NCBI GenBank assembly: GCA_022763185.1
Contig: JALEGL010000005.1
Span: forward strand, 1-64,000
Length of the DNA stretch: 64,000 nucleotides
Reading direction: 5' to 3'
Source of the DNA: a bacterium
GTDB lineage: Bacteria > Bdellovibrionota_G > JALEGL01
Both the position numbers and the translations under genes were made by a program. The notes under the pieces were generated by a model, which was not told the origin of the DNA, ran no database searches, and saw nothing but the letters and a program-made list of their open reading frames with translations. Shown here piece after piece: positions 1-64,000 of the stretch. The first letter of the stretch is position 1; the number at the start of each line of letters is the position of its first letter.

Positions 1-2
1 AA

Positions 3-80
3 TCGTCGTTTTTGTTTTATCATCCCCGTGACATCTCAACTCCACTTCCTATAAACCATCATCAATCTAAAACTGGCTAA
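3..80 (+). other. Possible 3' tail of a preceding gene at the left edge
   Basis: A reading frame is open from the window edge and closes with TAA at 78-80, giving 25 residues before the stop. It could be the C-terminus of a gene lying before mltG. I recognise no family in so short a stretch, and the other forward frames close at about the same distance, so this is only a possibility. The remaining bases up to 112 hold no clear promoter or ribosome binding site. Confidence 0.2.
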
Positions 81-112
81 TTTTTACTTTTTAATCTAAT
101 AGTAATTTACTG

Positions 113-1129
113 ATGATTAAGTTTTTTCAGTTGGCTGTTGGGGCTGTTGTTTTTGTTGTAGGCTTATGGCTGTTGCAACTTATTTATTTATCTCCTCGTC
201 ACAACAAAAGTCAAACTGTTATTGTTCCTAAAAATGCCTCTGCTAAAAGTATTAGCTACTTATTGGCTGAAAAAAACATTACAGCTTATCCAAAGCTATT
301 GTATGCCTATCTACGTCTAAACAATGTTGCAACAAAGCTTAAACCCGGTGAATACGAGCTCAAAGAACGTGAAAGCTTTCAAAAACTAAAACTCACTTTA
401 CTAAAAGGCTCGGTAAAGCTTTACAGTGTAACCATTACAGAAGGTCTTAATATTTATGAAATTGCAGATATTTTAGAAAAAAAAGACATTGTTAATAAAA
501 AAGATTTTTTAATGTCAGCTCTTGATCCTGATTTATGTAAAATCTTTTCCATCCCTGCTCAAAGTTTTGAAGGTTTCTTATTCCCAGACACCTATTTGTT
601 TGAAAAACATACCCCTGTCAACAAAGTCCTGCATACCATGCATGAGCAATTTAAACTCAACTTACCCATACCTTCACAAGTTAAGGCCAAACGGCTGGGC
701 TTATCACTTTTAGAATGGATTACCTTAGCCTCAATTATTGAAAAAGAATCCAGCAACATTCCTGAACAGCCCATCATTTCATCAGTTTTTCATAATCGGC
801 TCAAAAAAGACATGCGTTTGCAAACTGATCCTACCGTCATCTATGGCATTAAGAATTTTGATGGTAACTTAACCCGAAAGCATTTAAGGACTTTAACCCC
901 TTACAACACTTATATGATTAAAGGTTTACCTCCTGGTCCCATTGCCAACCCAGGGCTAACTGCCATCAAGGCCGCAGTGAACCCAGCAAAAACTGACTAC
1001 CTGTACTTTGTAGCCATGGGCAATCAAAACCAGCACTATTTTTCAAAAACTTACCAACAACATCTTCAAGCTGTAAAATACTATCAACTGAAAAAAGGAG
1101 ACCCTCCACCACCCCAACAGTACCCATAG
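113..1129 (+). CDS. mltG: Endolytic murein transglycosylase MltG (YceG family)
   Basis: Inner-membrane lytic transglycosylase that cleaves nascent glycan strands and is thought to set their length. The 338-residue protein has an N-terminal membrane anchor (about residues 4-26), a LysM-like region, and a YceG catalytic domain. The family motif around LASIIEKES places the catalytic Glu at 210, followed by the HNRL and QTDPTVIYG signatures. Length is normal for the family. No Shine-Dalgarno is obvious before the ATG. The last codons (Gln-Tyr-Pro-stop) lie inside the left arm of a palindrome at 1119-1151, so the repeat supplies the stop codon; the Pro-rich tail just before it may have been altered by that insertion. 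Identity is firm. Confidence 0.95.
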   Translation: MIKFFQLAVGAVVFVVGLWLLQLIYLSPRHNKSQTVIVPKNASAKSISYLLAEKNITAYPKLLYAYLRLNNVATKLKPGEYELKERESFQKLKLTLLKGSVKLYSVTITEGLNIYEIADILEKKDIVNKKDFLMSALDPDLCKIFSIPAQSFEGFLFPDTYLFEKHTPVNKVLHTMHEQFKLNLPIPSQVKAKRLGLSLLEWITLASIIEKESSNIPEQPIISSVFHNRLKKDMRLQTDPTVIYGIKNFDGNLTRKHLRTLTPYNTYMIKGLPPGPIANPGLTAIKAAVNPAKTDYLYFVAMGNQNQHYFSKTYQQHLQAVKYYQLKKGDPPPPQQYP

Positions 1130-1151
1130 GTATGACATACCTATAGGTACT
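1119..1151. repeat. REP-like palindrome, copy 1
   Basis: Two 15-base arms around a 3-base GAC loop: left arm AGTACCCATAGGTAT (1119-1133), right arm at 1137-1151, with one mismatch. It contains the mltG stop codon (1127-1129) and begins 48 bases before the transposase-like gene. The same family recurs at 1874, 47951 and 50096. The link to the RAYT gene is inferred from position and from the known REP/RAYT pairing. Confidence 0.85.
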
Positions 1152-1198
1152 AACTGTGAATAAGATATTTTGGTATACGGATTGCTTACATTATCTTT

Positions 1199-1891
1199 AT
1201 GCCAAAAAGACCATTAATCAGAACAGATGTTTTCCCTTACCATATTTATGCTAGAAGCAATAATAAAGATCCTTTTCCTATCCCCCTCAACCAAGTATGG
1301 GAAATATGCTTAAAATATTTTGAAAAAACACATGAACAGTACAAACATAAGACTTATGCTTTTGTATTAATGCCCAATCACTTTCATTTACTAATAAAAA
1401 CACCTTATGCAAACATAGATAAAATCATGCATTACTGGATGCGAGAAGTTAGTAAATCCATCACGTATCGTGCACAGAGAATCAACCATATTTTTGGTAG
1501 TTCATATAAGTGGTGTATTATTCAAGACAGTATTTATTATTCTAATATATATCGCTACATTTATAGAAATCCAGTCAAAGCAAATTTATGCCCCAATGTA
1601 GAAATGTATCCCTACTCTTCACTAAAATATCTCCTGGCTCCTGAAATAAAACCTCACTTTTACCTTTTTGATGATGAATATATTGAGCTGTCAGAAATAA
1701 TACCTCGCAACATACAAAAAAGACTATCTTGGTTAAATACTTGTTTTTCAGCAAAGGAAAGTGAGTTAATTAAAAAAGGATTAAATAGAACTGTATTTGC
1801 TTATTCAAAAAGTAGGCGTTTTTATAAAGTAAGAGATCATTTAATTAAATACCCTTTGGGTTTATCTACAACTAAGTACCCAAAGGTATGA
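1199..1891 (+). CDS. REP-associated tyrosine transposase (RAYT), Y1 HUH family
   Basis: Single-strand DNA transposase/endonuclease of the IS200-like Y1 superfamily. Visible motifs are MPNHFHLL with the metal-binding HUH pair at His61 and His63, and a Tyr-rich helix at 113-122 ending in RNPVKANL, where the family carries its nucleophilic Tyr. At 230 residues it has the RAYT length, and no TnpB partner is present. RAYTs are single-copy domesticated transposases that bind and cut REP hairpins. Here one palindrome lies just upstream (1119-1151) and another overlaps the 3' end (1874-1908). The last codons (Tyr-Pro-Lys-Val-stop) are inside the second palindrome. Base composition resembles the neighbours, so this looks like a resident element. 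Catalytic residues appear intact. Confidence 0.88.
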   Translation: MPKRPLIRTDVFPYHIYARSNNKDPFPIPLNQVWEICLKYFEKTHEQYKHKTYAFVLMPNHFHLLIKTPYANIDKIMHYWMREVSKSITYRAQRINHIFGSSYKWCIIQDSIYYSNIYRYIYRNPVKANLCPNVEMYPYSSLKYLLAPEIKPHFYLFDDEYIELSEIIPRNIQKRLSWLNTCFSAKESELIKKGLNRTVFAYSKSRRFYKVRDHLIKYPLGLSTTKYPKV

Positions 1892-1908
1892 CATACCTTT
1901 GGGTACTT
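1874..1908. repeat. REP-like palindrome, copy 2
   Basis: Perfect inverted repeat with 16-base arms (1874-1889 and 1893-1908) and a 3-base GAC loop. It sits at the convergent ends of the RAYT gene and rimO. It contains the RAYT stop TGA (1889-1891) and most of the rimO stop (1907-1909 read on the minus strand). Such a stem could also act as a bidirectional terminator or as 3' mRNA protection, although there is no T-run. Compared with copy 1, the arm has CCAAAGG in place of CCATAGG. Confidence 0.9.
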
Positions 1909-3259
1909 ATGCGTACAAATCGTATTCACTGACAGCTTCTACATCTACTTCTACAAAACTGCCAATAGGATGACGTTGGCTGACAAAAACTTCACCATCA
2001 ATATCCAAAGCCTGGCTCTCTGCTCTGCCAACAGACAAATGCATGCTTTCTTGTGGTAAATGCTTGTCAATCAAGACTTTAACTGTTTTCCCCAGCATGG
2101 CTTCATTTTTTTTAGCTGAAATACCTTGTTGCAAAGTCATGAGTTGATGCTTGCGCTCTTGCTTGATGGCTTCATCTATTTGATTTTTCATTAAATAGGC
2201 GCCAGTATTTTCTTCTAAAGAATAAGTAAATACGCCCAAACGATCAAATTCAAACTCTTCTACAAAATCATACAGTTTTTGAAATTGAGCTTGAGTCTCA
2301 CCAGGGAAGCCAACAATCAGGGTTGTTCTAAGTGTTAAATTGGGAATACGATCCTGCAACTTTTTAAGTAAATCACGCGTGGCTTGTTCATCCACTTTAC
2401 GGCGCATGGTGGCCAGCAGCTCTGAATCAATGTGTTGCAAGGGCATATCCAAATAATTACAAATACGCTTTGAACCTGCAATTAAATCAATGAGCTCATC
2501 GGATATATGTTGAGGATAAGCGTACATTAGACGAATCCACTCTAAACCATCAATTTGATCCAACTCTTTAAGTAAACCATACAAACTGGTTCCATCATTT
2601 CTATCAATGCCATAGGCCGTGAGATCCTGCGCTAAGAGATGAATTTCTTTGGTTCCTCGTTCTACCAAGCCTTGAACTTCTTTTACCACTGAATCAATAG
2701 AACGGCTTTGTCCAGGGCCACGAAGCCTTGGAATAATACAGAAACTGCAGGTGCGTGAACAGCCTTCAGCAATTTTCACATATGCCGTATGCTTGGGTAA
2801 AACTGCAACCCTGGGGGTTGCATAATCATAGGTAAATTTTGGTTTTGTGACCAAAGATCTGGCCATGGGCAACTCATCATCAGTGGACTTTATTTTTTGG
2901 GCGGAACCCACAAAGCTGGCAATACTTTCAAACTCGCCAGTGCCTAAAAAGTGATCCACCTCTGGCATACTTTGCTCAAGGTCTTTGGCATAACGTTGTG
3001 ACAAACAGCCAGCAACCACCAACTTTTTGAGCTTTCCTTTTTCTTTCAGTTGCGCAACATCTAAAATGGTGTCAATGGATTCTTGTTTGGAATCTTCAAT
3101 AAACGAACAGGTGTTGACCACCATGACATCAGCGTCATCTTGATTATCGGTGATTTCCCAACCCTGATTTTTTAGATGCCCTAACATGACTTCTGAATCC
3201 ACAAGATTCTTTGGGCAACCCAAGCTGATCATGCCTACTTTTTTAGTCTCTTTACTCAC
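1907..3259 (-). CDS. rimO: Ribosomal protein S12 methylthiotransferase RimO
   Basis: Radical-SAM enzyme that beta-methylthiolates the conserved Asp of ribosomal protein S12. The N-terminal UPF0004 domain binds a [4Fe-4S] cluster through Cys15, Cys51 and Cys85; the SLGCPKNLVDSE signature is typical of RimO and argues against MiaB. The radical-SAM CxxxCxxC is Cys167, Cys171 and Cys174, and a TRAM domain closes the 450-residue protein, which is full length. The start is GTG, with only a weak GCGAG before it. It is the last gene of a minus-strand run ftsK-lolA-rimO, 55 bases after lolA. The stop codon is at the edge of palindrome copy 2. Confidence 0.96.
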   Translation of the reverse strand: MSKETKKVGMISLGCPKNLVDSEVMLGHLKNQGWEITDNQDDADVMVVNTCSFIEDSKQESIDTILDVAQLKEKGKLKKLVVAGCLSQRYAKDLEQSMPEVDHFLGTGEFESIASFVGSAQKIKSTDDELPMARSLVTKPKFTYDYATPRVAVLPKHTAYVKIAEGCSRTCSFCIIPRLRGPGQSRSIDSVVKEVQGLVERGTKEIHLLAQDLTAYGIDRNDGTSLYGLLKELDQIDGLEWIRLMYAYPQHISDELIDLIAGSKRICNYLDMPLQHIDSELLATMRRKVDEQATRDLLKKLQDRIPNLTLRTTLIVGFPGETQAQFQKLYDFVEEFEFDRLGVFTYSLEENTGAYLMKNQIDEAIKQERKHQLMTLQQGISAKKNEAMLGKTVKVLIDKHLPQESMHLSVGRAESQALDIDGEVFVSQRHPIGSFVEVDVEAVSEYDLYA

Positions 3260-3314
3260 AGCTCGCTTCTACTTGATTTAAAAGACATTTGCAATGCTTG
3301 TTTGTATGCATAAA

Positions 3315-4139
3315 TTACAGTGAGAAATTATCTGTACTGACAATTTTTGCATTTTTGGGTTTTTTAAATTTAAAAACGCTAGCACTGAGTTTTATATTGT
3401 TTTTTATATTGTTAAAGCGCAGGGTGTTTTCTCCACCAAAAACATCAATCACTTTACTTTCTTTAATGCTGTACACTGAAGCTTTTTCCAAAACCATCTG
3501 GATTTGCTCAATATTAGGAACAGCCTCTTTGGGTGTTAATTTTAAAGTGACCGTTTTTTTATCTTCTTTAACCATTTCTATATGAAACATGCTGCTGGCT
3601 TTTTTTTGCCCAAAAAGCAGAGCTAAACCAATGGGGGCTTGATCAGGGCTGGCTTGATCACTTTGCATCACCTGGCCAAAAGCCGGGTCATACAAACTTA
3701 AATGCTCACCGTCCGCTAAAAAAAACTTACCTTTTGGGCTGGCATAGTCCCATTTCATTTTTCCAGGTCGGGATATGTATACTTTTCCTTTGGCTGACTT
3801 TTCTTTTAAACCGGCAATGTATTCTTGTACAAAGTCAGCTTGCATGGTTTTAACTTGACTGTAGGCTTGATCCAGTTTTTTTGCATAGAATATGTCTTTC
3901 TGATTTTGTTGCTTATTCACTGACGCTTGCGGCTTTTTATCTGTTGTTTTATCAGCTGTTTTTTTTTGAAGCCCACCACTTTTAATCAACAACTCTGTTT
4001 TCTTTTTTTGAGTTTCTTCATCTTCACTACATTGCACTTGTTTAGAGTCAATAGAGCATTTGGGCAGCTGTTCAGCTCCAGCCAACATCACAAAAACAAC
4101 ACTGCTTAGCAACACACAAAAAATACATCTTAAAACCAT
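3315..4139 (-). CDS. lolA: Outer-membrane lipoprotein carrier protein LolA
   Basis: Periplasmic chaperone that carries lipoproteins from the LolCDE exporter to the outer membrane. A signal peptide covers about the first 22 residues. The LolA core shows ADFVQEY, then GKVYISRPGKMKWDYASP, a DGEHLSLYDP segment and the FGQ loop. The 274 residues exceed the usual length of about 200 because of a low-complexity, Lys/Gln-rich insert of about 50 residues between the signal peptide and the LolA fold; this insert contains two Cys near the mature N-terminus. The order ftsK then lolA is a widely conserved arrangement and supports the call. Confidence 0.88.
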   Translation of the reverse strand: MVLRCIFCVLLSSVVFVMLAGAEQLPKCSIDSKQVQCSEDEETQKKKTELLIKSGGLQKKTADKTTDKKPQASVNKQQNQKDIFYAKKLDQAYSQVKTMQADFVQEYIAGLKEKSAKGKVYISRPGKMKWDYASPKGKFFLADGEHLSLYDPAFGQVMQSDQASPDQAPIGLALLFGQKKASSMFHIEMVKEDKKTVTLKLTPKEAVPNIEQIQMVLEKASVYSIKESKVIDVFGGENTLRFNNIKNNIKLSASVFKFKKPKNAKIVSTDNFSL

Positions 4140-4197
4140 TGTTTCATTCCTTTTCTTTGTTTAATATTCTTCCAAACCATACGATCTAACTTAATCA

Positions 4198-6630
4198 TCA
4201 AACCATTCCTTCAAAGCGGTTCATGTTCAATTCTTTGGGTTTGCCCGTGTCACCGGCAATCAAATACCCTTCATCTTCCATACGTTCCACCAAACGAGCC
4301 GCTCTATTGTAGCCTATTCTTAAGCGCCTTTGTATCATAGAGATTGAACCTGAACCGTGCCTTAATACCAGCTCCAAGGCTTTGGGATACAATTCATCAT
4401 CTGGATCACTGCCTTCATTTTCTGACTGCATCACACTTTCTTCAGCCGCTTGCAAGATCTCTTCTTTGTATTGAGGTTGTGCTTGCGCTTTCCAAAAATT
4501 GGTAACACGTTCCACTTCTTTATCTGAAACAAACGCACCATGAATCCGCTCCAATTTGGATGTCCCAGGTGGCAAATACAACATGTCGCCAGCGCCCAAC
4601 AACATCTCAGCACCGTTGGTATCAATGATGGTTCTTGAATCAATCTTTGAAGACACTTGAAAGGATATGCGTGATGGCATGTTGGCCTTGATCACCCCGG
4701 TAATCACATCAACAGACGGACGTTGGGTGGCCAGTAACAGGTGAATCCCGGCAGCACGCGCCATCTGTGCCAAACGTATAATAGACTCTTCCACTTCACG
4801 GCTGGATACCATCATCAAATCTGCAAGTTCATCAATAACAATCACAATAAAGGGCAAAGTCCCAGTGTGCTCTTGTTCTTTTTTTTCATAAACATTGTGA
4901 TTGCTTTCATCTGCATCTTGATAGGCTTGTTTTTCTTGTTCAATCCGTTTTTGCTCTTCAATCACATCCCAAACCTTTGCATTGTAACCTTCTAGGTTAC
5001 GCACACCAATATCGGCCATGAGTCTGTAGCGCCTTTCCATTTCGGCTACCGCCCAACGTAAGGCGGCTGAAGCTTTCCTTGGATCGGTCACCACCGGCAA
5101 CAACAAGTGTGGAATTTTATCGTACAAAGACAACTCCAGCATTTTTGGATCCACCAAGATCATTCTTACTTGGTCTGGCGTTGCTTTATACAATATAGAG
5201 GTAATCATAGAGTTAACGGCAACAGATTTACCTGAGCCGGTGGCGCCGGCCACCAACAAGTGCGGCATTTTTCTTAAATCTGCGGTAAATGCATTCCCGG
5301 AAATATCTTTACCCAAGGTCATGGTGAGCAAACTTTTATTTTTTTGAAAAACATCTTCTTTAACAATGTCTTTTAAATAGACGGTTTGTCTTTTGGCATT
5401 GGCCACTTCAATCCCAACCGCAGCTTTGCCTGGTAGCATTGTGATTCTTACGGAAAGCGCTTTTAAGGCTAGAGTGAGATCATCATTCAAGCGAACAATT
5501 TGATTCACCTTAACCCCTGGCGCTGGCTCAAATTCATACATGGTCACCACAGGACCAGGCTGAACCTCAATCACTTTACCCTTAACACCAAAGTCATTGA
5601 GCTTTGCTTCTAGCACTTTGGCATTGTTTAATAGTTCTTGTTTATCAATAACCAGCTCTTGATCCTCATCTTTAGGTGCCTCAAGTAAATCAAGTTCTGG
5701 CAAGGTGTATTGAATAGGGTCTTCCGTTGCTTTAAACATAACCGTCCCTTTATCACCAAACACATCTTCTTCACTCGTCTCTTGATCTTTTGTTTGCTCT
5801 GCATCTTGATTGAATTGTTTAATAACAATAGGAATATCTTCATCTAAAGCATTCGTATCAGTTTCAGCAGGCTGGTTTGCAACATCCTTTAAAGTAACTT
5901 TTTTGCCCATTAATTTATTTTGGTCAAAACGCTCTTTGTATTGAGGTTTTTGTTTCAACTTTTGCTGCCCACTTTTAAAAAGCCTCCCTAAGCTAGACAA
6001 AGACTTTTGTACCGCCGACATCGTTGTCTGGACTAAAACAATAAGCCCAGCCCTGCATTGCATGAAAAACTGTCTCACACTGAGTCCAGTCATAAAAAAC
6101 AGAGATGCAAAAAAGACAACACCCACCAACAAAGCAGTACCGGCAACTCCCAACCAAGATTGTCCATACTGTGCTGCCCAAAAGCCTAAAGCCCCGCCCC
6201 ATGATGACGGGTAGCTCACATTTTGATCAAAAAGACTTAAACATACTGCTATGGCTAACAACAAACCACAAGCAGAAAAAAACCTTCTTTTTTGAACAAC
6301 TTTTTTCTCAGAAAACACCAACAACACTGCTGCTGTTAAGAGTAAGGCTATTAAGACATACGATGCATAACCCAAGGCCTGAACATATAAATCAGCCAAA
6401 TAACTACCAAGCAAGCCTCCAAAGTTATGGATACGATGCTGACCTTCAACGATTGTTGTAAATGAAGGGTCAACTGGATTGTAACTAATCAATGCTAAAA
6501 AAGAAAAAACTGCAAATGTGAATAAAATAAAGGCCCAAAATTCTCTTACCGCCCACTGATGCGCTTGATCATCTTTGGTCACTGATTTTACCGTTTTAAT
6601 CTTAGTATTCTTGGTCTTTTTCTTGGGCAT
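4198..6630 (-). CDS. ftsK: DNA translocase FtsK
   Basis: Septal DNA pump that clears the chromosome from the division site. The N-terminal quarter holds about four membrane segments, followed by an acidic linker and the RecA-like motor with Walker A AGATGSGKS (about residue 460) and Walker B IVIVIDELADLMM (about residue 600). The final 65 residues form the winged-helix gamma domain (GSISMIQRRLRIGYNRAARL) that reads KOPS sites. About 810 residues, of normal build with a short linker. I place the start at the ATG of Met-Pro-Lys-Lys-Lys; a TTG 30 bases upstream (6660) is possible but would add an unlikely N-terminal extension. It heads the ftsK-lolA-rimO run. Confidence 0.96.
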   Translation of the reverse strand: MPKKKTKNTKIKTVKSVTKDDQAHQWAVREFWAFILFTFAVFSFLALISYNPVDPSFTTIVEGQHRIHNFGGLLGSYLADLYVQALGYASYVLIALLLTAAVLLVFSEKKVVQKRRFFSACGLLLAIAVCLSLFDQNVSYPSSWGGALGFWAAQYGQSWLGVAGTALLVGVVFFASLFFMTGLSVRQFFMQCRAGLIVLVQTTMSAVQKSLSSLGRLFKSGQQKLKQKPQYKERFDQNKLMGKKVTLKDVANQPAETDTNALDEDIPIVIKQFNQDAEQTKDQETSEEDVFGDKGTVMFKATEDPIQYTLPELDLLEAPKDEDQELVIDKQELLNNAKVLEAKLNDFGVKGKVIEVQPGPVVTMYEFEPAPGVKVNQIVRLNDDLTLALKALSVRITMLPGKAAVGIEVANAKRQTVYLKDIVKEDVFQKNKSLLTMTLGKDISGNAFTADLRKMPHLLVAGATGSGKSVAVNSMITSILYKATPDQVRMILVDPKMLELSLYDKIPHLLLPVVTDPRKASAALRWAVAEMERRYRLMADIGVRNLEGYNAKVWDVIEEQKRIEQEKQAYQDADESNHNVYEKKEQEHTGTLPFIVIVIDELADLMMVSSREVEESIIRLAQMARAAGIHLLLATQRPSVDVITGVIKANMPSRISFQVSSKIDSRTIIDTNGAEMLLGAGDMLYLPPGTSKLERIHGAFVSDKEVERVTNFWKAQAQPQYKEEILQAAEESVMQSENEGSDPDDELYPKALELVLRHGSGSISMIQRRLRIGYNRAARLVERMEDEGYLIAGDTGKPKELNMNRFEGMV

Positions 6631-6763
6631 ATCCGTGCAAGTATAGCGTGTGATTCGCAATGCAGCAAGCCATGTTTTGATAAATAAAAAAAGCTTACAT
6701 TTAATCTAAGTAAAAACTTTTTGATTTCTGTACATTTTTCAAAATAGTGTTTACTTTATTGAA

Positions 6764-8002
6764 GTGGACCATAATAGAATAAGAAAAAAACTCAAAATTT
6801 TAGCTGATGCCGCCAAGTATGATGCTTCTTGCGCCAGCAGTGGTTCAAATAGAGCTAAAAAACCTGATAAAAATGCTATTGGTGATACGCAAAGCATGGG
6901 CATTTGTCATAGCTATACCCCAGATGGTCGCTGTATTTCTTTATTGAAAATTTTAATGACCAACTACTGTATTTATGACTGTAAGTTTTGCATCAATAGA
7001 GTTTCCAGCAATGTTCAACGAGCTCGATTTACCCCCCAAGAAGTTGTGGACCTCACTCTATCCTTTTACAAACGCAACTACATTGAAGGGCTTTTTTTAA
7101 GCTCTGGCATTATTAGAAGTTCAGATTACACCATGGAATGTTTACTTAACATTGTCAAAGCTTTACGCACCCAGCACCACTTCAATGGCTATATTCACCT
7201 TAAAGTTATTCCTGAAGCTTCACAAACTTTAATTCATCAAGCTGGACTTTATGCAGACCGACTTAGTGCCAACATTGAGCTTCCCAGCAAACAAGACATC
7301 AAACAATTGGCCCCTGAAAAAAGTATTACAACATTAAAAAGTCAAATGCTGGGGATACGCAATGATATCATTGAATCTAAACACGATTACAAAACCAAAA
7401 AAAAATACAAACTTCCCATGTTTGCTCCGGGTGGCCAAAGCACACAAATGATTGTTGGCGCAACTCAAAGCCATGATCGATCCATACTCAAAACTTCTTC
7501 TTCCATGTATAAAAATTATAATATGCGAAGAGTGTATTACTCTGCCTTTAGTCCTATTCCGGATGCGCATAGTCTATTAAGTTTAAAAAAGCCTCCCCTG
7601 ATACGTGAACATAGGCTATACCAAGCCGACTGGTTATTGCGGTTTTATGGTTTTGATGTGGATGAAATTGTCCCAGAAGATGTCCCTGATTTAGACCTTA
7701 ATCTTGACCCAAAAACGGCTTGGGCTTTAAATCGAAGGGATCTATTTCCTATTGATATCAACACGGCTGACAAAGAACTTTTGCTTAGAATTCCAGGCAT
7801 TGGTTTAAGAAGTGTCCAAAAGATCCTACATATTCGTAAGTATCATCAACTTCAACACCATGATTTAAAAAAGCTTGGCCTTGCTTACAATAGAGCAAAA
7901 CACTTTATCAAAGCAAAAGACCACCTAAAGTCTAGCTTGCTTGACCATGAGCAGCTCAAACAACACTTGAGTTCAGAGTCTAAGCAAATGGAGCTTTGGT
8001 AA
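6764..8002 (+). CDS. Putative DNA modification/repair radical-SAM protein (TIGR03916-type)
   Basis: Radical-SAM protein of the family annotated as a putative DNA modification or repair enzyme; its reaction is unknown. The cluster motif CIYDCKFC places Cys69, Cys73 and Cys76. Four further Cys lie in the first 60 residues (positions 23, 48 and 57 are clear). A C-terminal helix-hairpin-helix (about 336-358, with the LRIPGIGLRSVQKI core) predicts DNA binding. Start is GTG, 412 residues. The stop is one base before the ATG of the DUF4130 gene, so the two are almost certainly one operon. In many genomes this pair is joined by, or fused to, a uracil-DNA-glycosylase-like protein; none is present here. 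Confidence 0.85.
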   Translation: MDHNRIRKKLKILADAAKYDASCASSGSNRAKKPDKNAIGDTQSMGICHSYTPDGRCISLLKILMTNYCIYDCKFCINRVSSNVQRARFTPQEVVDLTLSFYKRNYIEGLFLSSGIIRSSDYTMECLLNIVKALRTQHHFNGYIHLKVIPEASQTLIHQAGLYADRLSANIELPSKQDIKQLAPEKSITTLKSQMLGIRNDIIESKHDYKTKKKYKLPMFAPGGQSTQMIVGATQSHDRSILKTSSSMYKNYNMRRVYYSAFSPIPDAHSLLSLKKPPLIREHRLYQADWLLRFYGFDVDEIVPEDVPDLDLNLDPKTAWALNRRDLFPIDINTADKELLLRIPGIGLRSVQKILHIRKYHQLQHHDLKKLGLAYNRAKHFIKAKDHLKSSLLDHEQLKQHLSSESKQMELW

Positions 8003-8003
8003 G

Positions 8004-8780
8004 ATGTATTATGTTGATACCATTGAAAGTTTTGAACATTGGCAAAAACTTGCTCGTAGCTTCATATTCAATCAAATTTCTCCCCGCGATATTCTATGGA
8101 ATCACAATGGGCAACAATCGCTGTGGGCCAATTCAAACTTATTGGAACCAGCACAAAAAATTTCAGTCTCCAGACAGTTTATTCACTTAGCCAAGACGGT
8201 TGCTTGTCATCAAGATAATGAAAAGTGGGAACTGTTGTATCGTGTACTCTACCGCATTCAATTTGAAAAAAAACACCTTTTACACATGCACCATGACCCA
8301 GATGTAAAAAAGCTTCTTCTTATGAGCAAGGCTATTGCTAGGGACTGTCATAAAATGAAGGCTTTTGTAAGGTTTAAAGAAGTCAAAAAAAAATCCGATT
8401 GTTTCATCAGCTGGTACGAACCGGATCATTGTATTTTAGATCGTGTGACACCTTTTTTTAAAAACCGCTTTGCTAGTATGCATTGGGTAATTTTAACACC
8501 TTATAAAAGTGTTGCCTGGAACACAAAAACTCTTACTTGGGGAGGTCCAGGAAACTCATCTATATATACTCAATTGACTGACCAAACAGAGGAGCTGTGG
8601 GATATTTTTTACTGTTCTATTTTTAACCCCAACAGACTAAAAGTAAAAATGATGAAATCAGAAATGCCAGTACGATTTTGGAAAAATCTACCTGAAAGTA
8701 AAAATATTCAGTCTCTTATCCGTAACGCTCAACATGAAAGTTTTAAAATGCTTGAGCAATCAAAAAAAACCAAAACTTAA
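8004..8780 (+). CDS. DUF4130 / TIGR03915 family protein, partner of the radical-SAM protein
   Basis: Conserved partner of the upstream radical-SAM/HhH protein. The family is described as a probable DNA metabolism protein and its biochemical role is not known. The 258 residues cover the whole DUF4130 pattern: N-terminal segment beginning MYYVDTIESFEHW, a helical middle with DVKKLLLMSKAIARD, the KAFVRFKEV strand, and the FFKNRFASMHWVILTP segment near residue 160. The C-terminus ends without the uracil-DNA-glycosylase domain that is fused in some lineages. Start ATG lies one base after the stop of the preceding gene, indicating translational coupling. Confidence 0.8.
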   Translation: MYYVDTIESFEHWQKLARSFIFNQISPRDILWNHNGQQSLWANSNLLEPAQKISVSRQFIHLAKTVACHQDNEKWELLYRVLYRIQFEKKHLLHMHHDPDVKKLLLMSKAIARDCHKMKAFVRFKEVKKKSDCFISWYEPDHCILDRVTPFFKNRFASMHWVILTPYKSVAWNTKTLTWGGPGNSSIYTQLTDQTEELWDIFYCSIFNPNRLKVKMMKSEMPVRFWKNLPESKNIQSLIRNAQHESFKMLEQSKKTKT

Positions 8781-8799
8781 GCCAATTTAATTTATCCCA

Positions 8800-10461
8800 T
8801 CAGACCTGCAAAATTATAGGGATGACCTGAGGTTTTCTGCCCAGATTTAAGTCTACAAATTTTCTGGCTGCTCTTTCTATACTTTGCATACCATTGAATC
8901 GTTTTTGTTTTTTTAAATCATCAAAGTAGCGATTCTCGATATAAACGGCCATTTTAGATAGCATCTCTTTTTCTTGTTCTTTAAAAAAGACACCTGGAGC
9001 CTGAATATCCAAATCACTTTTCCACATCCAATTTTTTTGATCCACCACCAAGGACAAGACAATCATTCCGCAATAGGCCATTTTACGCCGTGTTCTACAA
9101 AAACTTTCTCCCACTTGACTGAGCTGTTTATTCATAACCACAATAGGCTCTAATGACTCTATCCTCTCAACATGACCCTTATCTTGCGTAACATGCGCAC
9201 ACTCACCGTTTTCTACAAGCAAGACACTTTTAACGCCTTGTTCATTGGCCAAGTCAGCATGTTTGAGCAAATGTCTATACTCCCCATGAATGGGAATAAA
9301 ATGTTGCGGTTTAATCAAATCAAGGGCCAAACGTAAATCTTCTTTATAGGCATGTCCAGAAACATGAATGTCTGAACCTTGATTGGTATAGACCTTGGCA
9401 CCGGTTCTGTGCAACTCATTGATAATTTGATAAATCGCTTTTTCATTACCTGGAATAAAACGAGAAGACATCACCACATCATCTTTTTCTTGTAAAAGAT
9501 AACTTCGATGTTCATCATAAGCCATTCTTGCCAATGCTGCTCTGGGTTCACCTTGTGTTCCAGTCGATAGTAAGGTCAATTTTTTTCGAGGCAAAAGAAC
9601 CGCTTCATCTTCATCAATCAAAGTATTGTCTTCAAACTGCAAATAACCTAAGTCTTTAGCCAAATGCACATTATGCACCATAGACCTGCCCATAACGGCA
9701 ACCTTGCGACCATGTTTTTCGCTTAGGTCAATAACTTGCTGTATCCTTGGAATATGCGAAGCAAAAGAAGCCACAACAAACCAGCCTTCACACTCTTGCA
9801 TCAAGCTACCTAAGCCGTCTTTAACACTACTCTCCGACTTGCTCTTTCCAGGAACTTCTACATTGGTGCTGTCCGATAGCATGAGTAAAACATTGTCTTT
9901 ACCCAGCTGCCCAAAACGTTCAATATTGGTTTTTGACCGAGGGTCTGATTCATCAATTTTAAAATCACCTGTATGAACAACCTTGCCTATGGGAGTATCA
10001 ATGGCCAGAGCAAAGGCATCAACAATAGAGTGACTGACTTCAATAAACTCAATATTGAACGGGCCCAAATCATAAAACTCGCCATTTTTGACCTGATGCA
10101 GCTTGTGTTGTTTTAAATCTAAACCGTGCTCAAGATATTTTTTCTTAAGTAACTCTAATGTAAAACGAGATCCAATAACGGGTAAATTGATATTTTTCTG
10201 AACATAAGGAATGGCTCCAATGTGATCTTCATGACCATGGGTTGCAATAATACCATGCACTTTAACATCACTTTTAAACAAGGGTAAAAACGGGGGTAAA
10301 ATCAAATCTATTCCGGGGTAATATTCATCAGGGAACATAACTCCAGCATCAATAATAATTGCATCTTGCTCATGCTGTAAAACCAGCATGTTCATACCAA
10401 TTTGCCCTAAGCCGCCTAAAGCATAAATCTGAATTGCTGATGATCTTTTATTTTTTTTCAT
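8800..10461 (-). CDS. rnj: Ribonuclease J (metallo-beta-lactamase/beta-CASP)
   Basis: 5'-3' exonuclease and endonuclease for mRNA turnover and rRNA maturation. The zinc-binding HGHEDH motif is at residues 75-80. Other visible features are GDFKID, a beta-CASP domain (VMGRSM, STGTQGEP) and HVSGHA plus PIHGEYRH near residue 380, followed by the C-terminal domain: full length at 553 residues. I chose the ATG at 10461 because it overlaps the stop of the upstream ABC gene as ATGA and has AAGG before it; a TTG at 10488 would add nine residues. RNase J rather than RNase E dependence fits a deltaproteobacterial-type lineage. Confidence 0.93.
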   Translation of the reverse strand: MKKNKRSSAIQIYALGGLGQIGMNMLVLQHEQDAIIIDAGVMFPDEYYPGIDLILPPFLPLFKSDVKVHGIIATHGHEDHIGAIPYVQKNINLPVIGSRFTLELLKKKYLEHGLDLKQHKLHQVKNGEFYDLGPFNIEFIEVSHSIVDAFALAIDTPIGKVVHTGDFKIDESDPRSKTNIERFGQLGKDNVLLMLSDSTNVEVPGKSKSESSVKDGLGSLMQECEGWFVVASFASHIPRIQQVIDLSEKHGRKVAVMGRSMVHNVHLAKDLGYLQFEDNTLIDEDEAVLLPRKKLTLLSTGTQGEPRAALARMAYDEHRSYLLQEKDDVVMSSRFIPGNEKAIYQIINELHRTGAKVYTNQGSDIHVSGHAYKEDLRLALDLIKPQHFIPIHGEYRHLLKHADLANEQGVKSVLLVENGECAHVTQDKGHVERIESLEPIVVMNKQLSQVGESFCRTRRKMAYCGMIVLSLVVDQKNWMWKSDLDIQAPGVFFKEQEKEMLSKMAVYIENRYFDDLKKQKRFNGMQSIERAARKFVDLNLGRKPQVIPIILQV

Positions 10462-11438
10462 TGTTGTGCCTTCATGCATCGAGTCCAATGGTTTTTATTC
10501 AGTAAAATTTTCTGCATGTCGTAACTTAAACATTCTGGTGTACTCTCTTTACATCGATCATAAAAACGGCAATGCTCTGGATAATCTTTTAAGGAAGGAA
10601 CTGTACCAGAAATAAAGGGAAGTTTCTTGCCTTTATGTTCATTCTCTAAGTTTAATACAGAAGCAATCAACGCTTGGGTATAAGGATGCTTAGGGGTTTT
10701 CATTATGGTTTGAATATCTGCATACTCAACCATTTGACCAGCATACATCACAGCAACATCATCAGCCATCTCACAAACAACTCCAAAATCATGGGTAATA
10801 AACAATATGGCCATGCCATGTTCTTTTTGCATTGCTTTTAACAAATCTAAAATTTGCGCTTGGATGGTAACATCTAAGGCTGTCGTAGGTTCATCTGCTA
10901 TAAGCACATCCGGCTCACATATCAATGCATGAGCAATTAACACCCTTTGCAACATACCTCCACTTAACTCATGAGGGTATGCATCGTAACGTTTCTCAGG
11001 TGCAGATAAACCTACTTTTTCAAAAAAACTGATGACACGCTCTTTAGCCTTAAGTTTATTTTGTGGAAAATGCAAAAGATACGCTTCTTCTACTTGTTTC
11101 CCTACTTTAAGAACAGGGTTCAGTGCCTCAAAGGGGTCTTGAGGGATAAAGCCAATATGTTTACCCCTAATTTTAGATTTATCTTGATCACTTAAGCTTA
11201 GTATATTTTTATTTTTAAAAAAAACTTCTCCTGATCCATACTTAAACTGTGCCAATTTTTGCTGAGCAAGAATACTTTGAGCAGTTACGGATTTACCTGA
11301 ACCGGACTCACCCACCAAACATAATGTTTTGTTAGGTCTCAACTCAAAATCAATATTCTCACAAGCAAGTTGAAACACTCGGCTTACATTGAAGCCTACA
11401 CTTAAATTTTTAATCTCCAAAACATGGTCTTTTTGCAT
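10458..11438 (-). CDS. Oligopeptide/dipeptide-type ABC transporter ATP-binding protein (OppD/DppD-like)
   Basis: ATPase subunit of a peptide-type importer. Walker A GESGSGKS is at 43-50, the Q-loop at IPQDP (98-102), the signature LSGGM at 158-162 and Walker B/D-loop ADEPTTALD at 181-189. The C-terminal oligo-HPY extension carries the Cys-rich CRFYDRC motif specific to the OppD/DppD type. A good GGAGA ribosome site precedes the ATG. No permease, binding protein or second ATPase lies next to it, so it must work with components encoded elsewhere. Its stop overlaps the RNase J start by four bases. Confidence 0.9.
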
Positions 11439-11520
11439 ATTCTCTCCAATTAAAAGGATTCAATAACTCAAATATACACAAAACGAATTTGATTTACGCC
11501 TTTAATTCTTACATGAATTG

Positions 11521-12297
11521 TCATTCAATTGACATAGGTTTTTTTTCTAATGTTTTTAAAAAACTTTTCTTAAATTTTTCCCATTTTTTATCATTCAATG
11601 CTTGTTCAAAAACTTGATTAAGAGTCAGCTGCACCTTTTTATCTTGATAATTAAGATCAATTAACTTTGGCAACATTTTTTTTGACGGTAATTTTATATA
11701 TTTTTTTATATGTATAACCAAGTCATCTTTGTATATTTCTGACTGATACAAAGCACATGTTTTTTTTGAGACCCAATGCTTTACTGAGCCAACTTCAAAT
11801 GAAATATATTTTCTATGGTCATAAATATTGGATACCTCTTCACTATCCCAATCTATGTAAAAAAACTGCACTATATCCTTCATGCTCAAGGGCACCGTCA
11901 AAATTTGCCCAAGCCCTTCTGAAACCAAACCTTGCCAAAAATTCTGTTGTTTAGACTGCCAAAGATACATATACTCTTGGTTGATAATAGCCAAAGCAAT
12001 ATTAAAGCCTAGTTTATCTACACTCAACATCATTTTACCCTGCTGATTGAGTTGAAAACCTGCTAACAAATTAATTTTTTCATTGTCCTGCGTCGGTAAA
12101 CTGACTTTTAATTCACCGTGTAGATCAGAATATTTTTTTTGTGAGTTTAAGGCATGTGCAATACATTGCTGCTGACTAAAATTCTTATAAGGGTTTATTT
12201 TTTTTGAACACCCATACAAGAATAAGCTAATAAGGCCTGCCCATAAAAAACTACAGCTCTGCCAATTTACTTTCAATTCTTTTCTGATCTTCTGCAT
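11521..12297 (-). CDS. Hypothetical lipoprotein, possibly LolA/LolB-like fold
   Basis: Protein of 258 residues with a lipobox ending LYGC at about residue 30, so it is predicted to be lipid-anchored. The body alternates short beta strands (LHGELKVSLP, GKMMLSVDKLG, EYMYLWQ), reminiscent of the LolA/LolB or DUF4292 shell, but I see no diagnostic residues. Its start overlaps the 3' end of the upstream TPR lipoprotein gene by 47 bases, so the two are co-expressed; a TTG 21 bases inside would shorten the overlap. A LolB-like role or an assembly role with the TPR partner is a guess. Confidence 0.6.
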   Translation of the reverse strand: MQKIRKELKVNWQSCSFLWAGLISLFLYGCSKKINPYKNFSQQQCIAHALNSQKKYSDLHGELKVSLPTQDNEKINLLAGFQLNQQGKMMLSVDKLGFNIALAIINQEYMYLWQSKQQNFWQGLVSEGLGQILTVPLSMKDIVQFFYIDWDSEEVSNIYDHRKYISFEVGSVKHWVSKKTCALYQSEIYKDDLVIHIKKYIKLPSKKMLPKLIDLNYQDKKVQLTLNQVFEQALNDKKWEKFKKSFLKTLEKKPMSIE

Positions 12298-13957
12298 TTG
12301 GATTCATTTTAAGTATTTTTTTATACCATACCTTAGCTTTAGATTTTTGCTCCATCTTGGCATAAGTATCTGCAATATGTTCTTTAATGATTGACTCATC
12401 TGATCTATTACCATGCGCCATTTTTAAATATTTCATTGCCTGTGTATATTCACCTTTTTTATAATACGCCCAACCTAAACTATCCATAATATAAGCATTA
12501 TCAGGAGCTATACGGTGTGCTCTTTGAACATAAACAAAAGCATCTTCAATGTTTCTATCTCTTTCTAACATAGAATAACCAAGGTAGTTCAATGCTCTAG
12601 CATGATCTGGGTTTTTTTCTATCACTGAATATAAAATTTTTTCCATTTCATTGAATTTTTTTTGCTCTTCTAAAACCTGAGCATAACTGAACAAATACTG
12701 TATGTTATCGCCTTCTTTAGATAAATGCTTTTTTAAAACTTCTTCAGCTTCTTCAATCTTACCTTCACTGATGTAAAACCTTCCTAATGCTCTAATAAAA
12801 CGGTCACTATAATGTTTTTTATTTACTTCTTGCAGATGTTGTTCTGCTTTTTTCTTTTTATCCTGATCAAATAAAATTTGTGCCAAGACCAAATTTGCAT
12901 CAACATAATATTCATTTTTTTCTTTTACTTTTGAAAAACTTATTAATGCTTGGTCATATTCACGGGTTTTTTCTTGTAGCAAACCAAGATAATAATAAGC
13001 AACATCATACTGGGGGTGGTGCTTAAGCAATTCATTCAAGTAAGATTTACTTTGATCATACTCATCTAAGTAATAATGATTGATTGACAACTTACTCAAG
13101 TATGTTGCATTTTTATTTTCTTTTTCATAGAGCTTGAAAAAATGTTTTTTTGATTTTTTGTATTGTTTTTTATTCAAATAAAGTTCAGCTAAATGCAAAC
13201 GCATCAAATCATCATCCTTATCTAGCTTTAAAACTTTTTCATAATGTTTGTAGGCTTGATCATAATTGCCTTCATACTCTTCCAAATAACCCAAAGCTTT
13301 TATATTGGGTAAATACTTAGGATTATATTTCTTTGCTTTAACAAAATATGTTCTAGCCTTAGCATAATCTTGCTGCTCAGAGTATACCCGTGCTTTGTAA
13401 AAATAAATAATATGTTTTTCTTTAAATTGTTTCTGGGCACTATCTAAAACATACAAAGCTTCTGGATAGTTTTTTTCTAACATATAAACATGACTCAGAG
13501 ACATGGCATCTTCAATGGTTGCTGTATCTTTCTGATCAAAAAGTTCTTTGTATATTTTTATAGATTTATCTGTATTACCTTTAGATAAATATAAGCTTGC
13601 CAGTAACCTTTTTGCAGTATCATTTTTAGTTTCAAGCTTATCTATTTGTTCCAGTTTTTTTTGTGCTTGATCTATTTTTTGTGCTTGAAGATATAAAATA
13701 GCCTGTTTCAACATCACTGTATCATCTGTTTTATCTTTTTTATGCTCTTGGGCATAGTGTTCTTGCGCTTTTTTAATATCTCCAGAAAATTTTTCATTTA
13801 CTTCATCGATTAAACTCGCTTGTAGAATTGCTATTGTATTTGGTTTTTTTTCATGTTTTTTTACAGAAAAATCACCCCGCTTTTTACCTGCACAGGCTCC
13901 TATTGCTAAGGTTAGCATTAATGCAATTATATGTAGTCTGTTTTGTTTGTTTAACAT
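12251..13957 (-). CDS. TPR-repeat lipoprotein
   Basis: Protein of 568 residues with a lipobox LAIGAC (Cys at about residue 22), followed by tandem tetratricopeptide repeats through to the end, at least a dozen. Several units show the A-x-x-x-L-G-x and YY-K-G-x-Y-x-x-A pattern, for example ALNYLGYSMLERDRN and DSLGWAYYKKGEYTQA near the C-terminus. Such proteins act as envelope scaffolds (compare BamD or PilF relatives); no specific role can be read here. Very Lys-rich. The gene heads a two-gene unit with the overlapping lipoprotein downstream. Confidence 0.8.
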   Translation of the reverse strand: MLNKQNRLHIIALMLTLAIGACAGKKRGDFSVKKHEKKPNTIAILQASLIDEVNEKFSGDIKKAQEHYAQEHKKDKTDDTVMLKQAILYLQAQKIDQAQKKLEQIDKLETKNDTAKRLLASLYLSKGNTDKSIKIYKELFDQKDTATIEDAMSLSHVYMLEKNYPEALYVLDSAQKQFKEKHIIYFYKARVYSEQQDYAKARTYFVKAKKYNPKYLPNIKALGYLEEYEGNYDQAYKHYEKVLKLDKDDDLMRLHLAELYLNKKQYKKSKKHFFKLYEKENKNATYLSKLSINHYYLDEYDQSKSYLNELLKHHPQYDVAYYYLGLLQEKTREYDQALISFSKVKEKNEYYVDANLVLAQILFDQDKKKKAEQHLQEVNKKHYSDRFIRALGRFYISEGKIEEAEEVLKKHLSKEGDNIQYLFSYAQVLEEQKKFNEMEKILYSVIEKNPDHARALNYLGYSMLERDRNIEDAFVYVQRAHRIAPDNAYIMDSLGWAYYKKGEYTQAMKYLKMAHGNRSDESIIKEHIADTYAKMEQKSKAKVWYKKILKMNPNAEDQKRIESKLAEL

Positions 13958-14126
13958 AGCTTCCTTATCTCTTGATTCATTACAAAAAAATGTTCGATAG
14001 GTTTCATTGGCTCTTTATAACACTTAATTCAATACCAATTTGGCCATTCTAGTACAGTTTTCTAATTTATTCTATAACTTAATCCTCACCACTCAAGATA
14101 AGCTAATGATTAATGAGCTTCTTTTA

Positions 14127-14843
14127 TCATCCAAAGTCACAAAAAGTTAAAGCTTGCGCTGCCGCTACAATTGCGGCTGTCTCTGCCCTCAAAACATTAG
14201 GCCCTAAAGATACTGACTCAAAATCATGTTGCAGAAACAGCTCTTTTTCAGATACATCCCAGGAAGCTTCAGGTCCAACAGATATTATAACTCTTTGCCT
14301 ACTATTCAATTTAGGTAAGAACATACTGTTCTTTGTCTCATTTTCATTGAGGAAAACTTTTTTTTCTGCTTTTTGAGAATTCTTTAATAAACTTAATAAA
14401 TTGTCTTGAAAATAAATATTAGGCAAATAAGGGTTCCCACACTGTTTTATTGACTCTATTGCCTTAACATGCAGTTTTTCATGGTGCTTTTTTTTATCTA
14501 ATATTTTATGACTTCTTTTACTTTTTACAAAGTAAATAGACGACACACCTATTTCTGTTAATTTTTCTACAATTAATTTTGCTTTATCTAAAGACAGCAT
14601 GGCAATATAAAATTCAATCGTACATATTTTTTTTAATTCTTGCTTAAAAGCAATGACTTCGCATTTATCTTTACACAACTTAACTTGTGCAACACCACCC
14701 GTGCCATTGAGTGCCGTAAAAACATCACCATCTTTTTTTCTTAAGACTCGCTTGAGCCAATGACTTTGGTTTTTATCCAGTACCAAGTCAGAGCTGTTCT
14801 CATTCAAACTTTCAAAAAACAATCTAAAAACCTGTGCATCCAT
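14127..14843 (-). CDS. rsmE: 16S rRNA m3U1498 methyltransferase RsmE
   Basis: SPOUT-family methyltransferase that modifies U1498 of 16S rRNA. Motifs: SHWLKRVLRKKDGDVF in the PUA-like N-terminal part, KAKLIVEKLTEIGVSSI, IESIKQCGNPYLP, then the knot with SVGPEASWDVSEKE and LGPNVLRAETA. The usual GPEGG is GPEAS here, a small departure in the cofactor loop. I chose the second ATG (14843), which matches the family's N-terminus; the upstream ATG at 14873 would overlap the preceding gene by 23 bases. It lies eight bases after the FHA gene, in the same run. Confidence 0.9.
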   Translation of the reverse strand: MDAQVFRLFFESLNENSSDLVLDKNQSHWLKRVLRKKDGDVFTALNGTGGVAQVKLCKDKCEVIAFKQELKKICTIEFYIAMLSLDKAKLIVEKLTEIGVSSIYFVKSKRSHKILDKKKHHEKLHVKAIESIKQCGNPYLPNIYFQDNLLSLLKNSQKAEKKVFLNENETKNSMFLPKLNSRQRVIISVGPEASWDVSEKELFLQHDFESVSLGPNVLRAETAAIVAAAQALTFCDFG

Positions 14844-14850
14844 ATAGCTG

Positions 14851-15693
14851 CTATATGTTTCTTTGACTGACAATATTCACCCGCTCTCGCTTACAAGCCT
14901 CTTGTAAAAAACCAAAAGCATTATTCAGCATTGAAGCCGAGTCATATATACAATCATTTTGAGTGCTGCTGATCCCTAAATTAATACGGATAGGAGCATC
15001 ACCGTACTGTTTAAAATTATTTTGCAATCGATGCGCAAAGATTAAGGCATTATCCAAAGCTGTATTTTTTAATAGTATACAGAAAATATTATCTTGATAA
15101 CGACACAAAATATCGTAACGTCTTGAACTTTTTTTTATTAACTCTACATGGTGTTTGGTGTCTTTTTGAGCTGATTCGGTCTCAACACTTAACATAACAC
15201 AGCTCAAACTTTGTCCTGTCTTTTGGGCATAGTCCAACTCTTTGCTAAAGCGTTGTTCAAAAAAATCTTTCTTCAACACCCCATAAGAGTCCAACATGTT
15301 TTTCTTAAAATTAAACTCATTTAAACTAAGTTCATCGTAACTTTTATAAACAAACTTTAGTTGAAGCTCACCAATTTGAATACAGTCATTTTCCTTAATG
15401 CTAGTTTGATAAATACTCTGACCATTAATCATCGTAGGATAAACTTTAGAGTAATGACTGATTGTAATGTTTTTTTTATCCACAATATCTAAACGTGCGT
15501 GCAACTCATCAATACCTTGCCCACGTAAAGCAATAGCATTATTTTTTGTTGAACCCATATTCATGGATTGTTGATCTATATGAATCATTGATCCAGCATC
15601 AAATCCATTCAATACGAGTAAGCACGGTTGTAGATCAAAGTCTGCCTTACGTTGAGGTGATTTTTTACTTTTATTTAACACTGTTTTTTGCAT
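14851..15693 (-). CDS. FHA domain protein with degenerate GGDEF domain
   Basis: Protein of 280 residues. Residues about 30-115 form an FHA phosphothreonine-binding domain (MNMGSTKNNAIAL, then a DELHARLDI strand in place of the usual S-x-x-H). Residues about 140-275 resemble a diguanylate cyclase fold: YGVLKKDFFEQRFSKEL at the start and RYQDNIFCILLKNT where active enzymes have RYGGDEF. The signature Gly-Gly-Asp-Glu-Phe is lost, so cyclase activity is not expected. Related architectures are common in Bdellovibrio and Myxococcus. It is divergently oriented from anmK with almost no spacer. Signalling input and partner are unknown. Confidence 0.72.
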   Translation of the reverse strand: MQKTVLNKSKKSPQRKADFDLQPCLLVLNGFDAGSMIHIDQQSMNMGSTKNNAIALRGQGIDELHARLDIVDKKNITISHYSKVYPTMINGQSIYQTSIKENDCIQIGELQLKFVYKSYDELSLNEFNFKKNMLDSYGVLKKDFFEQRFSKELDYAQKTGQSLSCVMLSVETESAQKDTKHHVELIKKSSRRYDILCRYQDNIFCILLKNTALDNALIFAHRLQNNFKQYGDAPIRINLGISSTQNDCIYDSASMLNNAFGFLQEACKRERVNIVSQRNI

Positions 15694-15726
15694 TTATCGA
15701 CATAGTATAGCATGTTCTATACGCGA

Positions 15727-16923
15727 ATGAAGTCTTTTGTAACAATTGGATTAATGTCTGGAACCTCAATGGACGGAATGGATGCTGTTTTATTTTCCTA
15801 TCAAAGCAATGAAGAAAACAGTTCTCCCCATTTAGAAATCATAGCCTCACACCAAGTACCTTATAGTCAAGCATTTAGACAGCGTTTATTGGATTGCATT
15901 GATGCACGTAATTTAGAAGAAAGCTGTGAATTAAGCTCTTACTGGGCACAGCTGGCTATTGAAACCATCCATGACCTTTTAAAAAAATCCAAACGCCGTC
16001 CGCATGATGTTGATGTTATCGCGAGCCATGGACAGACTCTGCTTCATCACCCCTCAAAATTACCACATCTTAATTTTGGCTATACTTTACAAATTGGCTC
16101 ACCCAGCTTTATTGCTCAACACACTGGAATTACCTGTGTTGGCAATTTTAGACAAAGCGATATAGCCCAAGGGGGTCAAGGAGCACCACTTTTACCTACA
16201 GGTCACGCTATATTGTTTAAGCCGGATTCAGGATACAGAAGCATTCATAATTTAGGAGGGATCAGTAACTTAACTTTACTCTCAAACAAAGGGGTTATCA
16301 TGGCCTATGATACTGGCCCAGCCAATATGTGGATAGATGCTGCCTGCAGACATTACAGTAAAAATGAATACAGTTATGACCCGCATGGACAACTGGCCCA
16401 AAAAGGAACCGTTAACCCAAACATGGTCAAAGCCTTACTCAAACACCCTTACTTTAAAGAAAAAGCCCCAAAATCTACTGGTTATGAAACATTTGGAAAA
16501 CATCACCTTGAAGCAATCTTTAAAAAATTTAATGCTTTAAGCTTAGAAGATGCTTTGGCCAGTGTCACCGATGCCACCGCAATCAGCATTGCTCAAGCCT
16601 ACCAAAAAGATATATTTCCTAATTTTGACCCTCTTCATGAAATTGTATTCAGTGGTGGTGGCTGTTACAATTTTAGTTTAATTAAAAATATACAGCGTCA
16701 TTTAGGTAAAAAAGTAACTCTCCAGTCTACTCAAGATTATGGCTGTGCACCTAATTTAACTGAAGCTGTTGGCTTTGGGGTCTTGGCAGTTGAATTTTTA
16801 CGAGGCAAGCCCAACATTGACCAAGTCGTAACTGGGGCACAAAAAAACTCGATCGGCGGCGAGCTGGCTTGGGGATCTGATCCAAAACATATTGACAGAT
16901 TAAAAAACAAGTTGTTAATCTAA
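15727..16923 (+). CDS. anmK: Anhydro-N-acetylmuramic acid kinase AnmK
   Basis: Phosphorylates and opens 1,6-anhydro-MurNAc from peptidoglycan turnover, yielding MurNAc-6-phosphate. The ATP-binding GLMSGTSMDGMDAVL is at the N-terminus, HGQTLLHHP in the middle, and DTGPANMWID and FSGGG later, all typical. Start chosen at the second ATG (15727), which aligns with the E. coli enzyme; an ATG at 15712 would add five residues. Fits with mltG in cell-wall recycling, although the genes are 14 kb apart. The FHA gene starts only a few bases away on the other strand, leaving little room for a promoter. Confidence 0.95.
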   Translation: MKSFVTIGLMSGTSMDGMDAVLFSYQSNEENSSPHLEIIASHQVPYSQAFRQRLLDCIDARNLEESCELSSYWAQLAIETIHDLLKKSKRRPHDVDVIASHGQTLLHHPSKLPHLNFGYTLQIGSPSFIAQHTGITCVGNFRQSDIAQGGQGAPLLPTGHAILFKPDSGYRSIHNLGGISNLTLLSNKGVIMAYDTGPANMWIDAACRHYSKNEYSYDPHGQLAQKGTVNPNMVKALLKHPYFKEKAPKSTGYETFGKHHLEAIFKKFNALSLEDALASVTDATAISIAQAYQKDIFPNFDPLHEIVFSGGGCYNFSLIKNIQRHLGKKVTLQSTQDYGCAPNLTEAVGFGVLAVEFLRGKPNIDQVVTGAQKNSIGGELAWGSDPKHIDRLKNKLLI

Positions 16924-16952
16924 TACTTGCATTGACATGATTGAATATCCCC

Positions 16953-18758
16953 ATGTTTAAAGAACTCATCACGCAAATAAAAAAAAGAAAATTGGTCGGT
17001 ATTTTTATTGTCGGTGTTTTTTTATTGTTATGCTTTACGCGGTTTTATCAATTGGGAGACAAACCCTACCACCACGATGAATCACTGTATGCAAAATACT
17101 CTTATGATTATGCCACACAAAATTTTTACCGCTTTAACCCTATTCTTCATGGACCCATGCTTTTTACAGTACAAGCTTTGTGCTTCAAAGTTTTTGGCGA
17201 CTCAGATTTTACCGGCAGACTTGGCAGTGCCTTATCAGGAATAATCCTGATTTATTTATCGTGTTTTTTATTGTTTTTACTTTTTAAAAGCCTCAAGCCA
17301 GTTTTGGCTTTTCTGACCTTAACAACACTCTCTCCTACCCTAAGTTATTTTTCCAGGTTTTTAGGCATGGATATGCTGCTGAGTATGTTGTTTGTTGCCT
17401 GCCTTGCAGCTCTTTATCAGTTTTTACACAGCAAAAAATCGTTTTATCTATTCAACAGCTTTATCTTTGCCTCATTCATGGTTTGCACAAAACTCAACTA
17501 CTTATTTTATTTTTTCTTTTTATTCAGTTTTCTTCTTGTTTTATACTGCTACAAACGTGAAAGTTTCAGCAATATTCATCAGACTCTGAAATCTTATTTT
17601 ACTGAGCACAGGTATATTAAAATAAGCTTTCTCATTGCCATACCGATTGTGATTTTTTCCCTCCTTTACTCTGGTTTTGGTCAACACTGGCCAGGTGTTT
17701 TAGATGGGCTTTACCGAGAAATGCTACCATACTGGATCAATCAACATAAAATTCAACGTATTCGAGGCCCCTTTCATTACTACCTACCTTTGCTTTTACA
17801 ATACGAATTGCCTGTTGTTTTGGGAATGGTGTACTATTTTATCAAAATCATCACTTCTTCTAAAGCCTCTATACGTCAAAGTCTTTGGGTTTTTCTGATT
17901 TGCAGCATTGTTTTCGTTTTAATTAAGGTGTTTTGGGAAACAACTTTTTCTTCTCTTTTGAGTATCTTTCACTTTAGTCAAGCCTACCATTTTCTTATTT
18001 TAGCTTTTTATATTTTTGCTGGGTTTTCCATGACCCTTTACCACTTAAAAAACAAGCAACACTTTTATGCGTTTTGTATCTTTTGGTTTTGGGTTTCTTT
18101 AAGCCTATACAGTTACGCAGGAGAAAAAGTGCCTTGGCTGCTGGTTCATATTCTTGTTCCAGGATTTTTATACCTAGCTCCACAGATCAGCAAGACTGTT
18201 AACAACAGCTTAAACCATGTTCTTCAAAAAAGACTCTTAGGCTTAGGTCTGGTTATCCTTATCAGTTGGCAATTGTTTAATGTATATCGAGCTAATTTTA
18301 TTTTTAGCGCGCACCCAAAAAATTTACTGGCCTTTACCCATACCTCCTGGGAAACTAAAACCATGGTCAACAAACTGTTGGCGTGCAAAAAAACCAATCC
18401 AGATATAAAAATTGAAACCCTAAATGCCGCATCAAGTATATGGCCCTTATCTTGGTATCTAAGACATTATCATGGCTGGTATACGGTCAATCAAAATCCA
18501 AGTTTGGATAGCCGTATTTTTATTCAAGACTGGAGCAGACGAGAAACCCTTCAACATCCACAATTGAGTCAATATACACCCTATCGATATAAACTTAGAG
18601 AATGGATGGTCCCTCATCAAACCTACAGTGACTTCAGTGCATATTTAAAGTATCTGTTTTTTTGGCAAGCCAAAGACCCAGAAGGTTCACTGGATAGCGT
18701 TGTTTATGTTCACCCCAATGCTTTAGACTGTTGGATTAACCATGGCAAACAACGCTGA
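16953..18758 (+). CDS. PMT/ArnT-like membrane glycosyltransferase (TIGR03663 family)
   Basis: Polytopic GT-C glycosyltransferase of about 600 residues with some ten to twelve membrane segments. The first periplasmic loop holds YHHDESLYAKYSYDY, with the acidic pair expected of the polyprenyl-phosphate-sugar-dependent PMT/ArnT class; RFLGMDMLLS follows in the next loop. The pattern matches the TIGR03663 group, which is often annotated as flippase-activity associated, but substrate and acceptor are unknown. I start at ATG 16953 rather than TTG 16941. The 3' end overlaps hemW by 17 bases, so they are probably co-translated. No close pathway partner is adjacent. Confidence 0.75.
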   Translation: MFKELITQIKKRKLVGIFIVGVFLLLCFTRFYQLGDKPYHHDESLYAKYSYDYATQNFYRFNPILHGPMLFTVQALCFKVFGDSDFTGRLGSALSGIILIYLSCFLLFLLFKSLKPVLAFLTLTTLSPTLSYFSRFLGMDMLLSMLFVACLAALYQFLHSKKSFYLFNSFIFASFMVCTKLNYLFYFFFLFSFLLVLYCYKRESFSNIHQTLKSYFTEHRYIKISFLIAIPIVIFSLLYSGFGQHWPGVLDGLYREMLPYWINQHKIQRIRGPFHYYLPLLLQYELPVVLGMVYYFIKIITSSKASIRQSLWVFLICSIVFVLIKVFWETTFSSLLSIFHFSQAYHFLILAFYIFAGFSMTLYHLKNKQHFYAFCIFWFWVSLSLYSYAGEKVPWLLVHILVPGFLYLAPQISKTVNNSLNHVLQKRLLGLGLVILISWQLFNVYRANFIFSAHPKNLLAFTHTSWETKTMVNKLLACKKTNPDIKIETLNAASSIWPLSWYLRHYHGWYTVNQNPSLDSRIFIQDWSRRETLQHPQLSQYTPYRYKLREWMVPHQTYSDFSAYLKYLFFWQAKDPEGSLDSVVYVHPNALDCWINHGKQR

Positions 18759-19932
18759 GCCCTTAAGTATTTATATTCATATTCCTTTTTGTCGATACAA
18801 ATGCCCTTATTGCGACTTTTTTGTTCTAGCCAACAAAACAGAAGATCATCATCACAACTATATTCACTCTATTGAAAAAGAAATTAAACTTTACCGACTA
18901 TTACCTTTTAGCGAATCGCCTTCTATCCAAAGCGTTTATTTTGGCGGTGGAACACCAAGCTTAATTGACCCTCAATTGATCCATCGCTTATTAAAATCAT
19001 TGCATCATCAATTTAAATTTGATTTTGAAAACGTTGAAATTTCTCTAGAAGCCAACCCAGAAGACATCACCTTGGACAAAGCCAAAGCTTGGAAAACAAT
19101 GGGCATTAACCGAATAACTTTAGGTGTTCAGAGTTTAAAAGCTCAAGAACTCACCTTCCTAGGTCGAGAACATCAATGCCAACAAGCTCTAAACGCAATA
19201 GATCTTCTTAATCAAGTTGGTCTTAACAATATTGGAATTGACTTGATCTATCAATTGCCCCAGCAAAGTTTAAATGATTTCAAAAGCACTCTTGATTTAT
19301 TATTTAGCCACCAATTCACTCACCTATCTTTGTATGGCCTAACCATAGAGCCTAAAACCCCCTTTGCAAAACAGGTCAATGCAAAACAATGGCTGCCCTT
19401 AGCCGAAGAGCCGTGCGAACAATTATTTTTTCTAGCCAAAGACTATTTATCCAAAAAAAAATTTCAACAGTATGAGATTTCTAATTTTGCGCAAGTTGGT
19501 TACAGGTCAAAACACAATCAATGTTACTGGCAGCATCAAGCATACTGGGGACTAGGAGCATCGGCTCATTCATATATACCCAAAAACAATCAAACTCATC
19601 AATCCGCCAAACGTTGGTGGAACCCAAAAAATTTAACACAGTATTATCAAGCCGTTGATCAGCAACATTACCCCTACGAACATGAAATTCTAAATGAAAA
19701 GCAAAACTTAATAGAATATATTTATACCCACTTAAGAACCCGTGGAATTGAGCTTATTTATATCAAGCAATATCTAAATACAAATCAACAACAGGCCGCT
19801 TGGCAAAGCCTTGTTCAAGATTTGATCAAGCAACATTACGCTGAACAAAACGCAAGCCATTTATTCCTAACTGCACAGGGTCAAATTCGCTCAGATTGGA
19901 TTTGCCAAGAGCTTATTAGTATCTTAACTTAA
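18742..19932 (+). CDS. hemW: HemW-like radical-SAM heme chaperone
   Basis: Member of the oxygen-independent coproporphyrinogen oxidase-like family; HemW binds heme and delivers it and does not oxidise coproporphyrinogen. The CxxxCxxC cluster motif is Cys17, Cys21 and Cys24, and the HemW-type HNQCYW motif occurs in the second half followed by GLGASAHSY. 396 residues, normal length. The ATG lies inside the end of the preceding glycosyltransferase gene. True HemN has extra N-terminal residues and is longer, so HemW is the better name. Confidence 0.92.
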   Translation: MANNAEPLSIYIHIPFCRYKCPYCDFFVLANKTEDHHHNYIHSIEKEIKLYRLLPFSESPSIQSVYFGGGTPSLIDPQLIHRLLKSLHHQFKFDFENVEISLEANPEDITLDKAKAWKTMGINRITLGVQSLKAQELTFLGREHQCQQALNAIDLLNQVGLNNIGIDLIYQLPQQSLNDFKSTLDLLFSHQFTHLSLYGLTIEPKTPFAKQVNAKQWLPLAEEPCEQLFFLAKDYLSKKKFQQYEISNFAQVGYRSKHNQCYWQHQAYWGLGASAHSYIPKNNQTHQSAKRWWNPKNLTQYYQAVDQQHYPYEHEILNEKQNLIEYIYTHLRTRGIELIYIKQYLNTNQQQAAWQSLVQDLIKQHYAEQNASHLFLTAQGQIRSDWICQELISILT

Positions 19933-20007
19933 GATAATTAATCTGATTAATATTTTTCTAAAAATAATTTATTTAAATAATTTTTAATCGCATGTTATGC
20001 AAATTTT

Positions 20008-20442
20008 ATGTTGGGGAGAAGTTTACTGTTCATTGCTGTTTCACTGTATTTTTTTTCTAACTTTGCTCATGCCCAAACTGACTACAATCACTATCCAAGT
20101 TATCTAGAAGATATCGATACTGATGGGAGTGTCAAGCGCTGCTTTGATGTCCTTCCAATCCAAGATTCCTCTCCCCAGCAAGCTCGTATTTTAGATTTTT
20201 CATGCCCCAAAGAACTGCACTGCTATGAATGTTCTTTTGAAGGAGCTTTATTTGGTATTGAGTCACTGGCTTATTACAATGGGTACAGTAAGACTATTTC
20301 TTATCTCGATGGTGAATTACGCATGAATAAGGAAGGTTTTTGGGACTACGTTATTTTACCACCCTACGATGATGAGCCTATGTATTACGATCCTACATAT
20401 CAAGAAGAGTACAGCAAAAATTTCTATCGAAGTCGACATTGA
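20008..20442 (+). CDS. Secreted Cys-containing protein, tandem paralogue A
   Basis: Protein of 144 residues with a clear signal peptide (cleavage after AHA, about residue 22). The mature part begins with a Tyr-rich stretch (NHYPSYLEDI) and has KRCFDV, then CPKELHCYEC, so four Cys suited to disulfides in the periplasm. The same layout occurs in the next gene (YQEYLKDV, KRCFDI, CPLINSCLQEC). I know no family with this signature. Upstream spacing from hemW is 75 AT-rich bases with no clear promoter. Possibly a periplasmic or exported small structural protein. Confidence 0.6.
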   Translation: MLGRSLLFIAVSLYFFSNFAHAQTDYNHYPSYLEDIDTDGSVKRCFDVLPIQDSSPQQARILDFSCPKELHCYECSFEGALFGIESLAYYNGYSKTISYLDGELRMNKEGFWDYVILPPYDDEPMYYDPTYQEEYSKNFYRSRH

Positions 20443-20563
20443 CTGTTGAACCCAAAAAAGGTTTAAAAACCATAGCTGTATTTTTTTTAAGCATAATTTT
20501 AAATAATGTTGAGGTTAAAAATGTTAATTTTTACGCGCTGCAAAACAGTGTTATTGTCGATGC

Positions 20564-21010
20564 ATGTTAAATACCAATAAAAAACTGCAACTGTTGTTTA
20601 CGCTTACTTTTTTATACGCCCACTGGGCTTGTGCACAACAAAGATCAGCCTACCAAGAGTATCTTAAGGATGTTCGGATAGCTTCAGGTATGTCTGAAAA
20701 AAGCTCTCCCAAGCGTTGTTTTGACATTGAAGAGTTAGAGGCCAATACAGGATCAAATAAGGTAGTAATGATTTACGATTACTATTGCCCGCTGATTAAT
20801 TCATGTTTACAAGAATGCAGTAGAGACCATGCACTAGAACTATTTAGTTCAATGTTTGAAGTAAACGCTTCTGACTATCCTAAGGATTATAAAACACTGC
20901 GTATTCCATATTTCTTCTCTGGGACCTTATATTATTCATATGTTTCAAACCAATGGCATTTAGAAAAAAATAATGCCGCAGCAAGCTTTAGTTATAAGGA
21001 TTACAATTAG
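20564..21010 (+). CDS. Secreted Cys-containing protein, tandem paralogue B
   Basis: Protein of 148 residues with a signal peptide cleaved after ACA (about residue 24). It shares with its upstream neighbour a Tyr-rich start, an Arg-Cys-Phe-Asp block and a Cys-Pro-x4-Cys-x(2-3)-Cys block, followed by an aromatic-rich C-terminal half. Sequence divergence between the two is large, indicating an old duplication. The 121 bases between them contain no terminator I can support. Function unknown; four conserved Cys imply an oxidising compartment. Confidence 0.6.
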   Translation: MLNTNKKLQLLFTLTFLYAHWACAQQRSAYQEYLKDVRIASGMSEKSSPKRCFDIEELEANTGSNKVVMIYDYYCPLINSCLQECSRDHALELFSSMFEVNASDYPKDYKTLRIPYFFSGTLYYSYVSNQWHLEKNNAAASFSYKDYN

Positions 21011-21109
21011 TCCCATTTATTTCTAAAAAAATTTAGTGAACAGTGCTAATCAAGCGTATCAATTGCAAAAAAACTGACTTAAATTGACTTAATGTATATA
21101 ATTGGAGCC

Positions 21110-21211
21110 ATGCTTTTAAAAATTGACCCAAAAATTATTGCTCTGGCTGTGTTTGCCATATTCATTGTGACCGTGTATTCCTTGATCAATAGATTCTTCC
21201 CCATTTTTTAG
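21110..21211 (+). CDS. 33-residue single-pass membrane peptide
   Basis: A 33-codon frame (ATG 21110, TAG 21209-21211) encoding a hydrophobic helix (about residues 9-26: IIALAVFAIFIVTVYSLI) between short ends with Lys/Asp before and Asn-Arg after. A GGAG lies immediately upstream but only two bases from the ATG, which is closer than usual. The stop is two bases before the ATG of the double-PilZ gene, so the two would be translated in tandem. The hydrophobic pattern and tight linkage argue for a real gene; conservation cannot be judged here. Confidence 0.45.
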   Translation: MLLKIDPKIIALAVFAIFIVTVYSLINRFFPIF

Positions 21212-21213
21212 AC

Positions 21214-21897
21214 ATGAAAAAAGCCAAAGAAAAACGCAGTAAACCCCGCATAGAAGCCAAAGTACAAGTTATTTTGCAAGGGGAAGATCACATTCACACC
21301 GTAACTGGCGATTTGAGTAAAACGGGTATTTTTCTAAAAACCTTATTTCCTTTTGCCAAAGTGGGAGAAAAATTAAGCTTAAAGATAGCTCTTGCTGATG
21401 ATGATCATTTCTTTAAACTTAAAGGTAGCGTTGTTAGAGTCAACCCCATGAATCAAGTAGATAAGCCAGCAGGATTAGCGGTTGCATTCAATAAGATTGA
21501 TCCCCGTTACTCTAGAAACTTTGAAAATATGCTCTTACAGCTCTTTAAAGGCAAAGGCCTGGGCTGTCGCAAGTATCCCAGAGCACAAGTTGACCTAGAC
21601 ATTGAACTGAGTTCAAAGGATCACTCTCACCAAGCTTTAACCCATAATATTAGTATGGGAGGCTTATTTATAAAAACAGAACACCTCAATGATTTCAAAT
21701 TGGGAGATAAGGTAAAAATCAATATCATCCACCCCTCTACCAAAAGAAAATTTTTGGTTCATGGTGAAGTTGTCCATCTCAAGCAGTCTGAGCACTTAAA
21801 AGGGGTAGGTATAAAGCTGGTTAAATTGTCGAATAAGCGCAAAGAAGATTTACTGATCTATTTTAAGAGTATTCTTAGTTATCAAAAAAGAAAATAG
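21214..21897 (+). CDS. Tandem PilZ-domain protein (c-di-GMP receptor)
   Basis: Protein of 227 residues made of two PilZ domains. The first carries RSKPR (residues 8-12) and DLSKTG; the second carries RKYPR (about 120) and NISMGG. Both therefore retain the RxxxR and [D/N]xSxxG motifs needed to bind cyclic di-GMP. There is no effector domain, so it likely acts through protein contact, as in motility or exopolysaccharide control. The first domain also resembles the TIGR02266-type PilZ found in Myxococcus and Bdellovibrio relatives. It sits two bases after a 33-residue membrane peptide gene, a possible membrane tether. Confidence 0.85.
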   Translation: MKKAKEKRSKPRIEAKVQVILQGEDHIHTVTGDLSKTGIFLKTLFPFAKVGEKLSLKIALADDDHFFKLKGSVVRVNPMNQVDKPAGLAVAFNKIDPRYSRNFENMLLQLFKGKGLGCRKYPRAQVDLDIELSSKDHSHQALTHNISMGGLFIKTEHLNDFKLGDKVKINIIHPSTKRKFLVHGEVVHLKQSEHLKGVGIKLVKLSNKRKEDLLIYFKSILSYQKRK

Positions 21898-21969
21898 TTC
21901 AAAGCATCTCAGCAAAAAAGTTATCTTTGGGCGGTGTCAATCATGTTTTTTTGTGGTACATAGCCCATC

Positions 21970-22470
21970 ATGGCTTTACGAGAAGTATTAACCTTTCCTA
22001 ACCCTATTTTATTAAAACGCTCACAAGATGTTGAGGTTTTTGATGATGACCTACAAACCCTTGTAGAAGACATGCATGAGACTATGCTCCATGAAAATGG
22101 TATTGGTCTGGCAGCTCCGCAAATTGGTATTTTGAAACGACTTATTGTTATTCAAATCCCCGAAAGCGAAGACGATGAGGGAGAGTTTTTTGCTTTTTGC
22201 AATCCCGTCATCAAAGAAAAACGTGGAGAGGCTAAAATAGAAGAAGGCTGCCTGAGTTTACCTGAATTTTATGTTGAAGTTGATCGAGCCAAAGAAATCA
22301 CGCTTGAAGCTTATACGCCAAAAGGTAAAAAAATCAGGCTTGAAGCCGATGGGCTGTTAGCCATTTGTATTCAACATGAAATTGATCACTTGGATGGTAA
22401 ACTTTTGGTCAATTATGTCAGCTCGATGAAACGTGACCTCTACAAAAAACAAGTTTCCCATAAGGTATAG
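21970..22470 (+). CDS. def: Peptide deformylase
   Basis: Removes the formyl group from the initiator Met of new proteins. All three family motifs are intact: GIGLAAPQ (44-51), EGCLS (92-96) and QHEIDH (135-140), giving metal ligands Cys94, His136 and His140 and catalytic Glu137. 166 residues, normal. It is followed six bases later by fmt, the usual def-fmt pairing in which the two enzymes act at opposite ends of formyl-Met use. Confidence 0.97.
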   Translation: MALREVLTFPNPILLKRSQDVEVFDDDLQTLVEDMHETMLHENGIGLAAPQIGILKRLIVIQIPESEDDEGEFFAFCNPVIKEKRGEAKIEEGCLSLPEFYVEVDRAKEITLEAYTPKGKKIRLEADGLLAICIQHEIDHLDGKLLVNYVSSMKRDLYKKQVSHKV

Positions 22471-22476
22471 TTTTCT

Positions 22477-23433
22477 TTGCACCCTAAAACTCAACGCATT
22501 GTATTTTTTGGAACGCCTGAGTTTGCAGTACCCTGCCTACAAGCCATTATTGACTCTGGTAGAGATGTTGTTCAGGTCATTACCCAGCCTGACAAACCCA
22601 AAGGTAGAGGTAAGCAATTGGCAGCTCCAGCAGTTAAAATATATTGCCAACAACAAAACATCCCTTATCTTCAACCCAAAAAAATAAAAACCGAAGCTTT
22701 TTACACTCAATTGGAGCAATTCAGTGCTGACATCTTTGTTGTGGTTGCTTTTGGCAGAATTTTTACACCTCGTCATTTAAACATTTGTCCTTATACACTG
22801 AATGTTCATGCCTCTTTATTACCCAAATGGCGCGGGGCTTCCCCTATTCAGAGATCTTTACAATATGGCGACAAACAGACTGGCATCTCTATCATGCAAT
22901 TGGTAGAAGAATTGGATGCCGGAGATGTTATGTACCAAGCTGCAATAAACATCACCCCCAACATGCGTTTTGAAGATTTATCACAGAAGCTATCCTTACT
23001 AGGTGCAGATTCCATCGTTAAAGCGTTAGATTTGATTGATCAAGACAAATCACACTTTAAACAACAGGATCATGATCAAGCCAGCTTTTGCCCGCCTATC
23101 AAGGTGGAAGAAGCACATATTGATTGGCAACAAAACAGTTTGGACATTCACAACCTCATTCGCGCTTTCCATCTTTGGCCCGGTGCTTTTTGCTTTGATG
23201 GCCAGAATAGAATTAAAATCTTACACAGTCAGTTATCTGACCCACCTGAGCATTGGCGAAATGAAAATAATTACAGCTGCGGTCAACTTGTTTATGGGAA
23301 AAAGCAACTTTGGGTCAAAACGGCTGATGCTTGGTTAGAAGTCTTGGAAGTTCAAATGCCCGGTAAAAAGCAAGTGCCTACACCGGCCTTTCTTGCTGGA
23401 TATAAAAATAAAAATATCCAGTCTTGGCAATGA
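22477..23433 (+). CDS. fmt: Methionyl-tRNA formyltransferase
   Basis: Transfers a formyl group from 10-formyl-THF to initiator Met-tRNA. The N-terminal Rossmann part has FFGTPEFAVPCL and the catalytic NVHASLLPKWRGASPIQ segment; the C-terminal OB-like domain is present. 318 residues. The start is TTG at 22477, since no ATG occurs before the conserved N-terminus (HPKTQRIVFFGTPEF). It follows def by six bases and is followed by rpe after 70 bases. Confidence 0.96.
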   Translation: MHPKTQRIVFFGTPEFAVPCLQAIIDSGRDVVQVITQPDKPKGRGKQLAAPAVKIYCQQQNIPYLQPKKIKTEAFYTQLEQFSADIFVVVAFGRIFTPRHLNICPYTLNVHASLLPKWRGASPIQRSLQYGDKQTGISIMQLVEELDAGDVMYQAAINITPNMRFEDLSQKLSLLGADSIVKALDLIDQDKSHFKQQDHDQASFCPPIKVEEAHIDWQQNSLDIHNLIRAFHLWPGAFCFDGQNRIKILHSQLSDPPEHWRNENNYSCGQLVYGKKQLWVKTADAWLEVLEVQMPGKKQVPTPAFLAGYKNKNIQSWQ

Positions 23434-23503
23434 TTCTTTCCTTTAGAATGCTTGGCTATGGGGAAAGCTTTTGTTTTTTTCAGCTTCGTAGTATGTATGG
23501 CCC

Positions 23504-24157
23504 ATGTCAAAAAATGTTCTTATAGCTCCCTCTATATTATCTGCTGATTTTTCAATTCTTGGCCAAGAAATTAAAGCCGTGGAACAAGCTGGCGCTGATT
23601 GGCTGCATATCGATGTGATGGATGGCCACTTTGTACCTAATTTAACCATGGGCCCCATGATTCTTGATTCCATTAAACAATGCAGTGACCTGTATTTGGA
23701 TGTGCATTTGATGGTCAGCCATCCTGAACAGTGGCTTGAACCTTTTGCTAAAGCCGGGGCCAGTGGACTCACCATCCATGCTGAAGCTACTCCTCATATT
23801 CAACGTTGTTTAAGTGCCATTAAAGACCTGGGCCTAAAAGCTGGCCTGTCCTTAACACCGTCTACACCTTTATCTTTTATTGAGCACATTATGGATGATT
23901 TAGATTTACTGTTATTGATGACGGTTAATCCTGGCTTTGGTGGTCAGAGTTACATTTCTGCCATGACTCAAAAAATTGCAGCTGCCGCCGAGCGAATACA
24001 ACACAGTGGTAAAAATATTATTTTACAAGTTGATGGTGGTGTGAACCGTGAAACGGTTGATGCAATAAAAAAAGCCGGCGCCCGATGTCTGGTAGCCGGC
24101 TCAGCTGTGTTTAAAAGTGATAATTACACATCCATTATTAAACAATTAAAACAATAA
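23504..24157 (+). CDS. rpe: Ribulose-phosphate 3-epimerase
   Basis: Interconverts ribulose-5-phosphate and xylulose-5-phosphate in the pentose phosphate pathway. TIM-barrel with APSILSADFS, HIDVMDGHFVPNLT (metal His and catalytic Asp), VHLMV, TVNPGFGGQ and QVDGGVN. 217 residues, full length, all catalytic motifs kept. It is the last gene of the def-fmt-rpe run and converges on a minus-strand hypothetical gene 18 bases away. Confidence 0.97.
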   Translation: MSKNVLIAPSILSADFSILGQEIKAVEQAGADWLHIDVMDGHFVPNLTMGPMILDSIKQCSDLYLDVHLMVSHPEQWLEPFAKAGASGLTIHAEATPHIQRCLSAIKDLGLKAGLSLTPSTPLSFIEHIMDDLDLLLLMTVNPGFGGQSYISAMTQKIAAAAERIQHSGKNIILQVDGGVNRETVDAIKKAGARCLVAGSAVFKSDNYTSIIKQLKQ

Positions 24158-24175
24158 ACAACAGTATCGACCGTT

Positions 24176-24739
24176 TTAAGCTCTAGGACCTTTTGTGCAA
24201 AGCAAAGTATCTAAGTTTTGAGATATAGAGCTTAAATTCATAAAATCTTGTTGATCTATTTCATATTCAGGGAATGCTTGGCCACCATTAATATGATTGC
24301 CAACTTCATGCGTATCATCCATCACAACCGATACCTTTTTAGATCCCATCTTTACAAATAAAGCATCTTGTCCATATGCAGCACTTAATGGAATTTCATT
24401 TTCTAAAACAAAATAAATCGCTTTTTTTTCAGACTCAGTTTTTTGCATATTGTTAAGAGAGTTAACACTGTTTTGTAAACATTTATCCAAAGTTGCTATT
24501 TGTAAACTATAAAACTGAGAAGCATCATTTTTCATAATATTTTTTGCTCTTCGTAAAATATGGTTTACACCTCCAGAACAGTAATACTCAACTCCTGCAT
24601 CAAAATTGTGTTTATCAATCGCATCCTGAAGATTGTATTCATAAATCAAGCTCTGATTGCATTCACTATAATTCTGGGCTTGAGCAAAACTCACACAAAA
24701 CACCCCTAAAAAAAACACTAAATATTTAAATTTATTCAT
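24176..24739 (-). CDS. Hypothetical exported protein
   Basis: Protein of 187 residues with a signal peptide (cleavage after FAQAQ, about residue 22) and a strong ribosome site (AAAGGGG) before its ATG. The mature part has Cys at about 27, 54 and 108 and near the C-terminus (LLCTKGPRA), mostly helical in appearance. I do not recognise the family. It is separated by 64 bases from the next minus-strand gene and could be co-transcribed with it or independent. Likely periplasmic. Confidence 0.55.
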   Translation of the reverse strand: MNKFKYLVFFLGVFCVSFAQAQNYSECNQSLIYEYNLQDAIDKHNFDAGVEYYCSGGVNHILRRAKNIMKNDASQFYSLQIATLDKCLQNSVNSLNNMQKTESEKKAIYFVLENEIPLSAAYGQDALFVKMGSKKVSVVMDDTHEVGNHINGGQAFPEYEIDQQDFMNLSSISQNLDTLLCTKGPRA

Positions 24740-24803
24740 TTTTCCCCTTTCACTCCATCGTTATACAATTTTTATTCGATGCTTACAAGTCGCAACTTTT
24801 AAT

Positions 24804-25868
24804 CTAGAACCGCTGTTTAAAGCCTATATAATAGATAGAACGATCGTAATTCAACTGTTGTGAGCTTAAGTCATTGGAAAAACTGGTGTATTTTAGCTCT
24901 AAATGCTGTTTAGGCGACATGTGGTAACTGACTTTGGCCGCATAGGAGTTAAAGGTTTGCCCCTCTGACTCTGTGAGTAGAAAACGTTGGCCTTCATCAT
25001 CAAAGTCAAAAACACTGGGAAATTTGTTCCATTGAACAGTACCAGACAGGTAAATACTGACATAGGGAATTCCACTGGGACGTTCACCTAAATCATAAAA
25101 CAAACGAAACATCATTTGATGTTTCACAAAGGAAAAACGGTCAATGGAAGAGTTTGAATCGGCATAGGTATAGCTTAATCTAACATTGGGCTTAAATGGG
25201 TAAGCAATAAAAAAGCCAATGTCATGATTGCTATCCTGACGGTTAACATCTAAAAACTGCTCCAATGAAAAAATATAGTTGGCTCCTAATTCAAGGTATT
25301 GATTTAAACGATGTTCTACGGCAAACCGCAACCATTCACTGATATTGCTAAAATCATCGTTGGCATAAAACTGAAAAAGTCTAAGGCCTGGTTCAAAAAT
25401 ATAACGGGTATTGTTGTGTTTATACATCGCTCGCATATGTAAGGCTGGCATGACATAGTTTTCTTCAATATCAAAATTGCTCGATAATTCTGATTTACGC
25501 TCAATTAAGACTTTTAATGAAGGCCGCCATTCAAACGTGAACTTATTTTTTTTGTATTGTGTTGATAAACTGAAAGATTGTATGAGCTGATCCTGGTTGT
25601 TTTCCTGAATAAATTTTTTAACCCCTTGCTGATAATGGAAGTAGCCTTGAAAGTTTTCTTTATTGAAAACTTGTTTTTTAGACATGTAATGCCCTCTTAA
25701 AACAAAGTCATCCTTTTTTGTTCCAAAATTTTTATAGACATTGGAGTCGTATTCAATGCCAAGCTGAACAAACTGCTCTTGAGCTACACCATTGCTTTGC
25801 CAGATAAAAAAGCTTAAACAGTAAATACCCCAGAAAATGTATTTTGTTTTATTGTTGATTAAGCTCAT
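24804..25868 (-). CDS. Outer-membrane beta-barrel protein, uncharacterised
   Basis: Protein of 354 residues with a signal peptide (to about VAQEQ, residue 30), alternating-hydrophobicity strands throughout and a final Phe (IYYIGFKQRF), the usual signal recognised by the Bam machinery. Many strands contain aromatic girdle residues (YKHNNTRYIFEPGLRLFQFY). About 16 strands are plausible. Substrate unknown. Its start overlaps the stop of the preceding coiled-coil protein gene by 20 bases, so the two are likely made together and may form one envelope unit. Confidence 0.65.
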   Translation of the reverse strand: MSLINNKTKYIFWGIYCLSFFIWQSNGVAQEQFVQLGIEYDSNVYKNFGTKKDDFVLRGHYMSKKQVFNKENFQGYFHYQQGVKKFIQENNQDQLIQSFSLSTQYKKNKFTFEWRPSLKVLIERKSELSSNFDIEENYVMPALHMRAMYKHNNTRYIFEPGLRLFQFYANDDFSNISEWLRFAVEHRLNQYLELGANYIFSLEQFLDVNRQDSNHDIGFFIAYPFKPNVRLSYTYADSNSSIDRFSFVKHQMMFRLFYDLGERPSGIPYVSIYLSGTVQWNKFPSVFDFDDEGQRFLLTESEGQTFNSYAAKVSYHMSPKQHLELKYTSFSNDLSSQQLNYDRSIYYIGFKQRF

Positions 25869-26826
25869 TAAGAATTTTCAAACGTTCTGCTTGTAAAAAA
25901 ATCAACCTGGCTTCTAGGGTTTCAATGCTTTGATCCAATAAAGCTTCGTTCTGAGAAAAGCTTTGTTTTTGTGCGATCCGCTTTGCTTCAATGCTACTGA
26001 TATCTCTTTGCGCATTCTCACCCAACAGTCTGTCTGTAGTTTCAGGAATGTTATCCCCAGGGTTTTGTTGATTATTACCGGAACCATTCAACGCATTCAC
26101 AGCAAAGTCATCTGATCGATTACGGTTGCCTGAATGAATGAATTGACTTTCTGAAAAAAAAGACTCTTCTTCCAGTGTATCCATCAGAGATGTATTGATA
26201 AATTGTTTTCGGCGAATATTTTTTAAGCTACTTTCAACCATGGCAATTTTCTTGTTCATGCCTGCCAATAAATCTTCAAGCGCTAAAATAGTTTCTGGAT
26301 CTAGGTCTTTAGGGATGGCAATTGGCTCTTCCTGCTTAATACTAAAGTCACTTCTACTATAACGCTCATAAAGTGCTGTTAACGCTTTTACTTGTGGCTT
26401 TGATAAAGCTTTAGTTTTTATTGAAGCATTTTTTGTATTACTGAGTTGCTCATCAATACTTTGTAACAACACCTCATTTTGTTCTTCTACAGCTCGCTTT
26501 GCTAATTTCTTTTTATTCCTCAATCGCTCTAAATTCTTAGCTTGGGCTTGAAATATTTGATATTGGTGATTGAGCTTGATGGTAGATACAATATCTTGTG
26601 CATCTTTAAGTTTTTTAATCTCTCGATGATAGTGTTTAAATACTTTTTCTTCATCCTCCAAAACCAGAAGATGCTGCTCATATTTTTTCTGTTTCGCGTC
26701 TAATGCGGCTAACTCAACTTTAACCGACTGAGGAAGGTGTTCCATAACAACAGTATCACCTTGTGCCAAAGCAAGTGTGATGGCAAAAATACTCGTCCAT
26801 AAGGTGATTTTGTAAAAGTGAAACAT
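25849..26826 (-). CDS. Exported coiled-coil protein
   Basis: Protein of 325 residues with an N-terminal signal sequence (to about ALAQGD, residue 24) and long heptad-like helices: residues about 35-130 and 180-220, and a last helix at 275-325 rich in Leu, Glu and Gln. A low-complexity Asn/Ser/Gly segment (about 240-262) links two coiled coils. No enzymatic motif is visible. Directly overlaps the beta-barrel gene downstream. A periplasmic spacer or adaptor role would fit but is inference. Confidence 0.6.
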   Translation of the reverse strand: MFHFYKITLWTSIFAITLALAQGDTVVMEHLPQSVKVELAALDAKQKKYEQHLLVLEDEEKVFKHYHREIKKLKDAQDIVSTIKLNHQYQIFQAQAKNLERLRNKKKLAKRAVEEQNEVLLQSIDEQLSNTKNASIKTKALSKPQVKALTALYERYSRSDFSIKQEEPIAIPKDLDPETILALEDLLAGMNKKIAMVESSLKNIRRKQFINTSLMDTLEEESFFSESQFIHSGNRNRSDDFAVNALNGSGNNQQNPGDNIPETTDRLLGENAQRDISSIEAKRIAQKQSFSQNEALLDQSIETLEARLIFLQAERLKILNELNQQ

Positions 26827-26930
26827 ATGCTTAATTCCTACTTGTATTTTACCATAAAAAAGCCTAAAGCTACAGGTTCATTCGCATTAAACATAAATTG
26901 AAAAAAATAAATATTTTCAATATTTTAGAG

Positions 26931-27290
26931 TTATTTTTGTGTGTACTCGAGCGCCTTTTCACGTAAAAGTTTGGGTGTAAAGGGCTTAGGAATAAAATCA
27001 TAAGCCCCTTTTTTAATACATTCTACAGCAAGCTCAATATTGCCAAAAGCAGTAATAAATACAAACTTTGCCTTACTTTGAATACTTTGATGTTCTGCCA
27101 ACACCTCAAGACCGCTGATATCTGTTAAGCGCATATCACAAAATATTAAATCATAGTGGCTGCGCTTAAGTAAGGTTATTCCCTGTTGCCCTTTATACGC
27201 CAAGTCTACAACATACCCTTCTTTTTGCAGAATTTCTAACATGCCTTCACCCATGGTGGCATTGTCTTCTATAATTAATATCTTAGCCAT
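26931..27290 (-). CDS. Single-domain response regulator (receiver only)
   Basis: CheY-like receiver of 119 residues: acidic pair Glu8/Asp9, phospho-acceptor Asp52, switch Thr80 and Lys102 in the PKPF context. No DNA-binding or enzymatic output domain is attached, so it signals by protein contact or passes the phosphate on. Its first eight bases overlap the end of the histidine kinase gene upstream, a clear cognate pair. The receiver sequence is of the NtrC/AtoC type, with the output domain missing. Confidence 0.9.
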   Translation of the reverse strand: MAKILIIEDNATMGEGMLEILQKEGYVVDLAYKGQQGITLLKRSHYDLIFCDMRLTDISGLEVLAEHQSIQSKAKFVFITAFGNIELAVECIKKGAYDFIPKPFTPKLLREKALEYTQK

Positions 27291-28701
27291 ATTTAGGTAA
27301 CCCCACCTTTACAACAGTGCCCTCTTCATAAACAGACTGCACCTCTATAATGCCACCATGCTTTTCAACAATTTTTTTACAAAAAGCTAACCCTAAGCCC
27401 ATACCTTGGGCCTTACTGGTGTAAAAAGCTTTGTATATTTCTTTCATATTTTGCTTCAAAATCCCTTGTCCATTGTCTTCAATAATAAAATAAAGCATGT
27501 TTTTTTCTACTCTGTAATCAATCTCAATTTTACCTTTCTCAGCTTCAACCGCATCAATGGCATTTCTCATTAAATTTAACACCACGCGCTTGATATAATG
27601 CTCATCAAAAGTCCATTTTTGCTCATGTGACTTAACTTGCATGATCACTTTTTTTTCTTTTAACTCACGTTCAAAAGACTCGCTGCATCTGAGCAAAAAA
27701 TCATCAACATCATGCTCTGCCACATCCAAAACAATGCCTCTGGCAAAATCTAAAAACTCATCTACGACGCGTTTCATGGCCGCTGTTTCTTTACCTATTT
27801 TTTCCACGGACTTTAAATTATCTGCGTTTTTTAGATCGCTGGATAAAATATCGACATACAAATCAATACCGCCTATGGGATTTTTAATTTCATGTGCAAT
27901 ACCTTTGAGCATCATATCTCTTTCTTGATCTCTTTGTTTTATTTTACAGCGCATGTCTTCTAAGGCATTGGCTAAATACTGTAACTCGCCATCAGCTTTT
28001 ATTTTAATTGGGTTACTCAATATACCTTCACCAATTTCCTTCGCCTTTTTAACCAGAGCTTCAATAGGTTTAACAATACTGGATGAAATAACTGTGCTAA
28101 CCACAATAATTAGCAACAAACAAACCATTGCAAAATAACTTAAACTTCGTCTTAAATTATTTAAACTTGCAAAAAACAAGGCATCTGCCTTGAGTACGAT
28201 CACTGACTGAACAACATTTTGATTCAAAACAGGAACAAAGGCATATTTTTGCATGGTTCCCAATTCAGAAACGTATAAATTTTCAGTCCTGGCTTGTCCA
28301 GCCATGGCCTGGAACAAGCTCTTTTGAAAAATATCCAGACCTGCATATTTTACTCCTGGCTTATAGCCCAACCTTGAATCAACCAAACTATTGCCTTGGA
28401 CATCTACAATATACATATATGCCAGATCATTGCTTTTTACGATTCGCTCTAATCTTTTCTGCAGGCGAATGTATGTTTTACTACTTTCCCCTAAGTCTTT
28501 TAAAGCCTTAATCTGCAAGGCATCAAGCTGTTGAGCAAAAGTCTCTCCCAAATGAATTAAACGCACATTCATCTCAGAATCTAAGCTTTTTTTGGCGACA
28601 CTGTAAAAATACCAAGATGAGCCTGTTAATAAAACAGCAATAGGAACCAGATAGTAAATAAACAGCCTAGCTCTCAAAGTTTTGGTTATAAGTGTTCGCA
28701 T
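27283..28701 (-). CDS. Membrane sensor histidine kinase
   Basis: Protein of 472 residues: membrane segment at 12-33, a periplasmic sensor region (about 34-187) with dCache/PAS-like VDVQGNSLVDSRLG, second segment 188-209, HAMP (about 210-262), HisKA with phospho-acceptor His270 (GIAHEIKNPIGG), then HATPase with N box NLMRNAIDAV, G1 DNGQGI and G2 GMGLGLAFCKKIV. All catalytic boxes are intact. It is co-translated with the receiver-only regulator (8-base overlap). The ligand is unknown. Confidence 0.92.
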   Translation of the reverse strand: MRTLITKTLRARLFIYYLVPIAVLLTGSSWYFYSVAKKSLDSEMNVRLIHLGETFAQQLDALQIKALKDLGESSKTYIRLQKRLERIVKSNDLAYMYIVDVQGNSLVDSRLGYKPGVKYAGLDIFQKSLFQAMAGQARTENLYVSELGTMQKYAFVPVLNQNVVQSVIVLKADALFFASLNNLRRSLSYFAMVCLLLIIVVSTVISSSIVKPIEALVKKAKEIGEGILSNPIKIKADGELQYLANALEDMRCKIKQRDQERDMMLKGIAHEIKNPIGGIDLYVDILSSDLKNADNLKSVEKIGKETAAMKRVVDEFLDFARGIVLDVAEHDVDDFLLRCSESFERELKEKKVIMQVKSHEQKWTFDEHYIKRVVLNLMRNAIDAVEAEKGKIEIDYRVEKNMLYFIIEDNGQGILKQNMKEIYKAFYTSKAQGMGLGLAFCKKIVEKHGGIIEVQSVYEEGTVVKVGLPKYG

Positions 28702-29061
28702 TGTTTTTATGCTTACAATAGTCTCAAAAAAAAGCCAATTCAGTTATATTTGAAGTGTTTTTTTAGTTTTTTTCTCAGGTGATACTATAGAAAACATGGC
28801 TGTTGTTATGCCTGGAATTTTGCTTAAAATTTTTTTTGTTCAGAGTTCAGGGACAAATGAAACAATTAAAACCTGCTTTAAAATCGTATTATTTTGATAT
28901 GTCGGGCAATTTTTCCTGCTGCATGTCTTCAAAACCTCACACAAGACACTCAATAAACCCAAGTTAGCACTATAAGAACTGAACTCATGAACACCTTATA
29001 TATTTGGTAATCAGCGTCTAGTTTTTGAAAATCGCTTGCGTTAATAGGCTTATTTCGCTAT
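28702..29061. other. 360-base AT-rich intergenic region between histidine kinase and spt-like gene
   Basis: The region separates divergent genes and must hold promoters for both. It is T-rich in its first half. A GATACT hexamer with TG two bases upstream (about 28780) is the best -10-like sequence on the plus strand, without a good -35. It also contains one short frame with a ribosome site (listed separately at 28857). No structured RNA, repeat or terminator stands out. Confidence 0.4.
28857..28967 (+). CDS. Possible 36-residue peptide with a Cys-Cys motif
   Basis: A 36-codon frame starting at an ATG that is preceded by AGGGA at good spacing and ending in TAG. The peptide is basic at the N-terminus (KQLKPALKSYYF) and has a Cys-Cys pair (NFSCCMSSK). 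Nothing in the composition proves it is coding. It could be a leader peptide for the downstream spt-like gene or chance. Confidence 0.22.
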   Translation: MKQLKPALKSYYFDMSGNFSCCMSSKPHTRHSINPS

Positions 29062-30261
29062 ATGGGGTTGATGCATCTTCTGGAAAGACTGAAAAAATTC
29101 ACGTACTCGGATACGATGAAAGAAGCAGGCATATATCCTTATTTTAGACCCGTTAATAAAAGTGACGGCCTTCATGTGGAAGTCAATGGTGAAAAAAAAC
29201 TTTTGGCCTGCTCTAATGACTATGTTTCCTTGTCGACCGATCCTCGTGTTATTGAAGCCTCTGATCAAGCTTTAAAAAAGTATGGAACTTCTTGCAGTGG
29301 CTCACGCTTTCTCAACGGTAATACAATAATCCATGATGAACTGGAAGAAACATTGGCTGACTTTCTTGGCTATGAAAGTTGTGTGGTTTTTAGTACTGGT
29401 TTTTTTGCCAACTTGGGTAGTTTGACCGCCTTATCTACTAAGAAGACCGTTATTTTCAGTGACAAAGAAAATCATGCCAGTATTGTTGATGGCAACAACC
29501 TTTCCTTGGCTAAAGTGTGCCGGTACCACCACAATGACATTGAACGCTTAGAATCCTTATTAAAAAAATACGAAGATACCGAAGAAAAAATTATCGTTTC
29601 TGATGGTGTATTTAGTATGACTGGTGAATATGCTCGTCTTCCTGAACTCGTTGAACTCTCCAAAAAATACAAGGCTTTTTTATACATTGACGATGCACAT
29701 GGCATTGGCGCTGCTGGGAAAGAAGGTAAAGGCACAGAACAACATTTTAATATGACTGATAGTGTTGACCTTAACATGGGGACATTCAGTAAATCTTTAG
29801 CATCTATTGGAGGTTATGTCGCCAGCAATAGGACTGTGATTAATTACATCAGACATCATGCTAGGGCCTTAATTTTTAGTGCCAGCATCCCTCCTGCCAG
29901 CGCAGCTGCAGCTCTTAAATCTTTACAAATCATTCGTGATGAGCCTGAACGTGTTAGTCGTTTGCATAAAAATACAGAGTATGCGCGCCAACTATTTAAT
30001 GAATATGGCTTTAAAGTTCCTGAACATGGCGGACCCATTATCCCAATCATTCTTGAAGGCGACAATGACATGAACTTCACCTTTAAGTTCAACCAGGCAC
30101 TTTTTGATCATGGTATCTTTTGTGCTCCCGTTCTCCCACCTGCTGTACCCATGGGGACAACGCTCATCAGAACAAGCTACATGCATAACCACACACCTGA
30201 ACAAATTGAGTTCATTGTAGAATGTTTTAGAAAAGCCGCTAAAGACCTAGGTGTCTTTTAA
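29062..30261 (+). CDS. spt: Alpha-oxoamine synthase of the serine palmitoyltransferase type
   Basis: PLP enzyme that condenses an amino acid with an acyl thioester. Key parts: GTSCSGSRFLNGN (75-87), the DDAHG cofactor segment (210-214) and the PLP Lys244 in TFSKSLASIGGY. The segments HHARALIFSASIPPASA and PVLPPAVPMG followed by RTSYMHNHT are closer to bacterial serine palmitoyltransferase than to Kbl or BioF as I recall them. The product would be 3-ketosphinganine. The facing genes (epimerase-type SDR, GNAT acyltransferase) match the other two ceramide enzymes. The start may be the ATG at 29071. No dedicated acyl carrier protein gene is visible nearby. Confidence 0.72.
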   Translation: MGLMHLLERLKKFTYSDTMKEAGIYPYFRPVNKSDGLHVEVNGEKKLLACSNDYVSLSTDPRVIEASDQALKKYGTSCSGSRFLNGNTIIHDELEETLADFLGYESCVVFSTGFFANLGSLTALSTKKTVIFSDKENHASIVDGNNLSLAKVCRYHHNDIERLESLLKKYEDTEEKIIVSDGVFSMTGEYARLPELVELSKKYKAFLYIDDAHGIGAAGKEGKGTEQHFNMTDSVDLNMGTFSKSLASIGGYVASNRTVINYIRHHARALIFSASIPPASAAAALKSLQIIRDEPERVSRLHKNTEYARQLFNEYGFKVPEHGGPIIPIILEGDNDMNFTFKFNQALFDHGIFCAPVLPPAVPMGTTLIRTSYMHNHTPEQIEFIVECFRKAAKDLGVF

Positions 30262-31224
30262 TTTTTTTCTTTTCAATGATCTGATCAAAAGTACGCCAGC
30301 TCCATTAATCATATAAATATAGTAGGTAAAAAATCGCCATAAAAATAAACTTAAAGCCATGTTATGAGCAGGTATTTTATTTTCATAAATCAGTACAAAG
30401 GCAGCTTCAAAAGATCCTCCGCTAATCGGCAAGGGTGTTAAATGCAAAGAGTTAAACATCAGAAACTGTGGAACATAGATATCAACAGGCAATAATGAAT
30501 AGCCTAACATGCATGCAATCAACCACAATATACTGAAACGATTAAACCACCACACAAAAGTTATGCCTACATAGATAAAAAATCGTAACTTGCCATAATT
30601 GAGTATATTTAAAAAATAAGCTCGAGCTTGAATGTATTTTTTAGCCAAATTAATTTTTTTAAATTTTCTCTGTACGCCAACCAAAAAAGAATACGTAAAT
30701 TTTTTACTAAAAACCATCAAAAATAAAATAATACAAAAAACTATAAAAAACACTTTGATCAAACCCGATAACTTATCTTGCAATTGATCATATTGAGTTT
30801 GAGAAAAGTACAGGATCAGTGAAATTGAACTGATTAAATAAACAAGATCAATGGTATTTTCTATACCTATGATTGAAGCTGCTTTGACCTTTGGAATATT
30901 AAATTTTTGTAAATAATACCAACGGCTGGGCTCACCTGCCATTCTTGAAGGTGTAATACTGGAATAAAAATCTCCCAAACTTGCTACCTGAAAGGTTTTA
31001 AATACGGCTACTTTTTCTTTCAACAAAGAAGCCACCTGTTTCAGCCTGAAAGCACGCAGCCATAAATCTAGTGTAGACAATGCCAATAATAAAAAAAGAT
31101 ACCGCCAGTTCAACTCAGATAATGCTTGCTGATCAATAGGAAACTTGCGAAACACATAAATCGTTATGGCAAGCAAGCTGACCGCTGCAAAAATATATTG
31201 AACTACTGTAAAAAAACGCTTCAT
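30247..31224 (-). CDS. Flippase-like integral membrane protein (LPG synthase TM / UPF0104 family)
   Basis: About 325 residues with six to eight membrane helices. The SRMAGEPSRWYYL segment and the PISGGSFEAAFVLIY loop near the C-terminus are typical of the lysylphosphatidylglycerol synthetase transmembrane family (AglD/UPF0104), which lacks the synthetase domain and is proposed to move lipids. I chose the ATG at 31224; an upstream ATG at 31293 would overlap the acyltransferase gene. It follows that gene by ten bases and its 3' end overlaps the convergent spt-like gene by 15 bases. Transport of a sphingolipid precursor is an inference from context. Confidence 0.72.
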   Translation of the reverse strand: MKRFFTVVQYIFAAVSLLAITIYVFRKFPIDQQALSELNWRYLFLLLALSTLDLWLRAFRLKQVASLLKEKVAVFKTFQVASLGDFYSSITPSRMAGEPSRWYYLQKFNIPKVKAASIIGIENTIDLVYLISSISLILYFSQTQYDQLQDKLSGLIKVFFIVFCIILFLMVFSKKFTYSFLVGVQRKFKKINLAKKYIQARAYFLNILNYGKLRFFIYVGITFVWWFNRFSILWLIACMLGYSLLPVDIYVPQFLMFNSLHLTPLPISGGSFEAAFVLIYENKIPAHNMALSLFLWRFFTYYIYMINGAGVLLIRSLKRKKLKDT

Positions 31225-31234
31225 TGATACTTGA

Positions 31235-32383
31235 TTAGCAGCTACCCGTATAAATGCGGTGAGTTTTATAATGCACTCCCTTAGAACTTTCAATGGTTCC
31301 TAAAATAAGTTGATTATCTTCATGAACCCAACCCACTTCGCAGGCTGAAAAGCCGCAGCCACTTAATTTTTGTTGAGCATGGGATAATAGGGCTGCTTCT
31401 AAACCCTTTTTACGAAATTTTTTTCGAACCCCAAAAGCCATCAATCGTGCACTTTTAATACTCTTCTTCTTAAATAAAAGATTCAATACTCTATAGATAT
31501 CACTTTGGCCAAAATAACCCTGCTCTACTTTTAACAGCTCGTTAGCATTTGGAATTAAGCCTGAGACCCCAATAGGTACACCTTCTTTTTCAGCAAACAA
31601 AAACATTTCCGGAATAATAATAGGCTTAATACTATCTGCTATAATGTCTGCTTCTTCCTCACTCAATGGAACAAAGGTCCATAAATCTTCCCAAGCTTCA
31701 TTGTATATATCTACAAACGTTCTGATATCCTGCTTAAAGTTTTTTAACGATACTGGCCTAATACTGATTTGATTTCTTTTTAAAATTCTTTGTGCTAGCT
31801 TTGAGTAACGTGCTTCTCTGGATTGCTCTTCAACAGGTACATAAAATGAGAGCAAGTCTTTGGCTTTTTCAAGGCCAACTGAATGCAACAAGTTATCATA
31901 ATAATCGAAATTGTATGTCATTTCAATATAGGGACTTAGATCAAAGCCTTTGACCAAGACACCACAAGTGTGATTGTAAGTAAAGTTATAGGGCCCTATA
32001 AAAGATAGTACCCCTTTTGTTTTTAACCATGCTTTTGCATGGTCAAACAGTTGTTGTGCAACTTCTGCATTGTTGACACACTCAAAAAACCCAAAAAAGC
32101 CAACTTTTTGCTGTTGATACTTATTGTAAGCATGATTGATAGAAACCGTCATGGTTGCCAAAACCTGATCTTCTTGTTTAACCATCAAAAAAACTGTTTC
32201 TGCATCTTGATGAAAAGGAAACTTTTCTTCAAACATACCAACTTTTCCAAGCAGACTTGCACCCAAGTAGTCCATTTTAAGTTTAGGTACCCATTGCTTT
32301 TCACCTTGGTACAACTTAAATGGAAACTCTACAAAGTCTCTGAGCAAAGTTTTATCTTCTAGTCTGAACTCAATAACACGCAT
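31235..32383 (-). CDS. GNAT-type acyltransferase, candidate bacterial ceramide synthase
   Basis: Protein of 382 residues of the large two-lobed GNAT-like family that begins with a FVEFPFKLYQGEKQWVPKL segment, then VGFFGFFECVNN, the GPYNFTYNH block and a final MAFGVRKKFRKKGLEAAL acyl-CoA-binding loop. Bacterial ceramide synthase (bCerS of Caulobacter) is, to my knowledge, in this broad family. It would N-acylate 3-ketosphinganine. The ATG shares one base with the stop of the epimerase gene (TAATG), so the two are coupled. Function is inferred from family and neighbourhood. Confidence 0.6.
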   Translation of the reverse strand: MRVIEFRLEDKTLLRDFVEFPFKLYQGEKQWVPKLKMDYLGASLLGKVGMFEEKFPFHQDAETVFLMVKQEDQVLATMTVSINHAYNKYQQQKVGFFGFFECVNNAEVAQQLFDHAKAWLKTKGVLSFIGPYNFTYNHTCGVLVKGFDLSPYIEMTYNFDYYDNLLHSVGLEKAKDLLSFYVPVEEQSREARYSKLAQRILKRNQISIRPVSLKNFKQDIRTFVDIYNEAWEDLWTFVPLSEEEADIIADSIKPIIIPEMFLFAEKEGVPIGVSGLIPNANELLKVEQGYFGQSDIYRVLNLLFKKKSIKSARLMAFGVRKKFRKKGLEAALLSHAQQKLSGCGFSACEVGWVHEDNQLILGTIESSKGVHYKTHRIYTGSC

Positions 32384-33372
32384 TATTTTAACAACCCCTG
32401 TTTCTTATACCATTGTATGGTTTTATCAAACCCTGTTTGCAGGTCATACTGACACTCAAAACTATGTTGATGCTTTATCTTGTTGGGAGAACACGTCCAT
32501 GCTGCTGCCAACATCTCTTTGTATTTATCTGAATTATATGGCTGAGGTTTTGAAAAGGTATTTGCAATCCAATCTGCTACTATGGCAACAAATTTAAAAA
32601 AAACTTTGGGTAGTTTTATAACTCTGATTTTTTTGACCTTTGCAGCCTTTTGAAATTGATTGATGATGTCTTGCATGCTGTACAATTGTGGGTCTGAGAC
32701 ATAAAAAATAGTTTCTTTCCCTACTTTTTGAGCATCAAGCATGCATTGAATTGCTCTACAAAAATCTTCGACAAAAACCATACTGTAATACTTTTCTTTG
32801 CCCTTCATTTTTAAAGCCAAGCCTTTACTTAACAGCTTAAATAAATCCAACAATTGATAGTCATACGGTCCATAAACAATTGGTGGCCTTAAAATGACTT
32901 TTTCACCAGAGTAAGCATGCTCTAAAAAAGCTTTTTCTGAACGATGTTTGCTTTCTCCATAAAGGCTAATCGGTTGATTAATTTGGCTTTCATGCTTACA
33001 TTCTGCCACATCCCCAGATTGTGTAGGCCCAGCAGCAGCCAAGGATGAAATTAAAATAAAGCGCTTTAAATTTGGATTATGCGCAAGCACGGCATCCAAC
33101 AATTTTTTTGTTCCTTCTACGTTGACTCGATCAAAAGCCGCTTGATCCTTAGCTTTGACACAGCCCGCCAGATGCACAACCATATCCTGTTCAACAACAG
33201 CTTGTTTTAAAGCTTTCTTATCATGCAAATCACCAAGAATTTGCTTGATAGACGTATGGTCGAGCTTTTTTTGTTTACGATTAAGAACGGTAATTTGATA
33301 TTGAGCCGGATCAAGGTGCTTTAATAAGTTTTGCCCAATAAAACCGGTACTGCCTGTAATCAAGATCTTCAC
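32383..33372 (-). CDS. NAD-dependent epimerase/dehydratase-type SDR, candidate ceramide reductase
   Basis: Extended SDR of 329 residues with GSTGFIG (7-13) for NAD(P) binding, an SSLAAAGP strand, and the catalytic Tyr138-x3-Lys142. The N-terminus and length are those of the family that includes CerR, which reduces the 3-keto group during bacterial ceramide synthesis, but also of sugar epimerases and 3-beta-HSD-like enzymes. It is the first gene of a minus-strand unit with the acyltransferase and the flippase-like protein. The pathway call rests on the neighbours. Confidence 0.65.
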   Translation of the reverse strand: MKILITGSTGFIGQNLLKHLDPAQYQITVLNRKQKKLDHTSIKQILGDLHDKKALKQAVVEQDMVVHLAGCVKAKDQAAFDRVNVEGTKKLLDAVLAHNPNLKRFILISSLAAAGPTQSGDVAECKHESQINQPISLYGESKHRSEKAFLEHAYSGEKVILRPPIVYGPYDYQLLDLFKLLSKGLALKMKGKEKYYSMVFVEDFCRAIQCMLDAQKVGKETIFYVSDPQLYSMQDIINQFQKAAKVKKIRVIKLPKVFFKFVAIVADWIANTFSKPQPYNSDKYKEMLAAAWTCSPNKIKHQHSFECQYDLQTGFDKTIQWYKKQGLLK

Positions 33373-33440
33373 ATAAGGCTTATAGCCAAATTAACACAAA
33401 AAACCATGTTTTTCTGACCTAAAAATGATATTGCTCTAGC

Positions 33441-33692
33441 ATGCAAGTCATGATTTTTATTAAAAAATCAATCTGTTTTTTGATTGTTCTGTTCATGATC
33501 AAACCTAACGCTGTTAAAGCCGAGTCTTTTAAAGGCGGTAGAGACATTGCCATGATCACAGCCGGCGTTATCAACCTTTCTTTATTGGTTATGGTGATCC
33601 ACCAATCAAGTAAAAAAAACAGGAAAAACTCAATAAAAAAACCTATCCCCCTCAACTCAAATACTGAACCAAGCACAAAGCATAGCCCATGA
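33441..33692 (+). CDS. Small exported protein, Lys-rich tail
   Basis: Protein of 83 residues with a signal sequence (about to AVKA, residue 27), a hydrophobic segment (about 37-53, MITAGVINLSLLVMVI) and a charged Lys/Ser/Pro tail. The stop overlaps the start of the Wzi-like gene as ATGA, so it is the leader gene of that unit. Transcribed divergently from the epimerase, with 68 bases between. Unknown family. Confidence 0.5.
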   Translation: MQVMIFIKKSICFLIVLFMIKPNAVKAESFKGGRDIAMITAGVINLSLLVMVIHQSSKKNRKNSIKKPIPLNSNTEPSTKHSP

Positions 33693-35194
33693 AAAAAGCA
33701 ACATTATTATACCCACTATTTTTTTTAACTTATTTTTTCCTCGTAAGCAGTAGCCATGGACAAAGTTTTCTAGCCAATAACGACTTCAGATACATTCTCA
33801 TAAAAAAATACGCCGATACGCATACCCTACCTGGCTTTAACTTAAGAGGCCAACACAGCTATAGCCAACAAACCCTTAACAAGCTCATCAAAGACTCATC
33901 GCCAGATGCCAACGCTTATGTTTTTTCACCTCAAAACTATTCTTCAAAAATTGATGCACAATTTTCTTTAAACAGCGGACTATTTTATAACTCAATACCG
34001 GATAGAGCTATTATCGATATTGATGCCACAAAAAATTACCTGCTGGATAACTCATCCTTTTTTGATCAGGACAAAAAACTTCAAGATGACAGTACAGTAT
34101 TTTTTGACCCCTATGTTCATTTAAGCTTTAACAATTCAATCGAAATCAATGCAGGAGCATTTTTCAATATAAATGAGCAATCCAGAGATTTAAATATGGA
34201 TCTCTACAACGCTAATATACTGCTAAAGTTCTCCAAACTGCGTATTTTGTTAGGAAAAAGCTCCATTCAATGGAACCTAGCAAGAATTCACAGCTTTAAT
34301 TTATCCAACAACACGCCTCCCTTATGGGCTATTCGCATTTTCAATGATGAAGAAATTGAGTTTTCAAATTTTTTAAAGTTCTTGGGCCCCGTCAAGTACG
34401 AAACATTTGTATCTGTGCTTGATGCCAATCGTAATCGTGAAAACTCTGTTTTGGTTGGGCATAAATTGTCATTTGCGCCAAATAAACGCTTGGAACTGGG
34501 CATGAGTTATACCGTTCAATTTGCCGGTAAAAATACTCAAGACCAAACCCCTCTAATCTATTTTGGTGATGTTTTTTCTGACTTTTCCGGTGTCAGCAAC
34601 CGCAACTTTATTTTTGATGCTCGTTATCAACTGTTCCCCAGACAAGTGGAAGCATATGCTGAGTTTCTGGTTGAGGATTGTTGCGACAATATGCCTATCA
34701 ACTCTAGAGACTTTCAGAGTCTACTTGGACTGCATTTTCATCAACTTTTTGGAACACTCAAGATGGATGCTAGTTTTGAATTTGCCAAAACCAGTTACAT
34801 TGCTTACAGACATGGAAATTTTAAGTCCGGCTTCATCAATCAAAACAAAGTCTTGGGTCATCCCATTGGACCGGATGGTCTTGGAACCTATGCCAGAATA
34901 AATTATTTTTGGTCAAAAAAATTGTGGTGTTCCGTATTAGCTGGTTTTGAATCAAGCGGCACGGCTGATTTTAAAAATAAGTTTTATGGCAATACAGACC
35001 CTAATGTTGAAAGCTCCGAGCACTCTTATCAAGCCGGTCTAAATTGTTTTTGGAATCGCCAAAACACTTCTACACAAAATATATTTTCTCTTAATGGCAA
35101 TATCACTTATCAACACATCCAAAACTTCAACTACATTGAAAATAGCAGCAGAGATGATGTATTTGTAGGTCTCAGTGGAAAATATGTTTTTTAA
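33689..35194 (+). CDS. Outer-membrane beta-barrel, Wzi/capsule-assembly-like
   Basis: Protein of 501 residues with a signal peptide ending at HGQS, a soluble helical N-terminal part (about 30-75, NDFRYILIKKYADTHTLPGFN) followed by about 18 beta strands, ending in KYVF. This layout and the early RYILIKKYADTH type helix resemble the Wzi family, which anchors capsule at the surface. No residue proves the function. Coupled (ATGA) to the small exported protein gene. Polysaccharide and lipid genes in the region fit an envelope role. Confidence 0.6.
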   Translation: MKKATLLYPLFFLTYFFLVSSSHGQSFLANNDFRYILIKKYADTHTLPGFNLRGQHSYSQQTLNKLIKDSSPDANAYVFSPQNYSSKIDAQFSLNSGLFYNSIPDRAIIDIDATKNYLLDNSSFFDQDKKLQDDSTVFFDPYVHLSFNNSIEINAGAFFNINEQSRDLNMDLYNANILLKFSKLRILLGKSSIQWNLARIHSFNLSNNTPPLWAIRIFNDEEIEFSNFLKFLGPVKYETFVSVLDANRNRENSVLVGHKLSFAPNKRLELGMSYTVQFAGKNTQDQTPLIYFGDVFSDFSGVSNRNFIFDARYQLFPRQVEAYAEFLVEDCCDNMPINSRDFQSLLGLHFHQLFGTLKMDASFEFAKTSYIAYRHGNFKSGFINQNKVLGHPIGPDGLGTYARINYFWSKKLWCSVLAGFESSGTADFKNKFYGNTDPNVESSEHSYQAGLNCFWNRQNTSTQNIFSLNGNITYQHIQNFNYIENSSRDDVFVGLSGKYVF

Positions 35195-35286
35195 ACGATT
35201 ATCAGCTGCTTTAATGATATAAAAGTTTTATAGCTAGGTTACACCTACTAAAAAACTAAAATAAAAAACAAAACCTATTCAAAAAA

Positions 35287-35613
35287 ATTTTCTTCTCACT
35301 CTATGGTTTAAAACATGCCTTTAAACATGAACATAGCCTAAAAATTGAGTTATTTTTTGCTGTTCTTTTGCTGGTATTTTTTATTTATTTTCAAGCCGCT
35401 GTTCTATGGTTAGTTGTAGGATTGCTTGCTTCTTGCATGATATTATCTATTGAATTGATCAACTCTGCTTTTGAAACCTATCTCGATCATTTTCATCCGG
35501 AATTTGATCAAATTGTTGGCCTTGTTAAAGATATATTATCGGCCTCGGTTTTTGTTAGCCAGGTAACAACATTTATTGTTTTTGTAATGTTTATAGTATC
35601 TCACATTATTTAA
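35287..35613 (+). CDS. dgkA: Diacylglycerol kinase DgkA homologue with a non-canonical start
   Basis: Small membrane kinase that recycles diacylglycerol to phosphatidate. Numbered from an assumed ATT start at 35287, the protein has 108 residues: Glu15 (in KHE), catalytic Glu56 and Asn59 (IELINSAFET), Glu63, and VKDILSASV, all matching E. coli DgkA positions. Three membrane helices are present. No ATG, GTG, TTG or CTG lies in frame between the stop at about 35257 and the conserved first helix; the first TTG (35368) would remove that helix. ATT is used by a few genes such as infC, so it is possible, or the 5' end has been altered by a frameshift. Follows the Wzi-like gene. Confidence 0.7.
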   Translation: MFFSLYGLKHAFKHEHSLKIELFFAVLLLVFFIYFQAAVLWLVVGLLASCMILSIELINSAFETYLDHFHPEFDQIVGLVKDILSASVFVSQVTTFIVFVMFIVSHII

Positions 35614-35703
35614 TTATAATTTAACGGATCTTCATGTATAGCTTACGTCTGTATTCAGCATAACAATACAAACATATTATTTATAAGTCTCGGTACAAAG
35701 CGT

Positions 35704-36639
35704 CTATTTAAGTTTTAGTTTTTTTAAGATAAAAACGCTGTAAAACAAAAAATTAACCAGCTTGTTCAATGCAGCTATCATTATGAAAATAGCCATAATT
35801 TCAGCTTGGGAAACAGCATATATTTTTGCTACATTTGCATATACCCCTAACAAGACAATATCTTGACTTGGTAAGAAAGGAATTCTAGTAAAAATAATTT
35901 TTACGGCTAAAAATGTAAACCATATACTGTATGGTATTTCTGGTAGAACCACCACACATTGTAAAACTGATAAAGAATAAACAATAATTAGCCTAAACAT
36001 GTGAATGAAAAAAACTTTTACTGTTGTGTTACTATCAAAATTGATAATTTTTTTACGAAAAAAAATAAAGCTAAGTAAAATTAATCCTACAAAACCAATA
36101 ATCGATAGCCAGGTCGTTTGACTAATATTAAAAAAGCTTAAAAAACCAATTTGTTCAAAATGCACTAATGTGACCAGAAGAACTAAAGCTGTAATAAATG
36201 ATGAAAATGATGAAATAATATTGTTATCTTTTATGATTCTAAATAATTCTAATTTATTTTTTCCCCAGTGTTTAACACCATAATTGAACAAGTAAGCTTC
36301 GCCTGAATACGAAATTAAATCAAAATTTAAAATTTTCTTGACTAAAAAAACTCTAATCCCTCCCCAAAAAGGAATATTTACAAAACAACTATAAATTAGC
36401 TGTTCCGAGAGTGGTAAGGCAATATAGGTGATTAAAAATAAAATATAAAAGTAAGGTGTTATTGGTAACGATGCCAATACAGATTTCCAACCAATTTTAC
36501 TGATTTCAAAAAAAAGATATATTGATATTGCAACAGTAAAAATTATTTTTAAACTTTTCAGTAAAGTTCCCCCAAAAGGGGTATTCCTAAATTGAGAAAA
36601 TTTTTCAAAATTTTTCTGAATTTTTGTAATATTGATCAT
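35704..36639 (-). CDS. Polytopic membrane protein, possible flippase-like (UPF0104-like)
   Basis: Protein of 311 residues with about seven or eight membrane helices. It resembles the lysylphosphatidylglycerol synthetase transmembrane family, with a RIPFLPSQDIVLLG loop near the C-terminus where that family has its conserved Gly-rich loop, but is more diverged than the gene at 30247. It is 42 bases downstream of the glycosyltransferase-like gene and probably in one unit with it. Substrate unknown. Confidence 0.5.
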   Translation of the reverse strand: MINITKIQKNFEKFSQFRNTPFGGTLLKSLKIIFTVAISIYLFFEISKIGWKSVLASLPITPYFYILFLITYIALPLSEQLIYSCFVNIPFWGGIRVFLVKKILNFDLISYSGEAYLFNYGVKHWGKNKLELFRIIKDNNIISSFSSFITALVLLVTLVHFEQIGFLSFFNISQTTWLSIIGFVGLILLSFIFFRKKIINFDSNTTVKVFFIHMFRLIIVYSLSVLQCVVVLPEIPYSIWFTFLAVKIIFTRIPFLPSQDIVLLGVYANVAKIYAVSQAEIMAIFIMIAALNKLVNFLFYSVFILKKLKLK

Positions 36640-36681
36640 TTCTAAATATTTTTTCGACTAATATTGAATTATCATGTCTTA

Positions 36682-37422
36682 CTATTTCTCCATCAGTTTT
36701 TTATAGTAAGGAAGCATTTTGTTATATACTTTATTAGGACGCATACTTGAAAAGTGCCTACATAATTTTCCACCATTTCGACTCACAACCCAAGTTTCTA
36801 GATAACCTACCATTTTGTTCAGTTCATCTTGATTTAACATTTCAAAGTTTAAAACATTCTGATTTCTAGGAGGAATAGTGGCCAAAGGACTGGTCTGAGC
36901 CCTGTCAATCCACTCTGCAAAAAACGCTTTAACTTTTTCACTGTTTTTCATGACAATAAAACCAGCATTAGGCATTGTTCTTTTTTTAAGTTTCCATGCA
37001 GCAGAAAAATTATGCGGGAAATAAAAGTATTTAAGTTTATGTGACCCATCTTTTTGAAATAAAATTTCTATATGATCATACATGAATTCATCTAGCAAGC
37101 TCTCTATTGAAACATCTAAGGATGTAGGGATAGTATCAGCATCTACTAAAACAATAGTATCTGCGTTGGATTGATTTATATGGACTTTAACACTGTTAAT
37201 TTTTGACCAAGCAATATGTAAGTTGTCATAATAAGGCTCTTTGTAATGAAAAAAATTATACCCATAATTGGCTGCATATTTTTTCCATCCTTTGATAGAT
37301 AAATCTGTGTAAATTTTCAAATTATCTGTTGCAAACATGATAATATCTGTGGTCATATTTGGCTTGTATGCTTTTTGATTGAATATTGCAAACTCAAGAT
37401 TAAAGTTTATTATTCTATTCAC
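36682..37422 (-). CDS. Glycosyltransferase-like protein (GT34/GMA12-type)
   Basis: Protein of 246 residues with a DxD-type VLVDADTIP motif at about residue 90 (metal and nucleotide-sugar binding), preceded by a YYDNLHIAWSKI segment, as in GMA12/MNN10-like galactosyl or mannosyl transferases. MPNAGFIVMKNS follows at about 150. The start is GTG at 37422; an ATG at 37356 (Met-Thr-Thr-Asp-Ile-Ile) is an alternative and would match the family N-terminus. It precedes the membrane protein at 35704 in the same direction. Donor and acceptor are not known. Confidence 0.6.
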   Translation of the reverse strand: MNRIINFNLEFAIFNQKAYKPNMTTDIIMFATDNLKIYTDLSIKGWKKYAANYGYNFFHYKEPYYDNLHIAWSKINSVKVHINQSNADTIVLVDADTIPTSLDVSIESLLDEFMYDHIEILFQKDGSHKLKYFYFPHNFSAAWKLKKRTMPNAGFIVMKNSEKVKAFFAEWIDRAQTSPLATIPPRNQNVLNFEMLNQDELNKMVGYLETWVVSRNGGKLCRHFSSMRPNKVYNKMLPYYKKLMEK

Positions 37423-37848
37423 ATATTTCGTATCAACTGAACGACTTAGTTATGTATTCTTAGAAAGCTGTGCTTAAAGCTTTTTAGCTTACAATAATTG
37501 TCTACCTACTCCTTAAAACAAAACCTATTATTTGCACAAAAAGTGAAAAAATAGATTTACTGTATGAATATCTATATTGCCCTCGATACTATAATTTTTT
37601 AAACTTGTTTTGCTACAACAAAAAATCTGGACTCTCACAAGTATCAAAAGTTATTTTACATTGGCAAAAAAACCATTAAAAAAGCTTTTATCTTGACTTT
37701 TTATTTTCATAATTTAATTAATGCAAAAAGCTTCCCAATTATCAGAGATTTGCCACCGATTGTTTATAAAAATATGTGCCGTCTTAATCGAATCCATACA
37801 TTTTCTTGACAGGCATCAATATAAACAAATAGAAGAAAATATTTCAGA
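37423..37848. other. 426-base intergenic region upstream of fkbM-like gene
   Basis: Strongly AT-rich spacer between divergent genes. A TTGACT hexamer at 37693-37698 followed after 16 bases by TAATTA is the best sigma70-like pair on the plus strand. A TTGACA at 37806-37811 lacks a -10 at the right distance. One 43-codon frame runs into the fkbM start (listed separately at 37721). I see no repeat or RNA structure. Confidence 0.4.
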
Positions 37849-37852
37849 ATGA
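37721..37852 (+). CDS. Possible 43-residue peptide coupled to the FkbM methyltransferase gene
   Basis: ATG at 37721, stop TGA at 37850-37852 overlapping the downstream ATG as ATGA. The peptide starts MQKASQLSEICHRLFIKIC and ends in a charged DRHQYKQIEENISE. Overlap with the next gene and a stop-free run of this length in AT-rich DNA are mild support. No ribosome site is obvious and the best promoter overlaps its start, so it may be a leader or chance. Confidence 0.28.
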   Translation: MQKASQLSEICHRLFIKICAVLIESIHFLDRHQYKQIEENISE

Positions 37853-38643
37853 AAAAAATTTTAACTTTGACTTTATTAAAAAAATTTTACCAAAAAGGTA
37901 TTGTATTTCCTTTGAGCTGGTTATTTTGGAAAGCTAAGTTTTTATTATTCACTCTATTTAAAATAAAAAAAATAACTTCAAAATATAAAGTTAAACTTTA
38001 TTCAAATTACTCAGATTCAACTTTTCATTACTATTTCTGTGGTAGCTATGGAGTTTTTCTAAGTGATTTATTAAGCTCTATAGACAAAAAGTTTTCATTT
38101 ATAGACGTCGGCGCAAATCAAGGTTTGTATTCAATACTTTCAGCAAAAAATCCTCAATGCAAAAAGGTAGTGGCTTTTGAGCCTGTTGATCAAACATTTC
38201 ATTATTTAAATAAGAACATTTTACTCAATAATGTTGAGCAAAAGTGTTTCACCTACAATAAAGCCGTTGATAAAGCTCCTGGAACAAAAAATATATACTA
38301 TGACTCATCCCATACTGGTGTTGCATCACTTGCTATAACAAATAACTCTAAAGGCTCACCAAAAAAAATTGAAACAATCAACTTTAATTTTCTCAATCAA
38401 GCCTTTTCTGACTTGTATGAAAATATATATCTAAAAGTTGATGTTGAAGGTCATGAGCTGACCGTTTTGCAGGAAATATTCAAAACAGACAAGTCATACC
38501 TGATACAAGGGATTTTTTATGAAGTAGATACAAGGTGGGTTGATCCTACAAAATTAAAAAAACTACTTAGTACCAATGGCTTTTCAAATTTTCAAAAAAT
38601 TGGAAACTCCAATTCACACTATGATGTATTCGCCACGAAATGA
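37849..38643 (+). CDS. FkbM-family SAM-dependent methyltransferase
   Basis: Protein of 264 residues. Motif I FIDVGANQGLYS (about 84-95) and the acidic motif II VVAFEPV (about 107-113) bind S-adenosylmethionine; KVDVEGHE (about 197-204) is the FkbM motif that follows. The family O-methylates sugars or polyketides, and in this region a polysaccharide or glycolipid is the likely acceptor. The hydrophobic N-terminus (residues 15-45) suggests membrane association. A hairpin directly after the stop could end the transcript. Confidence 0.8.
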   Translation: MKKILTLTLLKKFYQKGIVFPLSWLFWKAKFLLFTLFKIKKITSKYKVKLYSNYSDSTFHYYFCGSYGVFLSDLLSSIDKKFSFIDVGANQGLYSILSAKNPQCKKVVAFEPVDQTFHYLNKNILLNNVEQKCFTYNKAVDKAPGTKNIYYDSSHTGVASLAITNNSKGSPKKIETINFNFLNQAFSDLYENIYLKVDVEGHELTVLQEIFKTDKSYLIQGIFYEVDTRWVDPTKLKKLLSTNGFSNFQKIGNSNSHYDVFATK

Positions 38644-38647
38644 ACAA

Positions 38648-38672
38648 TAAATTCAATTGAAAATTGAATTTA
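38648..38672 (+). terminator. AT-rich perfect hairpin after the FkbM gene
   Basis: Two 11-base arms (38648-38658 and 38662-38672) around a GAA loop, starting four bases after the fkbM stop. The stem is nearly all A/T and no T-run follows, so it may protect the mRNA end and not terminate. Confidence 0.4.
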
Positions 38673-38904
38673 TAATGTTAAATTATTCTAGAAAACTATG
38701 ATTTTTCATTAATTATTTCACAACAATAAAATACTTCACCTAACCATTTAAATTAATACCTCAAATTAATTTTTCTAAATAAAATATAACTCAGAAAATA
38801 TTTGATCAACTTCTCTTTATTGATGCTTTTAAAACAAAACTAATAATTCTCATCTTATAAATTATCCTCTAAAAACTTAGTTTTTATGATAAATGTGAGC
38901 CAGT

Positions 38905-40617
38905 GTGTTTATTCGACTCTATAAAAATAAATCTAGTCTAAGCTCTTCTTTTGCCAGGAATATATTTATTACCCTATTTGCTTTTATCACAAGCGCATAT
39001 AGCCAAAATAACCCTACAAACAACTTCTCAAAAATCACTATTTATGAGACTTCGGCTGAAACAGCAGGTAAACATAAGTTTATCCTAGACGCACGTCAGA
39101 GGATTTATAATAATATTTCAAAAGTTGATGGTAAAGATACCCCTTTTTTTTTAGGTGCATCTATTACTTATGGCTTAAGTCAAAAAACAGACTTTCAATT
39201 GGGTGCGCAGGTATTTGATAGCTCATACCTGACAGACCTTGATGGGCGCATTAATAATGGCAATTATGAGTTCACCGTAGGGCTAAAACATAATTTTTTT
39301 ACCGATATAAGCCGTCAGCACAAAGTCAGTGCTGGTTTTTGGCTTTCTGGCTATCAACGCGGGGCCACCTTTTTTTCTTTACCCCAGACTATTGTTGATG
39401 GGACCGGCATTATCCCCAAAATCAGTGTCCACTATTCATGGTTGAAAAAGCATTTAAGCTTTTCAGTAGCACCCACCCTTGTTTTGTATAAAAAAAACAG
39501 CGCCAGCTTCTTACCCAGCAACCCTTATAACTTTAAAGCTTTTGGCCCTTTATTTGGTCTAAGCTCTGCAGTCAACTTTAACATTCACAAAAAACTTGGT
39601 CTTTGGTTTAATGTTTTTCAACCCATACAGGGAAGCAATAGCCTCAACTTTAACCCTCATGAACCTAAAAAATCTTTGCGTTACGACTTGGGTTTGCAGT
39701 ATCGAATCAATTCCCAGGTCAGCACAGACATTTTTTTAAGCAATGGCTTAGGCAATGTTGGCGCTTTGAGCCCTTTGGCTGAGTCGCGCATCAATGGCTT
39801 GGGCTTAGGGCTGACGGTATACCCTGATTTTCAAAAAAACCAGCTTAATCAAGCGCCCTTCTTTAAAACCCATCTTTTTTCAGTTACTTCCAGTATAGCC
39901 AGCAATTCAAGCTACCTCATGATAGATCAGCAGTTTGTTCAAGATTTGAGCATTTTCACCTACATCAACTATGTTTTTGGGCAAACCGATGAGTCAGAGC
40001 AGGGTGTTGGCGGCAAACTAACACTGTTTAAATTGACTGACCGTCGGCGTAGAGCACTGCAAATTAGTCTTATGCCAACCATGGCTAGAGGCAATAATTT
40101 GCTTGAAAACTTTAGACAAGGCAACAGAGAACTCTTTATGCTAAGCCCAGTTAAAAAAACAATTCCCTTTATATTAAGTGGTGACAATGACAACCCCGGA
40201 GACTTAAAAACCTTATGGATCATATCAAGTGCAATGCCTATAGATATTAACCTTTTAAACCGTAGTCATATTCAAATTGCACCTGCTGCAGCTTATGTTC
40301 AACGGCGTGGATTGGTTTTTTATGGCTTACAAAATGCTTTAGACTACTTTTTTATAGAAAATACTGCTATATTCTTTTCCAATACCATTGATTTCTCAAA
40401 CAGTGAGAACGCCTTTGTTGGCTCTTCGCTAAAAAAGAAACTACCGATGGAGTTTGGTATAAAGAGAAATTTTATGTTTTCTAACCATACTCCTTTACAA
40501 AAGCTAAGTGCTTCTGTTTTTATTGGTAATACTTTGGGACCAACGACTTGGAATAGATTTAGAGTCAATGCAGAAAACAGGTTCTCTTTTGGACTAAGAT
40601 TGAAAGCTAATTTTTAA
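38905..40617 (+). CDS. Large outer-membrane beta-barrel protein
   Basis: Protein of 570 residues. Start GTG at 38905; signal peptide to about AYSQ (residue 33). The rest is alternating strand pattern with aromatic ends and a terminal LKANF (C-terminal Phe). A first barrel segment (about 50-300) of repeating Gly/aromatic strands is followed by a second stretch with LLENFRQGNRELFMLSP. The gene is six bases before the MMPL transporter and so probably works with it. Family unknown; it may be a surface channel or autotransporter-like barrel for exported lipid or polymer. Confidence 0.6.
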   Translation: MFIRLYKNKSSLSSSFARNIFITLFAFITSAYSQNNPTNNFSKITIYETSAETAGKHKFILDARQRIYNNISKVDGKDTPFFLGASITYGLSQKTDFQLGAQVFDSSYLTDLDGRINNGNYEFTVGLKHNFFTDISRQHKVSAGFWLSGYQRGATFFSLPQTIVDGTGIIPKISVHYSWLKKHLSFSVAPTLVLYKKNSASFLPSNPYNFKAFGPLFGLSSAVNFNIHKKLGLWFNVFQPIQGSNSLNFNPHEPKKSLRYDLGLQYRINSQVSTDIFLSNGLGNVGALSPLAESRINGLGLGLTVYPDFQKNQLNQAPFFKTHLFSVTSSIASNSSYLMIDQQFVQDLSIFTYINYVFGQTDESEQGVGGKLTLFKLTDRRRRALQISLMPTMARGNNLLENFRQGNRELFMLSPVKKTIPFILSGDNDNPGDLKTLWIISSAMPIDINLLNRSHIQIAPAAAYVQRRGLVFYGLQNALDYFFIENTAIFFSNTIDFSNSENAFVGSSLKKKLPMEFGIKRNFMFSNHTPLQKLSASVFIGNTLGPTTWNRFRVNAENRFSFGLRLKANF

Positions 40618-40622
40618 CTGTC

Positions 40623-43073
40623 ATGATTTACAAAACAATTATAAACCAACTCTATAAGAAAAAAATTCTAAAATACATTTTAAGGCATCCTATAAAATAT
40701 AGTGTCTGGCTCATGCTATGTTTAGTGCCAAGTTTAATTTTAGTTCAAAAACTTAAAATTAACAGCGATTTTAAATTTTTACTCCCCCAAGACAAACCAA
40801 GTGTTCTGGCTATGAACCTTTTAAAAACACGTAGACAAGAAAGTACGCAGCTTTTATCGATTATTCTTGAAAGCGATGATAAAGATCTCATTGTTAACAC
40901 TATTGATACTTTAGTTCCTCAACTACAAAAAATAAACAAAACATTCATCAAAAAAGTTAACTATACCATATCGGATGCAAAAGACTTTTATGAAAACAAC
41001 AAGTATCTTTACCTTGAGCTAGAAGACATAAAAACCATTCGTCAACGACTTAAAGCAAAAATCAAACATGAAAAACTTAAAAATAACCCTTTGTTCTTTG
41101 ATATAGAAGATAAAAAAGTTGAATTTGATATTTCAGATATTGAAGAAAAGTACAAAAACAAAGATTCACAACAAAACAAATACTCCCCAGACCAGTTTTA
41201 CAAAGGCTACTTTTTCTCTAAACAGCAAGACTATGCCATTATCATTGTTCAACCTGGCACTGCAATTAGCGGTATTGCCGGCAATGAACGCTTAATTAAA
41301 AAAGTAAAGCAAACCATAGAGCAAACCTTTCCCAAAGCAAAACGTCAAAACATAAACATTGAGCTGTCCGGCTCGCTTTATGAAACTGTCTATGAATATA
41401 AAACTCTTATTCAAGACATGCTTTCTACTCTCATTTTATGCTTGTCTTTGGTGTTTTTAATTTTATTTTTTTATTTTTTAAATTTTCGGATTGTCTTATT
41501 TTTAGTTGTTCCTTTGATATACTCTGTTTTAACTCTGATGGGAATTGCCTATTTTTGTTTTGATTATTTAACCTCTATCACTGTTTTTCTTATGAGCATT
41601 ATTGTGGGTAATGGTGTTAATACAGGTATTTTGTTGTTATCAGCTTACTTCACTTTTTCTAAAGAGCATCAATCAAAATACAAAGCCTTTTTAAAAGCCA
41701 CCGACAAAACTGTTTTTTCTACATTTTTTTCTGCCATCACCACCTCTTTGGCATTTTTATGTTTGTACTTTTCAGAAATCAATAGCTTACGACAGTTTGG
41801 TGTGGTTGGCTCAATCGGTATTTTTCTAGCTTGGATAGCCAACTTTATGATTTTACCTTTATTTATATTCAACAGTCCCGTTAGAAACATTCAAGGTAAA
41901 GTAAGAACTTTTTTCACCGGCATTGCCCACACCATCAGCGAGACCTTCGCTAGCTTTATTCAAAAAAGCTACCCTGCGCTTGCCCTACTGTTAACGCTTT
42001 TTCTTTTGTCAACCATCATTCCCATTACCAACTATATACCCAACTCATTAGAATATGATTTTTCAAAATTAAGAAATAAAGTCAGCAACCCAGTTTTCAA
42101 AAAAGCCAACAATATATTTAAAGAAGTTAATCCAAGCGTTGTACTTTTTGATCAAGATAATAAGGCTTTTTGCGATGATATAAGCAAAACCATTGATAAA
42201 AATGACCCCGACAATTTGCTCGACAGATGTGAAACAGTTTACTCTTTTCTTCCAGAGCAACAGGATCAAAAACTAACAGAGCTTAATAAAATAAAATCTT
42301 TACTCAATGATAAATCAATTAACTTTTTAAATAAAAGTGAAAAAAAAGACCTTGTTGAAATTAAAAAAAATCTAGCAAAGCTTGAAAAAATTTCAGCTGC
42401 CAATTTGCCAGAGTTAATCAAAAATAAATTTAAAGAAAATGAAACAACATACAATACCATTGCCTATCTTTATCCTGTTCGATCAAAATTAGCGCATAAT
42501 TCAAAAAATCTTGTTTTATACACTCAAGATATTCAACAAAGAACCGCTAAAGTTGGGAATGCCGTTGTTGCAGGGCAAAGCTTCATTCTTGCGGATCTTA
42601 TAGCCGCTATCAAAAAAGATGCCCCTAAAACTACACTCTTGTCTTTACTGATCATTTTATTGATTATCATCGTTTTTTTACCTCGGCATCTCATGCTGTA
42701 TATGACCATTTCAGTTTTTTCATCGTTTCTTCTCATGCTCTTTGCCCAAGTAATTTTCAATATTAAATTTAACTTTATTAACTTTGTTGCTCTTCCTATT
42801 AGTTTTGGAATTGGTATTGACTATGCTATTAATTTTTTCTATCAACTCTCTAAACGGCAATCTAATTTAGCACACATCATTCAAAATACTGGCTCTGCCA
42901 TCATTGTCTGTTCAATGACAACTGTCGTTAGCTACCTATCTTTAATTAGTGCCAATAGCCAAGCTTTGGCCTCTTTTGGTAAACTGGCTTTAATTGGAGA
43001 GTTTTCCAGCTTGTTTGTTGTTTTTATTGCTTTACCCTCGTACTATTTTCTCATGACAAAGAAAAAACAATAG
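40623..43073 (+). CDS. RND/MMPL-family exporter
   Basis: Protein of 816 residues with the duplicated MMPL layout: a helix, a periplasmic loop, then five or so helices, twice. The first bundle contains IIVGNGVNTGILLLSAYF in helix 4, and the second has SFGIGIDYAINFFY. The second keeps the Gly-x-x-x-Asp-Tyr pattern of the proton relay; in the first, Asp is replaced by Asn-Thr. The HpnN branch of this family transports hopanoids and related lipids between membranes, so a lipid cargo is plausible. Co-transcribed with the beta-barrel gene 6 bases upstream. Confidence 0.8.
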   Translation: MIYKTIINQLYKKKILKYILRHPIKYSVWLMLCLVPSLILVQKLKINSDFKFLLPQDKPSVLAMNLLKTRRQESTQLLSIILESDDKDLIVNTIDTLVPQLQKINKTFIKKVNYTISDAKDFYENNKYLYLELEDIKTIRQRLKAKIKHEKLKNNPLFFDIEDKKVEFDISDIEEKYKNKDSQQNKYSPDQFYKGYFFSKQQDYAIIIVQPGTAISGIAGNERLIKKVKQTIEQTFPKAKRQNINIELSGSLYETVYEYKTLIQDMLSTLILCLSLVFLILFFYFLNFRIVLFLVVPLIYSVLTLMGIAYFCFDYLTSITVFLMSIIVGNGVNTGILLLSAYFTFSKEHQSKYKAFLKATDKTVFSTFFSAITTSLAFLCLYFSEINSLRQFGVVGSIGIFLAWIANFMILPLFIFNSPVRNIQGKVRTFFTGIAHTISETFASFIQKSYPALALLLTLFLLSTIIPITNYIPNSLEYDFSKLRNKVSNPVFKKANNIFKEVNPSVVLFDQDNKAFCDDISKTIDKNDPDNLLDRCETVYSFLPEQQDQKLTELNKIKSLLNDKSINFLNKSEKKDLVEIKKNLAKLEKISAANLPELIKNKFKENETTYNTIAYLYPVRSKLAHNSKNLVLYTQDIQQRTAKVGNAVVAGQSFILADLIAAIKKDAPKTTLLSLLIILLIIIVFLPRHLMLYMTISVFSSFLLMLFAQVIFNIKFNFINFVALPISFGIGIDYAINFFYQLSKRQSNLAHIIQNTGSAIIVCSMTTVVSYLSLISANSQALASFGKLALIGEFSSLFVVFIALPSYYFLMTKKKQ

Positions 43074-43111
43074 CCAAGCGTCTGCTTCACCTCAAATAAG
43101 GTAAAAAAAAT

Positions 43112-44275
43112 TTAGCTCTTGATTATCTTTTTAAAAACGTCCACATATTCAGAGGCCATATCTTGCCAAGATGAACAATGTTCATCAGTAAATTTTTTAT
43201 AGTGTCGTGCTAGTGTTTCTCTTTGCTGATCATCTTTTAATAATTCAACAACTCTTGTTTTCCATTCATCAATATCTTTTGACATTAACAACTCACCATT
43301 TTTTTTATGGCTAATTGCTGAAGGAATCCCATCAACATTGGCTGCTAGACATATTGTTTTAGATGATGACGCTTCTAAAGTCACTAAGCCAAAACCTTCA
43401 TAGTCCCCATGCACTTTTATATTAGGCATCACAAATAAATCTGCATACTGCAGAAGTATTTTAAGCTCTTTATTAGAAAGATTGCTCAAACGGATAATAT
43501 TAGGATTATTTTTTTGTAAGTCTTTTATGTTTAAATCATCGGTTGGAACACCAAGAAGAAATATTTTTTGAATCAATTTTTTAAGAACAGGAATATTCAG
43601 TAAAGTTTTGTATAATTTTGGTTTTTCTAGCTTTGGCCCCACAATCACATAAGCTATAGAGCTGTCTAAAGATGGAACAATATTTTTTCCAAACCACGAA
43701 AAACCTTTGCGTACGACTGGTCTACCAATAGACAAAATCACTTTTTTATATTGCTTTAAACCAAACTTTTCTATCGTTTCATTAATATCTTCTTTAGAGA
43801 ACTTTTGAATGGGTTCTAGAGAAACGCCGTTTTTGACTGGAAATATTTTTTCTTCCACAACTCCACGTTTCATCAACTCTTCCCCAGTTTGAAAACTAAC
43901 TGGAATAACCGCACTTAATTTTTTTAAATTATTCTTAAGCCAGCGTTGGTAGAAGGTATTGGGATAAACAACATCAAGACCATGTACGGTGACCACAATA
44001 GGAGTGGTTATTTTTTTCAAAACAGGAGTAAGAAACAACAGCATGATGAGATCATTGATATAGATCAACTCTATATCCGGATGACGCTTTAATAAACCCA
44101 GTACTTTTTTTCCAGCTGTCAAAAAGAACCATAGCTTGCTACCTACACTTTGATAAATATGTTTGTGAACAGTATGCTCTTTTTCTAAGCGTGAAACCAA
44201 CTCGTAACATTGTTTTTGCATGCCTCCTGTAGAAGGTGGGTACTGATGCGCAAGCACTAAGATTTCCATGCTCAT
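43112..44275 (-). CDS. Glycosyltransferase family 4 enzyme
   Basis: GT-B retaining glycosyltransferase of 387 residues. N-terminal LAHQYPPSTGGMQ loop at about 7-19, and the C-terminal nucleotide-sugar motif EGFGLVTLE with the E-x7-E pair at about 295-303, followed by AANVDGIP. Two Met codons open the frame; Met3 may be the start. Separated from manC by 80 bases, same direction. Acceptor unknown; the manC gene upstream suggests GDP-mannose as donor. Confidence 0.85.
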   Translation of the reverse strand: MSMEILVLAHQYPPSTGGMQKQCYELVSRLEKEHTVHKHIYQSVGSKLWFFLTAGKKVLGLLKRHPDIELIYINDLIMLLFLTPVLKKITTPIVVTVHGLDVVYPNTFYQRWLKNNLKKLSAVIPVSFQTGEELMKRGVVEEKIFPVKNGVSLEPIQKFSKEDINETIEKFGLKQYKKVILSIGRPVVRKGFSWFGKNIVPSLDSSIAYVIVGPKLEKPKLYKTLLNIPVLKKLIQKIFLLGVPTDDLNIKDLQKNNPNIIRLSNLSNKELKILLQYADLFVMPNIKVHGDYEGFGLVTLEASSSKTICLAANVDGIPSAISHKKNGELLMSKDIDEWKTRVVELLKDDQQRETLARHYKKFTDEHCSSWQDMASEYVDVFKKIIKS

Positions 44276-44355
44276 GTGCTTATCATAAATAAAAATGTTG
44301 TCCCAGATCTTCTTACGACCAGGAGCACAAACAAAAAATAAGTTTAATCTTACAT

Positions 44356-45801
44356 CTATTTATTTGCCCGGCCGTAAACATCTTCAAGGCGAACAATATC
44401 ATCTTCACCAAGGTATCTTCCATATTGAACTTCTATCAAATGCAAAGCTTCCTTCCCTGTATTTTCAAGACGATGAGATGCTTCTTTAGGAATATATACT
44501 GATTCATTTTCTTTTAAGATTTTTTCTTCATTGTCAATGGTAACCAACGCAGTTCCACTGACAACGGTCCAATGTTCTGAGCGGTGATGGTGATATTGAA
44601 GAGATAGCTTGTGGCCTGGGTTGACAATAATACGTTTGACTTGATGTTTCTCACCTTGATCAACACTTTCATACGATCCCCAAGGTCTATGGACTATTGC
44701 AGGTTTTTTATACTCATCTCTATCGGACTGCTTCAGTTGCTCAGCAATACTTTTAACCTTCTGAGCTTGACTTTTTGTTGCAACCAATAAGGCATCTTTG
44801 GTATCAATAACAATACTTTCTTCTAAGCCTATAACTGCAATTAAGCGATCATGCCCATGGACATAGGTGTTTTTGGTATCTTCTGTAAAAACATTGTTGT
44901 TGTTTTTAATATTTCCATCTTCATCTGCACGTGCTGTTGATAAGTCAGAGATCGCATTCCATTCACCGACATCGCTCCAGTCAAAGGCAGCTTTGATGAC
45001 AATAGCATCAGATGTATTTTCCATAACAGCATAGTCAATTGAAATTGATGTACATTGAGAAAAACTATTTTGCTCAGGGTGAATAACCTTATTGTCTTGT
45101 TTAGCCTTATCCATAGCTTGTTTTGAGTTTTCAACAATGTCTGGGTGAAACTGTGCTAGCTCTTTTATATAACTGTTTGGTGTAAACATAAACATACCAC
45201 TGTTCCAAACATAGTTATTGGTCTTTAAAAACTCTTCAGCCGTTTCTAAACTGGGCTTTTCTTTAAAGTTTTTGATCTTAAACCCATGATCTGTTTCAGA
45301 ACATTGTTCCCCACACTCTATGTAACCATAACCTGTATGTGGAGATTTTGGCTCAATCCCCATGGTGACCAATTGATCTTTTTGAGCATAACTTACGCCT
45401 TCAAGGACTGTTTGATTAAAAAGTTCTTTTTGAATAATTTTATGATCAGATGGCATCACAAACATACAAGCGTCACTATCCTTATCCATTAAACTTTGTG
45501 CGGCCAGCGCAATAGCGGGCGCAGTATTTTTAGCTTCAGGCTCTAAAATGATCGCTGTATAATCCAAGCCTATGGCATGTATTTGACTTTTAAGAAGATG
45601 TTCAAACCTTTGATTAGAAATAATGATCGGTGGAGCATAGATTTCTCTATTGGAAGTAAGTTCAAGGGTTTCTTGCAACAAACTTTTATCAGAAAAAAAA
45701 TTAATAAACTGCTTGGGCAAATCTTCTCTAGAAACCGGCCATAGACGCGTTCCTGAACCTCCGCATAAGATCACAGGATATATTTTACTTAACTTTGACA
45801 T
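44356..45801 (-). CDS. manC: Mannose-1-phosphate guanylyltransferase / mannose-6-phosphate isomerase (ManC type)
   Basis: Bifunctional enzyme that makes GDP-mannose. N-terminal pyrophosphorylase motif GGSGTRLWPVSR and KEKP signature; central MPSDHKI; C-terminal cupin isomerase with RPWGSYE, HHHRSEHW and the VYIPKEASHR segment. 481 residues, full length. I start at the ATG at 45801, with AAAGAGAG upstream; a TTG is three bases before it. Supplies mannosyl donor for the adjacent GT4 enzymes. Confidence 0.95.
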   Translation of the reverse strand: MSKLSKIYPVILCGGSGTRLWPVSREDLPKQFINFFSDKSLLQETLELTSNREIYAPPIIISNQRFEHLLKSQIHAIGLDYTAIILEPEAKNTAPAIALAAQSLMDKDSDACMFVMPSDHKIIQKELFNQTVLEGVSYAQKDQLVTMGIEPKSPHTGYGYIECGEQCSETDHGFKIKNFKEKPSLETAEEFLKTNNYVWNSGMFMFTPNSYIKELAQFHPDIVENSKQAMDKAKQDNKVIHPEQNSFSQCTSISIDYAVMENTSDAIVIKAAFDWSDVGEWNAISDLSTARADEDGNIKNNNNVFTEDTKNTYVHGHDRLIAVIGLEESIVIDTKDALLVATKSQAQKVKSIAEQLKQSDRDEYKKPAIVHRPWGSYESVDQGEKHQVKRIIVNPGHKLSLQYHHHRSEHWTVVSGTALVTIDNEEKILKENESVYIPKEASHRLENTGKEALHLIEVQYGRYLGEDDIVRLEDVYGRANK

Positions 45802-45862
45802 CAACGCTCTCTTTAAATGATTCTTTGTTCAACACTTTGACTTTTCCCCCATAGCAAAAGCT

Positions 45863-46690
45863 TTACTTAGCTGGTGTGCTTTTTTTGGCGTCCTCATTTT
45901 TTTTGTTGCTTGCTTCAGGCTTAATGCTCGACTCAAGCTTCTCTTCCTCTGCATTGGATACTAGCGATTTTTCTTCTTCCTTATTTTTAACTGGCTTTTT
46001 TTTAGGTTTTGTCGCCTCTTTTAATAAAATAAAATCATCATAATCCGCTATGGCATGACCTTTCTTGATGCGCTCTGAATCAGTTAAAATACCAAATGCC
46101 ATGGGGCTTTTCACTTTATCGGTTTCAAAGTATTTTTGATAATCTGCCAATACATCTCTTTCTTCGGTAATCCACTCTCCCATACCATCTTTTCCTGATC
46201 GAATCACAATCAAAACCTGTGGATTTTTTCCGGTTTTATAAACATGCTCTCCTACAGGCTCATTTTCTGCCCAGACATATTTTATGGTTTGAAAACGCAA
46301 TGGGATCAAACTTTTTCTAAAAATAATATAAACTGAAGCCGCACTGTTGTTGGGCTTTGATAATGGCTTACCGCCTTTTGGGTGCTGATGCACACGCCAA
46401 CGCCAGGACATAATAGGTCTATATTTTAAACTCCAACCTTTAATTTTAAAGGCAGCCACTGCCTTTTTCTGACTGTCCGCATGCAAAAATAAATTGTTAT
46501 CTTCTTTAACAATAGAGTAGATATCTTCAGCTTCACCTTTTATGTTAGAGACATGCCAACCATTAAAATCTACTTTGCCAACACTTTGTCTTTCAAAATC
46601 CTCTAAAATTATTTTTTCTTGCGCCCACGCGCTCACTGCTAGAAATAGGACTACTAAACTCTTTAAAATATGTATTTTTTTAAACATCAT
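45863..46690 (-). CDS. DUF3047 domain protein, exported
   Basis: Protein of 275 residues with a signal peptide to about AWAQ (residue 23). The DUF3047 core spans about 27-220: WRWRVHQHPKGG, SAASVYIIFRKS, and the final HAIADYDDFIL. The C-terminal 45 residues are a Lys/Glu-rich low-complexity tail, likely disordered. DUF3047 folds as a beta-sandwich like carbohydrate-binding modules but no enzyme activity is known. Located between manC and a GT4 gene, so a cell-envelope polysaccharide connection is possible. Confidence 0.8.
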   Translation of the reverse strand: MMFKKIHILKSLVVLFLAVSAWAQEKIILEDFERQSVGKVDFNGWHVSNIKGEAEDIYSIVKEDNNLFLHADSQKKAVAAFKIKGWSLKYRPIMSWRWRVHQHPKGGKPLSKPNNSAASVYIIFRKSLIPLRFQTIKYVWAENEPVGEHVYKTGKNPQVLIVIRSGKDGMGEWITEERDVLADYQKYFETDKVKSPMAFGILTDSERIKKGHAIADYDDFILLKEATKPKKKPVKNKEEEKSLVSNAEEEKLESSIKPEASNKKNEDAKKSTPAK

Positions 46691-46696
46691 GCGTGA

Positions 46697-47887
46697 TTAT
46701 CCCAACTTTCTGTTTTTTTGCAAAGGAACAGTCAGATTTAGCAAATCTTTATATACGTCTATCACTACCTGATTGACCTGATCCCATTGCTTGGTTTTAG
46801 CATAAGCCAATGCTTTTTCTTTTAAGTTTTGCCTTTTGTTTAAGTTTACAACAAGTTCCTGAATACTAGCTGAATAGGCTTGGATATCATCTTGAGAAAA
46901 AATATAGCCGGCTTGTGATGCTTTAACAATTTCCTGACATCCTCCCTGATTTGAAACCATTGCAGGGCAACCACTGGCCAAAGCTTCTTGGACAACTTGA
47001 CCAAAGGTTTCCGTGGTGGAAGGAAAAAATAAAACATCCGCACTGGCATAATATTGCCCTATTTTTTCTGGCTTGATGCTGCCAAAAAAATGCGCTTTGG
47101 GCATTTGATTTTTTAAAGCCTCTTTAGCTGGACCATCGCCAACAAAACAAAATTTAATTTTTTTAAACAGTTCTGGCTTGTGTAAAGACAAATCATCGTA
47201 GACTTTTCTAATGCATTCAAGGTTTTTGTACCAAACCATGCGCCCGACGTATAAGACATAAAACTTATCATCCCCACCCCAGCTTTGTCTCAACGTAACA
47301 TTTCTTTTATCCGGAGAAAATTGTTCCTCATCTATGCCTCTACTCCATATTTTTAAGGCATGATTTTCTTTGCTTTTGTCCAGTCCAGTAATACCGTGAC
47401 TTAACAGTTCATCTTGAATAATTTTAGTAGGGGTAAAAACGGCGTGACATTGATTGTAATGCTGTCTTAGTTTTTTCCACAACCAGTTCTGTAAAAACCC
47501 TAACTTGTAATACGGCAAGTAAGATGGAAAATGCGTATGAAAAGATGCCAGTAAAGGAATATCATGCTTTTTGGCATATTTGGCTGCACCATGTCCGGTT
47601 AAATCAGGTGTAGATACATGAATAATATTAGGCTTAAATTGTTCTAAAGCTAAGCGTACTTTTTTAGAAAAAAAACCAACCTTGTACTCTGGATAGAAAA
47701 ATATTGGAATAGATGTCACTTCAAATACGGAAAGGTGAGAAGAATCAAACTTATCCACACAAGGAGAAAAAACCATATGCTCAATACCTTGCTTACTGAG
47801 GCTTTTGGACAGTTGAATAAGAGAACGTGCACTCCCATCTGATTTTTCCTTAAACATGCCCGCAAAAATTGCAACTCTCGGTTTCAT
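46697..47887 (-). CDS. Glycosyltransferase family 4, alpha-mannosyltransferase-like
   Basis: GT-B enzyme of 396 residues. N-terminal FAGMFKEKSDGSARSL; central HVSTPDLTGHG and ASFHTHFPSYLPYY; C-terminal VGRMVWYKN and the FPSTTETFGQVVQEALASG block with the E-x7-E pair. This arrangement is that of the GDP-mannose-dependent alpha-mannosyltransferases such as MgtA and PimB relatives. It lies upstream of the DUF3047 gene (six bases apart) and manC in one minus-strand unit. Acceptor may be a glycolipid; not known. Confidence 0.85.
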   Translation of the reverse strand: MKPRVAIFAGMFKEKSDGSARSLIQLSKSLSKQGIEHMVFSPCVDKFDSSHLSVFEVTSIPIFFYPEYKVGFFSKKVRLALEQFKPNIIHVSTPDLTGHGAAKYAKKHDIPLLASFHTHFPSYLPYYKLGFLQNWLWKKLRQHYNQCHAVFTPTKIIQDELLSHGITGLDKSKENHALKIWSRGIDEEQFSPDKRNVTLRQSWGGDDKFYVLYVGRMVWYKNLECIRKVYDDLSLHKPELFKKIKFCFVGDGPAKEALKNQMPKAHFFGSIKPEKIGQYYASADVLFFPSTTETFGQVVQEALASGCPAMVSNQGGCQEIVKASQAGYIFSQDDIQAYSASIQELVVNLNKRQNLKEKALAYAKTKQWDQVNQVVIDVYKDLLNLTVPLQKNRKLG

Positions 47888-47950
47888 GAGCGTTTCATAA
47901 CGTTTTTTTGCCCTGAATAACAGAAAAAAACCTCAACTTATCCACAACCG

Positions 47951-47983
47951 AGTACCCATAGGTATGTCATACCTATGGGTACT
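47951..47983. repeat. REP-like palindrome, copy 3
   Basis: Perfect palindrome with 15-base arms (47951-47965, 47969-47983) and a GTC loop. Arm AGTACCCATAGGTAT is identical to the left arm of copy 1. It lies in the divergent spacer between a glycosyltransferase gene and a small exported-protein gene, thus upstream of both, unlike the other copies which are at gene ends. Confidence 0.9.
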
Positions 47984-48114
47984 AGTACATAATCTCTTAC
48001 CCTTTCCCATCACTGAAAGCTGATCAGTACGTAACACCTTTAAACCCCATTAATATTACTTATGGGCAAATTTATCTATCGACACAAAGCATTGTTTCTT
48101 GTAAATCCATTTAA

Positions 48115-48483
48115 ATGAAATTATTAGTCACACAGTTTGTCTTATTTTTTGTTGTCTTGCTGCTTTCCTCTAACTTACTGGCTAACCCTAACATACAGAC
48201 TGTAAGTTTATCTTGTTCAATAAAATTTGATGATAAATTTGACTTTGATATTGTTGGAGCCACAATGGTATTGGCCCATGGAATCGCAGTTGTTACTGAA
48301 GAAGGTAACGATTGTCCTTCTGATATCAAGTTTGAGATAATCAAAAATGACTATACATCAGGACAGTTAATCAATGGCAAAAACAGTGCTTGTCTCTATA
48401 AATTTGAAGCATTGTTAGCTTCACCAAGAGATCCTGAAAGTTCACTTAATTTCACAGGTACTCTCGAGTGCTCTGTTTTTTAG
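48115..48483 (+). CDS. Hypothetical small exported protein
   Basis: Protein of 122 residues with a signal peptide to about LLAN (residue 23). Mature part of about 99 residues has Cys at about 33, 67 and 93 and near the end (LECSVF) and looks beta-rich. I recognise no family. It is isolated between palindrome copy 3 and a minus-strand acetyltransferase gene. The overlapping minus-strand frame at 48111-48344 lacks these features. Confidence 0.5.
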   Translation: MKLLVTQFVLFFVVLLLSSNLLANPNIQTVSLSCSIKFDDKFDFDIVGATMVLAHGIAVVTEEGNDCPSDIKFEIIKNDYTSGQLINGKNSACLYKFEALLASPRDPESSLNFTGTLECSVF

Positions 48484-48516
48484 AATAAGAAAAGTTCAAG
48501 GTACAACGAACTAAAA

Positions 48517-49023
48517 TTAAGTTTGTATTTTGAGTTGCATGGGAATGCCACTGACCATGGAACCGCCTATTTCTTCTTTCACCCTTGGTCCTGTTTGTTC
48601 AAAACCCATTTTTTTGTAAAAGCCTAAAGCCGTTAAAGATGAATCCAACTTAATGGCATTGATCCGATTCTCCTTGGAAATTTGTAGCATGGCCGCAATC
48701 ATTTTTTTCCCAAAGCCCATCCCAATAATATCTGGATGAAAATACAATGCCGCTAGATCTGCGCATTTTTCTTTTTTGTTTAAGATCAAACAGCCTATAC
48801 CTTTGATATCACGTGTGATTTGATCTTCTACAACCCAAACCCAATGCTTATCAATAGCATTAGACCATTTTTTATAATCAAAGGGTCTTTGTCCCCAGCC
48901 TGCAACTTCTTCTTTGCCATGCGCATGAATGCATACATTCATAATGGAATACATATGCACATCATGAATGGCTTGTTCATCACCATGCTTGGCCTTACGA
49001 ATTTGATAATTTGCTGCATGCAT
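48517..49023 (-). CDS. GNAT-family N-acetyltransferase
   Basis: GNAT acetyltransferase of about 168 residues: acetyl-CoA-binding loop GMGFGKKMIAAML and the C-terminal LDSSLTALGFYKKMGFEQTG segment are clear. I chose ATG 49023 as start; a TTG at 49035 directly follows the YraN stop. It is the last gene of the run hisS-aspS-rnhB-yraN. Substrate unknown. Confidence 0.85.
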   Translation of the reverse strand: MHAANYQIRKAKHGDEQAIHDVHMYSIMNVCIHAHGKEEVAGWGQRPFDYKKWSNAIDKHWVWVVEDQITRDIKGIGCLILNKKEKCADLAALYFHPDIIGMGFGKKMIAAMLQISKENRINAIKLDSSLTALGFYKKMGFEQTGPRVKEEIGGSMVSGIPMQLKIQT

Positions 49024-49035
49024 ACTTTTCGTCAA

Positions 49036-49413
49036 TCACAGTCCATCCATATCGTCAATGGCATAGGCATAATGTTCAATACAAGACTGTTGATGTGGCT
49101 GATAAACCACTAAATCAAATTGCACCGTGTAATCACAATACTTTGGATGATGCATTAAAAAAAATTGCGCCAAGCGAATCAATTTTTGTTTCTTATGCCA
49201 GTTAAAATGAACTTTGGGTGATATGCTTGTGTGCGTTCCAGACTTTACTTCTACAATCAGGAGGGTCTTTGCCTTATGCATGATCAAATCAATTTCACCC
49301 AAAGGGCAGCGATAATTTTTATAGAGCAGCTTATACCCTTGTTTTTGCAAAAACTTCTGCGCTTGCTCTTCTCCCAGAGCACCTAAGGTTTTTCTATTTT
49401 GAATTTTAAACAA
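49036..49413 (-). CDS. YraN/UPF0102 family endonuclease-like protein
   Basis: Small Holliday-resolvase-fold protein of 125 residues. Motifs GEEQAQKFLQKQGY, then YRCPLGEIDLI and VEVKSGT supply the nuclease-type catalytic Asp, Glu and Lys. Family function is unproven, though it almost always lies next to rnhB, as here (12 bases downstream of it). Confidence 0.9.
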   Translation of the reverse strand: MFKIQNRKTLGALGEEQAQKFLQKQGYKLLYKNYRCPLGEIDLIMHKAKTLLIVEVKSGTHTSISPKVHFNWHKKQKLIRLAQFFLMHHPKYCDYTVQFDLVVYQPHQQSCIEHYAYAIDDMDGL

Positions 49414-49425
49414 AAAGTATTCTGA

Positions 49426-50058
49426 TCAACGTTTCAATTGAAAACTCTTTCTATGCAATGGGCTCATCCCGTGCTCTACAATGGCTTGCTTGTGCACAGT
49501 TGTAGCGTAGCCTTTGTGCTTAATAAAATCATAGAGGGGATACTCTTCATGATACTGACGCATCATTCTGTCTCGAGTTACTTTAGCAATAATGGATGCT
49601 GCGCCAATGGATATACAGCGGTCATCACCTTTGGTTAAGGTGTATTGCTTGATATCCGATTTAAAAGGAATATGCCCATCCACCAAACATAAATCTGCTT
49701 GTTGTTTTAAGTTGCTCACCGCAATCTGCATGGCATACAAACTGGCTTGTAAAATATTCATAGTATCTATGCTAGATGCATCAACAATGCCAACAGCATA
49801 ATCAATGTAAGGTAAGGCAATTAAGGTATCAAATAGTGCTTCACGTTTTCTTTCGGCAATCTTCTTAGAGTCTTTGATATCATACAATAGCTCAAGAGGT
49901 TTTTGCTTAAAACACACTGCCGCAGCAACCACTGGCCCAGCCAAGGCACCTCTCCCCGCTTCATCCACACCGGTAATGTGACTGAAATTCATGGTTTGAA
50001 AATACTCCTCTAGAGCATAATACTTCTCTGGGCGGTGATGTTGTTGCTCAAATCTCAT
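49426..50058 (-). CDS. rnhB: Ribonuclease HII
   Basis: Removes ribonucleotides and RNA primers from DNA-RNA hybrids. GVDEAGRGALAGPVVAAAV (about 30-48) carries the Asp-Glu pair, with LVDGH and ASIIAKVTRD providing further acidic residues. 210 residues. The N-terminus has about 25 residues before the family core. An adjacent double palindrome (50074-50134) separates it from aspS. Confidence 0.93.
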   Translation of the reverse strand: MRFEQQHHRPEKYYALEEYFQTMNFSHITGVDEAGRGALAGPVVAAAVCFKQKPLELLYDIKDSKKIAERKREALFDTLIALPYIDYAVGIVDASSIDTMNILQASLYAMQIAVSNLKQQADLCLVDGHIPFKSDIKQYTLTKGDDRCISIGAASIIAKVTRDRMMRQYHEEYPLYDFIKHKGYATTVHKQAIVEHGMSPLHRKSFQLKR

Positions 50059-50073
50059 TCTTCTCTTTCATCT

Positions 50074-50096
50074 CAAAAGCTAAAATTTAGCTTTTG
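50074..50096. repeat. AT-rich perfect palindrome next to REP copy 4
   Basis: Two 11-base arms (50074-50084 and 50086-50096) with a single-base center. Sequence of the arm: CAAAAGCTAAA. Its last base is the first base of REP copy 4, so two hairpins lie side by side between rnhB and aspS. May be part of a termination or processing structure. Confidence 0.8.
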
Positions 50097-50134
50097 AAAG
50101 TACCTAAAGGTACCGGCTACCTTTAGGTACTTTC
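50096..50134. repeat. REP-like palindrome, copy 4
   Basis: Perfect 17-base arms (50096-50112, 50118-50134) with a CCGGC loop. The core GTACCTAAAGGTA is related to copies 1-3 but the loop differs and the arms extend by GAAA/TTTC. It begins six bases downstream of the aspS stop (minus strand), so it is in the position of a 3' stem-loop. Confidence 0.85.
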
Positions 50135-50139
50135 TGGGT

Positions 50140-51915
50140 TTATTTGGCTTTACGCACATGCAAATGCAACTCATCTAAGCTTTCTTGAGGCACTTGTGCT
50201 GGTGCTTCGCACATCAAGTCACTGGCATTTTGTGTTTTTGGAAATGCAATTACATCGCGGATGGCCTGAGTCTCCGATAAAATCATGGCCATGCGATCCA
50301 AACCGAAAGCAATACCACCATGGGGTGGCGTACCATACTTTAAAGCTTCTAAGAAAAAGCCAAATTTTAAGTTTGCCTCTTCTTCACTGATATTCAATAC
50401 ATCAAACACCTTGGCTTGCATTTCACTGTCATGAATACGAATCGAACCACCGCCAATTTCATAACCATTGAGTACCAAGTCATAAGCTTTGGCTTTAAGC
50501 GTATCCAAGGTTTTTTCAGACAACTCTTGTCCTGCTTCCAATTTTGGGTGCGTAAACGGATGGTGCATGGAAAAATAACGCCCGGCTTCTTGGTCGTATT
50601 CAAACATGGGAAAGTCTGTGATCCACACAAAAGCATGTTCTTTTTCTGGAGCAATCTCTAAACGAGCGATGCACTCTTTTTTAATCACACCCAAGACTCT
50701 GCGCGATACATCGGCTTTATCTGCAACCAGTAAACCTAAATCACCCTCTTTAAGCTCCAAGGCTTTGGCCATGCTCTGCATTTCTTCTGAACTTAAAAAT
50801 TTTTCTACAGAGGAACTTAAGCCTTCTGGCTTTTGTCTGACCCACACCATGCCTTTGGCACCATGATCTTGTGCCATTTTAACCAATTGGTCGACCTGAT
50901 TTCTGGATATGACATTGCCGCCTGGGATTCTTAGGCCCCTGATTTCACCTTGACTTGCAACAACTGATTTAAAAACATTAAACTCTGTCTGTTCAAATAC
51001 TGAATTTAAATTTTTAAGCGGCATACGCCAGCGCAAATCTGGCTTATCTGATCCATACTCTTCCATGGCTTGTGCATAAGTCATACGCTCGAACTGTGCT
51101 TCTGGAATAGCCTTATTTAAAACGCTATCCCATACACACGCCATCATTTTTTCAATCAAATTAAAAATCAGGTCTTCATGGGCAAAACTGATTTCCATAT
51201 CCAACTGAGTAAACTCGGGCTGTCTATCTGCCCGTAAATCTTCATCTCTAAAGCAGCGCGCAATTTGATAATAACGATCAAAACCTGAGACCATCAACAG
51301 TTGTTTGAACAACTGTGGCGACTGAGGCAAAGCATAAAAACTGCCCGGATGCACTCGACTGGGCACCAAATAGTCTCTGGCTCCTTCTGGTGTAGCTTTG
51401 GTTAAAATAGGGGTTTCTATCTCTAAAAAATATTCTTCATTTAAAAAATTTCTCAAAGCATGGTTTAATTTGTGACGGAGAACCAAATGCTTTTGCAAGC
51501 CGTCTCTACGCATATCCAAATAGCGGTACTTTAAACGCACACTCTCACTGACATCACTGTCTTCATTGATAGGAAACGGTGGTGTTTTGGCTTTGGATAA
51601 AATATTGAGCTCATGGGCATAAACCTCAATCTCACCGGTAGGCATATTTTTATTCACCATACCCTCTAAACGTAAAAAAACCTTACCTTGCACAGCAATC
51701 ACATCCTCATGCCGTAAAGCCTCTGCTATACCATGCGCCTCTTTATTGTGTTCAGGGTTAAAAACCAACTGGGTAACACCATAACGATCTCGCAAATCAA
51801 TAAAAATAACTCCGCCATGATCCCGACGTCTGTTAACCCAACCGGTTAAACACACCTCCTGATCTTTATCTTTTCCAGTCAATTGGCCACAATTATGGCT
51901 TCTATAGTTTTGCAT
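50140..51915 (-). CDS. aspS: Aspartyl-tRNA synthetase
   Basis: Class II synthetase of 591 residues with the bacterial build: N-terminal OB-fold anticodon-binding domain (GWVNRRRDHGGVIFIDLRDR), catalytic core with motif 2 (YYQIARCFRDEDLRADRQPEFTQ-like), GAD insertion (about 290-420) and motif 3 (GIAFGLDRMAMIL). Whether it is discriminating or not cannot be told. The ATG overlaps the end of hisS by 14 bases. A REP-like palindrome follows the stop. Confidence 0.97.
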   Translation of the reverse strand: MQNYRSHNCGQLTGKDKDQEVCLTGWVNRRRDHGGVIFIDLRDRYGVTQLVFNPEHNKEAHGIAEALRHEDVIAVQGKVFLRLEGMVNKNMPTGEIEVYAHELNILSKAKTPPFPINEDSDVSESVRLKYRYLDMRRDGLQKHLVLRHKLNHALRNFLNEEYFLEIETPILTKATPEGARDYLVPSRVHPGSFYALPQSPQLFKQLLMVSGFDRYYQIARCFRDEDLRADRQPEFTQLDMEISFAHEDLIFNLIEKMMACVWDSVLNKAIPEAQFERMTYAQAMEEYGSDKPDLRWRMPLKNLNSVFEQTEFNVFKSVVASQGEIRGLRIPGGNVISRNQVDQLVKMAQDHGAKGMVWVRQKPEGLSSSVEKFLSSEEMQSMAKALELKEGDLGLLVADKADVSRRVLGVIKKECIARLEIAPEKEHAFVWITDFPMFEYDQEAGRYFSMHHPFTHPKLEAGQELSEKTLDTLKAKAYDLVLNGYEIGGGSIRIHDSEMQAKVFDVLNISEEEANLKFGFFLEALKYGTPPHGGIAFGLDRMAMILSETQAIRDVIAFPKTQNASDLMCEAPAQVPQESLDELHLHVRKAK

Positions 51916-53197
51916 CCATACCTACCTTATTTTCATCTTTTAAAACTTGTTCCCGTAAAAAGTCTATGCCCAAATTGTATTCAATTTCTTTTTGCTCTTT
52001 ACTCATAAAATTTTTAAACAAAACCGTATCATTCTCTAACTCTTGATCACCCAGAATCAATACATACTGTGGATCCAGTTTAGCCACCGCCCTTAAACCT
52101 GACTTCATGCTTGTTTTATCAAATACAACATCAATTTTCATGGCTTTGGCCCAGTCCAATTGCCGCAAAGACCAAGCCAAATGATTGGCCTTAGCTTGCG
52201 CTTTCTCACTCAAGGGCAACACAACGCATTGTTTTTGTTTTTCTGATGCCGCCATTTGACTGATCATCAACAAACGTTCCATGCCCATGGCAAAACCAAC
52301 GGCTGGGATGTCTTGCCCTGCAAAAGACTGAATTAAATTATTGTAGCGGCCGCCGCCGCCAACTGCGTTTTGGCTCCCCAAACCCTGAGCTATAACTTCA
52401 AAAGCGGTATGTGTGTAATAATCCAAGCCCCTAACAATCCGAGTATTGATCTCATAAGGAATTTGCATTTGACTCAGTTGCGCTTGAACTTGATCAAAAT
52501 GAACTTTACACGCGTCCGTTAAATGGTCCAACATGACTGGAGCATCTTGCATGATGTCTTGGGTTTTTGTATCTTTAGAATCAAAAATCCGCATCGGGTT
52601 ATCTTGCATTCTTTGCCGTGACGTCGCATCCAAATCTGCCTCATATTTTTGTAAATAATTGAGTAAGGCTTCTCTGTACTTTGGTCTACAGGTTTCATCA
52701 CCAAGGCTATTGAGCATGATTTTAGGCGAAGGAATGTTAAGTTTTTGACAAATTTGATAAAGCATTGAGATCACTTCTGCATCAACGCCCGGTGCATGAC
52801 TGCCAAAATACTCTACCCCCATTTGATGAAACTGCCGAAAGCGCCCTTTTTGTGGTCTTTCCCGTCTAAACATAGGGCCCATGTAATATACTTTTTGTGG
52901 GCTTTTTTGTGCCAAAAGCTTGTGCTGCATCAAAGCTCTTACCGTTCCCGGTGTTCCTTCTGGCCGTAAACTAATGGCGTCACCGTTTTTATCTTCAAAG
53001 CGGTAAAATTCTTTTTGTACAATATCGCTCTGTTCACCGGTAGACTTGATGAATAAATCTGCGTTTTCTAGAACAGGAGTTCTTATCTCACTATAGCCAT
53101 AATTATGGGCAATATCTCGCAATACCTGCTCCAAACGTTGCCAATTTTCTACTTCACCAGGCAATACATCTGGCATGCCTTTTAAACTTTGAATCAT
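51902..53197 (-). CDS. hisS: Histidyl-tRNA synthetase
   Basis: Class II synthetase of 431 residues. LRPEGTPG (motif 2 region, about 77-84), RRERPQKGRFRQFHQ (about 111-125), GLDYYTHTAFE (about 260) and the C-terminal anticodon-binding domain. Full length. Overlaps aspS, an arrangement common in Firmicutes and several other phyla. Confidence 0.97.
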   Translation of the reverse strand: MIQSLKGMPDVLPGEVENWQRLEQVLRDIAHNYGYSEIRTPVLENADLFIKSTGEQSDIVQKEFYRFEDKNGDAISLRPEGTPGTVRALMQHKLLAQKSPQKVYYMGPMFRRERPQKGRFRQFHQMGVEYFGSHAPGVDAEVISMLYQICQKLNIPSPKIMLNSLGDETCRPKYREALLNYLQKYEADLDATSRQRMQDNPMRIFDSKDTKTQDIMQDAPVMLDHLTDACKVHFDQVQAQLSQMQIPYEINTRIVRGLDYYTHTAFEVIAQGLGSQNAVGGGGRYNNLIQSFAGQDIPAVGFAMGMERLLMISQMAASEKQKQCVVLPLSEKAQAKANHLAWSLRQLDWAKAMKIDVVFDKTSMKSGLRAVAKLDPQYVLILGDQELENDTVLFKNFMSKEQKEIEYNLGIDFLREQVLKDENKVGMDAKL

Positions 53198-53236
53198 CGT
53201 CGTACAGTCCTAACTAAAAACAATAAAATAAAACTA

Positions 53237-53893
53237 TTACTCTGTCTCGGTAAGCTTACAAGAAAAAACCTCTTCAAAAGCACTTTTTGCTCGCTCAAAA
53301 GACGTTTTAAAATCCAAGTCCGCTCCAGTTTCTTTGGCCAAGGAGGTCATTTGTACACCATCCAAACCACAAGGCAACATCACATCAAAATGACCTAAGT
53401 CCGGATTAATGTTCAAGGAAAAACCATGCATGCTCACCATCTTACGCACATGAATCCCCACAGAACCCAATTTTTTTTGCTCATTGAGCCAAGCTCCGGG
53501 AAAGCCATCTTTTCTTTGCGCTTTAACGCCATATTGCTGACACACATGAAGCATGACTTTTTCTAAAGCACACACAAACTGTTTTACACCCATGGAAAAG
53601 TCTTTCATATTGACTATGGGGTACATAACCAACTGTCCAGGGCCATGGTAGGTGATTTTTCCGCCACGGTTAATTTGGGCCAACTCAAAGCCACGTTTTT
53701 CTAACCATGAAAAGCTATGTTTTAAATTTTCACCCTTTTCTGCTCGGCCAAAAGTAATACAGGGCTGGTGTTCAACCATTAAAATTCTTCCTGGACTGCC
53801 CTGATGGAGAAGGCCATCCCTGATTTGATTCTGTAGATCTAGAATTTCATTATAGCTTTTGTTTTGAATAATTTGATAGGTGTACGTTTGCAT
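53237..53893 (-). CDS. lipB: Octanoyltransferase LipB
   Basis: Transfers octanoyl from octanoyl-ACP to lipoyl domains. Motif RGGKITYHGPGQL at 76-88, catalytic Cys175 in LPCGLDG, and Lys187 in SLAKETG, all matched. 218 residues. Start chosen at ATG 53893 (Met-Gln-Thr-Tyr-Thr-Tyr), since a TTG at 53917 adds eight unconserved residues. Lies 39 bases downstream in coordinates from hisS and divergent from the Spy-like gene. Confidence 0.94.
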   Translation of the reverse strand: MQTYTYQIIQNKSYNEILDLQNQIRDGLLHQGSPGRILMVEHQPCITFGRAEKGENLKHSFSWLEKRGFELAQINRGGKITYHGPGQLVMYPIVNMKDFSMGVKQFVCALEKVMLHVCQQYGVKAQRKDGFPGAWLNEQKKLGSVGIHVRKMVSMHGFSLNINPDLGHFDVMLPCGLDGVQMTSLAKETGADLDFKTSFERAKSAFEEVFSCKLTETE

Positions 53894-53924
53894 AACTTTA
53901 GCGCCTAGACATAACAAAACTTGA

Positions 53925-53950
53925 CTATTTTGGCTATTGCCACAAAATAG
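53925..53950. promoter_or_regulatory. Inverted repeat before the Spy-like gene, possible operator
   Basis: An 8-base inverted repeat (CTATTTTG at 53925-53932, CAAAATAG at 53943-53950) with a 10-base spacer ends five bases before the ATG of the Cys/His-rich protein and overlaps a TTGACT (53921-53926) that could be its -35. This layout suits a dimeric regulator or simply a 5' hairpin. Confidence 0.35.
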
Positions 53951-53955
53951 TAAGT

Positions 53956-54558
53956 ATGAAAAAATTATATTTATTACTTATTATACTAGGACTGGCTTTT
54001 AACTTTAATAGCATTGCTTTGGCAGATCACCATATGCCTGCTGCATGTGATTGCAACACTCAGGATGCAAGTGCTAAACCTTGCGAGGGGAAAACCTGTG
54101 ATGCTAAAAACAAAAAAGACTGTAAAGGCTGCAAAGGCAAATACAAAAGACATCATTGGGCCAAGAAAAAAATGGACCATACCCAGTTTTATTTGAGTCA
54201 TGCAAAAGAGCTAGAGCTAGATAAAAAACAAATTAAAACCTTGAAAAAACATCAAGCTGCTTATGAAAAAAAACAAGATCAACTGCATAAGCAATGGCAA
54301 GAGCTACATGAAGATTTTGCACAAAAAATCCATGATAAAAGCTTAACTGAAGCACAAATCAAAGAACACGCACAAAAAGTAGGCGCTTTAAAAGCAGAAA
54401 AAGTTGAACACAATTTAATGCACCAACACACTTCATCAAAAGTACTGACCGAAGCTCAAAACAAAAAAGTGTGGGAAATGCTAAAAAGCAAAACCCCAGA
54501 AAAAAAACATAAAAAATCTGGCAAAAAAAAGCGTAAGAAAAATAAAAAAAAGAAGTAA
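53956..54558 (+). CDS. Periplasmic Cys/His/Lys-rich protein, Spy/CpxP-like
   Basis: Protein of 200 residues with a signal peptide to about ALAD (residue 24). A metal-binding-like segment (about 25-60) has HHM, CDC and further Cys spaced C-x5-6-C and C-x-x-C. Residues about 70-175 form an all-alpha Spy/CpxP-like chaperone domain (ELELDKKQIKTLKKHQAAYEKK, LTEAQ, then VLTEAQNKKVWEML), and the last 20 residues are almost all Lys. Spy-family proteins respond to envelope or metal stress. The gene has its own strong terminator and an upstream inverted repeat, so it is an independent unit. Confidence 0.7.
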   Translation: MKKLYLLLIILGLAFNFNSIALADHHMPAACDCNTQDASAKPCEGKTCDAKNKKDCKGCKGKYKRHHWAKKKMDHTQFYLSHAKELELDKKQIKTLKKHQAAYEKKQDQLHKQWQELHEDFAQKIHDKSLTEAQIKEHAQKVGALKAEKVEHNLMHQHTSSKVLTEAQNKKVWEMLKSKTPEKKHKKSGKKKRKKNKKKK

Positions 54559-54578
54559 CGTCACTGAATATTTCTCTT

Positions 54579-54616
54579 AAAAAGCCTGGCATGTGAGGAC
54601 ATGCCAGGCTTTTTTA
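54579..54616 (+). terminator. Strong rho-independent terminator
   Basis: Perfect 16-base stem (54579-54594 with 54599-54614, including A/T flanks; core GCCTGGCATGT) and GAGG loop, followed by a T-run on the plus strand. It ends the Spy-like gene 20 bases after its stop. The matching A-run on the other side means it could work on both strands. Confidence 0.93.
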
Positions 54617-54667
54617 TTATTGTAAATCTTATTGATTGCCGCTTAGCATTATGCTAGCAATAGACGC

Positions 54668-56086
54668 ATGTGGAAGTGGGTACAAAAAACAATTTTCTTT
54701 TTAATTATTCCTTTTCTTACAGCTTCTGCCAATGAGCTTTCACCGCAATGGGAAAGTTTTGATCCATACAGAATTCAATATGATACTAAAACTATTTTTG
54801 CTTCGGTAAAACTTTCTGATGGCAAAGAACAACTCATTTTTCTTCAAGTTAAGGATGAGACCGACACCTTATTTTGGGGCTTGGCTAAAAGAACTGAAAA
54901 CAACTATAGCCCTATAGACTCTAATAGGACGTATGGTTTAACACCGTTTGAATTAATGCAAATTAGAGAGTCGGTGAGATATGATAGAATCATGTTTGAT
55001 TTAATCGTGGGGCGCAACCTTTCCCATCTGCATGAAGTTAAACTTGATGAGGTCTACAAAAACCAAGCACTTTTTCTTTCTGGTGTGGAAAACTTTTTAC
55101 TGTCTTACTGGTATCAGCAAATTGAATATCATATTCAACACACCTTGCATGATCGCTATCCAAACTTAATTGAAAAAATTCAATTGGGCTTCAGTTTTGA
55201 AGAACGCCCAATCAATGCCTATAAAATAGCTTGTCCTGACAATTTATCAGACATCAATCTTATTTGGCTATCCTTAGAGCATGCTAGAGAAAAGTCAACG
55301 GTACACGCCAACCTCTATGCTATGCATTATTTTTTGCAGCAATTAAAAGCCCATCCTAAACATTATTGTAACACTGCTATTTGGTTTATACCGATTTTAA
55401 ACCCTGATGGCTTTGTTTATGCTAACACTTACAATGAAATGTGGAGAAAAAACAGACGCCCAGTATCGAATTCCTGGCAAAACGGAGAAAAAATTGAAAG
55501 TTTTGGTGTTGACATTGCTCGCAATTTTTATGACCCCATGTGTCCACAAGACTTTAGACTTAAAGGTGACCAAAGCTTTCCAGATGATGATAAGAGGTTT
55601 TATAAGGGAAAAGCTACTTTTTCAGACGATCCTGAATCCAATATATACAGAGGCACCCGCAACAGTGAAGCTGAAACGCGTGCATTAATCAGCTTGGTTG
55701 ATGGCAACCATTCAAAAATCTCTTTTGATAATATTGTCACCCTACACTCTGCATACAAAGATGGAGGTATTTTTCATATTGATGATCAAGAACCCAGAAC
55801 TTTGGCTGAATATATGAGTTATGCTCTTAATTCTTCCGGCTATAAAGGTTACGGCAGCTATAATCTATCTGAAATATACAATGATGATATTCCAGGAATT
55901 CCTGAACTATACATGCATAATAGAGGTATTCCCATGTTGACGATTGAGCTTAGATTAAACCAAACCCCTTTGTGTTATAACCCATTTGATCCGCCTTTAG
56001 AGCAGTATATAGAAGATCAACATACTATTAAACATGCCTTGTTTGCTAATATTCATTATTGGCAAAACTCTATCAACTCTAAATAG
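54668..56086 (+). CDS. Zinc carboxypeptidase, M14 family, exported
   Basis: Metallocarboxypeptidase of 472 residues with a signal peptide to about TASAN (residue 21). Zinc ligands His205 and Glu208 (LEHARE), His360 (LHSAYKDGG) and catalytic Glu428 (MLTIELR), with NPDGF at about 245, RKNRRP at about 260 and ARNF, all in the classical places. About 170 extra N-terminal residues precede the domain. Likely trims peptides in the periplasm or outside; M14 enzymes also process peptidoglycan or host proteins in some predators. Follows the terminator, so it has its own promoter. Confidence 0.9.
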   Translation: MWKWVQKTIFFLIIPFLTASANELSPQWESFDPYRIQYDTKTIFASVKLSDGKEQLIFLQVKDETDTLFWGLAKRTENNYSPIDSNRTYGLTPFELMQIRESVRYDRIMFDLIVGRNLSHLHEVKLDEVYKNQALFLSGVENFLLSYWYQQIEYHIQHTLHDRYPNLIEKIQLGFSFEERPINAYKIACPDNLSDINLIWLSLEHAREKSTVHANLYAMHYFLQQLKAHPKHYCNTAIWFIPILNPDGFVYANTYNEMWRKNRRPVSNSWQNGEKIESFGVDIARNFYDPMCPQDFRLKGDQSFPDDDKRFYKGKATFSDDPESNIYRGTRNSEAETRALISLVDGNHSKISFDNIVTLHSAYKDGGIFHIDDQEPRTLAEYMSYALNSSGYKGYGSYNLSEIYNDDIPGIPELYMHNRGIPMLTIELRLNQTPLCYNPFDPPLEQYIEDQHTIKHALFANIHYWQNSINSK

Positions 56087-56260
56087 TTGCACTATATTCA
56101 AAACTCTTGCACCACCTAAAACTCTACAAGCTCACTGCTCTACTTTTTTTGATTAAACTCCCATAAAGCCGGCTTGTTAACTAAAGTTACCTTTATTCCT
56201 CTAACACTCCCTACAGGTGTTACGTTGTTTTATCTGTGCATAACACGGTATAATTATATC

Positions 56261-57013
56261 ATGCACTCCCATAAAAATAGAGGTTTTACACTCATTGAAC
56301 TCATGATTGCTGTTGCAATTCTTGGTATATTAGCTGCTGTTGCCGGCTCAGCATTTTACAGCCATCTTTTAAAATCAAAATCTGCCCAAGGTCCTGTGAT
56401 TATTAGAAGTTATTATGATGCAGAGGTCGTTTTTGCTTCAAAGAATAGTATCTTGGTTAGAGATTCAAACTACGGTGATGTGGCTTGCAAGCCTGTTCCA
56501 ACATTCATGAGTGTATGTACAAAAGGTCTTTTAGACAACAATCAAATTGTTGATTACCCTCCTACTAAAAAGCGAAGGTATGCAATTTATTTCAAAGATA
56601 AAAACTATTTTACCTACAATCCATCTAACAACACTTGCACCTTTGATGATTATGTCGGACACCCTCAATATTTAGGGTTTTCATACGGGGAAAGTCTTCG
56701 ACAAAACGGTGATGAATCCTATGTCATTATGCCCACACCAAGTTATTTTCTGGTAAGGGCGCGCAAAGATATTTCTCTAGCCAATGAATACGGCGTTCAC
56801 ATTAATGATACATTGATGATTACAGCTGCAGCCGATCTAGATGGAGACTTTAATGACGGACGCTTATACTGTAGACAAGGCGGTGAAGTTTCTCCTTCAC
56901 AAGTTTATTTTGCTGAGCCTCGTGTGAGCATTTATGCAAGAGGAATGTACAAGGATAGTAATGGAGATATTCAAGGCTCAGCTGCATTAATCAAAAAAAA
57001 TGAACTTGAATAA
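56261..57013 (+). CDS. Type IV pilin-like prepilin
   Basis: Protein of 250 residues starting at the ATG at 56261. Class III signal: basic leader MHSHKNRG, then Phe1, Thr2, Leu3, Ile4 and Glu5 of the mature protein, followed by a hydrophobic helix (MIAVAILGILAAVAG). The prepilin peptidase would cut between Gly8 and Phe9. The C-terminal globular domain (about 210 residues) has four Cys. An upstream ATG at 56174 would add 29 residues and break the leader, so is rejected. It lacks neighbours for pilus assembly and may be a minor pilin or pseudopilin. Confidence 0.9.
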   Translation: MHSHKNRGFTLIELMIAVAILGILAAVAGSAFYSHLLKSKSAQGPVIIRSYYDAEVVFASKNSILVRDSNYGDVACKPVPTFMSVCTKGLLDNNQIVDYPPTKKRRYAIYFKDKNYFTYNPSNNTCTFDDYVGHPQYLGFSYGESLRQNGDESYVIMPTPSYFLVRARKDISLANEYGVHINDTLMITAAADLDGDFNDGRLYCRQGGEVSPSQVYFAEPRVSIYARGMYKDSNGDIQGSAALIKKNELE

Positions 57014-57116
57014 TCCCGACAAGCATTTCTCTAAGAAAAAACCATCTTAATATCTGGAGAGCTGTGACTTACAATCACCCTTAAAAAAAGAATTGACCCG
57101 AACTCTAAGCTTACCT

Positions 57117-57144
57117 AAAAATAATGTATTGCGTTATTATTTTT
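57117..57144 (+). terminator. A/T-only hairpin after the prepilin gene
   Basis: Nine-base arms (AAAAATAAT at 57117-57125, matched at 57136-57144) with a 10-base loop and a T-run. Weak because the stem holds no G or C pair, but it is in the spacer where a terminator would be expected. Confidence 0.3.
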
Positions 57145-57266
57145 GCCGTTTTTAAAAACCAAGATTCTAAGATATTAATAATAAAGTATTTTTTTAAAAA
57201 AACAGTATTTGATTTTTCAACTCTTTTTTGTTTTAATGTTTCACATGGGGAGTTAAAGGAGCGAAT

Positions 57267-57458
57267 ATGAGCAAAAAAGTAGATAGTATAGAAAACGTTG
57301 ATATCGAAAAACTAAAGGCAGAAAATTTACAATTGGATGATGCGGAAATTTATGAAAGTCCCACCCAACGCCAAAAAAACAAGCGTAACCCTTTCATTAA
57401 AGACCCTGCTGCCTACGCGGCTTACAGGAACCGTAGAATAAAAAACCGTTTAATCTAA
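57267..57458 (+). CDS. Small basic protein of 63 residues
   Basis: Frame with one of the best ribosome sites in the window (AAAGGAG, six bases before the ATG). N-terminal 30 residues are acidic (ENVDIEKLKAENLQLDDAE) and the C-terminal 30 are basic (RQKNKRNPF, YRNRRIKNRLI). Probably a soluble cytoplasmic protein, perhaps nucleic-acid binding. Family unknown. A stem-loop 33 bases after the stop may end its transcript. Confidence 0.65.
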   Translation: MSKKVDSIENVDIEKLKAENLQLDDAEIYESPTQRQKNKRNPFIKDPAAYAAYRNRRIKNRLI

Positions 57459-57490
57459 AACCCACCAGAAAAACAATCAACAATTTGAAC

Positions 57491-57521
57491 AAAGCCTAAA
57501 CCTTAGAAAAGTTTAGGCTTT
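57491..57521. terminator. Bidirectional stem-loop between convergent genes
   Basis: Eleven-base arms (AAAGCCTAAAC at 57491-57501, matched at 57511-57521) with a 9-base loop, lying between the small basic protein gene and the convergent argS stop. A short T-run follows on each strand. Placement fits a shared terminator. Confidence 0.65.
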
Positions 57522-57526
57522 GCTGC

Positions 57527-59233
57527 TTACATTTTTTCAACGCGTGGAACACCTAAAAGTTTCAAGCTTGACTCTAAAACAATGGTTAAGCTCTTAACCA
57601 GACACAATCTAAAATACTTCTGGTGTTCTGGGGCATCCAGCACCCTACATTTTGCATAAAAACGATTAAACTGCTTAACCAATTCCAAGGCATAATGCGA
57701 CAAATAAAAAGGTTCTTTTTCTTTAAGGGTTTTACCTAATATTTGAGGATAATCATTGAGACTTTGCAGCAAACTTCGTTCTTCAACCGTTTCAATAGAG
57801 TCAATCTTTATTTTATCTGACCACTGGCCCTCATACTTTTCTAAAACTGACTTTGCTCTAACCAAGCCATACTGTAAATAAGGACCGGTTTCACCTTCAA
57901 AATTTAAAATCTCATCCCAGGTAAACTTCACATCTCTTGCCAGTTTAGCATTAAGGTCTGCAAATAAAACTGCACCCAGACCAACAGCATTGGCTATGGC
58001 TTGCTTATTATTCAGTGTCGCATTTTTTTCTTCAATGATACTCAAAGCTCTATCCTTGGCTTGCGCTATAACTTCTTTGAGTAAAACAATATTGCCTTTG
58101 CGCGTGGACATTTTTTCATGACCAAAATCAACATGGCCATAAGCAACATGATGACAGCGATCAACAAAATCACATCCTAATAGCTCTAATACTTTGAACA
58201 GTTGTTGAAAGTGTAGTTTTTGGGGGTTACCCACAACATACAGCATTTCATCAAAATGAAACTGTTGATAACGATACTGGGCCGCTGCCAAATCCCGGGT
58301 CATATACAAAGAACTTTCATCTTTTTTCTGTATAACACTGACTCCCAGTTTATAGTCTTTTAAATCAACAATCTTTGCATCTTGACTATCTTTTAATAGA
58401 TTTTTTTGTTTAAGATCAACAATAAGCTCATCAAGCATATCAACATAAAAACTCTCACCCCAAACATGATCAAACTCAACACCTAACTCTTGATAAATAG
58501 TGTTGAGTTCTTTTAAGGATATATCTTTAAACCATTGCCACAATTCTTTGGCAGTTTCATCATTTTGCTCCAACTTGGCAAACCACTCTCTGGCTTGATC
58601 GGCTAAACTTGGATCTTTTTTTTCTTCTTCATGAAACTTAACATAAAGTTTGTACAAGGTGTCGATAGGGTGCTTTTCTAAGTCTTCAGCATTCCCCCAT
58701 AATCTAAAAGCCAACATCACCTTACCAAATTGTGTCCCCCAGTCTCCTAAGTGATTGATACGAATCACATTCCAGCCTTGATGTTTAAAAACTCTTGCCA
58801 AACATGCACCAATGTTGGTTGTTCTTAAATGACCAATGGATAATGGCTTAGCTATATTCGGGCTTGAAAATTCCAAGACCACTGTCGGTGGGGCATCCAA
58901 ACTTTTTTTAGCAAACAAATCTCCTTCATTGATGATTGTTTGCAATAGTTCCTGTCCCAGTAAGATTTGATTTTGCTTAAAGTTGAGGTAGGGTCCAAGA
59001 GCATTAACACTGTCTATATAACTACTTAAGTTGTGCTTTTTTAGTTTTTCACAGAACTCTTGCGCAATCAGATTGGGAGCTTTTTTAAGCGTTTTTGCCC
59101 AAGCAAAGCACGGCAAGGACAAATGACCATGCTCTGGGTTTTGTGGTTTTTCTAATAGTTCTTCAAGAACATCTTGATCCAACTGTAAATACTGTATAAG
59201 CGTTTCTTGAACAATTGTTTTAAACTTGCACAT
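57527..59233 (-). CDS. argS: Arginyl-tRNA synthetase
   Basis: Class I synthetase of 568 residues. N-terminal ArgS additional domain, then SPNIAKPLSIGHLRTT containing the HIGH-type motif, INHLGDWGTQFG, the KMSTRKGN form of KMSKS, and the DALR anticodon-binding domain at the end. Full length. Upstream spacer to the NlpC-like gene is 95 bases; no tRNA is found there. Confidence 0.97.
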   Translation of the reverse strand: MCKFKTIVQETLIQYLQLDQDVLEELLEKPQNPEHGHLSLPCFAWAKTLKKAPNLIAQEFCEKLKKHNLSSYIDSVNALGPYLNFKQNQILLGQELLQTIINEGDLFAKKSLDAPPTVVLEFSSPNIAKPLSIGHLRTTNIGACLARVFKHQGWNVIRINHLGDWGTQFGKVMLAFRLWGNAEDLEKHPIDTLYKLYVKFHEEEKKDPSLADQAREWFAKLEQNDETAKELWQWFKDISLKELNTIYQELGVEFDHVWGESFYVDMLDELIVDLKQKNLLKDSQDAKIVDLKDYKLGVSVIQKKDESSLYMTRDLAAAQYRYQQFHFDEMLYVVGNPQKLHFQQLFKVLELLGCDFVDRCHHVAYGHVDFGHEKMSTRKGNIVLLKEVIAQAKDRALSIIEEKNATLNNKQAIANAVGLGAVLFADLNAKLARDVKFTWDEILNFEGETGPYLQYGLVRAKSVLEKYEGQWSDKIKIDSIETVEERSLLQSLNDYPQILGKTLKEKEPFYLSHYALELVKQFNRFYAKCRVLDAPEHQKYFRLCLVKSLTIVLESSLKLLGVPRVEKM

Positions 59234-59328
59234 AAGAATATCTGCTTAAACACTTTTACCCTTGATCATGTCAAGTAAGTATTTTTTAACTTTTAGTTTT
59301 TTTTATTCGTGATAATCTTATAGAAAGT

Positions 59329-60033
59329 ATGGGTTTTGATATCTTGAGTACGAACAACAACTTTAAAAGTCACTTTTTAAAAAAACGTCTTGTTTTATCC
59401 TTATCCTTTTTTTTGTTTTTTTCTATCAGCGCCTGCCATAAAACATTAAAAAAAAACAACATGTTATGGGACAGTCACTCTAATGCAACCAAGCGCAGAA
59501 GATTGGTTGCCGATGCCTACCAACTGAAGAGAGCTCGATCCTATCAATTTGAAGATGCTCACTTTTCATATGATTGTAGCGGTTACATTGCCAGCATTTT
59601 ACACCGCAATGGCTTGCTCACTAAAAAGTATGCTAGAACCCAAAAAGTCAAAGGCAATGGTGTCTCTATTCTTTATCAATTCATTGAAAAAAATGGTTCT
59701 ATTTTAGATAAAGACCAGTTTCCAAAAATGGGGGATATTGTTTTTTTCTCTAATACTTACGACCGCAATCGTGATGGGAAAAACAATGATGTTTTAAGTC
59801 ACATTGGAATTATAGAAAATGTCAGCAATGATGGCCAAATCACTTTTTTACATCACAGCAGTGGCAAAGTGCGTAAATCCTATTTAAACAATGGCTTTGC
59901 CAATCAACACAAAGATAAAAATAAAACGCTGTTAAACAGTTTTTTAAGACGTAGACGTTCCAGCGACCCCAGTAATACCAAGTATTTAGCAGCACAATTG
60001 GTGCATTCTTATGGTTCTTTAATTTTAAAATAA
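59329..60033 (+). CDS. NlpC/P60-type lipoprotein, probable peptidoglycan hydrolase
   Basis: Protein of 234 residues with a lipobox SISAC (Cys36) and an NlpC/P60-like papain fold: nucleophile Cys83 in YDCSGY, catalytic His158 in LSHIGII, third residue near His175/176 in FLHH. The MGDIVFF strand before it is typical. The N-terminal 18 residues (STNNNFKSHFLKK) extend before the hydrophobic signal; a later start is possible. Likely outer-membrane anchored amidase or endopeptidase for cell-wall turnover. Confidence 0.82.
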   Translation: MGFDILSTNNNFKSHFLKKRLVLSLSFFLFFSISACHKTLKKNNMLWDSHSNATKRRRLVADAYQLKRARSYQFEDAHFSYDCSGYIASILHRNGLLTKKYARTQKVKGNGVSILYQFIEKNGSILDKDQFPKMGDIVFFSNTYDRNRDGKNNDVLSHIGIIENVSNDGQITFLHHSSGKVRKSYLNNGFANQHKDKNKTLLNSFLRRRRSSDPSNTKYLAAQLVHSYGSLILK

Positions 60034-60076
60034 ACTGTGCTAGTCTTGACTCAAAGCTCGTTATCTCGTAGACATC

Positions 60077-61150
60077 ATGGCAATGAAACAAGATTTTTCC
60101 TCAAGCCCTACCAGCAATGTCATATCATTAATGCAAGAAAAGAGTTATGAGCATATCAGTTTTTTCTACGATAAAGACTCTGGTGCCAAAGCGATTATCG
60201 CCATTCATAACACAACTTTAGGACCTGCTTTAGGAGGTTTACGTTTTTACCCTTATCAAGATGAATCTAGCGCTTTAAAAGATGTTTTACGCTTATCTAA
60301 AGCCATGTCTTATAAAGCTGCTATTGCTGGTTTGTCTCTTGGCGGTGGAAAATCCGTACTCATTGGTAACCCAGAAACTGACAAAAATGAGGCCGTCTTA
60401 AAAGCTTTTGGCCGTTTTGTTGAGCGACTCAATGGCAAATACATTACCTCTGTAGATTCCGGCACCTCTGATGAGGACATGATTGCCGTAAAATCCGAAA
60501 CCAAACATGTTACTGGTGCCCCACCAGAGTTTGGTGGCTCAGGTGACCCATCACCGATGACTGCTTACGGTGTTTTTAGGGGCATCTTGGCCAGTGTTGA
60601 GTTTCAATTTGGCTCTTCCGACCTTTCTGGCAAGCGCATTGCCATGCAGGGACTTGGTCATGTTGGCTACCCTCTTGCCAAATTGTTGCATGAAGCAGGC
60701 GCAGAGCTTATTGTTACGGATATCAATGAAAAACGGATAGAACGTTGTAAACAAGAGTTCAATGCTAAAGCCGTTAGTTTAGAAGATATTCTTACGGTTG
60801 AATGTGATGTTTTAGCCCCTTGCGCATTGGGGGGTGTAATTACTGAAGCACTCGTTCCCCAACTCAATACACCCATCGTTGCTGGTGCTGCCAACAATCA
60901 GCTGCAGAGTCCCGCCATCTCAGAGCTCTTATTTGATAAAGGTATTATTTATGCACCTGATTTTGTCATCAATGCCGGAGGTTTAATCAATGTTGACCAA
61001 GAACGCCATGGTTATGATGAAACTGCGGCCAAAGCCAAAACCCATCAAATACATGACACTGTGTTGACGATTTTAAACCGCTCCAAGCAAGAGAACCAAG
61101 ACACAGCAAAAATTGCCATCACCATGGCCAAAGAACGAATTTATGGCTAG
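60077..61150 (+). CDS. ldh: Leucine/branched-chain amino acid dehydrogenase
   Basis: Glu/Leu/Phe/Val dehydrogenase of 357 residues. Substrate domain with GPALGGLRFYPY, catalytic Lys in SLGGGKSV and SVDSGT; Rossmann domain with GLGHVGYPLAKLL and APCALGGVIT. Length and motifs fit leucine dehydrogenase better than glutamate dehydrogenase. It oxidatively deaminates branched-chain amino acids, useful for growth on peptides. Single gene between unrelated neighbours, with a long imperfect inverted repeat after the stop. Confidence 0.88.
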   Translation: MAMKQDFSSSPTSNVISLMQEKSYEHISFFYDKDSGAKAIIAIHNTTLGPALGGLRFYPYQDESSALKDVLRLSKAMSYKAAIAGLSLGGGKSVLIGNPETDKNEAVLKAFGRFVERLNGKYITSVDSGTSDEDMIAVKSETKHVTGAPPEFGGSGDPSPMTAYGVFRGILASVEFQFGSSDLSGKRIAMQGLGHVGYPLAKLLHEAGAELIVTDINEKRIERCKQEFNAKAVSLEDILTVECDVLAPCALGGVITEALVPQLNTPIVAGAANNQLQSPAISELLFDKGIIYAPDFVINAGGLINVDQERHGYDETAAKAKTHQIHDTVLTILNRSKQENQDTAKIAITMAKERIYG

Positions 61151-61153
61151 TAT

Positions 61154-61194
61154 TTTGAATTTTAGTTCTTTTTTGAAAAGCTAAAAAATTCAAA
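61154..61194. repeat. Long imperfect A/T inverted repeat after ldh
   Basis: TTTGAATTTTAG at the left and its near-complement at the right, with a two-base bulge and an inner CTTTTTTGAAAAG element. It ends seven bases before the next ATG, so it could be both a weak terminator and a barrier to the ribosome site of the next gene. Confidence 0.35.
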
Positions 61195-61200
61195 TCCCAT

Positions 61201-61560
61201 ATGATCAAAGGTAACTTTACCATCTGTCACTTGAGTGGAAGCGACATCAATTATTCTGCGCTTAAATCACTTATTAAGTTACATGAAAAAAAACTTCACC
61301 TATCTCACTTTGCCTCTAATCCTAACAACACAAGATTATCGTTCAATGTTAATCATACATCAAATGACTTAGATAGCTTAGAAACGGCTCTTGATTTTAT
61401 TGCAAGCCATTTAAATAAAAAAAACTTTGGAATTGAGGAAATTTCTTTAATTCTCCACCTTGAATATGTGGATCAATGCAATTGGGAATACAGCTTAGAA
61501 CAGCTTAAAACCCTTACCAAACTTAACTTGTCTCTCGGCATAAGCTGCTTTGCAAGCTAG
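61201..61560 (+). CDS. Hypothetical protein, possibly DUF4279-like
   Basis: Soluble protein of 119 residues without signal peptide. The pattern of an N-terminal FTICHLSGSDIN strand, helix, a LETALDFIASHL helix, and final EQLKTLTKLNLSLGISCFA resembles DUF4279, a small alpha/beta family sometimes found as immunity-like or orphan genes. The match is by eye and weak. The stop is one base from the stop of the convergent HEAT gene, sharing the palindrome AAGCTAGCTT. Confidence 0.5.
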   Translation: MIKGNFTICHLSGSDINYSALKSLIKLHEKKLHLSHFASNPNNTRLSFNVNHTSNDLDSLETALDFIASHLNKKNFGIEEISLILHLEYVDQCNWEYSLEQLKTLTKLNLSLGISCFAS

Positions 61561-61561
61561 C

Positions 61562-62017
61562 TTATTTTTTTTCTTCTTTGAGTTGTTCTATGTAATCTCT
61601 ACGTTTTTCAAGAATATCCAGAGCAAGACGGGCTTGTTTTTGAGCTTCTGGATGGGTTTCTCTATTGAGCGCTTGTTGTAGAAGTGCCATGCTACTCATG
61701 GAACCCATACGACCCAATGCATACAAAGCCTCAGCTCTGACTTCATGCGACGCATGGTTCATGGCCTGATACTCTAACTCAACTTTAGCACGCATATCTC
61801 CCATTAAACCCAGTTGCCGAGCCGCATTTTTTTGCAACAAAACAAAAGGACTTTGTTTCAAAGTATTCAACCAAAACGAAAAGTGTTGATTATCATGATA
61901 AGTATCCGCTTGTAATGAAGACAATCCAAAACAAAACATAACTATTGCAAAGCAAGCTTTGCCTTTTAAACTTCTTAAGAAATATTTAATATGCTTGTTG
62001 AATGTATTTTTCATCAA
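61562..62017 (-). CDS. Exported HEAT-repeat protein
   Basis: Protein of 151 residues with a signal peptide (about to LQAD, residue 38). Mature part has HEAT-like helical repeats: QKNAARQLGLMGDMRAK, EVRAEALYALGRMGS and EAQKQARLALDIL. Probably a periplasmic scaffold. Its start overlaps the stop of the upstream hypothetical gene by 32 bases, so the two are co-expressed. Family not assigned. Confidence 0.65.
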   Translation of the reverse strand: MMKNTFNKHIKYFLRSLKGKACFAIVMFCFGLSSLQADTYHDNQHFSFWLNTLKQSPFVLLQKNAARQLGLMGDMRAKVELEYQAMNHASHEVRAEALYALGRMGSMSSMALLQQALNRETHPEAQKQARLALDILEKRRDYIEQLKEEKK

Positions 62018-62552
62018 AAACTGCCTTATCTATAAATTGTTGTGCAAACCGTTTACAGTTACCTTTGTACAATTTCTTTTTCATTTTGGCCAGTGTGTTT
62101 CTATTTTGCGGTAAATTGCCTGGCCGAACTCCCAGCAGCAAATAAGAAATAGAACGTCTTGCCGGCAGAACTTCACCTTTAGCCTTACCCAGCACAGTTG
62201 TGTAATCCACATCAAAAAACTCTAATTCAAGGTAGCGTAGCTTGGGATAACGAGCAAAGATCTCAGAGGCACCTTGACCGTACTTTCCTCGCCCAAACAA
62301 TAACCAACGATAGGCATTACAAATCTCTCGCTCACTATCTCTGCCTTTAAGACTCCGCCAGTAAGTAATTTTTGCAGCATAGGCTTGACCATTGCGCAAA
62401 CGTTTAACAGTCACTTTCTCTTCTTTGCTGCGCAAATGCGGTTGGACCAAGTAAATTTGCATCAGCTGGTCAATGTTTTGCAATTGATTGTAGTTTTGAG
62501 CAAAACCTATGCTGGTCAAGACCAAAAAAGTTGATAACACTATATTTCGCAT
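61986..62552 (-). CDS. Hypothetical exported protein
   Basis: About 188 residues from the ATG at 62552; a signal peptide ends at about FAQN. An ATG upstream at 62624 would overlap the barrel gene and has no signal sequence at its N-terminus. The mature part is rich in Arg and Tyr (ERKYPKLRYLELEFFDVDYT-like) with Cys in the C-terminal half. No known family recognised. Lies between the barrel protein and the HEAT protein in one minus-strand run. Confidence 0.5.
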   Translation of the reverse strand: MRNIVLSTFLVLTSIGFAQNYNQLQNIDQLMQIYLVQPHLRSKEEKVTVKRLRNGQAYAAKITYWRSLKGRDSEREICNAYRWLLFGRGKYGQGASEIFARYPKLRYLELEFFDVDYTTVLGKAKGEVLPARRSISYLLLGVRPGNLPQNRNTLAKMKKKLYKGNCKRFAQQFIDKAVFDEKYIQQAY

Positions 62553-62607
62553 TAATGCTTCATTATACCGCAACTTGCGCAAATGAAAAGCCTTCAAACA
62601 AAGCGAC

Positions 62608-64000
62608 TTAAAAACTCTGATCAAACCCTAAATAAAATTTTATGCCACCATGCTGATCATCCAATGTTCTGGCAGCATCAAAACGAATAACCGATGGGTT
62701 AACTCCAAAATAATCGACATGGAAGCGTAAGCCATAATTGGCACCATAGGTAAACTTTAGTACATTCCATAAATCCCCAAAGCCTGTGTTGGCTGCATTT
62801 GGATTTAAAACTTGTTCAGCTTGCTCCTGAACCGTTGCAGTTACATGCCCTGCATCCAGACCAAAGGCTCCCTGAATGTCTCTAATTCTAAACAAACCAA
62901 GGTTGATATCAATATCTTGCAACAAAAAATGTCTGTACTCAGCGCTGCTAAGTAGTCGGTATCGCCCTTGAAAATCTTCATCATTAAAAGAAATACCTCT
63001 TATAGCTGCTGGACCACCCAATCTTGGCTGAATTTGACTTGGGATACCTTTTGAATTGACACTTATATTGTAACGCAAAGCCAATAAATGATTAACGCTA
63101 CTGACTGGAAACACCCACGAAGCACCGTGATTCACACTGATATAATCATGATCTGCCCATAAAGCAGAACTTCCCCATTGGACTGAAAAAGAACCACCCC
63201 AACCAGATAAAGGGTTGGTGAAAGACAGCTGATTGCCAAAAAAATAGCTCAAGCCCAAGCTGCTAACATTACTGGCTGGCGTTAAATCCACCACGTCCCC
63301 AGCATTGGTTAAAATACTATCTTCGGTCACTCTTGAAAAATTAGCCGTTATGGATGCACCATGACTGAGTCTTAAGCCATCAACAGCACGACCAAAAAGC
63401 CGTGTATACCCTAAACCTACGCCATAGTTTTCTCCCAAATAAAATCCACTGACTCTATATCGGTTATATCCGCCTTGCTTTTTACGCAGTACCCCCCCTA
63501 AAAAAATTAGAGGAACACTTTCGTTGACGTCATAGTCTAAAAGCATTTGCTCAAGAACAAACTTGTAAGGGGCTGGCTTGGTATTATCATAGCGTTGCCA
63601 CTCTGATAATCTTGACCTGGGGTCTAGGTATATTTTTTTAAGTTTGGCTTTGGACCTAAACTCAATGTCATACTCTTCTTGAGTATCAAACCAATTAAAT
63701 TTAAATTGCTTGCCGTCTTTATCGACCGCTAAAATTTCAACCGGCTCTTTAAATGTTTTTTCCGATTCTTTGATAAACTGGACTTGGTGTTGGTATTGAT
63801 TCTTACCCAGCTTTTTAGTTTTACGCTTGGTGATTTTATAATTTGCTTTTGGCGGTCTAAATTGCCATTGTTGATAAGCTTCATCAATATTACCGTCATA
63901 AACAGCTTGGGCCATAGATTTTAAACGTTTTCCCTGATTCAAATAAGTTTTAAAAATCTCAGATGTTTCATTTTTCCCCAACCAGTCGTTCATTTTTTCA
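62608..64000 (-). CDS. Omp85-like barrel protein with a peptidase-type N-terminal part, 5' end outside the window
   Basis: The frame is open to the window's right edge (in-frame codons continue beyond the Met at 63993), so this is probably the C-terminal 463 residues of a longer protein. The first 150 residues visible resemble the C-terminal part of M1-type aminopeptidases (an LDPRSRLSEWQRYDNT strand segment). The rest is a beta-barrel of the surface antigen D15/Omp85 type, ending IKFYLGFDQSF with terminal Phe, and with VVDLTP and SLGLSYFFG strands. Peptidase-barrel fusions exist in related bacteria. Exact nature requires the missing part. Confidence 0.6.
   Translation of the reverse strand, partial: EKMNDWLGKNETSEIFKTYLNQGKRLKSMAQAVYDGNIDEAYQQWQFRPPKANYKITKRKTKKLGKNQYQHQVQFIKESEKTFKEPVEILAVDKDGKQFKFNWFDTQEEYDIEFRSKAKLKKIYLDPRSRLSEWQRYDNTKPAPYKFVLEQMLLDYDVNESVPLIFLGGVLRKKQGGYNRYRVSGFYLGENYGVGLGYTRLFGRAVDGLRLSHGASITANFSRVTEDSILTNAGDVVDLTPASNVSSLGLSYFFGNQLSFTNPLSGWGGSFSVQWGSSALWADHDYISVNHGASWVFPVSSVNHLLALRYNISVNSKGIPSQIQPRLGGPAAIRGISFNDEDFQGRYRLLSSAEYRHFLLQDIDINLGLFRIRDIQGAFGLDAGHVTATVQEQAEQVLNPNAANTGFGDLWNVLKFTYGANYGLRFHVDYFGVNPSVIRFDAARTLDDQHGGIKFYLGFDQSF

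Follow-up and report, generated by a model that had tools for sequence, protein, structure and literature searches.

A putative ceramide biosynthesis locus with a linked flippase-like gene in a deep-branching bacterial phylum near Myxococcota

A 64,000-nucleotide stretch of bacterial DNA (the window) carries four intact genes within positions 29062-33372 (spt, a flippase-like gene, bcerS and cerR), and this locus very probably serves to synthesise ceramide (N-acyl sphinganine), the backbone on which bacterial sphingolipids are built (probability about 0.87, with enzyme activities and substrates predicted from sequence). In the proposed pathway, Spt would join serine to a fatty acyl thioester (probably acyl-CoA) in a condensation that yields 3-oxo-sphinganine, the tandem-GNAT protein bCerS would add the N-acyl chain, and the short-chain dehydrogenase/reductase (SDR) CerR would reduce the 3-keto group. 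The PF03706 protein of the cerR-bcerS operon would then most likely move ceramide, or a lipid derived from it, over the inner membrane, the direction of transport being likewise a prediction. A first-pass annotation had proposed a complete ceramide locus here and had named a competing identity for each of the three enzymes; all three were tested, none turned up, and the ceramide reading is supported. The word "complete" holds for the ceramide backbone and not beyond it, as no headgroup enzyme was identified.

If this reading is right, a small deep-branching phylum near Myxococcota joins the likely sphingolipid makers. Of the named genomes tested, one from Myxococcaceae comes closest, with 67% identity in RpoB, which points to a deltaproteobacteria-like lineage; the phylum itself was sampled through five genomes. 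The gene set is compact enough to be cloned whole, and its linked PF03706 gene offers a concrete candidate for the flippase step, stated as unidentified in the literature (PMC11087976).

Layout of the locus and its surroundings

The arrangement described in the first-pass annotation, an Spt-type gene converging on minus-strand SDR, GNAT and flippase-like genes, was found as placed, and its family calls were borne out by Pfam (aminotransferase I/II, epimerase-type SDR, GNAT and PF03706, Table 1). On the minus strand the genes are read in the order cerR, bcerS, flippase-like gene. A single base is shared between cerR and bcerS, while the 3' ends of the convergent spt and flippase-like genes overlap by 15 bases. 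The open reading frame listing starts the flippase-like gene at a TTG (30247-31293, 348 aa), but translation more probably begins at the ATG at 31224, 10 bases past the bcerS stop. From this spacing we infer that cerR, bcerS and the flippase-like gene form one tight minus-strand operon. A promoter and terminator scan of the locus gave a site count no higher than that of shuffled sequence, so the transcription units are drawn from gene spacing.

Table 1. Features of the locus and of the rest of the window
Feature	Position	Strand	Product length	Assignment
spt	29062-30261	+	399 aa	aminotransferase I/II; putative serine palmitoyltransferase
flippase-like gene	30247-31224	-	325 aa (from ATG at 31224)	PF03706 LPG_synthase_TM / TIGR00374
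bcerS	31235-32383	-	382 aa	tandem-GNAT N-acyltransferase, YghO/CC_1154 family (putative)
cerR	32383-33372	-	329 aa	NAD(P)-dependent epimerase-type SDR; presumed 3-oxo-sphinganine / oxidised-ceramide reductase
MMPL/HpnN-like RND lipid transporter	40623-43073	+		PF03176; HpnN 162 bits
glycosyltransferase group	43112-47887	-		two GT4 glycosyltransferases, ManC-type enzyme, DUF3047 protein
GpgS-like glycosyltransferase (in the group above)	46697-47887	-		GT4; GpgS-like, 132 bits
membrane protein	35704-36639		311 aa	no Pfam/NCBIfam match
Agl23-type membrane protein	16941-18758			"flippase activity-associated"; TIGR03663 238 bits, cut-off 126
transposase-like protein	1199-1891			IS200/Y1-type, single gene

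Elsewhere in the window, the Agl23-type gene adjoins a radical SAM gene and the gene for the 311-aa membrane protein adjoins a Nucleotid_trans glycosyltransferase gene. The glycosyltransferase group converges on the MMPL gene.

Identity of the three enzymes

Among NCBIfam models, the spt product matches the Bacteroidetes-type Spt model NF047600 best (479 bits), followed by BioF (381 bits) and then by other alpha-oxoamine synthases. The score lies below the curated NF047600 cut-off of 640 bits, which was reached in none of the 58 genomes searched with that model. Among solved structures the Spt entries 8guh and 3a2b come first (about 1e-110); Sphingomonas Spt, cysteate enzymes and those of the Kbl/BioF type match far less well. 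In a maximum-likelihood tree the protein falls inside a 32-member clade (support 99/99) that includes the Spts of Sphingobacterium, E. coli BL21 and Sphingomonas together with the sampled bcerS-linked Spts, its nearest kin being proteins of another genome of this phylum (G004) and of an Oligoflexia bacterium (L100). E. coli Kbl, E. coli BioF and a paralogue from the same genome (C14:335 kb) lie outside this clade, and the paralogue is Kbl-type, joining Kbl in a group of four. The catalytic Lys244 sits in TFSKSLASIGG, and K244, H138, D210 and H213 are invariant in the alignment. These results support the assignment of the gene as a putative serine palmitoyltransferase, in agreement with the first-pass call; a BioF/Kbl identity, and with it a biotin-synthesis match, is ruled out by the NCBIfam ranking and the clade placement.

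Which acyl donor would such an enzyme use? No homologue of AasR, the Rhodobacteria-type acyl-ACP synthetase, was found in the genome (best match 26 bits over 66 residues), which makes the Rhodobacteria-type acyl-ACP route the less likely one; Spt probably uses acyl-CoA instead. No candidate AcpR open reading frame of at least 100 aa borders spt, a size above that of an ACP, which is only about 80 aa long.

The bCerS candidate is the sole member of its GNAT family in the genome. It aligns with E. coli YghO over 97% of its length (25% identity, 5e-44), with a Streptomyces protein whose gene is flanked by an Spt-like gene and an SDR gene (30% identity, 2e-74) and, also full-length, with a Sphingomonas protein. 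In E. coli, YghO (ECD_02850) is listed as corresponding to Caulobacter CC_1154, an N-acyltransferase needed for ceramide (PMC9386255); the comparison here was made directly with YghO, CC_1154 being linked through that listing. An AlphaFold (AF2) model built with 41 sequences (pLDDT 89, pTM 0.88) predicts a tandem-GNAT fold, matching 5kf1, 2wpw and mycothiol synthase, and its closest folds are glucosamine N-acetyltransferase, other tandem GNATs and mycothiol synthase. The gene thus encodes a putative bCerS, as the first-pass annotation had it, and belongs to the YghO/CC_1154 family. No match to an arylamine acetyltransferase was seen.

For CerR, a profile was built from the ceramide-cluster SDRs of E. 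coli, Sphingomonas and Streptomyces, with the window protein excluded. It scored the cerR product at 209 bits against 69 bits for the next among the three top paralogues of the same genome. In the reverse comparison, which covered selected E. coli stretches, a part of that genome, the SDR of the E. coli ceramide cluster came out best with 91 bits, RfaD reaching 13, and identity to the counterpart ECD_02852 is 26% (3e-33). E. coli BL21, Sphingomonas and Streptomyces served as reference organisms for the enzyme comparisons, standing in for Caulobacter. The protein keeps the GxTGFIG and YGxSK motifs. Among its matches are also the NDUFA9-type complex I subunits 6gcs, 7zm7 and 8b9z, and a likeness of CerR to such subunits has already been described (PMC11087976). 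The Rossmann motif lies within the first residues of the product (MKILITGSTGFIG) and no cleavable signal peptide was seen; Caulobacter CerR is reported to be periplasmic (PMC11087976). The CerR-type assignment proposed earlier is therefore supported, and a sugar epimerase identity is not.

A CerR-like SDR does not accompany every such locus. The spt and bcerS genes are adjacent with no CerR-like SDR nearby in G004 (L136) and in the Oligoflexia bacterium (L100), and spt likewise adjoins bcerS with no such SDR nearby at five Elusimicrobiota loci (L062, L067, L084, L089 and L105). Across the whole G004 genome only weak and partial SDR matches were found (best 28% identity, E 3e-9). CerR is thus not a fixed part of the module, as G004 has retained the other three genes (spt, bcerS, flippase) without a closer SDR; where it is missing, another reductase may do the keto-reduction.

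The linkage of these genes recurs across bacteria. Loci were surveyed with the GNAT family alone as query, one genome per species, giving 80 named loci from many phyla (8 further loci were left out of the counts). An spt gene lies within 6 kb of the GNAT gene in at least 66 of the 80 and a CerR-like SDR in at least 51 of the 80, lower bounds given that many contigs are short; both are that close in 49. Since the search used the GNAT family only, this linkage argues that the adjacency of spt, bcerS and cerR is not due to chance, and it marks the set in the window as a standard bacterial ceramide locus. The three ceramide genes have been described as often clustered, with potential sphingolipid producers in about 40 phyla (PMC11334938).

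Two other explanations of the enzyme genes have to be weighed. The genes might be neighbours by chance and encode household enzymes that have nothing to do with each other (BioF/Kbl, a GNAT acetyltransferase and a sugar epimerase), and generic library searches do return generic GNATs for the acyltransferase and sugar epimerases and HpnA for the SDR, the latter far under the cut-offs; the Spt tree, the reciprocal CerR scores, the repeated linkage and the separate Kbl-type paralogue of the genome all oppose this, leaving it largely refuted and very improbable indeed. It is somewhat easier to imagine, yet still improbable, that the three enzymes together produce a related lipid, with alanine or glycine giving 1-deoxy-ceramides, or cysteate giving capnine-type sulfonolipids. 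The choice of amino acid among alpha-oxoamine synthases is set by few residues, and homology of the spt product to the cysteate acyltransferase 28eh can be recognised in the structure database (215 bits). The Sphingobacterium Spt scores higher, at 373 bits, and the position within the Spt clade speaks against this alternative too. Synthesis of the ceramide backbone from serine remains the preferred reading.

The flippase-like protein and a possible export module

Proteins of the PF03706 family include flippase domains of lipid-modifying systems. The product of the fourth gene scores well over the Pfam gathering score for this family (112 against 33 bits, 2e-32) and over the cut-off of TIGR00374 (88 against 43 bits); a single-sequence structure prediction was uninformative (pLDDT 47). 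G004 has one PF03706 homologue (33% identity). Its gene is an immediate neighbour of spt and bcerS, and it begins within the last part of a gene for an HpnN/MMPL-type lipid transporter. No flippase-like homologue was found in G001, a genome without bcerS, or in the Oligoflexia genome, and a plasmid search with the protein gave no match. Among the loci examined across phyla, the link between PF03706 and ceramide genes was found only in the window and in G004. The MMPL gene of the window lies 7 kb from the cluster and its product is 25% identical over its length to the G004 homologue; it is tentatively placed in a lipid-export module. An MMPL/RND transporter gene is also found divergent from spt at three Myxococcaceae loci (L046, L058 and L097).

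The flippase or transporter for these bacterial sphingolipids has been stated as not known (PMC11087976), CC_1166 is named only as a potential flippase in Caulobacter (PMC11324152), and a literature search found nothing on a ceramide flippase or on PF03706 with sphingolipids. What, then, might the fourth protein move? The gene neighbourhood in two genomes suggests that it carries ceramide or a ceramide-derived lipid across the inner membrane, a tentative assignment to which we give not quite an even chance. A broader proposal, that it is the missing inner-membrane flippase of sphingolipids and that with an HpnN/MMPL RND pump it replaces the LptFG2-type route proposed for Caulobacter, appears rather unlikely.

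The serious rival for the fourth gene is a different substrate, such as a glycolipid with an aminosugar, as in GpgSDF/HexSDF systems, or a polyprenyl-linked sugar, and this has a real chance of being correct, if again one below even. Such a role would not conflict with the other three proteins making ceramide. The flippase-like protein does match GpgF, a family of glucosaminyl-PG flippases (NF053789), at 70 bits under a cut-off of 320, and the window holds the GpgS-like glycosyltransferase gene of Table 1. An aminosugar lipid is a serious candidate on account of G004: there, two genes for GpgS-like glycosyltransferases and one for a GpgD-like deacetylase are found about 4 kb away from the flippase gene. 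Against it stand the position of the window PF03706 gene as the third in the cerR-bcerS operon and the lack of any GpgD (deacetylase) homologue in the genome. Transport of ceramide or a derived lipid is preferred here. The stretch of G004 at L136:1614-8474, with two GpgS-like genes, a GpgD-like gene and an HpnN-like MMPL gene beside spt and bcerS, is in itself a possible aminosugar-lipid and export module.

Comparison with known systems

The ceramide genes of Caulobacter crescentus are spt (CC_1162), cerR (CC_1164) and bcerS (CC_1154) (PMC9386255, PMC11324152, PMC11087976). The same three enzyme families are present there, clustered, and CC_1166 is put forward as a potential flippase; the candidate in the window belongs to PF03706. 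Caulobacter differs in having AcpR as a dedicated acyl carrier protein and AasR as acyl-ACP synthetase, whereas no AasR homologue was found in the genome of the window, and in having a second LptFG set. Its cerS gene lies in a separate operon, while cerR and bcerS of the window appear to share one.

In E. coli BL21, the cluster yghO-aasR-epi-acpR-spt (ECD_02850-02854) holds homologues of all three window enzymes (25-33% identity). It also contains AcpR and AasR; in the window cluster AasR is absent and no AcpR-like open reading frame of at least 100 aa lies beside spt. The GpgSDF system of Pseudomonas aeruginosa (PMC12713373) resembles the window in that its lipid-synthesis genes are followed by one for a flippase-like protein, broadly of the family seen here. 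Its product is glucosaminyl-phosphatidylglycerol and not ceramide, and the deacetylase has no homologue in the genome studied here.

Clusters in Myxococcota, Acidobacteriota, Gemmatimonadota, Nitrospirota, Ignavibacteria and other groups (L038-L117) carry the same gene set within 6 kb as the window. Their linked membrane protein is often PAP2-type: a PAP2_3/PAP2_C-type gene lies in or beside the cluster at 22 of the 80 loci, among them loci of Acidobacteriota (L042:2909-3802, L049, L063, L068, L080 and L094) and Gemmatimonadota (L076, L086, L087, L101, L107 and L117). These PAP2 proteins are candidate ceramide headgroup transferases or phosphatases, of the sphingomyelin or inositol-phosphorylceramide synthase kind. 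In the window the linked protein is instead of the PF03706 family. The core three-gene cluster is already known and ordinary, and it is only the possible lipid mover that is new.
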